A stretch of DNA of 64,000 bases, from assembly GCA_002356455.1 (NCBI GenBank), contig AP017968.1:682001-746000 (forward strand). The letters are read 5' to 3'. This stretch comes from Fusobacterium varium (GTDB taxonomy: Bacteria; Fusobacteriota; Fusobacteriia; Fusobacteriales; Fusobacteriaceae). Shown piece after piece: positions 1 to 64,000 of this stretch. The notes under the pieces were generated by a model that saw only the letters and a list, made by a program, of their open reading frames with translations, was not told the origin of the DNA and ran no database searches. A program made the translations under genes and the position numbers. The stretch's first letter is position 1; every line of letters begins with the position of its first letter.

Positions 1-689
1 GGGCCATAGCAGTTACATACGTATTAGGCAGGTTAGATATAGGAGAAGAAGATATTTTTGTTAATTTAGGTATTTGCGGAGCTGTAAAGGATACTATCTC
101 TATAGGAGATATAATTCTCTGTAATAAAATTATTAATAACAGCAGCAAAAAAAATTTTTATCCAGATATGTTATTTAAGCATAAGTTTAAAGAGGGAGCT
201 TTGGAAACGTTTTTTCATGTTGTAGATAAAAAAATGGAATTAGATAAGATACAGGGTGAAATAGTGGATATGGAAGGGGCTGGAATATGTGAGGCAGCAT
301 CTTTATTTTTTTCACAGCACCAGATAAATGTAATAAAAATAGTATCAGATTATTTAAGTACTTTAGAAATAACTCCAGAAAAAGTTATGGGATTAATAGA
401 AAATAATATTGAAAGAACAGCAGAATGGCTGGAAGAAAGAAAAAAATTTTATGCTGGAAATAAGGAGATATTCACTTCTGAAGAAAAAGAGAATATAAAA
501 AAAATAGAGGGAAATTTAAAACTTACAGAGAGCATGCATTATGAATTTATGGAACTTATGAAATATTATAAAATTCAAAATAAAAGTATTGAAAATATAA
601 TTTTAAAATATTCTGATATAAAGATAAAGGACAAAAGAGAGGGGAAGATAAATTTTGAAAGAATCAGAAAAGAAATTATTGAACTCTAG
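1..689 (+). CDS. Nucleoside phosphorylase/nucleosidase-like protein, 5' end cut by window
   Basis: The reading frame is already open at base 3, so the start lies outside the window. The visible part has the PNP/UDP phosphorylase superfamily pattern: a VNLGICGAV segment followed by IGDIIL, and later VDMEGAGICEAA, which matches the nucleoside-binding 'DMEs/aA' loop of MTA/SAH nucleosidases, and an IVSD segment matching the family's catalytic-Asp motif. These enzymes split nucleosides at the N-glycosidic bond in the cytosol. About 60 residues of lysine- and glutamate-rich sequence follow the fold and are not typical of the family. The stop lies 35 bp inside the next gene, so the two are probably translationally coupled. 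The exact substrate cannot be told from this fragment. Confidence 0.7.
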   Translation, partial: AIAVTYVLGRLDIGEEDIFVNLGICGAVKDTISIGDIILCNKIINNSSKKNFYPDMLFKHKFKEGALETFFHVVDKKMELDKIQGEIVDMEGAGICEAASLFFSQHQINVIKIVSDYLSTLEITPEKVMGLIENNIERTAEWLEERKKFYAGNKEIFTSEEKENIKKIEGNLKLTESMHYEFMELMKYYKIQNKSIENIILKYSDIKIKDKREGKINFERIRKEIIEL

Positions 690-1665
690 TTTTTCACACA
701 TATACATAGAAAAAGAAGCTTTTGATTATCCTCTCACAAAAAAAATATTAGAAAAATTTCCAAATTCAAATATTGTAGAATTAGAAATATATAAAGAGAT
801 CTTCTCTAAAGGAAATCAGAACTTTATTATACAGAAAAAATCTCCTAAACTTATATTAGCAGTTAAAAAAGAGAACTATCTTTATGAAGGAGCAAAAGTA
901 TGTGAAAGTTTTGGAAATGATAATTTTTATTACACATCATCTATAATGAATTGTATATATGACTGTGAATATTGTTATTTACAAGGAGTATATACATCTG
1001 CTAATATAGTTATTTTTGTGAATATAGAAGATTGTTTTAAAGAAATAGAAAAAATTCTTCAAAAAAAATCAATGTATATATGTATTTCTTATGACACTGA
1101 TCTTTTGGCATTAGAAGGAATAACTGAATTGGCAGAACAATGGTATCATTTTGTAAGAAAAAATAAAAATTTAAAAATAGAACTTAGGACAAAGAGCAGT
1201 AATATAAAAGTATTAAGAAATTTAGAGCCAGCAGATAATTTTATACTTGCATGGACACTTTCACCAGCGGAATTTGCTGTACAACATGAAAATGGAGCAG
1301 CTTCCTTGGAGCAAAGATTAAAGGCTGCAAATGAAATGCTGGAAAAAGGTTGGAAAGTAAGGATTTGTTTTGATCCAGTCATATATATGAAAAATTTTGA
1401 AGGAGAGTATGGAGAACTCATAAAAAAAACTTTTAAAGAGCTGTCTCCTGATGAGATTTTAGATGTTAGTATAGGAACATTCAGAATATCTAAAGAATAT
1501 CTTAAAAGAATGAGAAAATATAGAGTGACTTCAGAGGTGCTTTCATATCCATTTTTTTGTAAAGATGGAGTATATAGCTATTATCCGCAGCATATAAATA
1601 AAATGATGGACTTTATGGAGAAAGAAGTAAAAAAATATGTAGAAGATAAAAAAATATTTATCTGA
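655..1665 (+). CDS. Spore-photoproduct-lyase-like radical SAM protein
   Basis: The 336-residue protein carries a C100-x3-C104-x2-C107 cluster (CIYDCEYC), the [4Fe-4S]/SAM binding motif of radical SAM enzymes. The surroundings (SSIMNC before it, YLQG after it) and the length fit the spore photoproduct lyase (SplB) family, which repairs thymine dimers in spore DNA. Translation probably starts at TTG 655, with GGGGAAG just upstream. It overlaps the preceding nucleosidase-like gene and is followed 13 bp later by an SDR gene, so the three look like one operon. Fusobacteria are not known to sporulate, so the substrate here may be other damaged DNA or something unrelated; that part is inference. Confidence 0.75.
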   Translation: MKESEKKLLNSSFSHIYIEKEAFDYPLTKKILEKFPNSNIVELEIYKEIFSKGNQNFIIQKKSPKLILAVKKENYLYEGAKVCESFGNDNFYYTSSIMNCIYDCEYCYLQGVYTSANIVIFVNIEDCFKEIEKILQKKSMYICISYDTDLLALEGITELAEQWYHFVRKNKNLKIELRTKSSNIKVLRNLEPADNFILAWTLSPAEFAVQHENGAASLEQRLKAANEMLEKGWKVRICFDPVIYMKNFEGEYGELIKKTFKELSPDEILDVSIGTFRISKEYLKRMRKYRVTSEVLSYPFFCKDGVYSYYPQHINKMMDFMEKEVKKYVEDKKIFI

Positions 1666-1678
1666 TAGGAGAATGAAA

Positions 1679-2383
1679 ATGAAAAGTGCTGTTGTAACAG
1701 GAGCTACATCAGGTATAGGGGCGGCAATAACAAATAGGCTTATTGATATGGGATATACAGTATATGGAATAGGAAGAAATTTTGAAAAGATAATGCCCAA
1801 TGATAGATTAAAAAAAATAGTATGTGATCTTACAAAAATTTTTGATATCGAAAAAATTGTAAAAGAGATAAAAAAAGAAACTGAAATAGAGCTTTTAATA
1901 AATTGTGCTGGAATAGGATATTTTGGACCTCACGAAGAAATAAATGTAAATAAGATACATAATATGGTAGCTCTCAATCTTGAAGCTCCTCTTGTTCTTG
2001 TACAACTTTTTTTGAGGGATTTGAAAAGGTCTAGAGGAACTATTATAAATATTTCATCCATCACAGCTAAGAAATCAAGCACTTATGGATGTGCCTATTC
2101 AGCTACAAAGGCAGGATTATCACATTTTTCAAAAGGGCTTTTTGATGAAGTAAGGAAAAGCGGAGTAAAAGTTGTAGCAATTCATCCTGATATTACAAAT
2201 ACACCATTTTATGATCATTTAGATTTTTGTCAAGGAGATGAGGAGAATAGTTATATTACACCTGAATGTGTAGCAGATGCTGTAGAAATGGTACTAACTC
2301 AAAGAGAAGGAACTGTTTTAACTGATATAACTCTTCAGCCGCAAAGACATTTGATAAGTAAAAAAAATAAAAAAAGTTATTGA
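1679..2383 (+). CDS. Short-chain dehydrogenase/reductase (SDR)
   Basis: A classical SDR of about 234 residues. The N-terminus has the NAD(P)-binding TGATSGIG motif, then an NCAG segment, a catalytic Ser in the NISSITAK strand and the YSATK catalytic Tyr-x3-Lys. It is cytosolic and oxidises or reduces a hydroxyl/carbonyl pair; the substrate is unknown. Two ATGs lie six bases apart (1673 and 1679). The second is preferred because TAGGAG ends at 1671, leaving a normal 7-base spacer. It is the last gene of the operon with the nucleosidase and SPL-like genes. The stop codon overlaps the -35 box of the rubrerythrin promoter. Confidence 0.85.
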   Translation: MKSAVVTGATSGIGAAITNRLIDMGYTVYGIGRNFEKIMPNDRLKKIVCDLTKIFDIEKIVKEIKKETEIELLINCAGIGYFGPHEEINVNKIHNMVALNLEAPLVLVQLFLRDLKRSRGTIINISSITAKKSSTYGCAYSATKAGLSHFSKGLFDEVRKSGVKVVAIHPDITNTPFYDHLDFCQGDEENSYITPECVADAVEMVLTQREGTVLTDITLQPQRHLISKKNKKSY

Positions 2384-2408
2384 CATAAAATGTAAAGTGT
2401 AGTATATT
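2380..2408 (+). promoter_or_regulatory. Sigma-70 promoter of the rubrerythrin gene
   Basis: TTGACA (2380-2385), 17-base spacer, TATATT (2403-2408): a near-consensus vegetative promoter. The -35 box overlaps the TGA stop of the SDR gene, so rubrerythrin is transcribed independently of the operon upstream. Confidence 0.8.
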
Positions 2409-2424
2409 ATTAATATAATAAAAA

Positions 2425-2437
2425 TGTAATGATTACA
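2425..2437. promoter_or_regulatory. PerR-box-like palindrome
   Basis: TGTAATGATTACA is a perfect 6-1-6 inverted repeat centred on G2431. It differs only slightly from the known PerR/Fur-family core TATAATNATTATA. It lies about 10 bases downstream of the expected transcription start of the rubrerythrin promoter, where a bound repressor would block initiation or escape. Peroxide control of reverse rubrerythrin by PerR is known in Clostridium acetobutylicum; its application here is inference. Confidence 0.6.
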
Positions 2438-2477
2438 AAAAGGAAATGAGAAGTAATATCAAGGGAGGAAATGTAAA

Positions 2478-3029
2478 ATGGCAAAATACAGATGTAAAGT
2501 ATGTGGAGAAATTATAACTGATGAGAGCATTGACAAATGTCCAGTATGTAAAGCAGGAAAAGACAAATGGGAAGAAGTAGTAGAAGGAACTGAAAAAGTT
2601 TGGGCTACTGAACATGTAATCGGAGAAGGATTAGCTTGTGGAGATGAAGAAATCATAATGGGTCTAAGAGCTAACTTTGAAGGAGAATGTACAGAAGTTG
2701 GAATGTACCTAGCAATGTCTAGAGCTGCTGATAGAGAAGGATATCCAGAAATCGCTGAAGCTTATAAGAGAATTGCTTTTGAAGAAGCTGAACATGCAGC
2801 TAAATTTGCTGAATTATTAGGAGAATGTGTAAGTCCATCTTCAAAAGAAAACTTAACAAAAAGAGTTGAAGCTGAATATGGAGCTACATCAGGAAAATTT
2901 GATTTAGCTAAGAGAGCTAAAATGTTAGGATTCGATGCTATTCACGATACAGTTCATGAAATGGCTAAAGATGAAGCTAGACATGGAAAAGCATTTGTTG
3001 GATTATTAAATAGATATTTTGGTAAATAA
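2478..3029 (+). CDS. rbr: Reverse rubrerythrin (N-terminal rubredoxin plus diiron domain)
   Basis: A 183-residue protein. Residues 1-35 form a rubredoxin-type Fe site with two CxxC knuckles (CKVCG and CPVCK). The rest is a ferritin-like four-helix diiron domain with ExxH signatures (EEAEH and DEARH) and conserved glutamates. Having rubredoxin at the N-terminus is the 'reverse' order, as in the clostridial NADH peroxidase components that reduce H2O2 and O2 in the cytosol. The ATG at 2478 follows AAGGGAGGAAATGTAAA. Codon use looks like that of a highly expressed gene. It is monocistronic: own promoter, PerR-like box and terminator. Confidence 0.93.
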
Positions 3030-3056
3030 TTTTTAACTTTAGTAGGTTAAAACTTT

Positions 3057-3084
3057 GAGGATGATGATAAGTCATCCTCTTTTT
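3057..3084 (+). terminator. Rho-independent terminator of rubrerythrin
   Basis: Perfect 8-bp stem GAGGATGA / TCATCCTC with a 7-base loop, followed by a T-run. The next ~185 bases up to 3270 are AT-rich; I see no gene in them. Confidence 0.88.
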
Positions 3085-3269
3085 ATTATATTCAGTTATT
3101 TTTGATATTTTTATTTTTCTTTCTCTATTTTATTGCTTTTAGTTTTTTATCAGATGAAAATAGTACCTCTTTAGAGATATGAATGTAATATTTATTTTTA
3201 ATAGAAAATAATATATAATCTAAGAAAGATTATAGATAAAGAGAAATACAAAATGAAGTTTGTTGAAGT

Positions 3270-4049
3270 ATGAAAAAACAGCCATTCTGCTGGCAGGAAA
3301 AGAAAATATTGAGGTTATTGAGATATAACTATAATGGAGCAGAACTTCAAAAACTTAGAAATTTGTATTTAACTCTTACAGAGATATACAGTGATTTTAA
3401 TGGGCAGGATATAAAATACTAAGTGGGTTGAGCAAAACATGGATACCTAAAGGGTTAAAAATATTTGAAAAGTTAAAAGTAATTTTATTGGTTGAGGACA
3501 AAGTAGGAGGTAAGTTTAAAGGAAAGAAACTCATATTTACACCTGAAAATCTTGAAGAAATCAATATTAAAACCGTTGCTGAAGAAACCATTAACGGTAA
3601 AATCATTACTGGAGAAACCGTCAGTGGTAAAACCATTACTGGCAAAACCGTTACCGAAGAAACCGTCAGCGGTAAAACTGTTAATGGAAAAACCATTCAT
3701 GGTAAATCCGTTGACGGTTTTTTGAAGACATCAGAAGATATTCTTTTATTAGAAGATAATAAAAGAATAGAAGATATAAAGAATACACACATAGGTGAAG
3801 ATAAAAAAGTTGATGATAATCTACAACGGAAAGAAGAATTTGAAAAAGATAAATTAAGTGATACTCCTATGGAGATACAGGACATATTAAAAAAATACAG
3901 GGATTTAGAACTCCCAGATTTTAAATATCCTCCAGAGAACTATATTATCTTGAGAGTGTAATAGGGAGCTAGGAATTGCAAAGCTGTATGAAGCACTGAC
4001 ATTGATGCCAAAATCTGAATTTGTAAAAAATAATACACCAGAAGCTTAA
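3270..4049 (+). pseudogene. Decayed phage replisome-organizer-like gene (two frameshifts)
   Basis: Three open segments in two frames read as one protein. Frame 3 from ATG 3270 gives a 50-residue piece ending QDIKY at the TAA 3420-3422. Frame 2 from about 3413 continues with LSGLSKTWIPKGLKIFEKL, a winged-helix recognition-helix pattern, then a repeat block and a charged linker to the stop at 3961. Frame 3 resumes about 3950 with ELGIAKLYEALTLM and SEFVKNNT, like the C-terminal end of phage replisome organizers (DnaD-like initiators), and stops at 4049 before the usual last segment. One missing A in the A-run near 3413-3416 would explain the first shift. The family call is from pattern memory. 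Lone TTG 3428 could still start the middle piece (177 aa). Confidence 0.55.
3569..3718 (+). repeat. Ten 15-bp tandem repeats coding KT[VI]xG pentapeptides
   Basis: Exactly 150 bases encode ten five-residue units: KTVAE, ETING, KIITG, ETVSG, KTITG, KTVTE, ETVSG, KTVNG, KTIHG, KSVDG. The DNA units are imperfect but in phase, and richer in C and G (ACC, GTC, GTT, GGT codons) than the flanks. A unit this short can expand or contract by slippage without changing frame. Confidence 0.85.
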
Positions 4050-4058
4050 TCAGGGAAA

Positions 4059-4088
4059 AGGCTGTGGCAGAAGCTGCAGTCTTTTTTT
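4059..4088 (+). terminator. Rho-independent terminator after the phage remnant
   Basis: A 10-bp stem with three G-U pairs (AGGCTGTGGC with GCTGCAGTCT), loop AGAA, then seven Ts. The IS91-like element begins at the end of this T-run. Confidence 0.7.
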
Positions 4089-4089
4089 A

Positions 4090-5527
4090 TTTCTTAGGAA
4101 ATTATAATTTGATAAATTTGTTGAAAAAATAAAAAATATTAATTATTTTGTATTCATATTAGATATATTAATTGAATAAGATTAAAATTGACAGCACAAA
4201 ACAGCTGATTGTTAATCAGCTGTTTAGCGATATTCTTTCCAGCAAATGGAGCCTGTATGTATATTAAAATATGATATTTTTTTAACTTTCATTCTGGCAT
4301 TACATTTAAAACAATAAAAAGGATTTACTCCAAAAGCTTTCCATATTTCAAGTTGATAAAAAGTAGAATTGGAATATTTAGAGACATATTTTCTCATGAA
4401 TTTCATGATATTTTTAAGTTCTGATTTAATATTTCTAGAATAGATTCCAAAGCGCCTAATCATTTTGAAATGTTTAGGGGGAATGTGAATAATTAATTTA
4501 GAAAGAAATGTTTCTGCATCTAAAGTAAGCTCAATTCTTTGTTTATCATCAGCAAGACTTTCATAATAGAAAGTAACCTTATTATCATAGAAATCAATAA
4601 TTTTATATTCTGCGATAGGAGCTCTTGACAGGTATCTGCCAATATATTTAATTGCATAAATATTATTATTTAAATCATTTTTTGCAACATTGAAAAAGAA
4701 TCTTGTATTTTTGCGATAAAGGGAGTTAGCAGCAGCATAAGCTTTAGCTTTAATTTCAGGCTTGTCATAATTTCCAGATTTAACAATATCAATAACCATT
4801 TTTTTCCATTGTCCAGCAATGGAATTGACATGAAAATATTTTTTTTCAAGAAATTGGTAGTTTTTATTGAATCCACCTAAAGTAACAATAGCATGAATAT
4901 GAGGATTCCATTTAAGATCGCGTCCAAAGGTATGAATAACAGTAATCAATCCATAATGAATGATATCTGAGTTAGTAAAGTATTTAGAGGAATATTTTGA
5001 AATTTTATGAATTCTTTGATTTTTTGCTTTAATGTTATGAAATTGATATTTAAAAACATCATTAACAGCATAAGCAAGCTTAGTTAAAAGGTCTCTATCA
5101 TAGAAGAAAAACATTCTAAGTTCTTCAGGAATAGTAAAAAGGACACTTCTATGTTTAACATCAATAAGAGAAGTGGAAGTTTTTTCAGTTCAAACAGCAG
5201 AATAACGTTTACCGCAGGAAGGACAAAATCTAGATTTACAAGTAACTTTAATTTTATGCGCCTCATGACAATTAGGGCATTGAAGAGAGAGAAAAGATTT
5301 ATCAATAGAACAGGCTAAGAATTTTTGAATAGTCTGTTTAACATCCTCAAAATGCTCATTTTTAAAATATTTTTTGATTTTACCTAAAAGATTTGTTATA
5401 TTGATTTTAGAGATAATATGTTTGATTTGCATGAATGTCTCCTTTGCATAATTAGGGTGGTAACTATATTATACAAAAAAGAGAGCTGAGTAAAACATTT
5501 TTTTTAAATGTTACTCAGCTTTTTTTA
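4090..5527 (-). mobile_element. IS91-like insertion sequence, copy 1 (1438 bp)
   Basis: Bounds come from comparison with the copy at 20273-21710: both are 1438 bp, about 99.6% identical, and the flanks differ outside these positions. One transposase gene lies on the minus strand. There are no terminal inverted repeats. Instead there is a hairpin near each end: a perfect 10-bp stem at 4201-4223, just after the transposase stop, and a stem of about 15 bp at 5484-5520, followed by seven Ts, just upstream of the gene. Subterminal hairpins suit HUH-type elements that move as single strands. The true ends could be a few bases off because both insertions sit in T-rich sequence. Confidence 0.75.
4224..5432 (-). 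pseudogene. IS91-family transposase with in-frame TGA
   Basis: One continuous minus-strand frame of about 402 codons interrupted by a single TGA at 5190-5192. The N-terminal 80 residues are a zinc-binding domain with two CxxC pairs (CPNC, then CPSC in the SRFCPSCGKRY segment). After the stop, the frame goes on with IDVKHRSVLFTIPEEL, the HUH-like WNPHIHAIVT motif typical of IS91/IS801 transposases, and a C-terminal CFKC pair. In related proteins the stop position appears to be a tryptophan (TGG to TGA); this is from memory. ATG 5114 could restart translation, giving a 296-residue protein without the zinc domain. The minus-strand TATAAT for this copy lies just upstream in the terminal segment. 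Confidence 0.8.
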
Positions 5528-5558
5528 CTCAAAAATAAAAAAATAGAGGGAGAGAAAA

Positions 5559-5804
5559 ATGAAAAGTAATACAGAACTGTTTTTCAAGATAATAACTACA
5601 ACAGGGACTTTTTTATTGGCATATCACAAGTATATACTTTCACTGTTTGACAAAAAACTGGACAAGAGAGATTGTGAAAAAGAAAGACTGTATGCAGAGA
5701 AATTCAGAATAGAAAATATAAAAACACTGACTGATGGAATAAAAAGAATAGAGGAGAGAATAACAAGAATAGAAAAACAATTGATGAAACAATACAAGAA
5801 TTAA
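5559..5804 (+). CDS. Small membrane/coiled-coil protein, phage-like
   Basis: 81 residues: a hydrophobic stretch at about 8-24 (possible membrane segment), then a long charged helix, about residues 30-78, with heptad-like spacing (IKRIEERITRIEKQL). ATG 5559 follows a good AGAGGGAGAG site. Small proteins with one membrane segment and a C-terminal coiled coil are common next to phage holin and lysis genes, and the preceding pseudogene also looks phage-derived, so this may be a remnant of the same prophage cut by the IS. I do not recognise a specific family. Confidence 0.5.
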   Translation: MKSNTELFFKIITTTGTFLLAYHKYILSLFDKKLDKRDCEKERLYAEKFRIENIKTLTDGIKRIEERITRIEKQLMKQYKN

Positions 5805-5847
5805 TTTGCTAAGCAAAATACTCTTTAATACTATAAAAATAATAAAA

Positions 5848-6024
5848 GTTCTCTTTAATGTATAAAGGCGAACTTTTACATGTTTTAACTTTATCAATTA
5901 TAATCTCTAAAATTGATAAAGTCAAGATAAAAATATTTTTAGAAAAAACATCCTTAAAAAATGACCCCCTGTAAATAAAGTAATTACGACTATTTTATGT
6001 TCGCTTTTATACATATAAGAGAAC
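5848..6024. promoter_or_regulatory. Putative invertible promoter element A (inverton), OFF orientation
   Basis: A 177-bp segment bounded by 26-bp inverted repeats (5848-5873 and 5999-6024), identical at 23 of 26 positions; outer ends GTTCTC...GAGAAC, inner ends GCGAAC/GTTCGC. The inside holds one good sigma-70 promoter, which here points left, away from the autotransporter that starts 87 bp beyond the right repeat. A second element of 179 bp at 37361-37539 has the same architecture and related internal sequence in the opposite orientation. This is the layout of phase-variable invertible promoters. No recombinase gene is visible in the window, so any inversion would act in trans. A MITE-like repeat is the main alternative. 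Confidence 0.65.
5897..5925 (-). promoter_or_regulatory. Sigma-70 promoter inside inverton A
   Basis: On the minus strand TTGACT (5925-5920), 17-base spacer, TATAAT (5902-5897). It directs transcription leftward, away from the autotransporter gene. After inversion it would read into it. Confidence 0.65.
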
Positions 6025-6111
6025 AATTATTAATTTTGCTGAATTTGAGATTGTTATAAATGTAAAAAAATTGAATTTAAAGTAAAAAATATCAAAGGGG
6101 GAGAGGAAAAT

Positions 6112-9100
6112 ATGATTAAAGAAATGGAGAAAGCTTTAAAAAGATATCTCAAGGGAAAGAATAGAATAACAATGGGAGTGGTAGTAGCTTTTTTACTGGG
6201 AAGCAGTTTTGCATTTGGAGATGTTACAATAAAATATGATACTGCAGTTTCAACTCTTATTGTACAAGATGATTCAGGAACTAATATAGGAACAGTAACA
6301 AAAAATTCTGCTGATGAATTTACCTGGACATTACCAGAAGGAGCAAATGTAACTGAAACTGTAAAAATAGATAATACAGTAAATGCAAATAATATTAAAG
6401 TAAATATAGTGAATAATGGAAATATAAGTGGGAGCAGTACTGGTGGAGATAAATCAGGAAATGGAATTTATTATAATTCTTATTTTAATGGAGCTAGTAC
6501 AATAGGAAATATAACAAATAGTGGAACTATCAATGGTAGTACTACTGGTAGTGGATTTAATTCAGGAAATGGAATATATTCTTATTCTACGAATGGAGCT
6601 AGTACAATAGGAAATATAATAAATAATGGAGATATCAATGGTAGTACTACTGGTAATGGATATAGTTCAGGAAATGGAATATATTCTTATTCTAATGGAG
6701 CTAGTACAATAGGAGATATAACAAATAGTGGAACTATAAGTGGCAGTACTACTGGCAGTGGAAATTATTCAGGAAATGGGATTTATTCTACGACTGAAGC
6801 TAGTACAATAGGAGATATAACAAATAGTGGAACTATAAGTGGCAGTACTACTGGCAGTGGAAATTATTCAGGAAATGGGCTTTATTCTACGAATGGAGCT
6901 GGTACAATTGGAGCTAGTACAATAGGAGATATAACAAATAGTGGAAGTATAAGAGGAAACAGTACTGGCGGAGATAAATCAGGAAATGGAATATATTCTT
7001 ATTCTGAGGCTGGAGCTAGTACAATAGGAAATATAACAAATAGTGGAACTATCAATGGTAGTACTACTGGTAGTGGATCTAATTCAGGAAATGGAATATT
7101 TTCTTATTCTTATTCTAATGGAGCTAGTACAATAGGGGATATAACAAATAGTGGAATTATAACTGGTAGTGGATCTAATTCAGGAAATGGAATTTATTCT
7201 CTTTCTTCTAATGGTCCAGCAATAATAGAATCAATTTCAAATTATGGTGTTATAATGGGAAGCGACAATGGAATATATATTAAAGGAGATTCTAGTTCAA
7301 AGATTAATGGATATAGCAATTATGGACTTGTAATAGGACAGACACCAGTCAAAATTGAAGGTGGCGGAACAGTAAACACTCTAAAAGAACAGGGAATGGC
7401 TATAACTCTTGATGGAAGTGGAGATATCACTTCTATTGTTTCAGGAACTGGAGGAAGTACAGGAATATATTCTATAGTGAATACTCAATTAAGAGATAAT
7501 TCAGGAAGCGCAGTATCATCTGGTGCAGTAGATTCATATGATGTATATACAAGCGACCAAAGTATTTCAGATACTATCATCAATGGTGCTGGTGTAAATA
7601 GTGGAACAGTGACAATAGAAGCAGATAAGAATTTCTCACTTAATGGTGGAGTTGTCAATGCCTATAAAACTGCTGTTACAGTTAAAGATGGAGCTTCATT
7701 TACTGGTACAGATGTAACAATCAATGGTGGGGGCTTAGATAGAACTACTCCTGTTATTTCTGGAGATTCAGGAGCTAATACAGTAAATATATCTGGAAAT
7801 TCTTTTATCAATGGAAAAGTTGATTTAGGAGATGGAGATGATATTTTATTTATTGGAAATTCCACTCAAATCAATGGAGATATAGACGGTGGAACAGGTA
7901 ATGGGGATATTCTTAATTTTGGTTCAGCCGTTTCCAGAGCAGTGGGAAATGATAATATAAATCTTTTCCATAAAATATCAAATGTGGAAGAGATAAATAT
8001 AAATCAGAAAGTAACTGCATTTGAAACTTCTGAAATTACAGAAGCAAAAGATATTAATATTGGTAAAAATGGGGAGTTTGTATTAAGAATAGATACAAGC
8101 AAAGTGGACAACACAAGTGGGACAGGTAAAATTACAGGTCATGCACTTTATGGGAATATAGGAACAATATCTTCAACAGGAGGAAAATTATTATTTGCTC
8201 TTAATGGAGCAGGAAATGAAAGTATAATAAGTTTTGGAAAGACTGAGCTGGATAGTGATAGTTTTGTAGTAGGCAGTGAAGGAACATATCAGGAAGATGT
8301 AACTTTAGATACAACATCACTGCTTCACTCAGTAGGAAAAATAGATTTATCAAACAATGAAATAAAAATTACAGCTAAAGTTAATCTGCCTAAAAGACCT
8401 TCAAGTGATGTAGCATATGAAAAATTAAATAAAATATATCATGGTATTCTTTCGGTAGATAAATTAGAAAACTTTAATGTAGATACTGATGAAAAATTCT
8501 CATCTTTTATGGGATACTTAAATGATATCTATGCAGGAAATCCATACTCATATTCTTCTGAATTATCAAGAAAATCAATGGGAATGTTCAGAGATATAGT
8601 TACTGAAAATTCATTTAAAGCAGATACAGGAAAATGGATGATATATGGCGGACTTACTCATATAGATGGAGGAACTAAAGATACATATTATGGAAAGGGA
8701 TACTATACTTATGATATAGGAAGTTCTGATATAGATTCTGATACAAAAATCACAGGAGCATATATGCTTGGAGAGTATGGAATATCTGATGGCTTTAAAG
8801 CTGGAGTAGCAGTTGGAGGAAACAAGCTTAAATCTGACTTGTCTAATGGCTCAAAGGTTGATGGAGATGCGCTGTATATTGGAGGATATGCTAAGAAGTA
8901 TCTTGGAAATCTAAAAGTAACAGCAGGAATGGGATTTCAATATGGAGATTATGATGCTGATAGATTAGCCATAAATAATGTGGCTTCTGATAAAGCAGAA
9001 CCAGTAATGAAATATTCAGATAATTATAATGATATATCTTATGACATCTATTTAAATGAAAGATATTCTCATAATATTGGAGATAATCTATACTTAGAGC

Positions 9101-9540
9101 CTTACGGAACACTGTCATATACATATGTAAAACAGGATGGAGCAGATGAGGGAAATAAAACTTTGGCAATAGAAACAGATTCAAAATCATTTGATTATAC
9201 ATCAGCTAAAGTGGGATTAGACCTTAAAAAAGTGATACCACATAAAAAAGGAAAGAGTACATTATCAGTTGGGGCAAGCTATACAAGACTGCTTAATGGC
9301 GCAGATGAAGAATATATCACAGGAAGATTTAAAGGTGGAAGCGACTTTGATATATTAGTTGCCCACAAGAATGAACATAGCTTAGGATTGAATGTTAAAT
9401 ATGCACTTGAATTGGAAAATGGAATCTTGTTTGATGTAAAAGGAACTTACTCTGTAGAAAGAGATTCACATAATCAATCTGGAAAGAATAAGACAAAAGG
9501 TGAATGGATAGTAGGAACAGGATTGGGTTATAAGTTCTAA
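6112..9540 (+). CDS. Autotransporter adhesin-like protein (type V secretion)
   Basis: 1142 residues. The N-terminus has a charged extension (MIKEMEKALKRYLKGKNR) before a hydrophobic signal core ending SSFAFG, typical of fusobacterial autotransporters. Residues about 105-370 are a low-complexity passenger of repeated units with NSGTI, GSTTGSG, SGNGIYS and GASTIGD, expected to form a beta-helix. The last ~290 residues form a beta-barrel domain with alternating residues and end in ...GYKF, the terminal Phe of outer-membrane barrels. The ATG follows AAGGGGGAGAGG. The gene lies right behind inverton A, and its 3' flank is interrupted by an IS 15 bp after the stop, so its own terminator is lost. 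Ligand unknown; adhesion is inferred from the family. Confidence 0.92.
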   Translation: MIKEMEKALKRYLKGKNRITMGVVVAFLLGSSFAFGDVTIKYDTAVSTLIVQDDSGTNIGTVTKNSADEFTWTLPEGANVTETVKIDNTVNANNIKVNIVNNGNISGSSTGGDKSGNGIYYNSYFNGASTIGNITNSGTINGSTTGSGFNSGNGIYSYSTNGASTIGNIINNGDINGSTTGNGYSSGNGIYSYSNGASTIGDITNSGTISGSTTGSGNYSGNGIYSTTEASTIGDITNSGTISGSTTGSGNYSGNGLYSTNGAGTIGASTIGDITNSGSIRGNSTGGDKSGNGIYSYSEAGASTIGNITNSGTINGSTTGSGSNSGNGIFSYSYSNGASTIGDITNSGIITGSGSNSGNGIYSLSSNGPAIIESISNYGVIMGSDNGIYIKGDSSSKINGYSNYGLVIGQTPVKIEGGGTVNTLKEQGMAITLDGSGDITSIVSGTGGSTGIYSIVNTQLRDNSGSAVSSGAVDSYDVYTSDQSISDTIINGAGVNSGTVTIEADKNFSLNGGVVNAYKTAVTVKDGASFTGTDVTINGGGLDRTTPVISGDSGANTVNISGNSFINGKVDLGDGDDILFIGNSTQINGDIDGGTGNGDILNFGSAVSRAVGNDNINLFHKISNVEEININQKVTAFETSEITEAKDINIGKNGEFVLRIDTSKVDNTSGTGKITGHALYGNIGTISSTGGKLLFALNGAGNESIISFGKTELDSDSFVVGSEGTYQEDVTLDTTSLLHSVGKIDLSNNEIKITAKVNLPKRPSSDVAYEKLNKIYHGILSVDKLENFNVDTDEKFSSFMGYLNDIYAGNPYSYSSELSRKSMGMFRDIVTENSFKADTGKWMIYGGLTHIDGGTKDTYYGKGYYTYDIGSSDIDSDTKITGAYMLGEYGISDGFKAGVAVGGNKLKSDLSNGSKVDGDALYIGGYAKKYLGNLKVTAGMGFQYGDYDADRLAINNVASDKAEPVMKYSDNYNDISYDIYLNERYSHNIGDNLYLEPYGTLSYTYVKQDGADEGNKTLAIETDSKSFDYTSAKVGLDLKKVIPHKKGKSTLSVGASYTRLLNGADEEYITGRFKGGSDFDILVAHKNEHSLGLNVKYALELENGILFDVKGTYSVERDSHNQSGKNKTKGEWIVGTGLGYKF
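6430..7200 (+). repeat. Intragenic repeats of the autotransporter passenger
   Basis: About eight imperfect units of roughly 33-36 codons. Two neighbouring units (starting near 6700 and 6799, period 99 bp) are identical at DNA level for about 80 bp. The unit reads GASTIGDITNSG-(TI)-SGSTTGSG-SGNGIYS. All length changes keep the frame, so recombination could vary passenger length. Confidence 0.85.
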
Positions 9541-9590
9541 AGATTAAAAAGTGAAGAGGCTGTTGCAAATTCAAAATAGCCCAATTACCC

Positions 9591-9632
9591 AAAAAGCTGA
9601 CTTGAAGTTTTCTTCTTGTCAGCTTTTTCTTT
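9591..9632. terminator. Hairpin terminator at the left end of the IS1182-type element
   Basis: AAAAAGCTGAC and GTCAGCTTTTT form an 11-bp stem with a further GAAG/CTTC pairing inside, flanked by A and T runs, so it can act in both directions. It probably shields the transposase from outside transcription and also ends autotransporter transcripts. Confidence 0.75.
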
Positions 9633-9692
9633 TTAAATAAAAAAAGGTATAAAATACTAAAAATTTTTTCAAATTTCTAATATAATATACCT

Positions 9693-11171
9693 ATGCAAAA
9701 ACCAACTAATAATAACATTTTTTTTCAATTAAATCAACCTAAACTTTTTAACTTTTTACAATATGAAATTTCTGATAATGATCCTGTAAGAAAACTTAGC
9801 TCAATATTGGAGGGATTAGATTTTAGTAGTTTAATGCAAGTATTTTCTTACAAAACAAAGGTACATCCTATCAGAATGTTTTCTATCATTGTTTATGCCT
9901 ATTCGCGCAATTTAACTTCTACTAGAGATATAGAAATGGCTTGCCATGAAAATATTAAATTTAGGTTTCTTTTACAAGATTCTAAAATTCCTGATCACTC
10001 TACTATTTCTAGATTCTTAGTAAAAACTGAAGATATTCTTCCAGATCTATTTGAACAATTCGTTGAAAAAATTTTTGAAATGGAAAATATTTCCACTGAA
10101 ACAATATATATTGATGGCACTAAAATTGAAGCATATGCTAATAAATATACATTTGTTTGGAAAAAATCTATTGAGAAATATAGAACTAGATTAGATGAAA
10201 AAATTCTTGAATTAATTTCAAATTTTAATGATGATTTCAACTTACAATATGACAACTTCCTTGAAATATATTCATATCTTTCTAATTTGAATTTTCAAAT
10301 AGTCAAAGGTAGAGGAAAGAGAAAATCTAAAGAGCAAAAGTATTTAGAATTATGCGCAGAATACTTAGAAAAGTATCAAAAATATTCTAATCATTTTAAA
10401 AATCTTAATGGTAGAAATAGCTATTCAAAAACTGATATAGATGCTACTTTTATGAGAATGAAAGATGACCATATGAGAAATGGTCAATTAAAACCTGGAT
10501 ATAATCTACAAATAGGAGTGATTAGTGAATATATTTCTTCATATGAAATTTTTTCTAACCCTTCTGATTCTAAAACTTTGATTCCATTTTTAGAGAAAAT
10601 TTCATCTCAAAATTTAGAAATTAAAAATATTGTAGCTGATGCAGGATATGAAAGTATTTCAAATTATGAATATTTGGAAAAAATGGACTATACTTCATAC
10701 ATAAAACCAATATATTTTGAAAAATCTAAAATCAGAAAGTTTAAAAATGATTTAAACAGAGTAGAAAATTTAATATATAATCATTCTGAAAATAAGCTAT
10801 TTAGAAAAGATGGATTAGAATTAGAATTTCTATACTCTAACAAAAATAATACAGTTCAATATTTTTGGAATCCTGAAACTAACAAAAAAATTAAGTACAA
10901 TGCGAGATTTAGAATTTTATCAAATAAATCAAAAGAGAATGTATCAAGCAATTATGGAAAACAATTAAGAATGAACAGAAGTATTCAAGTAGAAGGTGCT
11001 TTTGCAGTTTTGAAAGAAGATATGAAATTGCGAAAATTAAAAGTTCGAAGTAAAAAAAGTGTTTTAAGAGAAATATGTTTGTTTTGTATCGCTTACAACT
11101 TCAACAGATATCTAAGCAGAAATATAAATAATCGCTTAGGAACAACACTTCACTCATTAAAAGTAGCTTAG
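9693..11171 (+). CDS. IS1182-family DDE transposase
   Basis: 492 residues, full length. The N-terminal DUF772-like part has HPIRMFSIIVYAYSRN. The DDE catalytic residues are seen in YIDGTKIEA (first Asp), VADAGYES (second Asp) and VEGAFAVLKED (Glu). It ends with the usual CIAYNFNRY helix. It catalyses cut-and-paste or replicative movement of the element in the cytosol. The start ATG 9693 lacks a strong ribosome binding site. There is no frameshift or internal stop, so the element may still be active. Confidence 0.93.
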   Translation: MQKPTNNNIFFQLNQPKLFNFLQYEISDNDPVRKLSSILEGLDFSSLMQVFSYKTKVHPIRMFSIIVYAYSRNLTSTRDIEMACHENIKFRFLLQDSKIPDHSTISRFLVKTEDILPDLFEQFVEKIFEMENISTETIYIDGTKIEAYANKYTFVWKKSIEKYRTRLDEKILELISNFNDDFNLQYDNFLEIYSYLSNLNFQIVKGRGKRKSKEQKYLELCAEYLEKYQKYSNHFKNLNGRNSYSKTDIDATFMRMKDDHMRNGQLKPGYNLQIGVISEYISSYEIFSNPSDSKTLIPFLEKISSQNLEIKNIVADAGYESISNYEYLEKMDYTSYIKPIYFEKSKIRKFKNDLNRVENLIYNHSENKLFRKDGLELEFLYSNKNNTVQYFWNPETNKKIKYNARFRILSNKSKENVSSNYGKQLRMNRSIQVEGAFAVLKEDMKLRKLKVRSKKSVLREICLFCIAYNFNRYLSRNINNRLGTTLHSLKVA

Positions 11172-11236
11172 ATAAATAAAAAATCATCTACTTCTTTTTT
11201 TGATACTTAAAAATAAATATAAAAATATAAATTAGC

Positions 11237-11267
11237 AGAAATCTATTTTATAGATTTCTATTTTTTT
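11237..11267 (+). terminator. Terminator downstream of the IS1182-type transposase
   Basis: Perfect 9-bp stem AGAAATCTA / TAGATTTCT, loop TTTTA, followed by ATTTTTTT. Confidence 0.75.
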
Positions 11268-11362
11268 ATGAAAAATAAGAGAGGCTGCACAAATTAGTTT
11301 ATCAATCACTAATTTGCAACAGCCCCTTTAACAAATAATCATGATATTTTAGGGGGGAAGCT

Positions 11363-11656
11363 ATGACAGAAGGGGAATTTATAAGATTCTATAAAAAGAG
11401 AAATGGACTAAAGAATCAGCAGGAAGTAAAAGAAAAGATAGACTTATTCTGGAATACACTGCTAAAAGTTCTGAATGAAGGGGAAAAGGTAACCTTTAAA
11501 AATTGGGGAACATTTGAAGAAAAAGAGGTAAAACCAAGAAAAATAATGATAACTAAAATAAATAAAACTGGTTATACAAAAGCTAAAAAGAAGATAAGAT
11601 TCAGAGCAGGAGCGGGCTTGCAGGATATAGTAAATGGAGCTGGTACTGATGAATAA
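11363..11656 (+). CDS. HU/IHF-like DNA-binding protein, pair A subunit 1
   Basis: 97 residues aligning over their length with HU/IHF: an N-terminal helical dimerisation part beginning MTEGEFIRFYKKRN, the KVTFKNWGTFE segment (equivalent to the GFGTFEv core of HU) and a beta-arm region ending with KKIRFRAGAGLQD, equivalent to the family's 'FKAGKaLkd'. Such proteins bend DNA as dimers. ATG 11363 follows AGGGGGGAAGCT. The gene overlaps the next HU-like gene by 8 bp, suggesting a heterodimer. It is clearly paralogous to 37632-37928. It lies behind the autotransporter and the IS; no convincing promoter is visible in the 36 bp after the IS, so it may once have been co-transcribed with the autotransporter. 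Confidence 0.85.
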   Translation: MTEGEFIRFYKKRNGLKNQQEVKEKIDLFWNTLLKVLNEGEKVTFKNWGTFEEKEVKPRKIMITKINKTGYTKAKKKIRFRAGAGLQDIVNGAGTDE

Positions 11657-11924
11657 GAGAGAATTAGCAAAAGTATACAGTGAAACAAGTAAAGGGGAAA
11701 TATCAGCAAGAGAAGCGCTGAAAGAAATAGAAGTATTTCTTGAAACAATGCAGGAGGCTTTGGAGAAAAGTCATTCATTGATATTTAGAAATATAGGAAT
11801 ATTTGAAGTGAAGGAAAGAAAAGTAAGAATAATAGCCAATCCTGTGAATAAAGAGCCAATGAAGATTTATCCAAGAAAAACAGTGAAATTCAGAGAATCT
11901 AAAAACATATTTAAAATTGTATAA
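11649..11924 (+). CDS. HU/IHF-like DNA-binding protein, pair A subunit 2
   Basis: 91 residues from ATG 11649, which lies in the tail of the first gene with GGAG nine bases upstream; the frame is open from 11634, but that start is less likely. It shows the HU/IHF fold pattern: MNKRELAKVYSE, helices with EISAREALKEIEVF, LIFRNIGIFEVKERK (matching the GFGTFEVKER core), an INP-like arm tip (IIANPV) and a C-terminal YPRKTVKFRESKN. Its paralogue is 37921-38190. Together with 11363-11656 it probably forms an IHF-like heterodimer. Confidence 0.85.
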   Translation: MNKRELAKVYSETSKGEISAREALKEIEVFLETMQEALEKSHSLIFRNIGIFEVKERKVRIIANPVNKEPMKIYPRKTVKFRESKNIFKIV

Positions 11925-12006
11925 AGAATATGACAGAAAAGTATTTTATCTTGTATCTAATGAATGGGTAAAGTATAATATAAGAAAATTTATCCATGGA
12001 GGAAAA

Positions 12007-12741
12007 ATGAAAGAAAATAAATATGATGATGAAATATTCTTCGATAAATACAGTCAAATGGACAGATCTAAAAAAGGATTGGCTGGAGCAGGAGAATGGC
12101 ATGAATTGAAAAAAATGCTTCCTGATTTCAAAGGAAAAAGAATACTTGATTTAGGGTGCGGATTTGGCTGGCACTGTATATATGCTATGGAACAGGGGGC
12201 AGTTTCAGCTGTTGGAATAGATATATCTTCAAAAATGCTGGAAGAAGCAAAAAAGAAAACTAAATTTTCTAATGTTGAATATATTCAAATGCCAATAGAA
12301 GATATTCATTTTGAAAAAAATTCTTTTGATATAGTAATAAGTTCTTTAGCTTTTCACTATATAGAATCTTTTGAAAATATTTGCAGGAAAGTAAATGAGT
12401 GTTTGGTGGAAGATGGAGATTTTGTCTTTTCTGTGGAACACCCAGTTTTCACTGCCCAAGGAAAAGAAGATTGGCATTATGACGAAAATGGAAATATACT
12501 TCATTGGCCTGTAGACAGTTATTATTTGGAAGGAAAAAGAGAATCAGTTTTTTTAGGAGAAAAAGTAGTAAAATATCATAAAACATTAACAACTTATCTT
12601 AATACACTTTTGAAAAATAATTTTAATATAACAGGGATAGTAGAAGCACAGCCATCATCAGAAATGTTGGAAAGCATTCCAGAAATGAAAGATGAGCTGC
12701 GTCGTCCTATGATGCTTTTAGTTTCAGCTAAAAAAAGATAG
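12007..12741 (+). CDS. Class I SAM-dependent methyltransferase
   Basis: 244 residues from ATG 12007, preceded by GGAGG (11998-12002); an in-frame TTG at 11917 inside the HU-like gene's tail is unlikely. The motifs are ILDLGCGFGWH (SAM-binding motif I, about residue 50), GIDISSKML (motif II) and IVISSLAFHYI (post-motif). The layout matches UbiE/Tam-like small-molecule methyltransferases. The substrate is unknown. It follows the HU-like pair by 82 bp and converges on the HxlR gene through a shared terminator. Confidence 0.85.
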   Translation: MKENKYDDEIFFDKYSQMDRSKKGLAGAGEWHELKKMLPDFKGKRILDLGCGFGWHCIYAMEQGAVSAVGIDISSKMLEEAKKKTKFSNVEYIQMPIEDIHFEKNSFDIVISSLAFHYIESFENICRKVNECLVEDGDFVFSVEHPVFTAQGKEDWHYDENGNILHWPVDSYYLEGKRESVFLGEKVVKYHKTLTTYLNTLLKNNFNITGIVEAQPSSEMLESIPEMKDELRRPMMLLVSAKKR

Positions 12742-12776
12742 GAAATAATGTATTTGTGTATTATTTCCTGTCTTTT
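12733..12776. terminator. Bidirectional terminator overlapping two stop codons
   Basis: 17-bp stem (12733-12749 with 12760-12776, one G-U pair) and a 10-base loop, with A-run and T-run sides. It contains the last codons of both convergent genes, the methyltransferase and the HxlR regulator. Confidence 0.8.
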
Positions 12777-13132
12777 AATTCAATCTGTTCTTTTCCCCAA
12801 TGATATAATTCATTTAAAGCAGGAAGTAATGATTTTCCACGTTCAGTAAGCCGATATTCTACAGAGGGTGGAATAGTACGATGCTGAAATCTTGAAACAA
12901 GCCCATCTGATTCCAGCTCTCTTAAACATTTTGTAAGGATAGTATTTGTGATTCCTGCAACACATCTTTTTAATTCATTATAATGCAACATTTCAAATTT
13001 AGATAAATGCCATAAAATAGGCAGTTTCCATTTTTGTCCGATTATTTTTAATGCATAAAGTATTGGGCATTTATTGTTATATATTGTATCGTAACTCTTT
13101 TCAGATTCATTAATATATTCAAGTTTGTTCAT
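12761..13132 (-). CDS. HxlR-family transcriptional regulator
   Basis: 123 residues with the winged-helix pattern of HxlR proteins: CPILYALKIIGQKWKLPILW, then LHYNELKRCVAGITNTILTKCLRELE-type recognition helices and YRLTERGKSL in the wing. Family members (for example YodB, HxlR) often sense thiol-reactive compounds or aldehydes and control a divergent oxidoreductase. Cys22 in CPIL is at the position of the sensing cysteine in YodB; that equivalence is inference. A good AGGAGG precedes the ATG. It is divergent from a flavoprotein gene at 13271. Confidence 0.88.
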   Translation of the reverse strand: MNKLEYINESEKSYDTIYNNKCPILYALKIIGQKWKLPILWHLSKFEMLHYNELKRCVAGITNTILTKCLRELESDGLVSRFQHRTIPPSVEYRLTERGKSLLPALNELYHWGKEQIELKDRK

Positions 13133-13150
13133 AGTTTATATGTCCTCCTA

Positions 13151-13217
13151 GGTATATAATAGATACTAAGAAATAAAATTATGCGTACTTGTATAATTGT
13201 TTTTGCTATTATATACT
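13151..13217. promoter_or_regulatory. Inverted repeat in the HxlR/flavoprotein divergent region
   Basis: GTATATAATAG (13152-13162) and CTATTATATAC (13206-13216) are perfect inverse copies about 43 bases apart. Both overlap -10-like sequences, one facing each gene. They are plausible HxlR operator half sites, which would make the regulator autoregulated. The assignment rests on position only. Confidence 0.45.
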
Positions 13218-13270
13218 TATATAAATATAAAGTCAACCACTAAAAAATAATTATTGAAGGAGAATGAACT

Positions 13271-13930
13271 ATGAAAATAATTGCAATTAATGGAAGTCCA
13301 AGAAAAAAAGAAAATACAGCAACTATGTGTAATAAATTTTTGGAAGGTGCAAAATCTGCCTGTTCAGATGTTGAAACAGAAATAATTAATTTGTTTGATT
13401 TGAACTATAAAGGTTGTATAAGTTGTTTTGGATGTAAGAGAAAAGAGGGAAATACTTATGGAAAATGTATTGTAAAGGATGAATTACAGCCTATATTAGA
13501 AAAAGTTTCAACTGCTGATGGAGTTGTCTTTGGTTCCCCAATATATTTTGGAGATATAACAGGTCAATTACGCAGCTTTTTTGAAAGACTGCTTTTTCCT
13601 TTTTCTACTTATGAGGAAGGCTACAAAAAAATAGCTCCAAAGAAAATGCCTACAGCCATGATTTATACTATGAATGTTACTGAAGATTTAATGAAAAAAT
13701 TTGGCTATGATGTGCGTCTTTCAAATATGGAATTGATAATAGCTAGTATATTTAGAAAACCAGAGATTATTTATGCATTTAATACTTATCAATTTAGTGA
13801 TTATAATAAATATAAAATGGAAATATTTTCAGAAAAAGTAAAAGCAGAACACAAACGTACACAATTTCCTATAGATTGTCAAAATGCTTTTGATGCTGGA
13901 AAACGTATGGTAATGCAGGTACAGAAATAA
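13271..13930 (+). CDS. Flavodoxin-like NAD(P)H:FMN oxidoreductase
   Basis: 219 residues. The FMN-phosphate loop is GSPRKKENTATMC at the N-terminus; GCISCFGCKRK and KCIVKDELQPI follow, as in the multimeric flavodoxin/iron-sulfur flavoprotein group, and GSPIYFGDITGQL is the second FMN contact. Such enzymes reduce quinones, nitro or azo compounds in the cytosol. The ATG follows GAAGGAGAATGAACT. Divergent from an HxlR regulator, which probably controls it. Confidence 0.85.
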   Translation: MKIIAINGSPRKKENTATMCNKFLEGAKSACSDVETEIINLFDLNYKGCISCFGCKRKEGNTYGKCIVKDELQPILEKVSTADGVVFGSPIYFGDITGQLRSFFERLLFPFSTYEEGYKKIAPKKMPTAMIYTMNVTEDLMKKFGYDVRLSNMELIIASIFRKPEIIYAFNTYQFSDYNKYKMEIFSEKVKAEHKRTQFPIDCQNAFDAGKRMVMQVQK

Positions 13931-13931
13931 A

Positions 13932-13961
13932 AATAAGGCAGCTGAATACAGCTGCCTTATT
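13932..13961. terminator. Bidirectional rho-independent terminator
   Basis: Perfect 13-bp stem AATAAGGCAGCTG / CAGCTGCCTTATT with loop AATA between the convergent flavoprotein and amidohydrolase genes. Confidence 0.88.
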
Positions 13962-13979
13962 AAATTATATTATAGTCTA

Positions 13980-15158
13980 TTATTTTTCAGTTAAAAAATC
14001 AAAAGCAAATTGAGCTGCAACAGCTGCCCCTCTTTGTAAAGCTGCTTCATCAACTGTGAAACATTCATGATGGTTACTTTTTTCAGAACCGGGAATTTTA
14101 GGACTTCTTGCACCAATAAAGCCATAAACTCCAGGAGCTTTTTCCATAAGATAAGAAAAATCTTCAGAACCAGTCATTTTTTCAAGTTCTGCTAATCCAT
14201 CCTCTCCATATAATTTTTTTACAGCATTTTGAGCTAAATCAACAAGATGTTGATCTTCATTGATGACAGCTCCTGTTAGATAAGAGTATTCAGTTTCAGA
14301 AGTACATCTATACCCAGCAGCAATATCTTCAGATATTTGTCTGATAAGTCCTTCTATTTCCATTCTGAATTTTTTATTAAAAGTACGTACTGTACCTTCC
14401 AATACAGCTTTATCAGCAATAATATTAAATCTTTGTCCAGCATCAACTACTCCAATGGTAATAACAGCAGCATTTAAAGGATTGTTAATACGACTCACAA
14501 TAGTTTGCAATCCCATTATAACGGCACTTGCTGCCACAATAGCATCATGCCCGAGATGAGGAGCAGAACCATGTGATCCGAATCCTTTAATAGTTATTTT
14601 AAAATTATCACAAGAAGCCATTCTTTCACCAATTTCCATATTAATTTTTGGAGAATCCACCATAGACCAGATATGAATACCATAACAAGCATCTACATCA
14701 TCCATGATTCCTTGTTCAACAACAGCTTTAGCTCCTACAGCTAATTCTTCTGCTGGCTGAAATAAAAATTTAACAGTTCCATTGATTTTATCTTTCATAT
14801 CAAATAGGATTTTAGCAGCTCCCAATAACATAGCTATGTGATTATCATGCCCACATGCATGCATTTTTCCTTCAATTTTTGAAGCAAAAGGAAGCCCAGT
14901 TTTTTCAAATACAGGAAGAGCATCAATATCAGCACGCAGAAGAACGGTTTTACCTGGTTTTCCACCTTTTAATATTCCTACACAACCATAAAAATCTTTA
15001 AATGTTTTTATATCCTCTATTCCTATTTCTTTTAAATCTTTGATTATAGCTTTAGTAGTTTCAGCTTCTTGTAAAGTAAGTTCAGGATATTGATGATAAT
15101 ATCTTCTACGATCTATTATATAATCATTATATTTTTCAGAAAGTTCTTTGATCAGCAT
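13980..15158 (-). CDS. M20-family amidohydrolase (N-acyl-amino-acid/hippurate hydrolase type)
   Basis: 392 residues. Metal-site motifs are MHACGHDNHIAMLLGA, FQPAEE with the catalytic Glu, and a C-terminal TGSEDFSY. A lid/dimerisation domain lies in between (about residues 185-300), with FKITIKGFGSHGSAPHLGHDA. These Zn/Mn enzymes release amino acids from N-acyl amino acids, hippurate-like amides or small peptides. Its ATG overlaps the stop of the upstream paralogue by one base (TAATG), so the two are translationally coupled. It is the last gene of a three-gene operon with its paralogue and a membrane transporter. The exact substrate is not visible. Confidence 0.9.
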   Translation of the reverse strand: MLIKELSEKYNDYIIDRRRYYHQYPELTLQEAETTKAIIKDLKEIGIEDIKTFKDFYGCVGILKGGKPGKTVLLRADIDALPVFEKTGLPFASKIEGKMHACGHDNHIAMLLGAAKILFDMKDKINGTVKFLFQPAEELAVGAKAVVEQGIMDDVDACYGIHIWSMVDSPKINMEIGERMASCDNFKITIKGFGSHGSAPHLGHDAIVAASAVIMGLQTIVSRINNPLNAAVITIGVVDAGQRFNIIADKAVLEGTVRTFNKKFRMEIEGLIRQISEDIAAGYRCTSETEYSYLTGAVINEDQHLVDLAQNAVKKLYGEDGLAELEKMTGSEDFSYLMEKAPGVYGFIGARSPKIPGSEKSNHHECFTVDEAALQRGAAVAAQFAFDFLTEK

Positions 15159-16354
15159 TATTTATTCCCTCCCTCATTTTTAGATTTTTCAGCAAGGAAG
15201 TCAACTGCAAATTGAGCATATAGGGCAGAACCTCTGTGCAGTACAGTTTCATCCACTTTAAACTTGTCATTGTGATTAGAATAACAAGCTCCTATCTCTT
15301 CATTTGCACATCCTAAGAATCCAAAAAATCCAGGAACTTTATCCATGAAATATGCAAAATCTTCTGAACCAGTAAGTTTAGGCATAGTAGTAAGAGATTC
15401 TTCACCATATAGTTTTACAGCAGCATCATGAGCAAGTCTGTTTAAATCTTTATGTTCATTAATAACTGGGTTAGGGAAAGCATCATATTCTAATTCCACT
15501 TCGCAACCAAAAATATTGGCTACATTTTCAATAATTGCTTTTATATTTGCTTCCATTTTTTTTCTCAATTCTCTTGAGTAAGTACGTATAGTTCCTTCCA
15601 TTTCCACATGATTAGGAATTATGTTGAATCTTTGTCCCCCTTTAAAAGTACCAATTGAAAGAACAAGAGTATTCAAAGGATCATTCATACGGCTTACAAA
15701 AGTTTGAAGATTCATTATCATTGAAGCAGCAGCAACAATGGCATCATGTCCAAGATGAGGAGCAGAACCATGAGCACTTGTACCTTTTACAGTTATTTTA
15801 AAGTTATCACAAGAAGCCATTCTTCCACCTGCTTCTAAATTGAAATATGGAGCATCAAGAGTTCCCCAAATATGCATACCAAATACAGCATCCACATCGT
15901 CAAGAATACCTTTTTCTACATAATATTTAGCCCCATAACAAGATTCTTCTGCTGATTGAAACAGTATTTTTACATCTCCATCAAGTTCATCTTTAATTTC
16001 ATTTAAAATTTTAACAGCTCCAAGCAGCATAGCCATATGGCAGTCATGTCCACATGCATGCATTTTTCCATTTTTTGAAGCAAAAGGAACATCGGCATGT
16101 TCTTCTATAGGGAGAGCATCTATGTCTGCTCTTAACATTATAGTTTTTCCTGATTTTTTTCCACCATGGATTATACCTACAAGTCCATAGTAATCATCAA
16201 AAGTAGTAACCTCTATTCCCATATCTTCAAGCTGATTTTTCAAGGCTTGAGTAGTTTCTTTTTCTTCAAAAGATAGTTCTGGGTGTTGATGAAAATATCG
16301 TCTTTGTTCAATGATATAATCATCATATTTTTCAGCAAGTTTTTTTATATCCAT
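15158..16354 (-). CDS. M20-family amidohydrolase, paralogue
   Basis: 398 residues, clearly homologous to the gene just downstream (same MHACGHD, SAPHLGHDAIVAA and TGSEDF motifs), so a tandem duplication. It differs at the catalytic-Glu motif, FQSAEES in place of FQPAEE, and ends in a charged tail KSKNEGGNK. The Glu itself is kept, so it should be active, perhaps on another acyl-amino acid. The ATG follows AAAAGGAGA. It lies 38 bp after the transporter gene. Confidence 0.9.
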   Translation of the reverse strand: MDIKKLAEKYDDYIIEQRRYFHQHPELSFEEKETTQALKNQLEDMGIEVTTFDDYYGLVGIIHGGKKSGKTIMLRADIDALPIEEHADVPFASKNGKMHACGHDCHMAMLLGAVKILNEIKDELDGDVKILFQSAEESCYGAKYYVEKGILDDVDAVFGMHIWGTLDAPYFNLEAGGRMASCDNFKITVKGTSAHGSAPHLGHDAIVAAASMIMNLQTFVSRMNDPLNTLVLSIGTFKGGQRFNIIPNHVEMEGTIRTYSRELRKKMEANIKAIIENVANIFGCEVELEYDAFPNPVINEHKDLNRLAHDAAVKLYGEESLTTMPKLTGSEDFAYFMDKVPGFFGFLGCANEEIGACYSNHNDKFKVDETVLHRGSALYAQFAVDFLAEKSKNEGGNK

Positions 16355-16392
16355 GAAAAAATCTCCTTTTTATTAAAATTGACATGAAGTGT

Positions 16393-17601
16393 TTAAATCA
16401 GATTTACAAATATTCCAGCTATAATAACTGAAGTGATAGTTACTGTTACAAATCCTCCAACAATCATTTGAGGAAGAGTATTATCCATAAGAAATTGCTT
16501 TTCTTCTGGTGTTTGAGCTAGAGCTTTTGCAGCTTCTTCAGTAAGTATATAGTTAGGCGGGAATCCATAAAGAGCTGTAAGTGAAGTAGCAAGTGCCATT
16601 CTCCAGCTTACTTTAAGAAATTTTCCAACCAGAACAGAAAGTATTCCCATTCCAATAACTCCAACAACTATTATTATAAACATTGGCCCTATACACTCTA
16701 AAAGCATTTCAGGAGTAGCATCTTTAAGACCAGAGAAAACAAATATCATAAGAACATACATCAGAAATCCATAAGAACCAGATTTTTGAAGAGAGTTTTT
16801 ATCTAAGAATCCAAGTTCAGTAAAAACTATACCTAAAATAAGAGTAATAACTGCTGCATTAAGTTTTCCACCTGTCCAACCAGATATAACTGTAGATAAG
16901 TAAGATACAAGCATAAGTTTTAATAATATAAATGCAGTAGTTGAATATTTTTCAGGCATAGGAGGAATAAGTGTTTTTTTTGTTTCTTCCTTGATAGCCA
17001 TATTTCCAGTATCAGCATCAACACCTTCATTTCCAAGAACTCCTCTTTCTCCTTTATGATATCTTTCAAGAAGTATTTTTCCTTCTTTTTTCAATACAAT
17101 AGCAGTCAATGGATATCCAACAAATCCTTGAATAGCATACATAGCAATAGCAAGAACAGCAGCCACTTGAAGTCCTTTAGCAGCAGCAGCCTGATTCATC
17201 ATTGTTGCTGCAACTATTCCTCCAGTAAGAGATGGAAGTCCAGCTATAACATAATCACGACCTATTAAAGGGATACAAATGAACCAGCAAAAAGCTACCA
17301 TTCCAAATAATCCTGCAAGTGTTACACAAATAATCTTCCATTGAGATTTTAACTGTTCTATACTGATGATAGTACCCATGTGAGTAATACAAAGCATAAT
17401 AGCCAGCAATCCTCCAAGTGGAGCTCCCAGTCCAGCAATATCAACTATATTCTTTGGAAAGAATGTCCAATATCCAAATAAGAATAGACAAGCAGTGACG
17501 AAAACTGAAGGTATCCATGCCTTAGTTCTTGTTCCAATAAATTCACCAGCATAGTATACTATAGCCAATACAATAAAAGCCTGTAAACTGTTCATTACCA
17601 T
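16393..17601 (-). CDS. Multi-pass membrane transporter, probably for an organic acid or acyl-amino acid
   Basis: 402 residues with about 10-11 hydrophobic helices and one charged cytoplasmic loop (about 175-225, KKEGKILLERYHKGERG). A glycine-rich segment PSLTGGIVAATMMNQAAAAKG in mid-protein resembles the re-entrant 'GG' loops of the GltS/2-hydroxycarboxylate symporter group; I cannot assign the family firmly. First gene of the operon with two M20 amidohydrolases, so it plausibly imports their substrate. AAGGGGG precedes the ATG. Confidence 0.65.
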   Translation of the reverse strand: MVMNSLQAFIVLAIVYYAGEFIGTRTKAWIPSVFVTACLFLFGYWTFFPKNIVDIAGLGAPLGGLLAIMLCITHMGTIISIEQLKSQWKIICVTLAGLFGMVAFCWFICIPLIGRDYVIAGLPSLTGGIVAATMMNQAAAAKGLQVAAVLAIAMYAIQGFVGYPLTAIVLKKEGKILLERYHKGERGVLGNEGVDADTGNMAIKEETKKTLIPPMPEKYSTTAFILLKLMLVSYLSTVISGWTGGKLNAAVITLILGIVFTELGFLDKNSLQKSGSYGFLMYVLMIFVFSGLKDATPEMLLECIGPMFIIIVVGVIGMGILSVLVGKFLKVSWRMALATSLTALYGFPPNYILTEEAAKALAQTPEEKQFLMDNTLPQMIVGGFVTVTITSVIIAGIFVNLI

Positions 17602-17941
17602 ACAAATTCCCCCTTATAATCCTTAGTGAAAAGATTTTGATAAATTTCCTAATTATTTTTGATGTTTTCAAGAAAAAAACAAAAAAAGAAAACTTATTTA
17701 TTATAAAGAAAAATACCACATTTTGACTAAAAATTCAAGAATTTTGTTTGAATAATTAGCATTAGTCAAAGTGATAATATAAAAACTTATTTTTTTAACA
17801 TGGAATTTAAGCATAAGATAGAGTCAACTTAAAATGAATTATTTCGAAAAATATGTCTAAAAATAATTAGAAAAATTTATTAAAATATAATATAACTACA
17901 AAAAATTCAAAATAGACAAATAAATATAAATAAAAGAAATC
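17602..17941. other. Intergenic region between divergent genes, with an inverted repeat
   Basis: Very AT-rich, no gene seen. TTTGACTAA (17722-17730) and TTAGTCAAA (17762-17770) are perfect inverse copies, 31 bases apart, and could be a regulator site for the amidohydrolase operon or the aldolase gene. A TATAAT-like box on the minus strand about 17690-17695 may serve the transporter operon, but no good -35 accompanies it. Confidence 0.35.
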
Positions 17942-17970
17942 TTTACAAATAGAAATAAACTTATTATAAT
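17942..17970 (+). promoter_or_regulatory. Sigma-70 promoter of the threonine aldolase gene
   Basis: TTTACA (17942-17947), 17-base spacer, TATAAT (17965-17970). Confidence 0.7.
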
Positions 17971-18027
17971 TTTCTTATATAGGGTATGATTTTTTATGAA
18001 AATAAAAGGCTGTATAAGGAGGAAAAG

Positions 18028-19071
18028 ATGATAAGTTTTAAAAATGATTACAGTGAAGGGGCATTGCCATATGTAATGGAAGCTTTATTAAAAACAAATA
18101 TGGAACAGACAGTTGGATATGGTGAAGATGAGTATACAGCTCAGGCTGTAGAAGCGATAAAAAAGAGTATAAAATGTGAGGATTGCTATGTACGTCTTTT
18201 GGTAGGAGGAACTCAAACAAATCTGCTTACAATAGCTCATTCTCTCCGTCCGCATGAAGCAGTAATAGCAGCAGATACAGGACATATAAGTGTACATGAA
18301 GGTGGAGCTATAGAAGCTACAGGACATAAGGTAATTGAACTAAAGACTTCAGGAGATGGAAAGCTAAATGTAGAATTAGTAAGAAAGTCTGTAGAACTTC
18401 ATGAGGATACTCACATGGTACAGCCTAAAATGGTGTATATATCAAATCCTACAGAAATAGGAACTCTTTATAGCAAGCAAGAACTTATTGATCTTTTTGA
18501 ATATTGCAAATCTAAAGATCTTTATTTATATATTGATGGAGCAAGGCTTGCATCAGCTTTAGCTTCAGAAAAAAATGATTTGAAACTTGAAGATTATCCA
18601 AAATATTCAGATGTTTTTTATATAGGTGGAACAAAATGTGGACTTCTGTTTGGAGAGGCTTTAGTAATAGTTAATAAAGAATTAAGAAAGAGCCAATTTA
18701 TACGTATCACAAAGCAAAAAGGGGCTACTTTGGCAAAAGGAAGACTTTTAGGGGTACAATTTGCTGAATTATTTAAGGGCGACAATTATTATCAAGTAGG
18801 AAAACATTCTAATGAAATGGCTATGACATTGAAAAAAGCATTTTTAGATAAGGGATTTGAATTGAAAACAGATTCATATACAAATCAGCAATTTCCAATA
18901 TTTCCAGTAGAAATGATAGAGGAAATAGGCAAAAAATATAGATATGAATTCTGGGAAAAAGTAAATGATAAATATTCTGCTATACGTTTTGTTACATCTT
19001 GGGCAACTAAAAAAGAGCATGTAGATGAATTTTTGAAAGATTTTGAAGAATTGTGTAAAAAATATAAATAA
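18028..19071 (+). CDS. ltaE: Low-specificity L-threonine aldolase
   Basis: 347 residues from ATG 18028, which has AAGGAGG upstream; an ATG at 17986 in frame lacks one. PLP-dependent beta-eliminating-lyase fold: FKNDYSEGALPYVMEAL at the start, GGTQTNLL, HISVHEGGAIEATGH (cofactor-stacking His), YIDGARLASAL (PLP Asp) and the Schiff-base lysine in GGTKCGL. It splits L-threonine or allo-threonine to glycine and acetaldehyde in the cytosol. Its own promoter is visible, and it appears monocistronic. Confidence 0.88.
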   Translation: MISFKNDYSEGALPYVMEALLKTNMEQTVGYGEDEYTAQAVEAIKKSIKCEDCYVRLLVGGTQTNLLTIAHSLRPHEAVIAADTGHISVHEGGAIEATGHKVIELKTSGDGKLNVELVRKSVELHEDTHMVQPKMVYISNPTEIGTLYSKQELIDLFEYCKSKDLYLYIDGARLASALASEKNDLKLEDYPKYSDVFYIGGTKCGLLFGEALVIVNKELRKSQFIRITKQKGATLAKGRLLGVQFAELFKGDNYYQVGKHSNEMAMTLKKAFLDKGFELKTDSYTNQQFPIFPVEMIEEIGKKYRYEFWEKVNDKYSAIRFVTSWATKKEHVDEFLKDFEELCKKYK

Positions 19072-19138
19072 AATAACTAACAATTTTATTATAAATCAGT
19101 TGAATTAAAAAAAGTTTTTTGTTAAGAAAGGTATTTAA

Positions 19139-20173
19139 ATGATAAAACCAAAAAGGTTAAAAAAAGGAGATAAAATTGCTATTGTTAGCCTTTCATGGGG
19201 TGGACTGGGAGATGAAAATTTCATTCATAAATTTTATATTGCAAAAGAGAGATTGGAAAAAGATTTTGGATTAGAAGTTATTTGTATGCCCAATGCGCTA
19301 AAAGGCAGTGAATTTATAGCACAACATCCTGAATTGAGAGCTAAAGATTTAATGGATGCATTTTTGGATAAGACAATTTCAGCTATCTTTTGTGCTATTG
19401 GGGGAGAAGATACAATACGTATACTTCCATATATTGACTTAGAAGTAATAAAAAATAATCCCAAAATATTTATGGGGTATTCTGATAGTACGATAAATCA
19501 TTTTATGATGTATAAGGCAGGACTTGTATCATTTTATGGGCCTTCTATAATGTGTGAGTTTGGTGAATATGTAAAAATGTTTGATTATACTCAAAGTGCA
19601 GTTAATGATATATTGTTTGGAGAATGGGAGGAATATCCTCTTCTCCCAAGTTTAGAGTGGACAGATGAATATATTTTATGGGAAAAAAATAATATGAATA
19701 TATCACATGTAATGAAGAAAGATATACATGGCTATGAAGTTATAAATGGTTTTGGAATTACAAAAGGACATCTTTTAGGAGGATGTATAGATGTATTTAT
19801 GATGGCTAATTGTACAAAAATTTGGCCAACTTTAAATGAGTGGACAAATTCAATATTATTTATTGAAACAAGTGAAGATAAACCAACTCCGGAATTTATA
19901 AAATGGACTTTTAGAAATCTTGCAGCTCAAGGGATATTGAAAGTAATAAATGGTATCATTATAGGAAAACCACAAGGTGAAATATTTTATGAAGAATATA
20001 AAACAGCAATTAAAGATGTTGTAGTTAATGAAGAAAAATTAGTGAATCTTCCAATTTTTTATAATATAAACTTTGGACATGCTAAACCAATAGGGATAAT
20101 TCCATATGGAATCATAGCAGAGTTAAATTGTGAAGAAAAAACAATAACCTTTTTAGAAAATCCAACAGTATAA
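19139..20173 (+). CDS. S66-family LD-carboxypeptidase/MccF-like peptidase
   Basis: 344 residues. The S66 motifs are FMGYSDSTINHF (nucleophile Ser), FIETSEDKPTPE (catalytic Glu) and NINFGHAKPIG (catalytic His). The length and the ETSE-x-P arrangement are closer to MccF (microcin C immunity) than to the shorter murein LdcA. Family members cut LD-dipeptide bonds in peptidoglycan or acyl-sulfamide nucleotides. There is no signal peptide, so it is cytosolic. AGAAAGG precedes the ATG. Confidence 0.85.
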   Translation: MIKPKRLKKGDKIAIVSLSWGGLGDENFIHKFYIAKERLEKDFGLEVICMPNALKGSEFIAQHPELRAKDLMDAFLDKTISAIFCAIGGEDTIRILPYIDLEVIKNNPKIFMGYSDSTINHFMMYKAGLVSFYGPSIMCEFGEYVKMFDYTQSAVNDILFGEWEEYPLLPSLEWTDEYILWEKNNMNISHVMKKDIHGYEVINGFGITKGHLLGGCIDVFMMANCTKIWPTLNEWTNSILFIETSEDKPTPEFIKWTFRNLAAQGILKVINGIIIGKPQGEIFYEEYKTAIKDVVVNEEKLVNLPIFYNINFGHAKPIGIIPYGIIAELNCEEKTITFLENPTV

Positions 20174-20231
20174 TAATTTTGCATATTAGTAAAAACATAT
20201 ACTTTTAGTATAGTAAATTGTATATATTGAT

Positions 20232-20268
20232 AAAAAAGACAGCCTCTAAATAATTTAGGCTGTTTTTT
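20232..20268 (+). terminator. Rho-independent terminator after the S66 peptidase gene
   Basis: AAAAAAGACAGCCT...AGGCTGTTTTTT, 7-bp GC core with A/T flanks and an 11-base loop. The second IS91-like copy begins five bases further on. Confidence 0.85.
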
Positions 20269-20272
20269 ATTT

Positions 20273-21710
20273 TTTCTTAGGAAATTATAATTTGATAAAT
20301 TTGTTGAAAAAATAAAAAATATTAATTATTTTGTATTTATATTAGATATATTAATTGAATAAGATTAAAATTGACAGCACAAAAAAGCTGATTGTTAATC
20401 AGCTGTTTAGCGATATTCTTTCCAGCAAATGGAGCCTGTATGTATATTAAAATATGATATTTTTTTAACTTTCATTCTGGCATTACATTTAAAACAATAA
20501 AAAGGATTTACTCCAAAAGCTTTCCATATTTCAAGTTGATAAAAAGTAGAATTGGAATATTTAGAGACATATTTTCTCATGAATTTCATAATATTTTTAA
20601 GTTCTGATTTAATATTTCTAGAATAGATTCCAAAGCGCCTAATCATTTTGAAATGTTTAGGGGGAATGTGAATAATTAATTTAGAAAGAAATGTTTCTGC
20701 ATCTAAAGTAAGCTCAATTCTTTGTTTATCATCAGCAAGACTTTCATAATAGAAAGTAACCTTATTATCATAGAAATCAATAATTTTATATTCTGCGATA
20801 GGAGCTCTTGACAGGTATCTGCCAATATATTTAATTGCATAAATATTATTATTTAAATCATTTTTTGCAACATTGAAAAAGAATCTTGTATTTTTGCGAT
20901 AAAGGTAGTTAGCAGCAGCATAAGCTTTAGCTTTAATTTCAGGCTTGTCATAATTTCCAGATTTAACAATATCAATAACCATTTTTTTCCATTGTCCAGC
21001 AATGGAATTGACATGAAAATATTTTTTTTCAAGAAATTGGTAGTTTTTATTGAATCCACCTAAAGTAACAATAGCATGAATATGAGGATTCCATTTAAGA
21101 TCGCGTCCAAAGGTATGAATAACAGTAATCAATCCATAATGAATGATATCTGAGTTAGTAAAGTATTTAGAGGAATATTTTGAAATTTTATGAATTCTTT
21201 GATTTTTTGCTTTAATGTTATGAAATTGATATTTAAAAACATCATTAACAGCATAAGCAAGCTTAGTTAAAAGGTCTCTATCATAGAAGAAAAACATTCT
21301 AAGTTCTTCAGGAATAGTAAAAAGGACACTTCTATGTTTAACATCAATAAGAGAAGTGGAAGTTTTTTCAGTTCAAACAGCAGAATAACGTTTACCGCAG
21401 GAAGGACAAAATCTAGATTTACAAGTAACTTTAATTTTATGCGCCTCATGACAATTAGGGCATTGAAGAGAGAGAAAAGATTTATCAATAGAACAGGCTA
21501 AGAATTTTTGAATAGTCTGTTTAACATCCTCAAAATGCTCATTTTTAAAATATTTTTTGATTTTACCTAAAAGATTTGTTATATTGATTTTAGAGATAAT
21601 ATGTTTGATTTGCATGAATGTCTCCTTTGCATAATTAGGGTGGTAACTATAGTATACAAAAAAGAGAGCTGAGTAAAACATTTTTTTTAAATGTTACTCA
21701 GCTTTTTTTA
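20273..21710 (-). mobile_element. IS91-like insertion sequence, copy 2 (1438 bp)
   Basis: Same length and almost the same sequence as 4090-5527. I count about five or six differences, including TATAAT to TATACT in the -10 box ahead of the transposase. The terminal hairpins are present, the left one with a changed base (AAAAAAGCTG for AAAACAGCTG). It is inserted directly after a terminator, as is copy 1. Confidence 0.75.
20407..21615 (-). pseudogene. IS91-family transposase with the same in-frame TGA, copy 2
   Basis: Nearly identical to the first copy: zinc-binding N-terminus, TGA at 21373-21375, then the frame with WNPHIHAIVT and the C-terminal CFKC pair. One residue differs visibly (AAANYLYRK here, AAANSLYRK in copy 1). 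The same nonsense codon in both copies means the inactive or recoded form was itself copied, or the defect spread by gene conversion. Confidence 0.8.
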
Positions 21711-21779
21711 TTTTAATTTTTTGAAAAAATGTTTTCAAAATACAAATGAAATGAAAATGTATTATTTTCGTAATTAATC

Positions 21780-21808
21780 TTTAATTTTAGAAAACTTTGT
21801 AGTATAAT
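21780..21808 (+). promoter_or_regulatory. Likely promoter of the peptide-binding protein gene
   Basis: TTTAAT (21780-21785), 17-base spacer, TATAAT (21803-21808). The -35 is weak. AGGGGG lies just upstream of the gene. Confidence 0.5.
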
Positions 21809-21839
21809 ATGCTTATAATTAAATAGGGGGTTAAAAAAT

Positions 21840-23327
21840 ATGAAAAAAAAGTTATCAATGATATTTCTTTTATTAGCAATGGTTTTGTTATCAGTAAATA
21901 TTTATGCTGAAACAAGTGTGACAGTTGCTCAGAATGCAGATGCAAAAACATTAGATCCAACAGCATCTAATGATGTTCCTTCTCACAGAGTAACTCTTCA
22001 GATATATGATAATCTGGTAGATAGAGATCATGGAAAACTTGTTCCAGGATTAGCAGAAAGCTGGACACAAGTTGACCCTTTAACATTAGATGTAAAAATC
22101 AGAAAAAATATAAAATTTCATAATGGAGATCCATTGACTGTTGGAGATGTTGTATTCAGTCTTCAAAAAGCTAAAGAGGCTCCAAGTATGATGAGTTTCT
22201 ATTCTGATATAGATAAAATAGAAGCTGTTGATGATGAAACAGTAAGAATAACAACTAAGAAACCTTTTGGGCCGCTTGTTAATTATCTAGCTCATAAAGG
22301 AGCAGGAATAATGAGTGAAAAAGTAGTGAAAGCTGCTGGGGATAATTATGGGCAGCATCCAGTTGGAACAGGACCATTTATGTTTGATTCTTGGATATCA
22401 GCTGACAGAATAGTTTTAAAAGCAAATCCTAATTATTATAAAGGAAAACCAGCAATAGATACATTAATATTTAGAGTAATTCCAGAAGGAGTAAACAGAA
22501 CAATAGCTCTGGAAACAAAAGAGGCAGATATTGCCTATGATATAGATCCTATTGATCACGACATGGTAAGAAATCATTCTAATCTTACTCTTCTTCAAAA
22601 ATCAGCTTTAACAATGAATTATTTAGGATTTAATACAGAAAAAGCTCCTTTTAATAAAAAAGAAGTAAGACAGGCAATAGCCTATGCAATAGATATGGAC
22701 AGTATGATTGGAGCAGTATATCTAGGAGCAGCTTCTAAAGCAAATTCACCAGTATCTCCAGATGTATTTGGATATAATAAAGATACTAAAGGTTATGAAT
22801 ACAATGTGACTAAAGCTAAAGAACTTTTAACACAAGCAGGATATCCAAATGGATTTAAAGCAAAAATATGGACTAATGATAATGGAATCAGAAAAGATAC
22901 TGCTGTTATTTTACAAGATCAATTAAAACAAATAGGAATAGATGCTTCAATAGAAATCTTGGAATGGGGTTCTTATTTAGATAGACTAATAAGAAAAGAA
23001 CATGATATGTTTTTATTGGGATGGACACCAAGTCCAGATGCTGATTCAGCTTTATATGCAGTTTTCCATTCTAAAAATCATGGAAGTGCTGGAAATAGAA
23101 CTTATTATACAAATGCGAGAGTAGATGAACTTCTTGATAAGGGAAGAGAAACTACTGTAGAAGCAGATAGACTAGAAAGCTATAAAGAAGCTCAGAATAT
23201 AATTATGGATGAAGTTCCATTAATTCCATTGGTTTATCCAGATAATAATGTGGGAATGCAAAAAAATATAAAAGGATTTGAACTTGATCCTGAAAATCAA
23301 CATAACCTTTATCCAGTAAGTAAATAA
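21840..23327 (+). CDS. ABC-transporter substrate-binding protein, family 5 (peptide/glutathione type)
   Basis: 495 residues. The signal peptide (about 1-24) ends NIYA-ETS with no lipobox, so the protein is periplasmic. SBP family 5 motifs: LDPTASND, a PGLAESW segment, FHNGDPLTVGDVVFSL, HPVGTGPFMFDSW, and FNKKEVRQAIAYAIDMD. The family binds di/oligopeptides, glutathione or nickel; GNRTYYTN and the overall pattern are like glutathione/dipeptide binders. No permease or ATPase genes are nearby, so it must work with a transporter encoded elsewhere. A damaged paralogue follows. Confidence 0.9.
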   Translation: MKKKLSMIFLLLAMVLLSVNIYAETSVTVAQNADAKTLDPTASNDVPSHRVTLQIYDNLVDRDHGKLVPGLAESWTQVDPLTLDVKIRKNIKFHNGDPLTVGDVVFSLQKAKEAPSMMSFYSDIDKIEAVDDETVRITTKKPFGPLVNYLAHKGAGIMSEKVVKAAGDNYGQHPVGTGPFMFDSWISADRIVLKANPNYYKGKPAIDTLIFRVIPEGVNRTIALETKEADIAYDIDPIDHDMVRNHSNLTLLQKSALTMNYLGFNTEKAPFNKKEVRQAIAYAIDMDSMIGAVYLGAASKANSPVSPDVFGYNKDTKGYEYNVTKAKELLTQAGYPNGFKAKIWTNDNGIRKDTAVILQDQLKQIGIDASIEILEWGSYLDRLIRKEHDMFLLGWTPSPDADSALYAVFHSKNHGSAGNRTYYTNARVDELLDKGRETTVEADRLESYKEAQNIIMDEVPLIPLVYPDNNVGMQKNIKGFELDPENQHNLYPVSK

Positions 23328-23338
23328 TAAAATATAAA

Positions 23339-23372
23339 AATAGCAGGTCAGTTGTTTAAACTGCCTGCTATT
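23339..23372 (+). terminator. Terminator-type hairpin lacking its T-run
   Basis: AATAGCAGG / CCTGCTATT with a continuing CAGTT / AACTG inner stem. The expected T-tract is missing because the next gene fragment starts right at the end of the stem. Confidence 0.6.
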
Positions 23373-23748
23373 AGAAATATTAGAATGGGGTTCATATCTT
23401 GATAGATTGGCAAGAGGAGAACATGATATGTTCTTATTAGGATGGACTTCAAGCCCAGATTCTGATTCGGCTTTGTATGCTTTATTCCACTCTAAAAATC
23501 ACGGAAGTTCAGGAAATAGAACATATTTCACTAATTCAAGAATGGATCAGCTTCTTGATCTTGGAAGAGAAAGCACAGTTCCAGAAGATAGAATTAAGTA
23601 TTATAAAGAAGCTCAGGATATAGTTCAGGAAGAAGTTCCAATGTTAGTTCTTGTATATCCATATGACAATGTGGGATTACAAAAAACAATAAAAGGATTT
23701 ATACTTGATGCTGAAAGTGAGCATCGTTTGATACATGTAAGCAAATAA
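23371..23748 (+). pseudogene. 3' fragment of a second family-5 substrate-binding protein
   Basis: Reads LEILEWGSYLDRLARGEHDMF and on to the C-terminus, matching the last quarter of the gene upstream (EILEWGSYLDRLIRKEHDMF) with about 70% identity. The N-terminal three quarters are missing. A TTG at 23407 could start a 113-residue peptide, but there is no signal peptide and no ligand-binding lobe. The break lies exactly at the 3' side of the upstream gene's terminator hairpin, which points to a deletion within a former tandem pair. Confidence 0.85.
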
Positions 23749-23758
23749 TAGGAAAATA

Positions 23759-23798
23759 AAAATAGCAGAACAAACGGGGAAGTTTGCTCTGCTATTTT
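23759..23798 (+). terminator. Terminator after the substrate-binding-protein fragment
   Basis: AAAATAGCAGA-a-CAAAC / GTTTG-c-TCTGCTATTTT with loop GGGGAA. Its outer stem is similar to that of the hairpin at 23339, consistent with paralogous tandem genes. Confidence 0.85.
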
Positions 23799-23938
23799 CA
23801 TCTATATATAAAACATCTTGGGGAAAGATTTTATACTCATAATATATCAATGAATTGTGACAGAAATGTTACAAAGAAAAAAATAAAATTTCAAAAACAA
23901 AAATATTTAATTCTAAATTTTCATAAAAAGAATAACAG

Positions 23939-23967
23939 TTGTATAAAAAAGTAATTTACGATATAAT
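23939..23967 (+). promoter_or_regulatory. Sigma-70 promoter of the 24008 operon
   Basis: TTGTAT (23939-23944), 17-base spacer, TATAAT (23962-23967). Confidence 0.7.
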
Positions 23968-24007
23968 TTATGTGTTAATAATTTTTTATTTTAGAAGGGA
24001 ATAGTAA

Positions 24008-24784
24008 ATGAAAGTTTCAATTTTAGGAAGTGGAAGTAGTGGAAACTCTATTTTTGTAGAGAATGATGGTATCAAGCTTTTAGTTGATGCAGGTTTCAGC
24101 TGCAAAAAAATAGAAGAAAAATTAAAATGTATAGATAGGAATATAGATGAAATAGATGCTCTGCTAATAACACATGAACATACAGATCATATACAGGGAG
24201 CAGGAATAATATCAAGGAAATATGACATTCCAATATATATAACACCTGAAAGCTATGCTGCAGGAGAGAGTAAACTTGGAAAAATTTCGGATAAAAATCT
24301 AAAACTTATAACAAAGGACTTTTTTTTAAAAGATGGAATAAAGGTACGTCCTTTTGATGTAATGCATGATGCTGAAAGAACTATAGGATACAGATTGGAA
24401 ACTGAATGTGGAAAAAGAATGGCTATATCAACAGATATAGGCTATGTAAGCAATACTGTAAGAGAATACTTCAAAGAAGTAGATATAATGGTTATTGAAT
24501 GTAATTATGATTACAATATGCTTATGAAATGCAGCTATCCATGGGATTTAAAGGCGAGAGTAAAGAGCAGAAATGGACATCTTTCTAATAATGATGCAGC
24601 CAAATTTATAAAAGACATGTATACTGAAAGATTAAGAAAAGTATATCTTGCTCATATCAGCAAAGACAGCAATAATTATGACATAGTAAGAAATACTGTA
24701 AAAGAAGAACTTTCAACTAATAATATAAAACTTGATTTTGAAATAGCTATGCAGGATAAAGTAACAGATGTCTTTGAACTGTAG
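24008..24784 (+). CDS. WalJ/YycJ-like metallo-beta-lactamase-fold hydrolase
   Basis: 258 residues. The N-terminus VSILGSGSSGNSIFV is typical of the YycJ/WalJ group. The HxHxDH metal motif is THEHTDH (about residue 58), later DIGY and a C-terminal AHIS. Proteins of this type are thought to be nucleases or phosphodiesterases linked to cell-wall or DNA-repair coordination in Firmicutes. Cytosolic. It is followed 13 bp later by a UDG-like gene, then the folate cyclo-ligase; operon. Confidence 0.85.
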   Translation: MKVSILGSGSSGNSIFVENDGIKLLVDAGFSCKKIEEKLKCIDRNIDEIDALLITHEHTDHIQGAGIISRKYDIPIYITPESYAAGESKLGKISDKNLKLITKDFFLKDGIKVRPFDVMHDAERTIGYRLETECGKRMAISTDIGYVSNTVREYFKEVDIMVIECNYDYNMLMKCSYPWDLKARVKSRNGHLSNNDAAKFIKDMYTERLRKVYLAHISKDSNNYDIVRNTVKEELSTNNIKLDFEIAMQDKVTDVFEL

Positions 24785-24797
24785 GGAGGTGTAGATA

Positions 24798-25406
24798 ATG
24801 ATAAATGAAGAAGTAGGAGAACTTTGGGAAACTATAAAGTTTGAAGTTGGAGGTCTTGGAAGCAATTATGGAGAAGGAGCGGATAGAAAACTCCTCATAG
24901 GAAGCGGAAATAAAGAAGCATCTGTTCTTTTTATAGGAGATGACCCAGATCTTTATCAAAATGAAGATTTAAAAGTTGCTTCTGGTTCTAGTGGAGAATT
25001 CCTCATAAAATTATGTGATATAGAAGGAATACTGCCAGATGAATATTACATAACTACACTTGCTAAAAAAGACTGCAAATTTAGAGATTATATGGAAGAT
25101 GATCAGAATGAATTGCTTGAAATGCTGGATATGCAGATAGCTCTTATAAACCCTGAAATAGTTGTAGCTTTAGGACCAGAGGCAGCAAGGGCTCTTCTCA
25201 AAAGAGAAGTAAAAATAGGAGAGGAAAGAGGAAAATTTATTCAATGGACTGGAGGAATAAAACTTCTTTTGACATATGATGTTAATTTTGTAAAAAAATC
25301 TAGAAATGATAGTGGTAAAAAATCTAAAGTAGCTATAGAATTCTGGAGTGACCTTAAACTTTTGAAAGAGGAGATGTCAAAAGGATATGGAGAAGAAGAG
25401 TATTAG
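24798..25406 (+). CDS. Uracil-DNA-glycosylase-superfamily-like protein
   Basis: 202 residues. The order of motifs follows family 4/5 uracil-DNA glycosylases: VLFIGDDPDLYQNEDLKVASGSSGEFL corresponds to the usual GEAPG-x-ED-x-GRPFVG-x-AG-x-LL, then YYITTLAKKDC and PEIVVALGPEAARALL. The cysteines for the family-4 Fe-S cluster are not in place and the GRPFVG segment is altered, so catalytic activity is uncertain. The ATG has GGGAGGTG upstream. Overlaps the next gene by 20 bp. Confidence 0.6.
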   Translation: MINEEVGELWETIKFEVGGLGSNYGEGADRKLLIGSGNKEASVLFIGDDPDLYQNEDLKVASGSSGEFLIKLCDIEGILPDEYYITTLAKKDCKFRDYMEDDQNELLEMLDMQIALINPEIVVALGPEAARALLKREVKIGEERGKFIQWTGGIKLLLTYDVNFVKKSRNDSGKKSKVAIEFWSDLKLLKEEMSKGYGEEEY

Positions 25407-25938
25407 AAATCATATAAGAGAAAAGAGAGAACAGCTTTCTTTCTCTGAAGTAAGAGAAACCAGTGAAAAAATAACAGAAGCTTTATTAAAAAGCAGATAT
25501 TTTCAAGAATCACAAATAATAATGAGTTATATGAGTTTTAAAAATGAAATAGACACTCATAAGATAAACGAAGCTGTATTAAGAGCAGGAAAAAAACTTC
25601 TGCTTCCAAGAACAGCAGGAAAAGAAAAAATGGAAGCTGTAGAATATGGAAAAGGATTTCAAAAAGGAGCTATGGGGATAGAAGAACCTATTGGAGATGA
25701 ATATATTGGAAAAATAGATTTGATAGTGGTTCCGGGAATAGTTTTTGATAAAACTGGAAATAGAATAGGATTTGGAAGAGGATATTATGATAGATTTTTA
25801 GAAAATTATCCAGATTCTGTGAAAGTATCCATTGCTTATGATTTTCAATTGGTAGAAAAAATAGAAGTTGAGGAACATGATAAAAAAGTAGATATCATTT
25901 TTTTAAAAAATAATATGATTGAAGCTAAGAAATGTTGA
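25387..25938 (+). CDS. 5-formyltetrahydrofolate cyclo-ligase
   Basis: 183 residues. N-terminal basic region RNHIREKREQL, YMSFKNEIDT, LLLPRT and the conserved GFGRGYYDRFL loop that binds ATP and folate. It converts 5-formyl-THF to 5,10-methenyl-THF with ATP in the cytosol (Fau/YgfA family). The start lies within the end of the UDG-like gene; GGAGATG lies upstream. Confidence 0.92.
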   Translation: MEKKSIRNHIREKREQLSFSEVRETSEKITEALLKSRYFQESQIIMSYMSFKNEIDTHKINEAVLRAGKKLLLPRTAGKEKMEAVEYGKGFQKGAMGIEEPIGDEYIGKIDLIVVPGIVFDKTGNRIGFGRGYYDRFLENYPDSVKVSIAYDFQLVEKIEVEEHDKKVDIIFLKNNMIEAKKC

Positions 25939-25996
25939 AAAATCTGAGCTAATGTGATAAAATTTTATATTATTAAGAAAAATTAGGAGGTTTCTT

Positions 25997-26746
25997 GTGT
26001 CAGGACATAGTAAATGGAATAATATCCAGCATAGAAAAGGTGCTCAAGATAGAAAGAGAGCAAAATTATTCACTAAATTTGGAAGAGAATTAACAATAGC
26101 AGCTAAAGAAGGTGGAGGAGATCCGAACTTCAATCCTAGACTTAGACTTGCAATTGAGAAAGCAAAAGCTGGAAATATGCCTAAAGATATATTAGAAAGA
26201 GCTATTAAAAAAGGAACTGGAGAACTTGAAGGAGTAGAATTTTCTGAAATCAGATATGAGGGTTATGGACCAGCAGGAACTGCTTTTATAGTTGATGTAG
26301 TTACAGACAATAAAAACAGATCAGCTTCAGAAGTAAGAATGACTTTCACTAGAAAAGGTGGAAATCTTGGAACTGATGGGGCTGTTGCATGGATGTTTAA
26401 AAAACAGGGAGTTATCACTGTAAAATCTGAAGGAGTAGATTCTGATGAATTTATGATGGCAGCTTTAGAGGCAGGAGCAGAGGATGTATCTGAAGAAGAT
26501 GGAGTATTTGAAGTTATTACTGATTATACTGAATTTCAAACTGTTCTTGAAAATCTAAAAGCAGCAGGATATGCTTATGAAGAAGCTGAAATTTCAATGA
26601 ATCCAGAAAATAAAGTTGAGATCACTGATCTTGAAACTGCTAAGAAAGTAATGGTTCTTTATGACGCATTAGACGATCTTGATGATGTTCAAGATGTTTA
26701 TGCTAACTTTGATATTGCAGAGGAATTACTAGATCAATTAGATTAG
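25997..26746 (+). CDS. yebC: YebC/PmpR-family protein
   Basis: 249 residues with the family's diagnostic N-terminus SGHSKWNNIQHRKGAQD, KAGNMPKDILERAIKKG and RYEGYGPAGTAF. Members are DNA- or RNA-associated regulators; recent work links them to relief of ribosome stalling at proline-rich stretches. Cytosolic. The start is GTG 25997 with TAGGAGG upstream. Monocistronic with its own terminator. Confidence 0.95.
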   Translation: MSGHSKWNNIQHRKGAQDRKRAKLFTKFGRELTIAAKEGGGDPNFNPRLRLAIEKAKAGNMPKDILERAIKKGTGELEGVEFSEIRYEGYGPAGTAFIVDVVTDNKNRSASEVRMTFTRKGGNLGTDGAVAWMFKKQGVITVKSEGVDSDEFMMAALEAGAEDVSEEDGVFEVITDYTEFQTVLENLKAAGYAYEEAEISMNPENKVEITDLETAKKVMVLYDALDDLDDVQDVYANFDIAEELLDQLD

Positions 26747-26759
26747 AAAAAAGTATAGT

Positions 26760-26803
26760 GAGGGGGCTCAAAATTATTTTAGTTTTGAGCTGCCTCATAA
26801 TTT
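26760..26803 (+). terminator. Terminator after yebC
   Basis: GAGG-GGGCTCAAAA / TTTTGAGC-TGCCTC with a 9-base loop, followed by ATAATTTTT. Confidence 0.8.
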
Positions 26804-26827
26804 TTATATAGAAGGAGGGAAATTTAG

Positions 26828-28888
26828 ATGAAAAAAGAAGAATACAGAGATATGTATCAGCCTATAGAAGATGCTGAAATAAAGTATTTCGATGAAAAAA
26901 ATACAAATAAGCTGAAAAGATTGGGAATAAAATCTTTGTATGATTTATTCTATTATTTCCCAAGAGCATATGATGACAGAACTAATATCATGAAGATAGG
27001 AGATCTTCGTGGGGATGAATATGTAGTTCTTAAAGCAACTCTTCTTACTGTGAGTGCGCCCCCCACTAGGTCGGGGCTGAAGATGGTCAAGGCAACAGCT
27101 ACCGACAATACAGGGATAATAGAGCTGGTGTGGTTTCAAATGCCTTATCTTAGAAAAACTCTAAAGATAGGAGAGGAATATATATTCATTGGTCAGATAA
27201 AAAGAGGTTATATATATCAGCTGGTAAATCCAGAATTCAAATTAGGAAGCAATCAGCAGAAACTTGAAGCTGGAGAAATACTTCCTATATACAGTACAAG
27301 CAAAGAAATGCCGCAGAATACTCTTCGAAAATTGATGAAAGAGGCTGTGAAAAGCAAATTATATATTTTTCAAGAAAATATTCCAGAAGAAATATTGAAA
27401 AAATATAAAGTAATGAATAGAGAGCAGGCTATGAAGGAAATACATTTTCCAACTAATAGTAAAAACCTTGAAGAAGCAAAGAGAAGATTTGCTATAGAAG
27501 AACTATTAATTTTAGAGATGGGAATACTTCAAAAAAGATTTGAAATGGATAGCCAGAATACAAGTAAATACGAGCTTGAAGATAAAAAAACCTTAGTAAA
27601 ACAATACCTTGAAAATTTAACTTTTTCTCTGACGAAAGCGCAAAAGAAAGTCATAACAGAAATATACAGAGATCTTTCTAATGGAAGGATAATAAATAGG
27701 CTTATACAGGGAGATGTAGGAAGTGGAAAAACAATAGTATCTATGGTCCTTTTACTTTACATGGTAGAAAATTCATACCAGGGAGTATTAATGGCACCAA
27801 CAGAGATACTTGCAGTACAGCATTATCTTTCTGTAAAAGATAAATTTGAAAAACTTGGAGTAAGAGTGGAACTTCTTACAGGAAGTTTTAAAGGAAAAGC
27901 TAAACAGAAACTTCTTGATTCAATAAAAGAGGGAGAAGTTGATATAGTAATAGGAACTCATGCTCTTATAGAAGAAAATGTAGAATTTGAAAGACTTGGT
28001 CTAATAATAATAGATGAACAGCATAGATTTGGTGTAGTTCAAAGAAAATTATTGAGAGATAAGGGAGTTCTTGCTAATTTAGTGGTAATGAGTGCAACAC
28101 CAATTCCAAGATCATTGGCATTAAGTATTTATGGAGATTTGGATGTATCAGTAATAGATGAACTTCCTCCAGGGAGAAAACCTATAAAAACTAAATGGAT
28201 AGCTACAATAGATGAAACAAAAACTATGTATGAATTTATTGGGAAAAAATTATCTCAAGGAAGACAGGCATATTTTGTAGCACCTCTTATAGAGGAAAGT
28301 GAAAAACTAGCAGCTAAATCTACAGAGGAACTTCTTGAAGAAGTGAGTAAATATCTTCCTGATTATAGAATAGGGGTACTTCATGGAAGAATGAAGAATG
28401 CTGATAAAGATGAAATAATGAGCAGTTTTAAAAACAAGGAACTGGATATTATGGTATCTACAACTGTTATTGAAGTAGGAGTAGATGTACCGAATGCTAC
28501 AGTTATGGTAATAAATAATGCTGAAAGATTTGGACTTTCTGCTCTGCATCAGTTAAGAGGAAGAGTAGGCAGAGGAGAATATCAATCTTACTGTTTTCTT
28601 GTATCGAGAACAGATAATGCAGTTTCTAAATCCAGACTTCAAGTAATGGAAGAAACACAGGATGGATTTAAGATAGCGGAAGAAGATTTAAAACTTAGAA
28701 AATCAGGAGAGATATTTGGAACAAAACAGAGTGGGTTTAGTGATCTTAAATTTACAGACATAGTTCATGATGTAAAAACTATAAAACTTGTAAAAGATAT
28801 ATGCACAGATTATCTTAAAGAAAATAAAGGAATAATAAAAAACAGATATCTAAAATATGATATTGAAGAAAAGTTTAAAGAAAATTAG
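26828..28888 (+). CDS. recG: ATP-dependent DNA helicase RecG
   Basis: 686 residues, full length. The N-terminal wedge/OB domain (about 60-150) is followed by helicase motifs: QGDVGSGKT (Walker A), APTEILAVQH (Ia), DEQHRFGV (II), SATPIPRSLA (III), then STTVIEVGVDVPNAT and QLRGRVGRG (V, VI). It remodels stalled replication forks and Holliday junctions. A GC-rich patch of about 60 bases (27050-27115) inside the wedge domain uses codons (CCC, AGG, TCG, GGG) that are rare elsewhere here. AGGAGGGAAATTTAG precedes the ATG. Confidence 0.97.
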   Translation: MKKEEYRDMYQPIEDAEIKYFDEKNTNKLKRLGIKSLYDLFYYFPRAYDDRTNIMKIGDLRGDEYVVLKATLLTVSAPPTRSGLKMVKATATDNTGIIELVWFQMPYLRKTLKIGEEYIFIGQIKRGYIYQLVNPEFKLGSNQQKLEAGEILPIYSTSKEMPQNTLRKLMKEAVKSKLYIFQENIPEEILKKYKVMNREQAMKEIHFPTNSKNLEEAKRRFAIEELLILEMGILQKRFEMDSQNTSKYELEDKKTLVKQYLENLTFSLTKAQKKVITEIYRDLSNGRIINRLIQGDVGSGKTIVSMVLLLYMVENSYQGVLMAPTEILAVQHYLSVKDKFEKLGVRVELLTGSFKGKAKQKLLDSIKEGEVDIVIGTHALIEENVEFERLGLIIIDEQHRFGVVQRKLLRDKGVLANLVVMSATPIPRSLALSIYGDLDVSVIDELPPGRKPIKTKWIATIDETKTMYEFIGKKLSQGRQAYFVAPLIEESEKLAAKSTEELLEEVSKYLPDYRIGVLHGRMKNADKDEIMSSFKNKELDIMVSTTVIEVGVDVPNATVMVINNAERFGLSALHQLRGRVGRGEYQSYCFLVSRTDNAVSKSRLQVMEETQDGFKIAEEDLKLRKSGEIFGTKQSGFSDLKFTDIVHDVKTIKLVKDICTDYLKENKGIIKNRYLKYDIEEKFKEN

Positions 28889-28947
28889 AAAAAAAAATTA
28901 AAATATGATAGAATATAGAGTAAATTATAGAAAATTCGGAGGGTAAA

Positions 28948-30657
28948 ATGAGATTTAGTAAGAGTTATATAAAAACACTTAAGGAAACTCCAAAAGAAGC
29001 AGAAACAGCAAGTCATAAACTTCTACTGAGAGCAGGTATGATAAAAAAACTTACAAGTGGAGTTTATACATATTTACCATTAGGATATAAAGCTTTAAGA
29101 AAAGTGGAAAATATAGTAAGAGAAGAAATGAATAGAGCAGGGTCACAGGAAATATTAATGCCAGTACTTCAACCAGCTGAATTATGGAAAGAAAGCGGAA
29201 GATGGGATATAATGGGACCTTTAATGATGAAGCTTCAGGATAGAAATAAGAGAGATTTCGTATTAGGACCAACTCATGAAGAGGTTATAACAGATTTGAT
29301 AAGAAATGATATATCTTCATATAAAGCTCTGCCATTGAGCCTTTATCAAATTCAGACTAAGTTTAGAGATGAAATAAGACCAAGATTCGGACTTATGAGG
29401 GGAAGAGAATTTGTTATGAAAGATGGATACTCTTTTCATGCAACAGCTGAGTCATTAGATGAAGAATTTTTAAATATGAGAGATACTTATTCAAGAATAT
29501 TTTCAAGATGTGGACTTAAATTCAGACCAGTAGAAGCAGATTCAGGAGCAATAGGTGGAAGCGGTTCTCAAGAGTTTCATGTATTGGCAGATTCAGGAGA
29601 GGATGAAATCATATATTGTGATTCTTGCTCATATGCAGCAAATGTAGAAACTGCTGTAAGCAGAGTAGAAGCAGCTCCAAAAGAAGAAATAAAAAATGCA
29701 GAATTAATAGATACTCCAAATGTTTCTAAAATAGATGATATAGTTCAATTTCTTAATATTCCTTACAGTAAAACTGTAAAAGCTATGATGTATAGAGATA
29801 TGGGAAATGATCAAGTATATATGGTTCTTATAAGAGGAGATTATGAAGTAAATGAAACAAAACTTAAAAATGTAGTTAATGCTGTAGATGTAGCTCTTCT
29901 TACAGATGAGGAACTTGAAAAACATGGACTTATAAAAGGATTTATTGGACCATATGGAATAGAATTAGGAGATATAAAAATAGTTGCAGATACTGCTGTA
30001 ACTGAAATTAATAATCACACAGCTGGTGGAAATAAAATAGATACTCACTACATAAATGTAAATTATGGAAGAGATTATAAAGCTGATATAGTTGCAGATG
30101 TAAAAACTGTAAAAGCAGGAGAAACATGTGAAAGATGTGGAGGAAAACTTCACACTGCAAGAGGAATAGAAGTAGGGCATATTTTTAAACTTGGAGATAA
30201 ATATTCAAAAGCTATGAATGCAACTTTCCTTGATGATAAAGGGGAAAGCAAAGTGATGATTATGGGATGTTATGGAATAGGAGTATCAAGAACTCTTGCT
30301 TCTGCAATAGAACAAAATAATGATGAATTTGGAATTATCTGGCCTACTGCTCTGGCACCTTACATTGTTGATGTCATTCCTGCTAATATAAAAAATGAGG
30401 AACAAGTAAAGGTAGCTGAAGAAATATACGAAGCTCTTTTAAACGATGGAATAGAATCTATGATAGATGACAGAGATGAAAGACCTGGATTTAAATTTAA
30501 AGATGCAGATCTTATTGGATTCCCATTTAAAGTTGTTTCTGGTAAAAGAGCTGGAGAGGGAATTGTAGAACTTAAGATTAGAAGAACAGGAGAAACTATT
30601 GAAATATCTAAAGATAATGTAGTTTCAACAGTGAGAGAACTGATGAAAAAATATTAA
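28948..30657 (+). CDS. proS: Prolyl-tRNA synthetase
   Basis: 569 residues, bacterial-type ProRS with an editing domain. Class II motifs: motif 1 near EILMPVLQPAELW, motif 2 in TKFRDEIRPRFGLMRGREF, motif 3 in CYGIGVSRTLASAIEQ. The INS editing domain (about 225-385) contains the YSKTVKAMMYRD segment. The C-terminal anticodon-binding domain has IDDRDERPGFKFKDADLIGFP. It charges tRNA-Pro with proline. CGGAGGG precedes the ATG; terminator at 30672. Confidence 0.97.
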   Translation: MRFSKSYIKTLKETPKEAETASHKLLLRAGMIKKLTSGVYTYLPLGYKALRKVENIVREEMNRAGSQEILMPVLQPAELWKESGRWDIMGPLMMKLQDRNKRDFVLGPTHEEVITDLIRNDISSYKALPLSLYQIQTKFRDEIRPRFGLMRGREFVMKDGYSFHATAESLDEEFLNMRDTYSRIFSRCGLKFRPVEADSGAIGGSGSQEFHVLADSGEDEIIYCDSCSYAANVETAVSRVEAAPKEEIKNAELIDTPNVSKIDDIVQFLNIPYSKTVKAMMYRDMGNDQVYMVLIRGDYEVNETKLKNVVNAVDVALLTDEELEKHGLIKGFIGPYGIELGDIKIVADTAVTEINNHTAGGNKIDTHYINVNYGRDYKADIVADVKTVKAGETCERCGGKLHTARGIEVGHIFKLGDKYSKAMNATFLDDKGESKVMIMGCYGIGVSRTLASAIEQNNDEFGIIWPTALAPYIVDVIPANIKNEEQVKVAEEIYEALLNDGIESMIDDRDERPGFKFKDADLIGFPFKVVSGKRAGEGIVELKIRRTGETIEISKDNVVSTVRELMKKY

Positions 30658-30671
30658 TTGCAGTAAAGTTG

Positions 30672-30705
30672 AAGAGGCAGATGAATTTTTCGACCTGCCT
30701 CTTTT
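30672..30705 (+). terminator. Terminator after proS
   Basis: Perfect 9-bp stem AAGAGGCAG / CTGCCTCTT with a 14-base loop, then TT. Confidence 0.82.
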
Positions 30706-30729
30706 CTAATTATTTTAATGGGGGACACT

Positions 30730-32043
30730 ATGAGTGAAAAAAGAGAAAGTTTTACAGGAAAAATAGGATTTATGCTTTCATGTGTTGGGGCAGCTATTGG
30801 ACTTGGAAATATATGGTTATTTTCTTGGAAATTAGGTAAATATGGAGGAGCAGCATTTCTTATACCATATTTTATATTTATTGCTTTATTTGCAGTAGTT
30901 GGTCTTGTGGGAGAAATATCCTTTGGAAGAATGATGAAAAAAGGAATATTTGGTTTACCTGAGATAATAAAAAATACTAAAATGCCTTTTAAAAAATATC
31001 TTCCAATAGTTCCTATAATATCAGTTACAGGAGTATTTATATTTTATGTTATAGTTTTTGGGTGGGTAATAAAATACTTTTTTTCATATCTTACAGGAAC
31101 TATAAATCATGTTGAATATGGAGAATATTTCGGACAGCTTGCAGGACAGGCAGCTTCCATTCCATGGCATATAGTAGGAATAATTTTTAGTGTGACAGTT
31201 ATATCCTTTGGAGTTGTAAAGGGTATAGAAAAAATAAATAAAATAATAATGCCTTTAATGTTTGTAATATTTTTAGGGCTTATGATAAGATCTTTAACTT
31301 TACCAAATGCTGTATCTGGTGTGAACTTTCTTCTTCAGCCTAACTGGAATATGCTTAAGGAACCAATGACATGGATAATGGCATTAGGACAGGCATTTTT
31401 TACAGTTGGATTAAGTGGATCAGCACTTTTGGTATATGGAAGTTATCTTGGAGATGATGTAAATATATTTGAGAGTGTAATTCAAACTTGCTTTCTTGAT
31501 ACAGTAGCAGCTCTTATGGCTGGATTCATAATAATACCAGCAGCTTTTGCTTTTGGGTTAGATGCAGGAGCAGGGCCATCGCTTTTATTTATAACGATAC
31601 CAGCAATATTTTCCCATATTCCAGGCGGAACATTTCTTGGAGGAGTATTTTTCTTAAGTGTTATATTTGCTGCTCTTTCATCTGCCATTAATCAGTTGGA
31701 AGTACCAGTAGAAGCATTTATGGATAAATTTGGGTTTTCAAGAAAAAAATCTGCTGTAATAGTAGGTTTTATAGCTTTAATTATAGGATTGATTTTAGAT
31801 TTAAATATGGACTATTTTGGAAAATTTGCTGATTTTGTTTCAGTTATTCTAATTCCATTAGGAGCTGTTATATCTTTAGGAATTTATTTTTATTGTATAG
31901 ATAAGAATAAAGTGGTGGCTGAAATCAACAAAGGAAGCAATTTTAAAACTGGGAACATAATATTATGGTTTGGAAGATATATATTCATTCCAGGAACAAT
32001 AATAATAATAATTCTGGGTCTTATCTATGGCAGCATAGGATAA
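30730..32043 (+). CDS. Neurotransmitter:sodium symporter (NSS) family transporter
   Basis: 437 residues from ATG 30730 with TGGGGGACA upstream; an ATG at 30718 is less well placed. The unwound TM1 signature FMLSCVGAAIGLGNIWLFSW is the Na+/substrate site of LeuT-type carriers, and 11-12 helices follow. Bacterial members of this shorter class often carry tryptophan, tyrosine or other amino acids with Na+. The substrate is not predictable from the sequence. Cytoplasmic membrane. Confidence 0.92.
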   Translation: MSEKRESFTGKIGFMLSCVGAAIGLGNIWLFSWKLGKYGGAAFLIPYFIFIALFAVVGLVGEISFGRMMKKGIFGLPEIIKNTKMPFKKYLPIVPIISVTGVFIFYVIVFGWVIKYFFSYLTGTINHVEYGEYFGQLAGQAASIPWHIVGIIFSVTVISFGVVKGIEKINKIIMPLMFVIFLGLMIRSLTLPNAVSGVNFLLQPNWNMLKEPMTWIMALGQAFFTVGLSGSALLVYGSYLGDDVNIFESVIQTCFLDTVAALMAGFIIIPAAFAFGLDAGAGPSLLFITIPAIFSHIPGGTFLGGVFFLSVIFAALSSAINQLEVPVEAFMDKFGFSRKKSAVIVGFIALIIGLILDLNMDYFGKFADFVSVILIPLGAVISLGIYFYCIDKNKVVAEINKGSNFKTGNIILWFGRYIFIPGTIIIIILGLIYGSIG

Positions 32044-32047
32044 AGAC

Positions 32048-32076
32048 TTGACAAAATAGATTAAATTAATTATAAT
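32048..32076 (+). promoter_or_regulatory. Perfect-consensus sigma-70 promoter
   Basis: TTGACA (32048-32053), 17-base spacer, TATAAT (32071-32076): both boxes exact. It starts five bases after the NSS gene stop and drives a ~170-base leader ending in a terminator. Confidence 0.85.
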
Positions 32077-32082
32077 CATAAA

Positions 32083-32254
32083 GAAGTAATATAGTAGAAT
32101 AGTAGAAGCTGTAAAAAAGTAAGATTATGTAGAATAGTAGAATTGTAGGATAGGAAAATAATTAATTTAATAATATATTAAAAATCTCCTTTTAAGGAAA
32201 TATCTTTTTGTATTATTTTGCCTTTTTACAATTTTATGTAAAAGGGCTTTTTTT
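32083..32254 (+). ncRNA. Putative leader/small RNA ahead of nhaC
   Basis: From the perfect promoter, a transcript of about 170 bases would end at the terminator 32220-32254, only 17 bases before nhaC. It contains a 14-base exact direct repeat GTAGAATAGTAGAA at 32094-32107 and 32129-32142. No open frame of note. It may be an attenuator or riboswitch controlling the antiporter or a stand-alone small RNA. It does not match any riboswitch class I can recognise by eye. Confidence 0.45.
32220..32254 (+). terminator. Rho-independent terminator in the nhaC leader
   Basis: GCCTTTTTACA / TGTAAAAGGGC stem (one G-U pair), loop ATTTTA, then seven Ts. It sits between promoter and gene, so nhaC expression needs read-through or another promoter. 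Confidence 0.8.
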
Positions 32255-32271
32255 ATGCAGAAAGAGGAGAG

Positions 32272-33717
32272 ATGAAAATGAGAGAAAAAATTAAGAATAG
32301 TTTGATTATGGATATTCTTCCAATAATTTTTATTATAGTATTTGGAGAAATATCAATACTTCAATGGAGAACAGGTGTAGTTCCTCCTATATTTGCAGGA
32401 GTAATAGTATCAGGAGCAATAGCATTTATGAGAGGAGAAACTCTTAAGAATATTGAAGAGGCAATGGGTAACGGAGTAAAGAGAGTATTTCCTGCACTTC
32501 TTACAGTTATTCTGGTAGGACTTATTGTAAGCAGCTGGATAATAGGAGGAATAATTCCATCTATGGTTTACTGGGGATTTAAGGTAATAGATTTTAGATT
32601 TTTTGTTCCAATTGTTATGGCTATGACTGGAGCTGTGGCAATTATAACAGGAACATCTTTTACATCAATTGGTACAATTGGAGTATCATTTATAATAATA
32701 GCTAAACAGGTAGGAATTCCTCTTGAAATAACAGCAGGAGCGATAGTGTCAGGAGCTTTTTTAGGTGATAAAATGTCACCGCTTTCAGATACAACAAATA
32801 TAGCTGCTGCACTTGGAAAGACAGATCTTTTTGAGCATATACAATATATGCTCATGGATACAATACCAGCTTTTATCATTGCAATGATAGGATTTACAAT
32901 AATTGGAAATAATATAACTGTAGAGAATATAAATTTCGAAAATATAAATGGGTTTTTAACAGAAATGGAAACAGTATTTAATATAACTCCAATACTTCTT
33001 TTGGTTCCCTTTATTGTCATAATTCTGGGAATAAAAAAAATACCATCAAATATAGTTCTTTTTTCATCAGTAATAATGGGAGTGTTGAGCAGTTTTATAT
33101 TTCAAAACTTCAAAACTGTAGATATAATGAGAAGTACAATATTGGGAGTAAATCAGAAATTCAATGATCCCTCAGTAACAAGATTGTTTGCTAGAGGTGG
33201 TATGAATGAAGTAAGTGGAACTGTAATAATTATAATATTTATAGGGTGTCTTATTGGAATCATAAATGAATGCCATTCTTTTGATAACCTTTTGAATAAA
33301 ATACAATCAGGAATAAAGAGTTCCAGACAACTTACAGTAACTGTATTTTTAGTTTCTCTTGGAGTAGGTTTTGTAACAGGAGCACAACTACTGGCAATTA
33401 TTCTCCCAATATCTATATTTCTTCCACTTTTTGAAAAGTTTAATTTAAAAAATAAAAATATAACAAGAATAGTGGAAGCAACTGGAACTGTGGGAATAAC
33501 TCTCGTTCCATGGAGTGTGCCGGGAATATTTATAGCAGGAACTTTAGGTGTGGATATGATAAAAGTAGTGCCTTATCTGTTTTTTCCAATAGCTTTATTG
33601 GGAGTAAATTTATTTTTTAATATAACTGAAATAGGAACAAGTAAACTTGAAAATAAAGTTAAAAAAGAGAAAAACTTTAAGAAGGAAGGGATTATATTTA
33701 ATCTTTTCAGCAGATAA
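32272..33717 (+). CDS. nhaC: Na+/H+ antiporter, NhaC family
   Basis: 481 residues, about 12 membrane helices. NhaC family marks: TGTSFTSIGTIGVSF, GAFLGDKMSPLSDTTNIAAA (ion-site Asp and the SDTTN motif) and TGAQLLAIILPISIFLP. It exchanges Na+ for H+ (some relatives exchange malate/lactate) across the inner membrane. AGAGGAGAG precedes the ATG at 32272; a second ATG six bases on is possible. Preceded by a leader with a terminator. Confidence 0.92.
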   Translation: MKMREKIKNSLIMDILPIIFIIVFGEISILQWRTGVVPPIFAGVIVSGAIAFMRGETLKNIEEAMGNGVKRVFPALLTVILVGLIVSSWIIGGIIPSMVYWGFKVIDFRFFVPIVMAMTGAVAIITGTSFTSIGTIGVSFIIIAKQVGIPLEITAGAIVSGAFLGDKMSPLSDTTNIAAALGKTDLFEHIQYMLMDTIPAFIIAMIGFTIIGNNITVENINFENINGFLTEMETVFNITPILLLVPFIVIILGIKKIPSNIVLFSSVIMGVLSSFIFQNFKTVDIMRSTILGVNQKFNDPSVTRLFARGGMNEVSGTVIIIIFIGCLIGIINECHSFDNLLNKIQSGIKSSRQLTVTVFLVSLGVGFVTGAQLLAIILPISIFLPLFEKFNLKNKNITRIVEATGTVGITLVPWSVPGIFIAGTLGVDMIKVVPYLFFPIALLGVNLFFNITEIGTSKLENKVKKEKNFKKEGIIFNLFSR

Positions 33718-33735
33718 AAAATAGTTAAGTTTAAG

Positions 33736-33766
33736 CAGCTTTGTGTCTTGCAAAGCTGTTTTTTTT
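33736..33766 (+). terminator. Terminator after nhaC
   Basis: CAGCTTTG / CAAAGCTG stem, 7-base loop, then eight Ts. The following 220 bases up to the next promoter are AT-rich; I see no gene in them. Confidence 0.88.
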
Positions 33767-33987
33767 ATTATTATAAAAAAATTATAAATAAAAAATGAAA
33801 TAGAGGAAATAGCTCGAATAATCTTGTAAAGATATCGTATTAAAGAAAATATTTTCTATGATACAGTTTATAAATATATAAACTTTTTTAAAAGATTTTA
33901 TTAAAATTTTAATAAAAAAACAATAAAATTCATTATAAAATGTTCTATTTAAAATAAAAATTCTCCAATAAAAAACAAAAATTATAG

Positions 33988-34016
33988 TTGACATTAAAAG
34001 TCCACAATGATATTAT
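33988..34016 (+). promoter_or_regulatory. Sigma-70 promoter of the acyl-CoA dehydrogenase fusion/flavodiiron operon
   Basis: TTGACA (33988-33993), 17-base spacer, TATTAT (34011-34016). The 5' leader is about 90 bases long; AAAGGAGG lies before the ATG. Confidence 0.75.
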
Positions 34017-34110
34017 GTATATATAGCAAAAAAACATTAAATTTAATTTTGTATCCATTATAAAAAGTTTTAAGAGTCACTTGGAATATTAAAACAAAAG
34101 GAGGCAGTAT

Positions 34111-36021
34111 ATGTTTTTTAAAACAACTGAAGATCATGAAAATTTGCGTATGAAAATAAGAGAATTCGCTGAAACAGAGGTAAAGCCCATAGCTTTTATG
34201 TTAGATAAGGAGAATGAATTTCCAACTGAAGCTGTAAAAAAATTAGGAGAAATGGGAGTATTGGGAACACCATTTCCAAAAGAATATGGTGGAGCAGGTC
34301 TAGATATGCTTAGCTATGCAATTGCTGTTGAAGAATTATCAAGAGTAGATGGAGGAACAGGAGTAATTTTATCAGCTCATGTTTCTTTAGGTTCATATCC
34401 GATTTTTGCTTATGGAACTGAAGAACAAAAACAAAAATATTTAGTACCATTGGCAAAAGGAGAAAAATTAGGAGCTTTTGGACTTACAGAACCAAATGCA
34501 GGAAGTGATGCTGGTGGAACTGAAACAACAGCAGTATTAGAGGGAGATTACTACATTCTTAATGGTGGAAAAATATTTATAACAAACGCTGATAAAGCAG
34601 AAACATATATAGTTTTCGCAGTTACAACTCCTGATATAGGAACAAGGGGAATAAGTGCTTTTATAGTTGAAAAAGGATGGGAAGGATTCACATTCGGAGA
34701 TCACTATGATAAAATGGGTATTCGTTCATCATCAACTGCTGAATTAATATTTAACAATGTAAAAGTACCAAAAGAAAACCTTTTAGGGAAAGAGGGAGAA
34801 GGATTTAAAATTGCTATGTCTACTCTAGATGGTGGAAGAATAGGAATAGCCTCTCAAGCTCTTGGAATTGCTCAAGGTGCTTTTGAAAATGCCCTTGCAT
34901 ATGCAAAAGAAAGAGAACAATTTGGAAAACCAATTGCTTTTCAACAGATAATTTCATTTAAATTAGCTGATATGGCAACAAAATTAAGAGCAGCAAGATT
35001 TTTAGTATATAGTGCTGCAGAATTAAAAGAAAATCATGAAGACTATGCTATGGAATCTGCTATGGCAAAACAATATGCTTCTGATGTATGTTTGGAAATT
35101 GTAAATGAGGCACTGCAAATTTTTGGAGGAACTGGATACCTTAAAGGTATGGAAGTAGAACGTGCTTATCGTGATGCAAAAATCTGTACTATATATGAAG
35201 GAACAAATGAAATTCAGAGAGTAGTTATTGCTTCTCATTTAATAGGTAAAATGCCTAAAAGCGATGGTGGATCTAAAAAGGCATCTTCAAAAGGTCAACC
35301 AACAGGTATTCGTAAAAATATGATATTAAAAGAGGGAAGTGCAAAAGAAAGAGTAGAAGCTCTGGTAGAAGCTTTAAAGGCTGATGGATATGATTTTACA
35401 GTAGGAATAGATATAGATACTCCTATTTCAAAAGCTGATCGTGTAGTAAGTGCTGGAAAAGGAATAGGGCCAAAAGAAAATATGGAGCTTATTAAAAATT
35501 TAGCTATACAAGCTGGAGCTGCTATTGGATCATCTAGACCAGTAGCTGAAACTTTAAGATATCTTCCATTGAATCGTTATGTAGGAATGTCAGGGCAAAA
35601 ATTTAATGGAAACCTGTATATAGCTTGTGGAATCTCTGGAGCAGGACAGCACTTAAAGGGTATAAAAGATGCTACAACAATAGTTGCAATCAATAATAAT
35701 CCAAATGCTCCTATATTTAAAAATGCTGATTATGGAATAATTGGAACTGTAGAAGAAATACTTCCTTTACTTACAGCAGCACTGGATAATGGAGAACCTA
35801 AAAAAGAAGCTCCTCCAATGAAAAAAATGAAGAGAGCTGTTCCTAAAAAAGAAATACCTACTTGGAAGCGTCATGTATGTAATGGATGTGGATATGAATA
35901 TGATCCAGCTGTAGGAGATGAAGAGAATGATATTAAACCAGGAACACTTTTTGAAGCTCTTCCTGAAGAGTGGATCTGTCCAATATGTGGAGAAAATAAG
36001 GATATGTTTATTGAAGTTTAA
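34111..36021 (+). CDS. Acyl-CoA dehydrogenase - EtfA C-terminal domain - rubredoxin fusion
   Basis: 636 residues in three modules. Residues 1-385: complete acyl-CoA dehydrogenase with [12 protein letters not shown], the ITNA flavin-contact strand, ERAYRDAKI and the catalytic Glu in YEGTNEIQR. Residues about 430-565: the FAD-binding C-terminal domain of EtfA ([56 protein letters not shown]); EtfA domain I and EtfB are absent. Residues 585-636: rubredoxin with CNGCGY and CPICG. Electrons could pass from acyl-CoA through two flavins to the rubredoxin iron within one chain. The next gene is a flavodiiron protein, the usual rubredoxin oxidase. Cytosolic. Chain length of the acyl-CoA is unknown; butyryl-CoA is likely in a butyrate producer. 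Confidence 0.93.
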
Positions 36022-36072
36022 TATATTAGTGAAAAAATTTAAGCTGTTTTAAGCATAAAGGAGGAGTAATTC

Positions 36073-37284
36073 ATGTATAATGTTAGAAAAGTAACTGAAG
36101 ATTTATATTGGGTAGGAGGAGATGATCATCGTCTTCATTTATTTGAAAATATACACCCAATTCCTAGAGGGGTTTCATATAACTCATATCTTTTATTAGA
36201 TAAAAAAACTGTTCTGTTTGATACAGTAGACTGGTCAATAGGGCGTCAATTTATAGAAAATATTCAAGCGGTTTTAGATGGAAGACCTTTAGACTATATG
36301 GTTATTAATCATATGGAGCCAGACCATGCTGCTATGATTGAAGAAGTAATGCTTCGTTATCCTAAAGTTAAAGTTATTAGTAATGAAAAAGCTTTTTATC
36401 TTATGAATCAATTTGGGTTCCATATAGATAGTTCAAAAACTCAGGAAGTAAAAGAGGGAGATAAGATATCTTTTGGAAAACATGAAATTCTGTTTGTTGC
36501 AGCACCAATGGTGCATTGGCCAGAAGCTATGGTAAGTTTTGATCTTACTAATGGAGTATTATTCAGTGCAGATGCTTTTGGATCTTTTGGAGCCTTAGAT
36601 GGAAAATTATTTAATGATGAAGTAAAATTTGATAGGGAATGGCTTGATGATGCAAGACGTTATTATACAAATATAGTTGGAAAATATGGTCCTCATGTAC
36701 AATCACTTTTGAAGAAGGCTGGAGGAATAGACATAAAAATTATATGTCCTTTACATGGTCCAGTTTGGCGTAATGACTTAGGATATTTCTTAGAAAAATA
36801 TGATAAGTGGAGCAGATATGAGCCTGAAGAAAAAGGGGTAATGATAGTATATGCTTCAATGTATGGAAATACAGAAAATGCTGTGTCTGTACTGGCATCT
36901 AAATTAGTAGAAAAAGGAATGACTAATGTGGTAATGTATGATGTTTCAAAAACACATGTTTCTCAGCTTATATCTGAAACATTTAAATACAGCCATGTGG
37001 TATTAGCTTCTGTGACATATAATTTAGGAATTTATCCATTGATGCATAATTATCTAATGGATATGAAAGCATTAAATTTACAGAAAAGAACATTTGGTAT
37101 ATTAGAAAATGGTTCTTGGGCTTGTGAATCAGGTAAGTTAATGCAGGAGTTCCTAGAAGATATGAGAGAAATGACAGTATTGAATGAAAGAGTTACTTTA
37201 ACTTCTTCTATGAATGAAAATACAATTGAAGAGATGGATATTTTTGTTGATAGTATACTTGAATCAATGAAAGAAAAAAAATAA
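36073..37284 (+). CDS. fprA: Flavodiiron protein (A-type flavoprotein)
   Basis: 403 residues. The N-terminal metallo-beta-lactamase-like diiron domain has NHMEPDHAAM (HxExDH), MVHWPEAM, FSADAFG and PLHGPVWR, all the usual ligands. The C-terminal flavodoxin domain starts near 255 with IVYASMYGNTENAV (FMN-phosphate loop) and has ENGSWACESG. These enzymes reduce O2 to water or NO to N2O in the cytosol, taking electrons from rubredoxin. There is no extra rubredoxin domain here; the fusion protein 51 bp upstream supplies one. GGAGGAGTAATTC precedes the ATG. Confidence 0.95.
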   Translation: MYNVRKVTEDLYWVGGDDHRLHLFENIHPIPRGVSYNSYLLLDKKTVLFDTVDWSIGRQFIENIQAVLDGRPLDYMVINHMEPDHAAMIEEVMLRYPKVKVISNEKAFYLMNQFGFHIDSSKTQEVKEGDKISFGKHEILFVAAPMVHWPEAMVSFDLTNGVLFSADAFGSFGALDGKLFNDEVKFDREWLDDARRYYTNIVGKYGPHVQSLLKKAGGIDIKIICPLHGPVWRNDLGYFLEKYDKWSRYEPEEKGVMIVYASMYGNTENAVSVLASKLVEKGMTNVVMYDVSKTHVSQLISETFKYSHVVLASVTYNLGIYPLMHNYLMDMKALNLQKRTFGILENGSWACESGKLMQEFLEDMREMTVLNERVTLTSSMNENTIEEMDIFVDSILESMKEKK

Positions 37285-37293
37285 TTTAATAAT

Positions 37294-37328
37294 AAAAAAG
37301 CTCACTGATTTAGTCAGTGGGCTTTTTT
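37294..37328 (+). terminator. Terminator after the flavodiiron gene
   Basis: AAAAAAGCTCACTGA / TCAGTGGGCTTTTTT with loop TTTAG; one G-U pair. Confidence 0.88.
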
Positions 37329-37360
37329 ATTAGTTAAAAATAACTATAAAAAAATTAAAA

Positions 37361-37539
37361 GTTCCCTTTTATATAATAAAGCGAATACTTAGAAGGCTAG
37401 ACTCCCTATTTTTATTGAAGGTATTTTTTTAGTTCCCTAAAAACTGAATTGTTTTTTTATCTTGATTTTGTCAATTTTAAAGAGTATAATAGGAAAGAAA
37501 AATATTATAAAAAGTTCGCCTTATTATATAAAAGAGAAC
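37361..37539. promoter_or_regulatory. Putative invertible promoter element B (inverton), ON orientation
   Basis: 179-bp element bounded by 26-bp inverted repeats (37361-37386 and 37514-37539; 23 of 26 match), with the same GTTC...GCGAA/GTTCGC...GAGAAC scheme as element A. The middle of the repeat arms differs from A (TTATTATATAA instead of TTTATACAT), but both arms differ together. The internal promoter reads right, towards the HU/IHF-like pair starting 92 bp after the element. Relative to element A the inside is inverted. Confidence 0.65.
37462..37490 (+). promoter_or_regulatory. Sigma-70 promoter inside inverton B
   Basis: TTGATT (37462-37467), 17-base spacer, TATAAT (37485-37490), facing the HU/IHF-like genes. 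The spacer (TTGTCAATTTTAAAGAG) is recognisably homologous to that of element A. Confidence 0.65.
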
Positions 37540-37631
37540 ATATTTTTAAATGTTTAAAAATATGGTTTTGAGAATTGTTTGTAGATAAAGATATTAATAT
37601 ATGGAAATTTATATAAAACATTGGAGGAAAA

Positions 37632-37928
37632 ATGACAGAAGGGGAATTCATAAAATTTTATAAAAAAAGGAATAAAAATAAAAACCATGAAGAAGTAAAA
37701 GAAGAAATAGATAGATTTTGGGATACACTTTTAAAGGCATTAAATGAAAATGGGGCAGTAACATTTAAAAATTGGGGAACTTTTGAAAAAAAAGTGGTTA
37801 AATCAAGAAAGGTAATAACACCAAAAATAGAAAAAACAATATATACAGAACCTAAAGAGGTAATAAGATTCAAAGCAGGAAAAGGAATGAAAGACTTAAT
37901 GATTAAAGGCAGTGATAGTTATGAATAG
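37632..37928 (+). CDS. HU/IHF-like DNA-binding protein, pair B subunit 1
   Basis: 98 residues, paralogue of 11363-11656 (both begin MTEGEFI.FYKKRN and share VTFKNWGTFE and a C-terminal IRFKAGKG). HU/IHF fold with DNA-wrapping beta arms expected around residues 55-75. GGAGG lies at 37622. Overlaps the next gene by 8 bp, as in pair A. Transcribed from inverton B if that promoter faces right, as it does here. Confidence 0.85.
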   Translation: MTEGEFIKFYKKRNKNKNHEEVKEEIDRFWDTLLKALNENGAVTFKNWGTFEKKVVKSRKVITPKIEKTIYTEPKEVIRFKAGKGMKDLMIKGSDSYE

Positions 37929-38190
37929 AAAAGAATTAGCAAAAATATATAAAGAAGTAAGCAATGGGGAAGTATCTGCAAGAAAAGCAGTAAAAAAAAT
38001 TAATATTTTTCTTGAAACATTACAGGAGGCTTTACAAATAGATGGTACAGTAGTATTCATTAATAGAGGAATATTTGAAATAAAGGAAAGAAACTCAAGG
38101 ATAATATCTAATCCTGTAACAAGAGAACGTATGAATATACACCCTAAAAAAACAGTGAAATTTAGAGTTTCTAAAAATATGAACAATTAA
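37921..38190 (+). CDS. HU/IHF-like DNA-binding protein, pair B subunit 2
   Basis: 89 residues from ATG 37921 (GTG 37912 in frame is possible). Paralogue of 11649-11924: MNRKELAKIYKE, VSARKAVKKINIF, NRGIFEIKER, ISNPVTRERMNIHPKKTVKFR, the last matching the INP-tip arm of IHF. Probably the partner of 37632-37928 in a heterodimer. A terminator follows, so this pair is its own transcription unit. Confidence 0.85.
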   Translation: MNRKELAKIYKEVSNGEVSARKAVKKINIFLETLQEALQIDGTVVFINRGIFEIKERNSRIISNPVTRERMNIHPKKTVKFRVSKNMNN

Positions 38191-38200
38191 TTGAGTGTCT

Positions 38201-38226
38201 GAGATGCATTAAGCATCTCTTTTTTT
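38201..38226 (+). terminator. Terminator after HU/IHF-like pair B
   Basis: GAGATGC / GCATCTC stem, loop ATTAA, then seven Ts. Confidence 0.88.
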
Positions 38227-38323
38227 ATATTAAAATTTAAATGGTAGAGTAAGTGTTAATGTGGTAGAATTTAGTTAAGATTTAGTTTTGTATAGATATA
38301 AATTTTTTGAAGGGAATAAAGAT

Positions 38324-39442
38324 ATGGAAAAATTACAGAAATATAAGAGAGCTGTTATTTTTTCTGGAGGCGGATCCAGAATTGCTGTTTATGGAGGTAT
38401 ATTTTCTGCACTGAAAAATATGGGATATACACCTGATCTCATCATAGGAAGCTGTGGTGGAGCGATAGCTGCTGCTATCATAAATTCATTTGAAACTGAT
38501 ATTGAGATAAAAGAATATATGAAGTCATTAGAACTATATAACTTTATGAAATCTTTAAAATTAACTAAAGAAAAAATGCTTTATAGAATAGGCATTGATT
38601 GTAAGTTGAGGGAATTAAGAAAAAAATTATATATTGAAAATATTTTTGATAAATATTTAGTAGATATACCAGAAAATTTAGAAACTTATCTTTCAACATT
38701 AAATAAAGAAAAAGATATTTCTATTGGAACTGTTATAATTGGTTCTAAAATACTATTTAGTAGATTTGAAACAGATAAAATATGTGGAGATAGAAAACTG
38801 TATCAAGAGGTTATTTTTACAGATAAAAAAACAGAGAAGTTATTAGAAAAAGAGGAATTGAATATAAAATCAAAAGTCTTATTGAAAAGTGCAATTGCAG
38901 AAAAAGAAGAAATAATAACAGATTTTTCTTTATTAAAAGCAGCAAGAATATCAATTTCAGATATGTTTTATACTAAACCAGTACCACATAATGATGAATA
39001 TTTTGCTGGTGGAGCAATAAATCTTGTTCCAATAGAACTGGCTAAATTATTAGCAGATGAAGTGATACTTGAATTAAAACAAGAATATGATAGAATAGAG
39101 GATTCTTCTGTAAAATCAGTTTTTGGTTATAGTGGAAATGAGAGATTGAAAGAAGTACATGATTCTTATGGAGATTATTGGATAGACACATCTGATATAC
39201 CTTCTAAATTAAAGGGACATTATGTAACAGTTAGATTGAATTTACTTAAATTACAAGTTGAATTATCAATTCCAGATGAATATGAAAAATTTAGAGAGGA
39301 TGTAGAGATTCAATGGAATTATGGTTATGAACGAGGTAAGGAAGCAATAATAAATGGAAAAGATAATAAAAAAAATATGAGAAATAAAAATATATATAAT
39401 ACCTCTGAAAATTTTAGAAAAATTAATACTGGAGGAATATAA
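38324..39442 (+). CDS. Patatin-like protein with altered catalytic residues
   Basis: 372 residues from ATG 38324 (GAAGGG upstream; in-frame TTG 38288 is less likely). The oxyanion loop FSGGGSRIAVYGG is normal for patatin-like phospholipases. The nucleophile motif GxSxG reads GSCGG (42-46), so Ser is replaced by Cys44, and the D-G-[GA] motif reads AGG (Ala228). Both members of the Ser/Asp dyad are therefore changed. It may be a lipid-binding pseudoenzyme or use other chemistry. First gene of a six-gene operon of lipid-related proteins; its stop overlaps the next ATG (TAATG). Confidence 0.75.
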   Translation: MEKLQKYKRAVIFSGGGSRIAVYGGIFSALKNMGYTPDLIIGSCGGAIAAAIINSFETDIEIKEYMKSLELYNFMKSLKLTKEKMLYRIGIDCKLRELRKKLYIENIFDKYLVDIPENLETYLSTLNKEKDISIGTVIIGSKILFSRFETDKICGDRKLYQEVIFTDKKTEKLLEKEELNIKSKVLLKSAIAEKEEIITDFSLLKAARISISDMFYTKPVPHNDEYFAGGAINLVPIELAKLLADEVILELKQEYDRIEDSSVKSVFGYSGNERLKEVHDSYGDYWIDTSDIPSKLKGHYVTVRLNLLKLQVELSIPDEYEKFREDVEIQWNYGYERGKEAIINGKDNKKNMRNKNIYNTSENFRKINTGGI

Positions 39443-40185
39443 TGAAAATATTTATTGCAGGAGGAACATCTGGAATAGGATTGGCAGTTGCTAGAAAATA
39501 TTTAAAGCAAGGTCATGAAGTAGGTATTTGTGGGAGAAGTCAGGAAAAAATAGATGCAATAGAAAAACATGAAAAGTTAAAAATATATAGACTTGATACA
39601 TATGATAAACTGTCTTTTGAAATGGCAGTAAAAGATTTTTCAAATGGGGAACTGGATATAATGATAGCTTCAGCTGGAAATTATTCAAATAGCCGTATTA
39701 GAAGACTAACTCAGGAAGAAGCTATAAATATGCTGAAAGTAAATATATCAGGAACTATTAATGCTTTTGAAATAGCAAGAGAAATTATGCTGAAAAATAA
39801 AAAAGGACATATTGTCGCAATATCTTCAGTAGCAGCATTATTAGAATATCCAGGAGCATCAGTGTACAGCAAATCAAAAAGAGTAGTTATTAATTTATGT
39901 GAAGCATACAGAGAGGCTTTAGCAGATTTTGGAATAGGAGTGACAGCTGTTATCCCAGGATATGTTGATACTTTAAAATTGAGAGAATTGAATAATAATG
40001 ATGTATCTAAAAAACCTTTTATAATGTCAGAAGAATATACGGCAAATATTATTGTCAAAAGTATTGAGGAAAATAAAGAAAAAATAATATTTCCCTTAAA
40101 AATGAAAATAATCATTTCTATTCTTTCTGTATTACCTAAAAAAATATTAAGTTTAATACTTTTAAGGAAAAGTAATGGAAAGTAA
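39442..40185 (+). CDS. SDR-family oxidoreductase with membrane-associated tail
   Basis: 247 residues. Cofactor loop IAGGTSGIG, ASAGNYS, catalytic Ser in AISSVAAL and YSKSK. The last ~30 residues are basic and hydrophobic (MKIIISILSVLPKKILSLILL), suggesting attachment to the membrane, as in SDRs acting on lipids (for example 3-ketosphinganine or acyl-DHAP reductase types; a comparison only). Overlaps its neighbours on both sides, so it is tightly coupled within the operon. Confidence 0.85.
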   Translation: MKIFIAGGTSGIGLAVARKYLKQGHEVGICGRSQEKIDAIEKHEKLKIYRLDTYDKLSFEMAVKDFSNGELDIMIASAGNYSNSRIRRLTQEEAINMLKVNISGTINAFEIAREIMLKNKKGHIVAISSVAALLEYPGASVYSKSKRVVINLCEAYREALADFGIGVTAVIPGYVDTLKLRELNNNDVSKKPFIMSEEYTANIIVKSIEENKEKIIFPLKMKIIISILSVLPKKILSLILLRKSNGK

Positions 40186-41467
40186 AGATATAAAATTAAA
40201 AATTCAAAGTTTTTTATGGATGATAATAAGTTATCTTATTTTTATATTTTTTTATAAAACAGCAGGAATATATACTTCTAATTTAGAATCAGTGTCATCA
40301 TTTTATCTTCCTTGGGAGAAAAATATACCTTTTATTCCATGGCTGGTAATTCCATATATGAGTTCTGGTGTATTTTTTGTAATAATATTTCTTTTATGCA
40401 AGACAAAAGAAAGTTTATATAGATTAGTAAAACAAATAAATTCTATAACGATAATATCATCAATTGCTTTTTTTATATTTCCTTTGAAATTTGCTTTTGA
40501 AAAACCTGAAATAAAAAACTGTTTTTTAAGCATTTTCTTTCAATTTTTTGAAAGGATGGATAATAGTTTTAATCAATGTCCATCTCTGCATATCAGCTAT
40601 GCAGTATTGTTTGCAGTAGTATTTCAGAAAGAAATAAAAAACAAAGTAAAATATATATTCCATATTTGGTTTTTATTAATGGGATTATCAACACTTTTTA
40701 TTTATCAGCATCACATTATAGATATAATATCTGCTTTGCTGCTTGTTATATTTATTTTATTTATTTTTTCTGAAAAAGTTAATGAAAGAAATAGAAAAAT
40801 AGGATTTATCTACTTTTTGCTCAGTGTTATTTTTCTTTCAACAGGAATAATATTTTTTAATTGGAGTATAATATTATTTTTTCCCTCTTTAACTTTTTTT
40901 CTTATTGGAAAAGCTTACATAGAAAATAATTCAAGCTTTATAAAAAAGGAAGCTAAAATAACTCTGTATAATAAAATAATATATTTCCCATATTTGTTTT
41001 GTTATAATATATTATGGAAATTTTTTAGAAAATATGAAAGGAATCCTTGGAAAGAAATTGTACCAAATGTTTTTATTGGTTCAAAATTAAATGACAGACA
41101 AGTTAAAGAATTTATTTTAAATAAAAAAATTATAATAATAGATTTATCAGCTGAAGCAGAAGAAAATATGCTGCTGAAGGAGAAAGGTGAATATTACTCT
41201 TTTCCTCTTTTAGATATCTGTAATTTTAATGAAGATGTATTTTTATCTGCTTTAAAACTTGTATTGGAAAAATATAAAAATTTGGGAAAAAATGAAAAAA
41301 TATATATTCACTGTTTAATGGGATATTCAAGGAGTACAGCATTAGGAGCTGCTTTTTTAAAAAATAATTATCAAATTGAAACGAATGAAGCAGTTTCATT
41401 AATAAAAAAAATAGTTAAATATGCTGTAATTCCAGACTATATATTGGATGTTATTAAAAAATATTAA
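40175..41467 (+). CDS. PAP2-like membrane phosphatase fused to a dual-specificity phosphatase domain
   Basis: 430 residues. The first ~270 form about 7-8 membrane helices with a PAP2-type segment CPSLHISYAV (S-x-H) and a later HHIIDIISA, fitting the lipid phosphatase/inositolphosphotransferase superfamily. Residues about 290-430 are a cytosolic dual-specificity phosphatase with P-loop HCLMGYSRS (HCx5R-type: Cys nucleophile, Arg replaced in register by Ser-Arg-Ser) and an aspartate in the upstream FPLLD loop. A DUSP (PTPMT1) dephosphorylates phosphatidylglycerophosphate in mitochondria, so a phospholipid-phosphate substrate is a reasonable inference given the neighbouring CDP-alcohol transferase and CdsA. 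Confidence 0.82.
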   Translation: MESKDIKLKIQSFLWMIISYLIFIFFYKTAGIYTSNLESVSSFYLPWEKNIPFIPWLVIPYMSSGVFFVIIFLLCKTKESLYRLVKQINSITIISSIAFFIFPLKFAFEKPEIKNCFLSIFFQFFERMDNSFNQCPSLHISYAVLFAVVFQKEIKNKVKYIFHIWFLLMGLSTLFIYQHHIIDIISALLLVIFILFIFSEKVNERNRKIGFIYFLLSVIFLSTGIIFFNWSIILFFPSLTFFLIGKAYIENNSSFIKKEAKITLYNKIIYFPYLFCYNILWKFFRKYERNPWKEIVPNVFIGSKLNDRQVKEFILNKKIIIIDLSAEAEENMLLKEKGEYYSFPLLDICNFNEDVFLSALKLVLEKYKNLGKNEKIYIHCLMGYSRSTALGAAFLKNNYQIETNEAVSLIKKIVKYAVIPDYILDVIKKY

Positions 41468-41489
41468 GAATTCAAATAAGGAGAATTTT

Positions 41490-43190
41490 ATGGAAATGAA
41501 TTATTTTAAAAGTTTTGATGGTACAGATATATTTTATAGAAATTGGAATTTTGATGAAAAGAAAAAAACTTTAATTGTGATTCATAGAGGTCATGAACAT
41601 TCAGAAAGATTAAATGATTTTGCATATAATGAAAAATTTAAAAAATATAATATTTTTTCTTATGATTTGAGAGGACATGGATGTACAAAAGAAAAAAGTT
41701 CTCCAATATTTATGGATTATGTGAGGGATTTAAATTCGTTTGTAAGTTTTATAAAAAAAGAATATGAAATATTAGAAAAAGATATTTTTATAATAGCTAA
41801 TAGTATAGGCGGAGTTATTCTAACAGCATGGGTACATGATTATGCTCCTGAAATTGCAGGAATGGCACTCCTTGCTCCTGCTTTTGAAATAAAATTATAT
41901 GTTCCTTTAGCAAAGGAATTTATTATACTTTTAACAAAATTTAATAAAAATGCCAAAGTTCCAAGTTATGTTAAATCTAAAGTATTGACTCATGATGTAA
42001 ATGAACAGAAAAAATATGATTCAGACAGATTGATAACCAAGGATATTAATGCCAGACTTCTTGTTGATCTTTTAGATGCAGGCAAAAGATTAGCTGATGA
42101 TTCTGCTGCCATTGATATTCCTACAATTATTTTTTCTGCTGGAAAAGATTATGTGGTAAAAAATAATTCTCAGAAAAAGTTCTATTTAGAACTAGGAACT
42201 GAATTAAAAGAATTTGTATATTTAAAGGATTTTTATCATGGAATTATGTTTGAAGAAAAAAGAGAAGAAGTCTATAAAAAAATAGATGATTTTATTATAA
42301 GAAGTTATGGTTTAAAAAAGGAAAGTATAAATATTCTTCCAGAAAAATTTTCTCAAAAAGAATATGAAACAATTTTATTGAAGATGATTCCAGTTAAAGA
42401 AAAAATATCTTTTGGAATACAAAAATTTCTTCTAAATAAATTAGGATGGTTGAGTAAAGGAATGAGTATAGGATTGCAGCATGGATTTGATTCAGGACCT
42501 TCTCTTGATTATATCTATAAAAATCAAGCTGATGGAAAATTTGGTATTGGAAAATTCATGGACAGATGTTATTTGAATGAAATAGGATGGCAGGGAATAA
42601 GAGTGAGAAAAAAAAATCTCCTTGAATTAGTCAGAGAAAGGATAATATCATCGGCTAAAAATAATGTGAATATATTAGATATAGCTGGGGGAGTTGGAAA
42701 TTACCTTTTTGATATTAAAAGAGAGTTTCCAGATGTTGAAATTATAATAAATGAATTTAAAAAAGAAAATATAAAAGCTGGAGAAAAGGTTATTGAAGAA
42801 AATAAATGGGAAAATATAAGGTTCACTAATTTAGATTGTTTTGATTTTAAAACTTATAAAAAACTTGAGTTCACACCAGATATAATTATAATTTCAGGAA
42901 TATTTGAATTATTTAATGAAAATGAACTTATAAATCAGGCAGTAAAGGGAGCTAGTGAAATACTTGAAAAAAATGGATGCATTATATATACAGGTCAGCC
43001 ATGGCATCCTCAACTTTATAAAATAGCTTTTGTTTTAAATAATCATAGAGAAGGAAGCTGGATAATGAGAAGAAGAAGTCAAAAAGAATTGGATAATATT
43101 TTTAGATATAATGGATTAGAAAAAAGAAAAATACTGATAGATAATTTTGGTATTTTTACAGTTTCTTTAGCTGAAAAGAGAGGGGAATAA
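41490..43190 (+). CDS. Alpha/beta hydrolase fused to a SAM-dependent methyltransferase
   Basis: 566 residues from ATG 41490 (AAGGAG upstream). Residues 1-280: monoacylglycerol-lipase-like hydrolase with YDLRGHG, nucleophile elbow ANSIGG (Ser), and a late DFYHGIMFE His loop. Residues about 330-566: class I methyltransferase with ILDIAGGVGNYL (motif I), a NEFKKENI acidic strand and GQPWHPQLYKIA. The arrangement is known from database annotations of 'bifunctional alpha/beta hydrolase/class I SAM methyltransferase' proteins next to lipid genes; the reaction is not established. Its stop overlaps the next start (TAATG). Confidence 0.82.
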   Translation: MEMNYFKSFDGTDIFYRNWNFDEKKKTLIVIHRGHEHSERLNDFAYNEKFKKYNIFSYDLRGHGCTKEKSSPIFMDYVRDLNSFVSFIKKEYEILEKDIFIIANSIGGVILTAWVHDYAPEIAGMALLAPAFEIKLYVPLAKEFIILLTKFNKNAKVPSYVKSKVLTHDVNEQKKYDSDRLITKDINARLLVDLLDAGKRLADDSAAIDIPTIIFSAGKDYVVKNNSQKKFYLELGTELKEFVYLKDFYHGIMFEEKREEVYKKIDDFIIRSYGLKKESINILPEKFSQKEYETILLKMIPVKEKISFGIQKFLLNKLGWLSKGMSIGLQHGFDSGPSLDYIYKNQADGKFGIGKFMDRCYLNEIGWQGIRVRKKNLLELVRERIISSAKNNVNILDIAGGVGNYLFDIKREFPDVEIIINEFKKENIKAGEKVIEENKWENIRFTNLDCFDFKTYKKLEFTPDIIIISGIFELFNENELINQAVKGASEILEKNGCIIYTGQPWHPQLYKIAFVLNNHREGSWIMRRRSQKELDNIFRYNGLEKRKILIDNFGIFTVSLAEKRGE

Positions 43191-43795
43191 TGGATATTTC
43201 AGTATATAATTTAAAGAAAAAATTTCAGGATTTATTGATGCCATTATGCAGAAAATTGAACTCTATGGGGACAACTCCTAACCAGATAACTATTGGAACT
43301 ATGATTTTAAGCATTGTATTTTCTATGATTTTTTATGTGTTTTCAAAATACAGATGGTTGTTTTTGACAGTTCCAATGTTTTTTTTAATAAGAATGGCCC
43401 TTAATGCATTAGATGGGATGATTGCCAGCAGATTTGACAAAAAAACAAATTTAGGTGTTTTTCTCAATGAGATTGGAGATATAATTGCAGATACAGTTTT
43501 TTTCCTATGCTTTTTTTCTGCTATAAGTATCAATACTGTATTAACTATATTATTTGTGTTTTTAGGAATATTATCAGAGTATACTGGAGTGACTGCTATA
43601 CAAATTGATGGAAAAAGACATTATGAAGGACCAATGGGGAAAAGTGACAGAGCCTTTTTTATAAGTATACTGTCAATTTTTATATATTTAGGAATAAGTA
43701 ATAAATATATAAACTATCTTATATATTTAGGTATATTTTTATTAGTTATTACTATATATAATAGGATAAAGGGAACTTTAAATAATATTGCATAG
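43190..43795 (+). CDS. CDP-alcohol phosphatidyltransferase family protein
   Basis: 201 residues, about five or six membrane helices. The signature DGMIASR-x7-G-x3-N-x3-D (residues about 70-95) is the CDP-alcohol phosphotransferase motif, with Asn in place of the third Asp; I believe this is seen in a subfamily with a 'LNExGD' ending. Such enzymes move a phosphatidyl group from CDP-diacylglycerol to an alcohol (glycerol-3-phosphate, serine, inositol). The acceptor is unknown. Followed by a CdsA-type gene that would supply CDP-diacylglycerol. Confidence 0.85.
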   Translation: MDISVYNLKKKFQDLLMPLCRKLNSMGTTPNQITIGTMILSIVFSMIFYVFSKYRWLFLTVPMFFLIRMALNALDGMIASRFDKKTNLGVFLNEIGDIIADTVFFLCFFSAISINTVLTILFVFLGILSEYTGVTAIQIDGKRHYEGPMGKSDRAFFISILSIFIYLGISNKYINYLIYLGIFLLVITIYNRIKGTLNNIA

Positions 43796-43811
43796 AGGAG
43801 GAAAAAATGAT

Positions 43812-44669
43812 ATGAATATTTTTCAGAAAATTCCTATACTTGTTTTTTTCTTTTTTACAGCAGTAGGAGCATATATATTTGTATATTTATTAAAAAATAA
43901 ATTCAGCAAAGAAAGATATAAAAATCTATGTCAGAGAATAAAAACATGGCTGGTAATAATTGGTTTTTTTTATCTGGGAAGTATAAATAAAGTATCAATG
44001 ATTGTTTTATTCATTTTAATATCTTATTTGTCATTAATAGAATTTTTAAAATTATTTGATGTAAAAATAACTTTTAAAATAAAAATGATATGTATATTAA
44101 TAATAGGAAGTAATTATTTTCTAATATATCAGAAAATGATTTATGTTTTTTATTTTTTTATTCCAGCTATAATATTATTAATTAGTATATTTCTCAGAAA
44201 AGGGAAAAAAATAATTTTAAGTCTACTTTTCAGTGTTTATCTTATAAGCTTCATTTCATATCTTGTAAACATAGAAACTGGAATTTCATTAATTTTAGCC
44301 TGGATTATACTTATCGAACTGAATGATGTTTACCAATATATAACTGGGAATATTTTTGGCAAAAGAAAAATAGCTCCAAAAATCAGTCCAAATAAAACTT
44401 TAGAAGGCGTAGTTGGCGGAATAATAATGACAACAGCAACCATATTCTTTTTAAATATGGCTTATGAGTATAAAATTAATATTTGGATGGGACCAATAAT
44501 AGCTGTACTTGGATTTTTGGGAGATATTTCAATTTCATATTTTAAAAGAAAAACAAATAAAAAAGATTCAGGAACTATACTTGCAGGTCATGGAGGAATA
44601 CTTGACCGTGTTGATAGTTTGGTTTTTAATTCTCCTGTTATTTTATTGATGACATTATATTTAAACTAA
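43812..44669 (+). CDS. cdsA: Phosphatidate cytidylyltransferase (CdsA-like)
   Basis: 285 residues from ATG 43812 (AGGAGG upstream). Seven or more membrane helices. The signature near the C-terminus is SPNKTLEGVVGG ... GDISISYFKRK ... KDSG ... GHGGILDRVDS, matching CdsA. It makes CDP-diacylglycerol from CTP and phosphatidate in the inner membrane. Its place behind a CDP-alcohol transferase suggests a dedicated second copy, with the housekeeping cdsA elsewhere (inference). Last gene of the lipid operon. Confidence 0.88.
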   Translation: MNIFQKIPILVFFFFTAVGAYIFVYLLKNKFSKERYKNLCQRIKTWLVIIGFFYLGSINKVSMIVLFILISYLSLIEFLKLFDVKITFKIKMICILIIGSNYFLIYQKMIYVFYFFIPAIILLISIFLRKGKKIILSLLFSVYLISFISYLVNIETGISLILAWIILIELNDVYQYITGNIFGKRKIAPKISPNKTLEGVVGGIIMTTATIFFLNMAYEYKINIWMGPIIAVLGFLGDISISYFKRKTNKKDSGTILAGHGGILDRVDSLVFNSPVILLMTLYLN

Positions 44670-44991
44670 ATACTTTAATTTGAAGAAGCTTGTTGAATAT
44701 TTAAAAATAGAAATTAAACAGCAGATATTTCTATAAAAATTTTTAAAATATGTTCTTTCTTTATAAATGCTTCTTTTTTATTTTGTAAAGTCTGAAGGTG
44801 CTGATTTAGTAAAAAATGATGGAAAAAACAAGGTTAATAAATGTTTAATTATAGTTGCGGAAAAATTATCTGTAAATATATATAGGATAATGTTTATTTA
44901 TTTGAAATTTTGAAGTATAATAGAAACAGGAAAATCAATACTTGTCTATTTGGGTAAATGAGCAAATTACTATAAAACACAGGGGGTAAAA
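44670..44991. other. Intergenic stretch with a possible decayed IS110-type tail
   Basis: AT-rich, no intact gene. In one frame (about 44776-44913) it reads VKSEGADLVKNDGKNK followed by VNKCLIIVAEKLSVNIYRIM, which recalls the end of IS110-family transposases (KKA-x-VA-x-A-x-K-L-x-x-IY). No start and nothing upstream, so at most a remnant. The possible promoter of the next operon overlaps its end. Confidence 0.25.
44893..44921 (+). promoter_or_regulatory. Possible promoter of the YehI-type operon
   Basis: TATAAT at 44916-44921 with TTTATT 17 bases upstream. The -10 is perfect, the -35 poor, which would suit an activated or weak promoter. The leader is about 65 bases; AGGGGG precedes the ATG. 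Confidence 0.4.
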
Positions 44992-47900
44992 ATGGCAAAA
45001 AGAGAAGCAGCAGAAATTATTATGAGAAATGTATATTCTTATAAAGAACCTCAATTGAGAGAACAGCTTGAAAGTTACATATTAGGAGAAACAAACACAG
45101 CTCCATCAGGTAATGATTTAAGACAAAAAATTTCTATGTATCAAGCATATGGTTTTGACCAGTTAGGGTGTTTTGATGAGAATAAAAATTTTATAGATAA
45201 TGAAGATGGAGAGGTATTAAAAAGATACACAGAATTGCTGTATAAGGAATGCCCAGATAAACTAAGTACTCAGTTTCAGCTTTTTAGTGGAAAATATAGT
45301 CTTTATAAAAACTTGGGATTCAGCAAGGCATTTATAAAAGAAGATTTTCAAAAAACTCTTTTGTATACTACAAGATATTGGTGGCAGACAGAAAAAGAAT
45401 CAGTAAATAAATTTATTGAAAATTATAAAGAAATTGCTAATGAATATATAGATGAGTATGATAAAGTAAATGGAAATGCAGCTTTTGCAGCAGGAATAAT
45501 TCTTATAACAAAATTAACAAATGAGAATGAAAGCAGTCCAATGGAAAAAATAGGTAATATTTTCTTTGGAAAAAAAGAAAAAATAGTAGAAAAACTGGAA
45601 AGATTTTTTTATAGTATTTTAAAGAAAAGACTGAAAGATAAAACTGTAAAAAGAATTTTAGAAAATGATATAAAAGATTCTCAAATAGATAAATATTATA
45701 ATGAATTTGCTCAGATAAAATTAGTTTTTACATCTGAAATGCATGAATCTATTTTAATTACCAAAATAATAAAAGAAGTAAAAATGGCTTCAAATATTAT
45801 TTTTCAAGGTGTAAGAATAGCAGCAATGGCAGAACCTGCAACATTCCTTTATGTACATAATAATGATGAACAGACAATGAAAAATATAGAAGAATTAAAG
45901 CTTTCTGATAAATATAAACTAGATTTCTGTTTAGAACGTATTTCAAATGACTATAGATATAATGAAAAATATTTTTATAAAACAATAGAAGAAAGTATGA
46001 AATTATCACCAGATTATGTTAAATCTATAATGAAAAGAGAGATAGATGAGGAAGATGTTATGGGAGGAATACTTCTTAGTCTTCTTATAAAAAATAACTA
46101 TATTGATGGAGCAGAGAAAAAAGAGTATCTAGGTAAAATTGAGAATATACTTATAAAATCATACAGTGAGATGTATACAAATCAAGATGTATATGGATAT
46201 GAATTCCCTGAAATAGGAATGGAAGACTTTGAGTTCTTAAGAGGTGAAAATGCAGCATTAAATGGGATAAAAATATCTGAAGTTGGAAATGCATATAAAT
46301 ATAGAACAAAAGCTAATAAGATAAACGTTTCAGCTCTTTCTTTAATAGAATATTCTACAGTGGCAAGGAATGCTGTTGGAGTAATTTTCAAGATAAAAGG
46401 ATATATAAGATATCTTTTCCATTTTATAATAAATTATAAATGCGTATGTCCTGTAAAAAATGAAAATATTTATGCAAGACTTTATGAAAAATTGGGAGTT
46501 TCCTTTGAAGATGTATGTCAGGGGTATCTTGATTATAGATTTAGAGAAGATGAAATAGAAAAAAAAGAATTTTTAGAATTTGCTCATAAATATGAAGCTG
46601 AGATATATGAATTATTAAAAAACAATTTTTTTGAAATAGAAGATTTGAAAAATTTTATTAATATTCTTTATAGGGAAAATAATGGTTTTAACTATGTAGA
46701 ACTTACTAATGTATTTGAAAAGAAAATAAAAAGTGTAACAAGTATGGTAGAAGATATGCTTAAATCTAAAGAAAATGAAGTACGTTCTAAAATAGAAGAA
46801 TTAGCTGGAGCTAAAAGTAAAATAACTGCTGATACTGCTATGCGTCTTATAAGAATATGGGATAATGATAAAATAGAAAAGGACTTGAAAGCAATGCAGG
46901 ATATTAGTAAAATGATAGAATATATAGAAAGTCTATATACTAAAACTAATGATAAAAATACTCCTTATGCTAAGGAAATAGATTATGCAAATGTGAGAAT
47001 AAAAGATTCAGAAGAAAAAATTTCTGAAAAAGTAATGAAATATTTTGTATCTGAATATATAGTTTTAAAAGATCTGTATATAATTAAAGGATGTAAAAAG
47101 ATACAGGAAATTGTAAATATTTATGATTTAAGACTTTTAATGAAGAATATCTTTGACATGTGGATTGCTGAAGGTTCAACTACAAAATATAGAAATTTAC
47201 TTCTACCTCTGGCTCTTGCAGCTGGTGAAGCTCAAATACCTATGATTAAAAAACAAATAGATTTTTGGGCAGATAACAGCAAACCCGGACTTGCAACCTT
47301 TGCTATTCAATCTTTGTGTATGAATGGAAGTAAAATGGCACTGCTTACAGTGGACAGTATGTCAAGAAAACATAAAAATAAAAGAGTAAAAAGAGCTGCT
47401 CTTGAAGCTATGGATATAGCAGCAGAAGCTATGGGAATGTCTAGAGATGAACTGGATGATATAATAGTTCCTGATTTAGGGTTTGGAAAAGATAGAACAA
47501 GAATATTCAGTTATGGAGAAAGAGAATTTAAAGCTGTATTAGATGATAAGATGGAAATAACACTTTTTGATAATACTGGAAAACAAATAAAATCTCTTCC
47601 AAAGGCATCAGCTAAGAATAATGATAATGAGGATATGGCAGCAGAATGTAAAGAAGAATTAAAAAATATAAAGAAACAGATAAAAACTGTTGTTGAATCT
47701 CAAAAGTTAAGGATAGCTAAAGCAGTTATAGTAGGAAGAAAATGGAGTATAGATAAATGGAAGGAACTGTTTATAGAAAATCCTATAATGAACAGCTTTG
47801 CAACAAAACTTGTATGGGAAGAGATAGATGATAAAGGAAATATTATAAAAACTTTCAGATACATGGAAGATGGAACTTTTAATACAGTGGATGAAGAAGA

Positions 47901-48402
47901 GTATGAATTAGAAAATGGAACATACATACTTCCATTACACCCTGCTGATATAGATGAGGAAGAGTTGGCAGCATGGACAGAACAACTAGAAGATTATGAA
48001 ATAATACAGCCAGTAGATCAATTGAATATTCCAGTATATACTTTAAAAGATGAGGAACTTGAAGAAAAAGAGATAACAGAGTTCAAAACAAAGAAAATTT
48101 ATGCTTCAACTTTTAAAAGTGCAGCTAATAAACTTGGTTTTAATATGGAATTTGCTGAATATGGAGAATGCTGCGGATGTACTTTTATAGATGAATCAAG
48201 TAATATAAAGATGTTTATATCTACTAATAATTTCTATTCAGGGGATTATAGTACAATTATCAACATACTTAAAATAAGTTTTATTTCAAGAGAAAGCAAC
48301 AATGAAATAGTTCTTAGAAAAGTACCTAAAAAACTTATTAGTCTTGCATATCTTGCAGGGAATATGATAACAGAAAAAGCTATTGAAAACAGGGAGGAGT
48401 AG
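44992..48402 (+). CDS. yehI: DUF4132 (MolR/YehI-like) large protein
   Basis: 1136 residues, cytosolic, mainly helical. The C-terminal ~250 residues match DUF4132: FIENPIMNSFATKLVWEE, FRYMEDGTF, LPLHPADIDEEELAAW and DYEIIQPVDQLNIPVY. The N-terminal 800 residues probably form helical repeats; an Ala-rich HEAT-like segment is near 740-820. E. coli YehI and MolR share this domain; function unknown. First gene of a five-gene set with the same order as E. coli yehI-yehL-yehM-yehP-yehQ. The next gene starts two bases after its stop. Confidence 0.85.
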   Translation: MAKREAAEIIMRNVYSYKEPQLREQLESYILGETNTAPSGNDLRQKISMYQAYGFDQLGCFDENKNFIDNEDGEVLKRYTELLYKECPDKLSTQFQLFSGKYSLYKNLGFSKAFIKEDFQKTLLYTTRYWWQTEKESVNKFIENYKEIANEYIDEYDKVNGNAAFAAGIILITKLTNENESSPMEKIGNIFFGKKEKIVEKLERFFYSILKKRLKDKTVKRILENDIKDSQIDKYYNEFAQIKLVFTSEMHESILITKIIKEVKMASNIIFQGVRIAAMAEPATFLYVHNNDEQTMKNIEELKLSDKYKLDFCLERISNDYRYNEKYFYKTIEESMKLSPDYVKSIMKREIDEEDVMGGILLSLLIKNNYIDGAEKKEYLGKIENILIKSYSEMYTNQDVYGYEFPEIGMEDFEFLRGENAALNGIKISEVGNAYKYRTKANKINVSALSLIEYSTVARNAVGVIFKIKGYIRYLFHFIINYKCVCPVKNENIYARLYEKLGVSFEDVCQGYLDYRFREDEIEKKEFLEFAHKYEAEIYELLKNNFFEIEDLKNFINILYRENNGFNYVELTNVFEKKIKSVTSMVEDMLKSKENEVRSKIEELAGAKSKITADTAMRLIRIWDNDKIEKDLKAMQDISKMIEYIESLYTKTNDKNTPYAKEIDYANVRIKDSEEKISEKVMKYFVSEYIVLKDLYIIKGCKKIQEIVNIYDLRLLMKNIFDMWIAEGSTTKYRNLLLPLALAAGEAQIPMIKKQIDFWADNSKPGLATFAIQSLCMNGSKMALLTVDSMSRKHKNKRVKRAALEAMDIAAEAMGMSRDELDDIIVPDLGFGKDRTRIFSYGEREFKAVLDDKMEITLFDNTGKQIKSLPKASAKNNDNEDMAAECKEELKNIKKQIKTVVESQKLRIAKAVIVGRKWSIDKWKELFIENPIMNSFATKLVWEEIDDKGNIIKTFRYMEDGTFNTVDEEEYELENGTYILPLHPADIDEEELAAWTEQLEDYEIIQPVDQLNIPVYTLKDEELEEKEITEFKTKKIYASTFKSAANKLGFNMEFAEYGECCGCTFIDESSNIKMFISTNNFYSGDYSTIINILKISFISRESNNEIVLRKVPKKLISLAYLAGNMITEKAIENREE

Positions 48403-48404
48403 TT

Positions 48405-49517
48405 GTGGAAGTAAAAATTTTAAAACCTACTATGGAGATGAAATATGCTGAAGAATTAGAGGCATTGAGAAATACAGATACTGGAAAAAAACCAGAAAAC
48501 TGGCTTATGTCTCCAAAAGCAGTAAGAACATTTATCCTTGGAAGCGATAAAGCTATAGAGTATAATGGAAAAAAAGTAAAAATAACTAAAAAATTCTATG
48601 GAGATGATTCTCTAGTAGAAAGAAGTATAATTACTCTTGCAGGAAATAGAGGACTCATGCTTGTAGGAGATCCCGGAACGGCAAAAACTATGTTGAGTGA
48701 ACTTTTATCTGCTGCAATATGTGGAACAAGTACAAACACTATTCAGGGAACAGCAGGAACTACTGAAGATATGATAAAATATTCATGGAACTATGCAATG
48801 CTTTTAGCAAAAGGACCTGTAAGAGAAGCACTTGTTCCAGCACCTTTGTATATTGGAATGAAAGATGGAATAATAACTCGTTTTGAAGAAATCACTAGAT
48901 GTCCATTGGAAATGCAGGATAGTATGATAAGTGTAATGAGTGATAAAATGCTGAATATTCCAGAATTTGCAGAAGAACCAGTACTGTATGCAAGACCCGG
49001 ATTTAATGTGATAGCTACTGCTAATACTAGAGATAAAGGTATCAATGAGATGAGCAGTGCTTTGAAAAGAAGATTTAATTTTGAAACAGTTCTGCCAGTG
49101 AGCAGTGTAACTATAGAGGCTAAAATAATAGAGCAGGAATGTGAAAAAATGTTTAATGAGGCTAATATAGAAATGAAAATAGATCATAATGTTATTGAGG
49201 TACTGGCTTTGACTTTCAGAGAGTTAAGAGAAGGTATAACTTATGAAAATATTAAAGTAGATATACCATCATCAGTTATGAGTACAGCAGAAGCAGTATC
49301 AGTATATTTTCAGACTGCCATTGATTCATATTATTATAGTGACGGAAAAATAACTGCTGACAAACTTGTTCAAAATATAAAAGGAGCAGTAATCAAGGAA
49401 AATAGGGATGATTTATCAAAACTTAAGAATTATTTTGGAACTGTTGTGAAAAAAAGAGCAGAAAAAGAGGGGTCATTATGGATAGATTATTACGAGGCGA
49501 GAAACAACTTGAAATAA
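48405..49517 (+). CDS. yehL: MoxR-type AAA+ ATPase (YehL-like)
   Basis: 370 residues from GTG 48405, with GGGAGGAG upstream. Walker A GDPGTAKT (88-95), Walker B-like FEEITRC (161-167), sensor 1 IATANTRD (204-211) and LKRRF (221-225), as in MoxR ATPases. MoxR proteins act as chaperone-like remodellers with VWA-domain partners, here the gene at 51912. Cytosolic hexamer expected. Overlaps the next gene by 40 bp. Confidence 0.92.
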   Translation: MEVKILKPTMEMKYAEELEALRNTDTGKKPENWLMSPKAVRTFILGSDKAIEYNGKKVKITKKFYGDDSLVERSIITLAGNRGLMLVGDPGTAKTMLSELLSAAICGTSTNTIQGTAGTTEDMIKYSWNYAMLLAKGPVREALVPAPLYIGMKDGIITRFEEITRCPLEMQDSMISVMSDKMLNIPEFAEEPVLYARPGFNVIATANTRDKGINEMSSALKRRFNFETVLPVSSVTIEAKIIEQECEKMFNEANIEMKIDHNVIEVLALTFRELREGITYENIKVDIPSSVMSTAEAVSVYFQTAIDSYYYSDGKITADKLVQNIKGAVIKENRDDLSKLKNYFGTVVKKRAEKEGSLWIDYYEARNNLK

Positions 49518-51922
49518 ATGAAGAAATAAAAAAAATAGATGAGCTTTTTAAAAAAAGTTATGATTTATCTTCAAATTTCATACTGTTTCCAGTGAGACAT
49601 CATAGTCCAGTCTGTTCTTTTCATTTGGAAAAAGTGATAGAAGAGTATCAGCCAGAAGCTATATTGATAGAGGGGCCTAAAAATGCAGGGCATTTAATAG
49701 AATATGCAGTATCAGATAAAACAAAGACACCTTTCTGTATATATCTAAGTTATGATGACAAATCAGGAAAAATAAATGAAGAAAAAGGTAAATATAGAGC
49801 ATTTTATCCTTTCCTTGACTATTCTCCTGAATTAACTGCATTGAGAAAAGGAGCAGAAAAAGGAATACAATGTGAATTTATTGATCTTAGCTATGGGGAA
49901 AAACTTTTAAATACTCCCAACCCAGAACAGAAAAATGTAGAGAATTATGAAGATGACAGAGTATTTTTGCAAAGCAGCTATTATAAAATGCTTGTAGAAA
50001 AAATGGGTTGTAAAAATTTTAATGAACTCTGGGAGATGCTTTTTGAGATAGAAGGATTTCATACAGAAACTGAAAGTTTTTTAAAAAGTTTGTTTTACTA
50101 TTGTTATTACAGCAGAGAAAATACTCCTGAGGATGAATTAATTTATCAGGGAGATATAATCAGAGAATATTATATGGCTGAAAATATTCGAAAAGCTATG
50201 AAAAAATATAAAAAAGTTTTAGTAGTAACTGGTGGAATACATACAATAGAACTTGTAAATCTTATTACTGCAGAAAAACTTCCTTTATTTAAAATAGAAA
50301 AAATAAAGGAAGAAGATTCACCAAGTTACCTTATGCCTTATTCTTTTGAAGAATCTGATAGAAATTCAGGATATGAATCAGGAATGGTATTTCCATTTTT
50401 TTATCAAAAGGTATGGGAAAATATAAATAAAAATAGAAAAAAACCTTTTGAAGAATCGGTCTTGCATTTTATTATTAATACTGCAGGGGCTGTAAGAAAA
50501 AAACAGCCTCTTTCAATTGCTGATGAAATGCAGTCATACTATATGGCTAGAGGATTAGGAGAACTTAGAGAAAAAAAAGAATGCGGAGTGTTTGAACTGA
50601 TAGATGGGGTTAAAGCATCTTTTGTAAAGGGAGAAATAAATTCATATCATCAGCCAGCATTAAAAAACCTCTACAGGCTTCTTACTGGAATGGAAATGGG
50701 AAGTATAGACCCAGATTGTGGAGTGCCTCCTTTAGTGAATGATTTTTTTGTGAAATGCAAAAAATTTAAAATAGCTACAACAGTGAGTATGAAAAAAGAA
50801 ACTAAGTTAGATGTATATAATAATGAAAGTCATAGAGAGAAAAGTAGATTTTTTCATCAAATGAATTTTTTAGAAACAGATTTTTGCCACTATCTTAGAG
50901 GACAGGATTCTAATACTGGAAAAGGAAGGATACTTCTCAGAGAAACATGGGAATATAGATTTTTTCCAGGAGTACAGGTAGCTCTTATCACAAATTCAGC
51001 ATATGGTGGAACAGTGGAAGAAGCATGTCTTGCTCTAATAATAAAAGGAATATCAGCTGAACATAGTAATGCAAGAGAGCTTTCGGAAAAACTTTTACAG
51101 GCAAATCGTATGGGATTAAACAGTGTATATGGTATTATTTTTGAAAAATTGATGGATATAATAGGTAATGACATGGATTTTTTAAGTGTATCTGATTGTT
51201 TTAAAAATCTTTGTGAAGTTAAAACTTATAATACAAGTTTTACGGGAATAGATATACCAATGCTAGATAAAGTGATAGAATTAAACTTAAATCGTATGCT
51301 TACATTGATTTATACTATTATAAATTCTAAAAAAGAAGATGAAGATAATATTTGTGATGGAATAAAGTTTCTGTATACTTATTTTATAGATAGCTTAAAT
51401 AGAGAAGAGGAAGAGGCTTTTATTCAAAGTATGTTTTCAATATATGAAGATAACAATGCCAATACAGCTCTTTCTGGAGCAGGAAGTGCAGTTCTTTTTA
51501 AGAAAGGAAGAATATCTTTAGAAGAAGCTATGGCTAAATTTAATTCTTATCTCAATGGATCTGATATTTCTAAAAAAATGTCAGCATCTTTTTTAAAAGG
51601 ATTTTTTAAGATAGCTAAAGATATAGTTTTTGTAGATGACAGAATGCTCCATTCTTTAGATGAAATATTGAAAGATACTGATGGAGATTTATTTTTAGAA
51701 ATACTACCAGATTTAAGATTTGCATTCACATATTTTCTGCCTTTTGAAACTGATAAAATTGCTAAACAGGTGTCTTCATTTTATGATATTTCAGGAGAAT
51801 CACTATTATATGGAGATGTCTTTGATCAAAAACAAATGGAAAAAGCAGCTGATGTAGATAAATATTGTGCTGAAAAACTGGATGAGTGGCTTTTAATAAA
51901 GGGGGAAGAAAATGGAAGATAA
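49478..51922 (+). CDS. yehM: DUF5682 protein (YehM-like)
   Basis: 814 residues. The N-terminal part has LFPVRHHSPVCSFHL, ILIEGPKNAGHLI and, near 255, VLVVTGGIHTIEL; these G-P/H signatures are the hallmark of DUF5682 and resemble TraB/erythromycin-esterase-type proteins, which would suggest a hydrolase (inference). The second half is helical. E. coli YehM is the counterpart in the same gene order. ATG 49478 lies inside the MoxR gene with GAGGGG upstream; its end overlaps the VWA gene by 11 bp. Confidence 0.85.
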   Translation: MDRLLRGEKQLEINEEIKKIDELFKKSYDLSSNFILFPVRHHSPVCSFHLEKVIEEYQPEAILIEGPKNAGHLIEYAVSDKTKTPFCIYLSYDDKSGKINEEKGKYRAFYPFLDYSPELTALRKGAEKGIQCEFIDLSYGEKLLNTPNPEQKNVENYEDDRVFLQSSYYKMLVEKMGCKNFNELWEMLFEIEGFHTETESFLKSLFYYCYYSRENTPEDELIYQGDIIREYYMAENIRKAMKKYKKVLVVTGGIHTIELVNLITAEKLPLFKIEKIKEEDSPSYLMPYSFEESDRNSGYESGMVFPFFYQKVWENINKNRKKPFEESVLHFIINTAGAVRKKQPLSIADEMQSYYMARGLGELREKKECGVFELIDGVKASFVKGEINSYHQPALKNLYRLLTGMEMGSIDPDCGVPPLVNDFFVKCKKFKIATTVSMKKETKLDVYNNESHREKSRFFHQMNFLETDFCHYLRGQDSNTGKGRILLRETWEYRFFPGVQVALITNSAYGGTVEEACLALIIKGISAEHSNARELSEKLLQANRMGLNSVYGIIFEKLMDIIGNDMDFLSVSDCFKNLCEVKTYNTSFTGIDIPMLDKVIELNLNRMLTLIYTIINSKKEDEDNICDGIKFLYTYFIDSLNREEEEAFIQSMFSIYEDNNANTALSGAGSAVLFKKGRISLEEAMAKFNSYLNGSDISKKMSASFLKGFFKIAKDIVFVDDRMLHSLDEILKDTDGDLFLEILPDLRFAFTYFLPFETDKIAKQVSSFYDISGESLLYGDVFDQKQMEKAADVDKYCAEKLDEWLLIKGEENGR

Positions 51923-53021
51923 AAAAACACTTAATAAGTGGAGACTTGTTCTGGGAGAATTTGCTCAGGAAAATATGAGTCTTGACCCTCAATATGCCAC
52001 TATGGATTCTGTCCTTGATTTTCTTTATTCAAGAGAATATTCAGAAGAACAGGGAATACGTAAGGATGGAGGAAGGGGAGCTTCAAGTCTTACTGTACCA
52101 GAATGGATAGGAAAAGTAAGGGAACTTTTTCCAGAAGAAACAGTAGAAATAATGCAAAAACAGGCAATTTCTAAATATAATCTGACAGAACTTCTTACTG
52201 ATGAAAAGATTCTAAAACAGATGCAGCCTGATATGGAACTATTAAAAAATATATTGGCATTTAAAAAAATGATGAGTCCTCAGGTACTGCAAACAGCTAG
52301 AAATATAATAGGAGAAGTAGTTAAAGAGATTGAAGAGCAATTAAGAAAAGAGATAGTAGAAGCTTTTCATGGAAAGAAAAATCCATATAAAAGTGGAGTA
52401 CTCCGTACAATGAGAAATTTCGATTTTAAAAAAACTGTAAGAAGAAATTTAAAAAATTATGATATGGAGAGAAAGGTTCTTATTCCCTCAAGACTGTATT
52501 TTTCTTCTCGTATAAAAAAACAAAATGAATATCATATAATAATAGTAGTAGATCAAAGCGGAAGTATGGTATCTTCTGTAATTTATAGTGCTGTTATGGC
52601 TGGTATATTTTCTAAACTATCTATGATAGATACAAAATTGATTGTATTTGATACAAGTGTTGTGGATCTCACTGATTATGTGAGTGATCCTGTGGAAACA
52701 CTTTTAAGTGTACAGCTGGGAGGGGGAACAGATATATCAAAAGCTCTTGATTATGCTGCTTCTAAAATAACTCAGCCGCAAAAAACAATAGTTGTATTGG
52801 TAAGTGACCTTTATGATGGGTATGATTACAGGCAAATGTATAAAAGAGTTTTTGATATCATAGAAACAGGTGCAAGAATGTTTGTACTTCCTGCTTTGGA
52901 TTATAATGCACAAGGTAGTTATGATAAAAATGCTGCTCAGAAAATGGCAAATTTAGGTGCTGATGTAGCAGCTATAACACCAAAGGAGTTGGCACAATGG
53001 ATAGCAAAAATAGTATTATAA
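51912..53021 (+). CDS. yehP: VWA-domain protein, CoxE-like (YehP-like)
   Basis: 369 residues. The N-terminal ~200 residues are helical; the C-terminal VWA domain has the MIDAS motif DQSGSM (214-219), the Thr in GGGTDIS and the Asp in VSDLYDG, so the metal site is complete. VWA proteins of this kind pair with MoxR ATPases to bring a target to the AAA+ ring. GGGGGAAGAA lies ahead of the ATG. It overlaps both neighbours. Confidence 0.92.
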   Translation: MEDKKTLNKWRLVLGEFAQENMSLDPQYATMDSVLDFLYSREYSEEQGIRKDGGRGASSLTVPEWIGKVRELFPEETVEIMQKQAISKYNLTELLTDEKILKQMQPDMELLKNILAFKKMMSPQVLQTARNIIGEVVKEIEEQLRKEIVEAFHGKKNPYKSGVLRTMRNFDFKKTVRRNLKNYDMERKVLIPSRLYFSSRIKKQNEYHIIIVVDQSGSMVSSVIYSAVMAGIFSKLSMIDTKLIVFDTSVVDLTDYVSDPVETLLSVQLGGGTDISKALDYAASKITQPQKTIVVLVSDLYDGYDYRQMYKRVFDIIETGARMFVLPALDYNAQGSYDKNAAQKMANLGADVAAITPKELAQWIAKIVL

Positions 53022-54679
53022 ATGAAATAAAACCTTTTCTTCCCTTTATCAATGAAGAATTTATAGTAAGTATTTCAAATAAAGGAATATATAAACGTTC
53101 TATAAAAGATTTGGAAAAAGCTAGAGAAAATATTTTATTAACAGTAAAAAATGCAGGAATCATAGAGGTGAAAATAGAAGATGTAATTGTAGAGCTAAAT
53201 GTAAATGTGCAAAACAGTAAATGTACATGTCCATCTTCAAGCATATGTAAACATATTGTAATGGCACTTCTTTATTTGAAAGAATTTTATGATAATAATC
53301 AAAATACAGAAGAAGAGGCAAAAGAAGACAAAAAAGAAAAAATTGATGAAACATTTGAGGAGTTAAAAAAGCTTACAGGAGAAAGGATACTGGAAATTGT
53401 AGGAAAGAAAACCTATAATTCAGTTATAAATTCGATTTTTATAAGAAATGAAGCAGTTTTTGAATATGGAGATATGCTCATGGTAACTATTGCCAGCCAA
53501 AATGTAAAAGTATATTTTCCAAAAGAAAATTCTATAGAGAATGCAATGTGTTCTTGTAAAGAAAAAGGAATCTGTTCACATAAAGTATATGCCTTAATAT
53601 CGTATTTAATAAAAGAAGGAAAGATAACAGAAAAAGATACAGAATATGATAAAATAGAGATAGGAGAAAAGGAAAAAGAAATTATAAAGAATCTTCATAT
53701 TTTTATAAGCTCTATATTTGACAGAGGAATATCTGGGCTAACTGGAAATGAAATAAGTCAGGCAGAAAAGTTTTATATACAGACTTATGGAATAAAACTT
53801 TTTGCAGCAGCAGATGAATTAAAAAATCTTTCAAGTGAACTTGGCTTTTATTTTTCTAAAAATATATCTTTTTCCAATAAAAGACTGATGCATATATTGT
53901 GTTCTATTTATAATAGAACATCAGCTCTACTTATAATAGAGGATAATAGAAAAAAATTAATGCTTGCAGGGCAGAGACAGGAAGAAAAATTTAATCTTGA
54001 TAATATTGAATTAGTAGGATTAGGAGCTTCTGGAGGGATTACAAAAAGAAATGACCTTTTGATAACTGCATATTTTTATTGTAAAGATATAAAAAATATT
54101 TTGTCAATGAGTACTCTTAGACCTTATGAAAACAGTTCACAATTAAGTACTCTGTATAATATGGGGCAAGTATGGTCAAATGAGCTTTCTTTTAAAGAAG
54201 TATCTGTGTCAAAAATGATTTTGAAAGATGCAAAGCTTTCTACTGGAAAGATATCTTCTGCAAAATCTACAGTTTGTAATATAAAAGGAAAAACAACTGA
54301 AGAAGATATATGTGAAATAGTTATTTCTGACTATTCTATTATTGTAGAGGAATTGAGAAAACATAAATTTAGATATTTTGAACCATATTCAGCTACTAAA
54401 AATATATTTTTAATAAAAGCAGATGAAATAAAAAATATAGAATATGATAAAATAGAACAGAAGCTTAAGTTTGATTCTTTAGATTCAAATGGAAATACTA
54501 TAATATTTAATATAAAATATAATTCTGTATCAGAAAATGCTATAAAATATTTTGAAAAAAATAAAACTGGGCTATATTTTGAATATATACTTGGAAGTAT
54601 TACTGAAAAAAATGGAATACTGTATGGAAAATTTTTAAGTGGTATACAAGATGGTCAGGTAAGAAATATATTTTTTTAA
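52997..54679 (+). CDS. yehQ: SWIM zinc-finger protein (YehQ-like) with two SWIM motifs
   Basis: 560 residues. Two CxCx5CxH motifs are visible: CTCPSSSICKH (C76, C78, C84, H86) and CSCKEKGICSH (C185, C187, C193, H195). SWIM fingers bind DNA or proteins. The rest is uncharacterised and shares general character with YehQ of E. coli. AAGGAG lies before ATG 52997, inside the end of the VWA gene. Followed 12 bp later by a small helical protein gene. Confidence 0.88.
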   Translation: MDSKNSIINEIKPFLPFINEEFIVSISNKGIYKRSIKDLEKARENILLTVKNAGIIEVKIEDVIVELNVNVQNSKCTCPSSSICKHIVMALLYLKEFYDNNQNTEEEAKEDKKEKIDETFEELKKLTGERILEIVGKKTYNSVINSIFIRNEAVFEYGDMLMVTIASQNVKVYFPKENSIENAMCSCKEKGICSHKVYALISYLIKEGKITEKDTEYDKIEIGEKEKEIIKNLHIFISSIFDRGISGLTGNEISQAEKFYIQTYGIKLFAAADELKNLSSELGFYFSKNISFSNKRLMHILCSIYNRTSALLIIEDNRKKLMLAGQRQEEKFNLDNIELVGLGASGGITKRNDLLITAYFYCKDIKNILSMSTLRPYENSSQLSTLYNMGQVWSNELSFKEVSVSKMILKDAKLSTGKISSAKSTVCNIKGKTTEEDICEIVISDYSIIVEELRKHKFRYFEPYSATKNIFLIKADEIKNIEYDKIEQKLKFDSLDSNGNTIIFNIKYNSVSENAIKYFEKNKTGLYFEYILGSITEKNGILYGKFLSGIQDGQVRNIFF

Positions 54680-54691
54680 GTAGGTGGAAGA

Positions 54692-54982
54692 ATGAAAGAT
54701 AATAATATTTTAGAGACAATAATAAGTGATACAGAAAATATTATGAATGATATTTTTTTAAGTGGTTTTCATACAGTGCAGCCTGCAACTTTTGAAAAAC
54801 TTGAACAAATAGAGGAGTTATGCAGAAAAACTGGAATGAACAGAGCAGAACAGCTTATAAAAAATTTGAGAGATGAACTCAATAAAAGAAGAAATAGTTT
54901 TGAATATAATATTGAATCAGCTACTGATATATTTTGTAAATTAGAATTTTATATTCAAAATGCAAAAGATATGGTTTTATAG
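54692..54982 (+). CDS. Small helical protein of the YehI-YehQ operon, unknown
   Basis: 96 residues, nearly all predicted helix, with heptad-like hydrophobics (EKLEQIEELCRKTGMN, LIKNLRDELNKRRNSF). I do not recognise a family. It lies 12 bp after the SWIM gene, with AGGTGG upstream, so it is co-transcribed and is a candidate accessory subunit of the MoxR/VWA system. Confidence 0.7.
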   Translation: MKDNNILETIISDTENIMNDIFLSGFHTVQPATFEKLEQIEELCRKTGMNRAEQLIKNLRDELNKRRNSFEYNIESATDIFCKLEFYIQNAKDMVL

Positions 54983-54990
54983 GAGGATAC

Positions 54991-55272
54991 ATGATGTATG
55001 AAAAAAAAGAAGACATCATTGTAAATCCCAAAGAGGATAGAGGTGGATTTTGGTGGGGCTGCTTGGGATTTTTTGTACCAATAGTTGGATTTATACTATG
55101 GTTGGTATGGAGAGATGAGAAACCTAAAACAGCAAAAATTTTAGGAATAGGAGCATTAATAAGTACTATTATTTTTATAATATTCTTTATTTTCAGCTTT
55201 ATATATTTTTTATTCTTGTTAAATAGAGCAACTTCATTTATAAATGAAGTTATGGAAGTGGTTCCTTCTTAA
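54991..55272 (+). CDS. Small two-helix membrane protein, paralogue 1
   Basis: 93 residues. A cytosolic N-terminus, the block DRGGFWWGCLGFFVPIVGF leading into TM1, a conserved loop WRDEKPKTAK, then TM2 (IISTIIF... type). The same block occurs in 55376-55651, so the two are tandem duplicates. AGGAGG is upstream. Function unknown; it sits at the end of the YehI-YehQ-type operon. Confidence 0.75.
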   Translation: MMYEKKEDIIVNPKEDRGGFWWGCLGFFVPIVGFILWLVWRDEKPKTAKILGIGALISTIIFIIFFIFSFIYFLFLLNRATSFINEVMEVVPS

Positions 55273-55375
55273 AATAAAAGTATCAAATTTAGAGCAAAAA
55301 GGAAATAATTTGGAAATACTCAAACAGCTGTGTTAAAATATAATTATATTAAAACATTGAAGGGGATGCATAATA

Positions 55376-55651
55376 ATGGATGAGAAAGAAAATGAGTTTG
55401 ATATATTAGAAGAAGAAAAAATTCCAAAGAAAAATGATGATAGAGGTGGATTTGCCTGGGGATGTCTAGGTTTCTGTATTCCAATAGTTGGACTGATATT
55501 ATGGCTGGTATGGAGAGATGAGAAACCTAAAACAGCAAAGGCAGTAGGAATAGGAGCTTTAGTTAGTGCAATCATAGGAGCAGTATTTGTTATTATCTAT
55601 TTTATATTTCTTGTATTTATTGTAGGAATGGTTATTGCTACAACAAGTTAA
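55376..55651 (+). CDS. Small two-helix membrane protein, paralogue 2
   Basis: 91 residues, homologous to 54991-55272 (DRGGF.WGCLGF..PIVG.ILWLVWRDEKPKTAK), with an acidic N-terminus (MDEKENEFDILEEEKI). Its stop overlaps the start of the DUF2085 gene (TAATG). The 103-bp gap upstream contains TATAAT-like sequence at about 55338, so a separate promoter is possible. Confidence 0.75.
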   Translation: MDEKENEFDILEEEKIPKKNDDRGGFAWGCLGFCIPIVGLILWLVWRDEKPKTAKAVGIGALVSAIIGAVFVIIYFIFLVFIVGMVIATTS

Positions 55652-56022
55652 TGAATAGAATAGAAAAATTTTTAAAGATACTGTTCATGTGTCATTCAAG
55701 GCCAGATAGAAGCTTTTATTACAAAGGAAAGCAATTTCCAATTTGTGCAAGGTGTACTGGAGTACTTCTGGGATGGATAGCTGGAATAATTTATTGTGTT
55801 TTATTTGAAGCTCCAAAATGTTATTTCACTGTATTGATTCTTATTCTTTTAATAGTTGATGGAACTACTCAGTTTTTAGGAAAAAGAGAAAGCAATAATA
55901 TTTTTAGAATTATTACAGGAATTTTATTTGGAATGGGAATTATATTTATTCTTTTATATTTCCATAGAATAATGTTAAAGTTAGCTATTATTTTTCTAGA
56001 AAAATATATTTTTATTAAATAG
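55651..56022 (+). CDS. DUF2085 membrane protein
   Basis: 123 residues with the DUF2085 pattern: CHSRPDRSFYYKGKQFPICAR, then CTGVLLGW, and DGTTQFLGKRESNN; three or four membrane helices. The conserved Cys/His residues at the N-terminus may bind metal. Function unknown. Translationally coupled to the small membrane gene upstream. Confidence 0.85.
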   Translation: MNRIEKFLKILFMCHSRPDRSFYYKGKQFPICARCTGVLLGWIAGIIYCVLFEAPKCYFTVLILILLIVDGTTQFLGKRESNNIFRIITGILFGMGIIFILLYFHRIMLKLAIIFLEKYIFIK

Positions 56023-56035
56023 ATAATATCAACTT

Positions 56036-56069
56036 AAAGAACAGAATTAAATTATTGATTCTGTTCTTT
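56036..56069 (+). terminator. Terminator-like hairpin after the DUF2085 gene
   Basis: Perfect 12-bp stem AAAGAACAGAAT / ATTCTGTTCTTT, 10-base loop, but only a short T-run. Confidence 0.65.
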
Positions 56070-56094
56070 GTGATTATACACATAAATTGAAATA

Positions 56095-56139
56095 AAGGAG
56101 GATAGAATCTGTTTTAATACAGATTCTAAGCATGAAGTG
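56095..56139 (+). promoter_or_regulatory. Hairpin between Shine-Dalgarno and start of the SNF2 gene
   Basis: AAGGAGG (56095-56101) is 35 bases from the GTG start (56137), too far for normal use. The bases between contain a perfect 8-bp inverted repeat AGAATCTG / CAGATTCT (56104-56111, 56120-56127). If it folds, the effective spacing becomes about 11 bases to GTG. The same folding would place ATG 56132 six bases away, which opens only a 7-codon frame. A hairpin-bridged ribosome binding site is the likely reading. Confidence 0.5.
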
Positions 56140-59100
56140 GCAAGATTCTTACTAAATTTATTCAGAAAAGTAAAAAATGAAAAAGTACTTGATAAAGGAA
56201 GAGATTGTTATGATAATGGACAACTCCTTGATTATCAAATAGAAGAGAGTGGAAATAAAAATGATATTATATTTGAAATGAAAGGGAGAGTTAATGGAAC
56301 TGGGGAAGTATATACCCCTGAAATAAAGTTCACAAGAAATGAGATTATAGATTTTCATTGTGACTGTGTTTACTTTGATTTGAATAAAAGTATATGTAAA
56401 CATATAGTAGCCCTGGCATTTGAAGGAAATAATTTTATTGAAGAATTAGAAGAAACAGAAGAAACAGAAATAATAGAATACTTTAAAAAGAAAGAAGTTG
56501 AAAAAAATAGAATATTTTTAGAGATAGAACTATGGATAGTTAATAAAAATGAAATAAATAAATCAAATCTTAATATAGATATAACACTTTTAGCATATGG
56601 AAAAAAATATAAACTTAATAGTAAAATTTCTGAATTTTTAGCAAATTATGAAGAAAATACAATGAAATTTGGAATGAAATATACATATGATCCTAGAAGA
56701 GATTATTTTAGCGGCTGGGAAAAAGAATTTATAGACTATTTAAAAGAACTGCATGAATTTTATACTTTTAATACTTCAAATTCAGCTTTTTCCATTGACA
56801 GAATACTTGAAAGAAAAAAATCTGCTGAAAGGATATTTAGTATATTAGAAAAAAATGAAAAATTAAATATTAAGGAAGAAAATTTAGAAAAATTTATAAA
56901 AATTAATTTAAATTACTATAAAGAAAAGATAAATATAACTATTCCTGATTTTGTAAAATATGTAAGTATTGGATATAGCTATATTGGCTACAGAGATATT
57001 ATTGATACAAAAATATATAAGGTATCCTCAAAAAAACTGGAAGAATTCAGAGAATTTGAAAAAATAATGAAGTTAAGAGAATGGAATATAGGCTTAAAAG
57101 AAGAATATATAGAAGATATTATAAATAAAATATCAAAATTTTCAAAAATAACTTTAGATAAAAAACTAAAAGAGAAAATTTATGAACCTGAACTGATAGA
57201 AATAGGAATATTTATAGACTTATACAGACGAGAAGGAATAATCTTAAATATAAAAAAATTATTTGATGGTAAAGAAAAAAAAGATATAGAAAAAATTATT
57301 ATCGGAAATGAAGATGTAGATAAAAAAGATATCTTTGAGATATTAGGAGAATATAATTTTATAGAAAATGAGGGTGGATATATTTTATATAATCCAGAGG
57401 AAGTATATAGTTTTATAAAAGAAGATATTCCAAAGTTAAGCGAAAAATATAAAATACTTTATTCGAAAGATTTTAAAATAAAAAAATATGAAACAGTGAA
57501 TTATCGAGTTTCAACTAAAATAACTGATCTTCTTGAGATAAGTTTTGAAGTAGATGGAATTACAAATGAAGAAGTTTATGAAGTATTAAAAGCTATTAAA
57601 GAAAAGAAAAAATATTATATTTTAAAAAATGGAGAAATGCTCCTTTTAGAAGAAAATAAAAATATGGAAGAACTTTCACAATTATTAGCTGAATCTGATG
57701 CAAAAAAAAATGAGATACTTTCTGGAACAATAAAAAGAGAAAAAAGTTATGGATATTTTTTAGCAAGTTTTCTAGAAAAAATGAGCAATATAAAATTAAC
57801 AGATGATCTTGAGAATATATATGAGAAAATTATACAGTGTAAGGAAAAAAGTAATGACCTCACTATAAACCATAATTTTCCTATGCTGAGAGAATATCAA
57901 AAAATAGGAGTACAGTGGCTTTTATTTTTAAGAAAATTAGGTATGGGAGGAATACTGGCTGATGATATGGGACTTGGAAAGACTCTCCAAATAATATCAT
58001 ATCTTTCAGCAATAAAAGAAAAAAAAGGACTGAAACTTATAATTGTACCAAAAACTCTTATGTATAATTGGAGAAATGAATTTAAAAAATTTGCTCCAAA
58101 TCTTAATGTAAGCATTGTAGAGGGAAAAGCACCAGTAAGAAAGGAAATAGTTGATAGTTCTGAACCTGGAGATGTTCTTATAAGTACATATGGCTTTTTA
58201 GTTAAAGATGAAGAATTATATAAAGATATTTCTATTGATACATTAGTTATTGATGAAGCTCAAAATATAAAAAATTTCTTATCCAGAACTGCTGATTCTG
58301 TAAAAAAAATAAAAGCTGATATAAGAATAGCTTTAACTGGGACACCAATAGAAAATAATACTTTGGAATTATGGAGTATTTTTGATTTTGTTTTTCCAGG
58401 ATACTTAGGAAAACATACAAAGTTTTTAAAAAAATATAGTGAAAATTTAAAAGAATTGAAAGAGATGATAGCTCCGTTTATTTTAAGAAGACTTAAAAGT
58501 GAAGTACTTGGTGAACTTCCTGATAAAATTGAAACTGATATTATAGTTGAATTAGGAGATGAGGAGAAAAAACTGTATCTGGCTTATTTAGAAAAATATA
58601 AAAAAGAAATTCATGAAAAAAATAACTCATTAGAAATATTTATGTATATTACAAGATTAAGGCAGCTATGCAACCATCCAAAGCTTTTTTTAGAAGATTA
58701 CAATGGGGAAAGTTCTAAATTGGAAGCATTATTAGAGCTTTTAGAAGAATGTAAAAGTGGTGGACATAGAGTACTTTTATTTTCTCAATTTACAGAAATG
58801 CTGGATATAATAAAAAAGAATATACCTAAAAATATGACTTATCTGTATTTAGATGGAAAAACAAAATCAGAACATAGAATGGAACTGGTGGAGAGATTTA
58901 ACTCTGGAGAAGGAGATATATTTATTATCTCATTAAAAGCTGGCGGAAGCGGACTTAACCTTACAGGAGCAGATACTGTGATACATTTTGATCCTTGGTG
59001 GAATTCTTCTGTTGAAAATCAAGCTACTGACAGAGCTTACAGAATGGGACAGACAAAGAATGTTAATGTTTTTAAGATGATAGCTAAAGGAACTATTGAA

Positions 59101-59223
59101 GAAAAAATAAATATAATAAAAGATGAAAAAGAAAAATTGGTAAGAGAAGTATTAGATGAAAAAGAAGAAAGTTTAACTGTTATGACAAAAAAAGATATAC
59201 TTGAATTACTAAATGTAAAATAA
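56137..59223 (+). CDS. SNF2-family helicase with N-terminal SWIM zinc finger
   Basis: 1028 residues. SWIM motif C75-x-C77-x9-C87-x-H89 at the N-terminus, a long middle region (about 130-580), then the SNF2 ATPase: ADDMGLGKT (Walker A), DEAQ box (VIDEAQNIKN), ALTGTPIENN (III), and in the second lobe SLKAGGSGLNLTGAD (V) and QATDRAYRMGQ (VI). It is a DNA translocase that probably remodels protein-DNA complexes, as RapA-like proteins do. GTG start at 56137; no ATG in frame nearby. It follows the YehI-YehQ-type cluster, which also contains a SWIM protein, but has a hairpin terminator before it. Confidence 0.9.
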   Translation: MARFLLNLFRKVKNEKVLDKGRDCYDNGQLLDYQIEESGNKNDIIFEMKGRVNGTGEVYTPEIKFTRNEIIDFHCDCVYFDLNKSICKHIVALAFEGNNFIEELEETEETEIIEYFKKKEVEKNRIFLEIELWIVNKNEINKSNLNIDITLLAYGKKYKLNSKISEFLANYEENTMKFGMKYTYDPRRDYFSGWEKEFIDYLKELHEFYTFNTSNSAFSIDRILERKKSAERIFSILEKNEKLNIKEENLEKFIKINLNYYKEKINITIPDFVKYVSIGYSYIGYRDIIDTKIYKVSSKKLEEFREFEKIMKLREWNIGLKEEYIEDIINKISKFSKITLDKKLKEKIYEPELIEIGIFIDLYRREGIILNIKKLFDGKEKKDIEKIIIGNEDVDKKDIFEILGEYNFIENEGGYILYNPEEVYSFIKEDIPKLSEKYKILYSKDFKIKKYETVNYRVSTKITDLLEISFEVDGITNEEVYEVLKAIKEKKKYYILKNGEMLLLEENKNMEELSQLLAESDAKKNEILSGTIKREKSYGYFLASFLEKMSNIKLTDDLENIYEKIIQCKEKSNDLTINHNFPMLREYQKIGVQWLLFLRKLGMGGILADDMGLGKTLQIISYLSAIKEKKGLKLIIVPKTLMYNWRNEFKKFAPNLNVSIVEGKAPVRKEIVDSSEPGDVLISTYGFLVKDEELYKDISIDTLVIDEAQNIKNFLSRTADSVKKIKADIRIALTGTPIENNTLELWSIFDFVFPGYLGKHTKFLKKYSENLKELKEMIAPFILRRLKSEVLGELPDKIETDIIVELGDEEKKLYLAYLEKYKKEIHEKNNSLEIFMYITRLRQLCNHPKLFLEDYNGESSKLEALLELLEECKSGGHRVLLFSQFTEMLDIIKKNIPKNMTYLYLDGKTKSEHRMELVERFNSGEGDIFIISLKAGGSGLNLTGADTVIHFDPWWNSSVENQATDRAYRMGQTKNVNVFKMIAKGTIEEKINIIKDEKEKLVREVLDEKEESLTVMTKKDILELLNVK

Positions 59224-59289
59224 AATCTAGACAGAAATTAAGAAACATGGTAGAAAGTAAATATATTAAAGTAATCTTGGGAGGAGTAT

Positions 59290-60807
59290 ATGATAAAAAA
59301 AGTAGCAGCAGTAATATTATCAGTATTTTTATTGGGATGTGGTGGAAAAGCAGAGGAAAAGAAAGAAGTAAAAAATGAAAAAGTTACTGTAACAGTAGCA
59401 CAGGCTGCAAAACCTAAAACTTTAGATCCACCTCTTGCTAATCAGGTAGCATCTATGACTGTAGCAAGACAGGTATTTAATACTCTTTTGGCTGTAGATG
59501 ATGAAGGAAACCTTATTCCTGAAATAGCTGAAAAATGGGAATTCGAAAATCCAAAATCAATTCTTTTTACTATAAAAAAAGGAATAAAATTTCATAATGG
59601 TGCTGAACTTACAGTAGAAGATGTGGCTTTTTCTGTGGAAAGAATGAGAGAAAAGGCAGGAACACGTATACTTTTAGAGAAAATAAGCGGAGTGGAGATA
59701 GTAGATGATACACATGTAAGAATTCTTCTATCAAGTGAATTTTCACCTTTGTTATATAACATGACCCTTTCTCTTTGCGGAATAATAAACAAGGAAGATA
59801 CATTAAAAAGAGGAGAAAGTGAAATAGCTGTAAATCCAAATGGGACAGGACCTTTTAAACTTACTTACTGGAATAGTGGAGATGTATTAAAGTTTGAACC
59901 TTTTGAAGACAGCTTTATGGGAAAACCAGAAATAGATGAACTTGTATTTAAAGTAATACCAGAAGGAAATAACAGATTGATAGCATTAGAAACAGGAGAA
60001 GTGGACATAGCATATAATCTTAGTCCATCTGATATAAAATTCGTAGAAGAAAATAAAGATCTTACTTTAGTTAATAGACCATCTATGAGAACAGAATATG
60101 TGGGATTCAATACTGAGAAAACTCCATTTAATAAAAAAGAATTCAGACAGGCTGTAAATTATGTATTAGACAGAGAAGGAATATTAAGTGCAGTTTATGA
60201 TAATGCTGGAGAACCTGCTACTTCAATGGTAAGTCCTAATATGATAGGGGGAAAACCAACAGGGGATATCAGTTTGAATTTAGATAAAGCAAAAGAACTT
60301 TTAAGTAAAGTTGGAGATATTCCTAAGGAAATGAAAATAATGACAGACTCTACACCAGCCAATATTCAGACAGCTCAAATAATACAAGCTAATTTAAAAG
60401 AATTAGGAATAGATTTAATAATAGAGCCAGTTGAATGGGGAACTTACCTAGAAAAAAGTGCTATTGGACAGCATGAATTAATATTGGGAGGATGGTTCCC
60501 GGGAACTAATGATTCAGATATTGTATTGTATCCACTTTACCATACAGATGCGAGAGGAGCTGCCGGAAACAGAAGTTTTTATAGTAATCCAGAATATGAT
60601 AAACTTGCAGAACAAGGCAGATTAGAAACAGATATTGAAAAAAGAGCTGAAATATACAGACAAGCTCAAGCTATATTAGAAGAAGACCTTCCATTGATAC
60701 CTATTCTTAGAAAAAATGAATTAGTAGGAATGAGAAAAAATATAACTGATTTTATATTTAGACCAAATGGACATCATGTTTTAACAAAAATAAAAAAGAA
60801 TAAATAA
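59290..60807 (+). CDS. Family-5 substrate-binding lipoprotein (peptide ABC transporter)
   Basis: 505 residues. The signal peptide ends in a lipobox (VFLLGC, Cys at 17), so it is lipid-anchored. Family motifs: TLDPPLANQVASM, FHNGAELTVEDVAFSVERM, NPNGTGPFKLTYW, FNKKEFRQAVNYVLDREG and AGNRSFYSN. It is related to the protein at 21840 but has an anchor and differs in the binding lobes. No permease genes nearby. TGGGAGGAG precedes the ATG. Confidence 0.92.
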   Translation: MIKKVAAVILSVFLLGCGGKAEEKKEVKNEKVTVTVAQAAKPKTLDPPLANQVASMTVARQVFNTLLAVDDEGNLIPEIAEKWEFENPKSILFTIKKGIKFHNGAELTVEDVAFSVERMREKAGTRILLEKISGVEIVDDTHVRILLSSEFSPLLYNMTLSLCGIINKEDTLKRGESEIAVNPNGTGPFKLTYWNSGDVLKFEPFEDSFMGKPEIDELVFKVIPEGNNRLIALETGEVDIAYNLSPSDIKFVEENKDLTLVNRPSMRTEYVGFNTEKTPFNKKEFRQAVNYVLDREGILSAVYDNAGEPATSMVSPNMIGGKPTGDISLNLDKAKELLSKVGDIPKEMKIMTDSTPANIQTAQIIQANLKELGIDLIIEPVEWGTYLEKSAIGQHELILGGWFPGTNDSDIVLYPLYHTDARGAAGNRSFYSNPEYDKLAEQGRLETDIEKRAEIYRQAQAILEEDLPLIPILRKNELVGMRKNITDFIFRPNGHHVLTKIKKNK

Positions 60808-60823
60808 AATTTAAAAGTAAAAT

Positions 60824-60862
60824 AAAAAACTCTCTTGATTATTAATTGAGAGAGTTTTTTTT
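60824..60862. terminator. Bidirectional terminator between the lipoprotein gene and trkH
   Basis: ACTCTCT / AGAGAGT stem with A-run and T-run on the two sides and a 13-base AT loop. Confidence 0.85.
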
Positions 60863-60876
60863 ATAAAAATATTAAT

Positions 60877-62328
60877 CTAGTTTTTGTATAAACTTGGTGA
60901 AAATAATATTAATATAGGAAAAATTTCTAGTCTTCCTAAAAGCATTACTAAAGATAATATTAATTTATTAATGTCTGAAAAAGATGCATAATTAGATGTT
61001 GGTCCAACAATTCCCATACCTGGTCCTATATTATTAAATGTGGCAGCAACTGCACTGAAAGCAGAAAGAAAATCAGGGGAATCCCATGATACACATAATA
61101 TAGCTATCAGAAATATTGTAATATAAAGCATTAAATAAGTACTTATTCCACTGGATAATTCTTTAGTTATAACCTTTTTATCCATCTTTATATTTATTAC
61201 CCTGTTAGGAGTACCTATTTTTTTAAATTCACCAACAACAGTCTTAAAAAGTATTGCTATTCTTGAAACTTTTAATCCCCCAGCTGTAGAACCAGCACAT
61301 CCTCCTACAAACATAAGAAGGAGAAGAATAGTTTTTGAAAATACAGGCCATGTATCAAAATCTACTGTGGAATAACCTGTTGTAGTAATTACTGATGAAA
61401 CAGTAAAGAATACATCTCTTAATAAACGGCTGATACTCTTATATGTTGGAGCAATATTTATTCCAATAGCAATTACAGCCATTGTAACTATACCGCAATA
61501 ATATTTTAGTTCTTCATTTTTGAATACCTGTGCGTAGTTTTTCAAAAGCAGAGCATAGAAAAGATTGAAGTTCATACCACATAAAAGCATTCCTATTCCT
61601 AAAACATAATCAATATACGAACTATTGTAATAAGCTACACTGCTGTTTTTTATTCCAAATCCTCCTGTTCCAACAGTTCCAAAAGCATGGACTACAGAAT
61701 CAAAAAGAGGCATACCGCCAAGTCTTAATAAGATAATAATAACAATAGTAATAAATATATATATCATATAAAGAATTCTAGAGTTATAAGACATTTTTGC
61801 AACTAATTTACCAAAAGTAGGACCAGGAACTTCAGCCTTCATTATATGCAGAGATTGATTGTTATTTTTAGGAAGTATGGCTAATGCTAAAACCAATACC
61901 CCCATTCCACCTACTAAATGTGTAAAACTTCTCCAGAATAAGAGAGAATTTTCTAAAACTTCAACATTTGTTAATATACTGGCTCCAGTTGTAGTAAATC
62001 CACTTACTGTTTCAAAAAAAGCGTCTATAAATGAAGGTATTCTGTTGCTGAACACAAAAGGAAGAGCACCAAAAAGTGACAATGCTATCCATGAAACAGA
62101 TACTATGACAAGGCCTTCTTTGGCATATATCTTTTGATTTTCAGGAACTTTTTTAGAAATAAGAAGACTGGAAAACAAAAGCGATATTATAGTAAAAATA
62201 TAAGACTTTTTTACAATGAAACTTTCATGATAAAAAAAACTTAATGCTAATGGAATCAGCATAAAAGCAGTTTCTATTTTTAGGATATGTCCAATAACAT
62301 ATCTCACCATTTTATTATTCATATTCAT
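60877..62328 (-). CDS. trkH: TrkH-family potassium uptake channel subunit
   Basis: 483 residues, 8-10 membrane helices and the four degenerate selectivity loops: SGFTTTGAS, GTVGTGGFG, VITTTGYS and TFNNIGPG. It imports K+ through the inner membrane, gated by the TrkA ring. It is six bases downstream of trkA in one operon. GGGG lies just before the first ATG (62328); a second ATG is six bases on. Confidence 0.95.
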   Translation of the reverse strand: MNMNNKMVRYVIGHILKIETAFMLIPLALSFFYHESFIVKKSYIFTIISLLFSSLLISKKVPENQKIYAKEGLVIVSVSWIALSLFGALPFVFSNRIPSFIDAFFETVSGFTTTGASILTNVEVLENSLLFWRSFTHLVGGMGVLVLALAILPKNNNQSLHIMKAEVPGPTFGKLVAKMSYNSRILYMIYIFITIVIIILLRLGGMPLFDSVVHAFGTVGTGGFGIKNSSVAYYNSSYIDYVLGIGMLLCGMNFNLFYALLLKNYAQVFKNEELKYYCGIVTMAVIAIGINIAPTYKSISRLLRDVFFTVSSVITTTGYSTVDFDTWPVFSKTILLLLMFVGGCAGSTAGGLKVSRIAILFKTVVGEFKKIGTPNRVINIKMDKKVITKELSSGISTYLMLYITIFLIAILCVSWDSPDFLSAFSAVAATFNNIGPGMGIVGPTSNYASFSDINKLILSLVMLLGRLEIFPILILFSPSLYKN

Positions 62329-62334
62329 TCCCCA

Positions 62335-63690
62335 TTATTTTAATATTTTGTTGATATCATCTAAGAATTTTTCAGTAGTTACAATAATAACTCTGTCCTT
62401 TGGTTTCATAACATCAAGTCCTCCTGGAAATATCAGCTGACCATTTCTTAAAATATATGCAATCAAAAGATTATCTTTTGTATCTAAGTCTTTTAATGGA
62501 ATATTAATAACATTGCTATTTTCAGGAACTTTAAATTCAATAGCTTCAACATTATTATCAACAAGTCTGTAAAGAGTTTCAATATTTTCTCCTTGCGAAC
62601 TTACCAGTGATCTAACTATTCTGACAATATAATCGGCAATTATTTTTTTAGGAGTAACAATAGATTGAAGTCCTACAAGTTCTAAAACGTTAAATAGAGA
62701 TATTCCATTTATTTTTGTAATAGTTTTTTTTATTCCTAATTTGTTGGCATACATAGAGAGAATGATGTTTTCTTCATCTATACCAGTGAGAGATACACAA
62801 GCATCGTACTCTCCAAATCTTTCTTCATCAAGAAGTTCACTATCAGTTCCATCTCCATGAACTACAACAGCATTTTCATATATACCACTTAGTTCTTGAG
62901 CCTTATCTTCATTGATTTCAATTATCTTTACATCTATCATTTTTTCTAAAAGTATATCTGTTAAGTAATAAGTGATACGTCCTCCACCAATTATAATAAC
63001 AGATTTTATACGTTCCTCTTTGTGTCCGAGAGATTTATAAAATTTTGAAAGCTCACTTTGAATACCAGTTACATATATTCTGTCTCCAGCCTGTAAAATA
63101 AAATTTCCAGTAGGAATATGTATTTCCTGTCCTCTTTTTACAATACAGACAAGCAAACTGGCAAAATATTTATTTTTAAATTCCATCAACTTTATTCCAT
63201 CCAGATAAGTATCTTTTTCTACAAGTACTTCTACAAGGTTCACTTTGTTACCAGCAAAAGTTTCAACATTTAAAGCATTTGGAAATTCAAGATTTCTAGC
63301 TATAAAAAAGGCAGCCTCTGCTTCTGGATTCAGCATTATGTCTATTCCCAGAGAGTCGCTCATAAATTTCATTTGTGAAGAATATTCAGGGTTTCTTACT
63401 CTGGCTATTGTATATTTAGCTCCCATTTTTTTGGCTATTACTGATGAAATAATGTTTATTTCATCTGAATGTGTAACAGCTATAAAAATATCAGCTGTTT
63501 CAACAGAAGCTTCTTTTAATACTTCACAATTGGCACCATTTCCAACCAAACCCATAATATCCGAAGATGAAAGAATTCTGTCAAGTATTTTTGGGTCTTC
63601 CTCAATGAGTGTTATATCATTTCCTTCTATAGCAAGGTCTTTGCAGAGCAGTTCCCCTATTTTTCCTGCACCAACAATTGTAATTTTCAT
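62335..63690 (-). CDS. trkA: TrkA potassium transport regulator
   Basis: 451 residues with two RCK units. Each starts with a Rossmann NAD-binding strand: ITIVGAGKIGELL (1-15) and SVIIIGGGRITYYL (about 227-242). Each is followed by a TrkA_C ligand domain (about 140-215 and 365-451). It is cytosolic and forms the gating ring on TrkH. AGGAG precedes the ATG. First gene of trkAH. Confidence 0.95.
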   Translation of the reverse strand: MKITIVGAGKIGELLCKDLAIEGNDITLIEEDPKILDRILSSSDIMGLVGNGANCEVLKEASVETADIFIAVTHSDEINIISSVIAKKMGAKYTIARVRNPEYSSQMKFMSDSLGIDIMLNPEAEAAFFIARNLEFPNALNVETFAGNKVNLVEVLVEKDTYLDGIKLMEFKNKYFASLLVCIVKRGQEIHIPTGNFILQAGDRIYVTGIQSELSKFYKSLGHKEERIKSVIIIGGGRITYYLTDILLEKMIDVKIIEINEDKAQELSGIYENAVVVHGDGTDSELLDEERFGEYDACVSLTGIDEENIILSMYANKLGIKKTITKINGISLFNVLELVGLQSIVTPKKIIADYIVRIVRSLVSSQGENIETLYRLVDNNVEAIEFKVPENSNVINIPLKDLDTKDNLLIAYILRNGQLIFPGGLDVMKPKDRVIIVTTEKFLDDINKILK

Positions 63691-63739
63691 ACCATACTCC
63701 TATTTAAAAATATAATTCTGTCAATTTTAGTATGAGCTA

Positions 63740-63768
63740 ATTATATCACAAGATTCAAATGTTTCCAA
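63740..63768 (-). promoter_or_regulatory. Sigma-70 promoter of trkAH
   Basis: Minus strand TTGGAA (63768-63763), 17-base spacer, TATAAT (63745-63740), about 50 bases ahead of trkA. Confidence 0.7.
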
Positions 63769-64000
63769 AATTAAAAAATATAAAATAAAACTTAAAGGTT
63801 CTTTTATATTATTTCTTCATAAGTTTTTATTAAATAAAAAGTTGTCTACTTTAAGGGGGTATGTCTATCCTTTCTCTTTCCTCTTTTTTGAGGGCTTATA
63901 ATCAAGATTTGTGAACCCGCCCCCCATTGGTAATGGGAAATATTCCTTCTTGGAAACAAGGGGGGATGTATAAAAAAATCTTTTTAAAGGGGAGATAATT
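63769..64000. other. Window-end intergenic region with a GC-rich structured patch
   Basis: No gene seen. The stretch 63911-63966 is unusually rich in C and G runs (CCCGCCCCCC and GGGGGG) and contains the perfect hairpin CCCATT-GGT-AATGGG (63923-63937). The C-run and G-run could pair around it. It may be the 5' leader of a gene beyond the window; it is cut off, so no class can be named. Confidence 0.3.

Follow-up and report, generated by a model that had tools for sequence, protein, structure and literature searches.

The 64,000-nucleotide stretch analysed here, from the chromosome of the gut bacterium Fusobacterium varium Fv113-g1 (contig AP017968.1, positions 682,001 to 746,000; the window) contains a pair of small HU/IHF-like genes preceded by a promoter that lies between two inverted repeats, which raises the question of whether this promoter can be inverted, by which enzyme, and with what effect on the genes behind it. 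We consider it very probable that this sequence, element B, is a promoter-inversion switch of a tyrosine-recombinase type that belongs to a dispersed family and drives the HU/IHF-like pair. The coordinates of the features discussed are collected in Table 1.

Table 1. Features of element B, element A and their target genes (window coordinates).
Feature	Position	Strand	Remarks
Element A, 177 bp, OFF orientation	5848..6024	.	same family as B
Autotransporter gene behind element A	6112..9540	+	PF03797, E 3.7e-24
HU1-HU2 pair downstream of the element A autotransporter	11363..11924	+	DDE transposase gene now lies between
Terminator-like hairpin, end of the gene upstream of element B	37290..37332	.	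stable on both strands
Element B, promoter-inversion element, 179 bp, ON orientation	37361..37539 (chromosome 719361-719539)	.	belongs to 92-element family, four genomes
Element B left arm, 26 bp, predicted recombination site	37361..37386	+	core ATATAA at 37371-37376
Element B promoter TTGATT-17-TATAAT, toward HU pair	37462..37490	+	kept across the element family
Element B right arm, 26 bp, inverted	37514..37539	-	central 6 bp at 37524-37529
HU1, HU/IHF-family protein, 98 aa	37632..37928	+	Pfam PF00216, E 6.3e-14; HU1 clade
HU2, HU/IHF-family protein	37921..38190	+	PF00216, E 1e-15; HU2 clade
Intrinsic terminator 3' of HU2	38201..38226	+	terminator-like hairpin

Element B has the architecture that an initial annotation had given it, with inverted repeats of 26 bp, a total length of 179 bp and a single promoter (TTGATT at 37462-37467, a 17 bp spacer and TATAAT at 37485-37490) that faces the HU/IHF-like genes, the start of HU1 at 37632 being 92 bp from the arm. 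The two arms have 2 mismatches over their first 25 bp and 3 differences over the full 26 bp, all three outside the central 6 bp, and form the sole inverted repeat of such quality in the window; none was found in 20 shuffled windows. Promoter-like matches are not enriched in the AT-rich stretch around element B (6 observed vs 7.5 expected), so that the promoter call alone is not beyond chance; what makes this promoter credible is its conservation across elements. Because the HU pair is enclosed by terminator-like hairpins, the element B promoter is the only evident promoter for HU1-HU2, and the upstream hairpin would be expected also to terminate transcription from element B in the OFF orientation. 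Rfam gave no match near the element.

The initial annotation had regarded element B as a second copy, inverted in its interior, of a switch found elsewhere in the window (element A). Aligned in the inverted register, the interiors of A and B score 42.5, compared with a maximum of 34 among 2000 shuffles; the same-sense score is only 21. Since the inverted-register score lies above all shuffles, the two elements are homologous, rather than alike by chance as the annotation had allowed they might prove, and stand in opposite orientation relative to their genes. The description of A as built like B holds for family and homology, though not for length, which is 177 and not 179 bp; likewise, B belongs to the same family as A but to a subclass of its own (core RTATAA, HU pair alone). 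Nor is the HU pair, confirmed at B, unique to it, as such pairs lie behind many switched autotransporters at one-operon distance, including the autotransporter of element A. The gene that interrupts the latter operon, a DDE transposase gene at 9693-11171, is probably the IS5/IS1182-family ISFv2 of the strain. Two near-identical Y2_Tnp (IS91-type) transposase genes are present at 4224-5114 and 20407-21297, and 47 copies of ISFv1 are reported in Fv113-g1 (PMC5720691).

We searched the strain's own genome and those of relatives for the arm, leaving the central bases out of account when arms were paired. The genome-wide collection of elements and downstream genes that the initial annotation had suggested thereby came to 92 elements in four related genomes (Fv113-g1, or G000, and G008, G009 and G010), at least 24 of these in Fv113-g1. 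Barring stray single matches, none of the other 92 Fusobacteriales genomes searched contains the arm pattern. The elements precede genes for autotransporters, outer-membrane beta-barrel proteins, sugar and glycosyl transferases, a GGDEF protein and HU pairs; the family is dispersed and, judged by these targets, predicted to control mostly autotransporters, in many cases followed by an HU pair, and other surface genes. Scans of GTDB genomes and of viral contigs for the arm pattern gave only 2 matches each. Of these, one contig classed as viral (IMG/VR; L226, 3605-3798) carries a real element together with the start of an autotransporter-like gene, with the core ATATAC in both arms and the orientation of its G008 relatives, and a gut MAG contig (L225, 2109-2134) carries a similar arm beside the apparent end of a large serine recombinase gene; from these two cases, mobile elements may carry or target the switches. 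At three Fv113-g1 loci (L219, 3940319; L044, 134442; L063, 3713345), one arm is intact and the ends of the other have decayed, with the core kept.

The arms are informative about the type of recombination. Arm columns 11-16 are identical within 91 of the 92 elements, whereas random pairing would give 21.4 (at most 36 in 5000 trials), and the nine flanking columns match in only 11 elements (7.3 expected). Five of the six core columns vary between elements, as illustrated by ATATAA in both arms of B and ATGTAT in A. The annotated observation that arm centres differ between A and B and yet agree within each element thus extends to the family, but the agreement does not maintain pairing or dyad symmetry: only 1/92 cores is palindromic, and asymmetric cores are held in exact inverted relation, as identical 6-bp overlaps. 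A core that is identical in both arms while the flanks are free to differ implies that a central 6-bp zone must match and that the binding regions may drift. Inverted repeats around a promoter upstream of the target gene, together with an identical overlap within the 6-8 bp range, are what a tyrosine-recombinase switch presents, and comparison across the family identifies the 6-bp core as the predicted strand-exchange region of such an enzyme, unlike the 2-bp overlap of serine invertases. The sole element with unlike cores, G010_1564473 (L202, G010:C1:1564473-1564649; ATACAT and ATCTAT), is predicted to be locked; its neighbours include elements of each of its two core types. In an informal look, about 10 of 11 pairs of neighbouring switches had different cores, compared with roughly 75% expected, which is not significant.

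Evidence for inversion itself comes from relatives of element B. At the paralogous loci G008_287995 and G008_912837 the flanks are collinear (141/160), and flipping one of the two 219-bp elements raises their identity from 124/207 to 212/219 positions (97%); G008_912837 is also flipped relative to its relatives in G009 and G010. Inversion is likewise seen for G008_2099442 vs 2279891 and G009_958543 vs other autotransporter elements. The orientation variation that the initial annotation had asked for in related genomes is thus seen among family members and not at B: no flipped copy of B was found, and G000 and G009, the two genomes that retain the locus, carry it in the same orientation. Comparative alignment therefore demonstrates inversion for relatives, from which we infer that B is invertible too. 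Orientation is nearly uniform by class: autotransporter-linked elements, likely ones included, are OFF in 46/47 cases, and the B subclass is ON in all six copies over the four genomes. Such uniformity can mean a strong bias or, for B, a slow or locked switch.

Which enzyme might act on these sites? The Fv113-g1 genome has thirteen tyrosine-recombinase matches. One protein, R198 (198 aa), is encoded twice on the chromosome, by identical genes at 3156432 and 3237238, of which the former lies about 3.5 kb from an element. Orthologues 80-90% identical to R198 are found in exactly the four element-bearing genomes, and the other eight Fusobacterium genomes hold no relative above 51% identity. The single intact copy in G010 indicates that one is enough, and in G009 the gene follows an HU pair at a short distance. 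R198 has little beyond a catalytic domain, is of FimB/FimE size and aligns around the conserved H-x-LR and H...Y residues, its similarity to these proteins being remote (BLASTP E 2e-4 to FimB and 1e-3 to FimE). R198 is likely the enzyme that acts on the elements, a co-occurrence argument drawn from one clade and confounded by ancestry. A tyrosine recombinase of 173-191 aa adjoins a canonical HU gene in 10/12 Fusobacterium genomes, switch-less ones included (G000, 1916444-1917369; gap of 116-191 bp between domain matches), possibly as a genus-wide operon.

The proteins encoded behind element B are members of the HU/IHF family, with Bac_DNA_binding domains at 52.4 and 58.1 bits (curated cut-off 22.4), and HU2 is similar to solved HU and IHF structures. 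Both fall below the NCBIfam IHF alpha/beta equivalog cut-offs (38.4 bits or less vs 111-120), and by these profile scores they are divergent HU/IHF members, not IHF proper. The genes overlap, the ATG of HU2 (37921) covering the HU1 stop codon; the ORF list had placed the start at an earlier GTG (37912). HU-family genes number 58, 55, 56 and 48 in the four element-bearing genomes, and 4, 4, 4, 4, 4, 4, 7 and 15 in the other eight Fusobacterium genomes. In a tree, HU1 and HU2 sequences fall into two distinct groups (109/109), with low branch support for the split (0.35), and 96 of 107 HU genes lie near a partner of the other type; this separation and adjacency suggest that the pairs form IHF-like heterodimers. 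No relative of the HU1 of element B was found in the plasmids, phages or viral contigs searched.

Taken together, these observations point to the following mechanism. R198 most likely exchanges strands in the 6-bp core that both 26-bp arms share; at element B, this would invert the intervening 127 bp. As it now stands (ON), the promoter would drive a terminator-bounded unit of two genes that encode an HU/IHF-like heterodimer; once turned OFF, it would face the terminator-like hairpin, leaving the HU pair without a promoter. The HU pair probably assists the switches, or the promoters on them, by bending DNA. A bolder extension, which we hold only tentatively, is that the inversion bias of every switch is set by an IHF-like heterodimer whose genes lie behind that switch's own promoter, and that stand-alone HU switches act in trans. 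Autotransporter-HU operons would then make the factor only when ON and hence return to OFF (46/47), switches such as B, kept ON, would supply a master factor in trans to the others, and the different 6-bp cores would prevent recombination between switches. If so, a network of phase-variable DNA-bending proteins would govern DNA inversion itself.

Other readings of the same sequences have to be weighed against promoter inversion by a tyrosine recombinase. Because the arms are imperfect palindromes, and their 26-bp length and dyad-like form resemble Hin-type sites, one might suppose a Hin/Gin-type serine invertase acting at a central 2-bp overlap; however, the co-varying zone is 6 bp and not 2, columns 11 and 16 show 0 within-element mismatches vs 22 and 36 expected, and no small serine invertase of the Hin/Gin/Mpi kind is common to the four genomes, three of which have only large serine recombinases (456-504 aa), which makes such an enzyme very unlikely. 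Fixed operator sites for the HU pair or another regulator, flanking a promoter that does not invert, would account for the near-constant orientation of each class, with matched centres reflecting binding specificity. Operators would hardly be expected to keep asymmetric cores exactly inverted, though, and in several relatives the limits of the flipped stretch coincide exactly with the arms; we regard this explanation as improbable. Still harder to accept are miniature inverted-repeat transposable elements that carry a promoter by chance: the elements are multicopy, with 26-bp terminal inverted repeats and without coding capacity, but most lie upstream of surface-protein or HU genes, core identity holds within and not between elements, and no target duplication was seen by eye beside A or B.

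A more serious alternative, though one that we doubt, is that element B was formerly invertible but has in effect become fixed in the ON state, with constitutive expression of the HU pair. The 6/6 ON copies of its subclass are what this predicts. In a locked element, however, one would expect the arms to degenerate, a fate seen in at least three further Fv113-g1 elements, and the 6-bp core is still matched in B and its five relatives despite diverged surroundings.

Promoter inversion of this kind has well-known counterparts. The fimS/FimB/FimE/IHF system of Escherichia coli likewise combines a promoter-bearing invertible element, tyrosine recombinases of 198-200 aa and an IHF-family protein in the switch; in F. 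varium, by contrast, two dozen sites share a single repeat family, the HU/IHF-like genes are themselves located behind switches, and R198 is only remotely similar to FimB/FimE. Many dispersed invertible promoters with related repeats, as in F. varium, also occur ahead of surface and signalling genes in Bacteroides fragilis, whose capsule switches use the serine invertase Mpi, and in Clostridioides difficile (RecV); we know of no expansion of HU/IHF-like genes in either system. C. difficile pdcB and pdcC are promoter-inversion switches (PMC11868660). In the ipuS-ipuR-upaE locus of uropathogenic E. coli, a 260-bp invertible promoter turned by tyrosine recombinases, which act on several switches, precedes an operon of a regulator and an autotransporter (PMC6083910). 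The likeness to F. varium lies in an invertible promoter driving genes for a DNA-binding protein and an autotransporter; 7-bp repeats, a LuxR-type regulator in place of an HU pair, a single switch and adjacent recombinase genes are ipuS's own. Invertible promoters in Fusobacterium are not described in the literature searched, and we came across no account of such a switch for the phylum, though the computed lists of a large 2019 inverton survey may include these elements. Whereas promoter inversion is of a known kind, a dispersed switch family coupled to dozens of IHF-like pairs thus appears undescribed.

Fv113-g1 is known for its 44 autotransporters, and RNA-seq of the strain, including D-MEM-induced autotransporters, has been published (PMC5720691). 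If our reading is right, much of this adhesin repertoire would be phase-variable and kept OFF when the strain is cultured, a point of relevance to work on expression and antigens. Phase-variable chromosome architecture would become directly testable in a bacterium that has about 50 HU/IHF-like genes, many of them preceded by invertible promoters, and the 92 natural sites read out the 6-bp overlap cleanly from sequence alone.

The locus of element B is itself variable. G009 has an additional switched autotransporter immediately upstream of B. G010 carries a scar (L217, G010:C1:2328860-2329012) left by a deletion from within the left arm to within HU2 that took with it the greater part of element B and the HU pair. 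The scar fuses GTTCCCTTT of the left arm to AACAAGAGAA of HU2, two half-site-like stretches, and was perhaps made by a recombinase.
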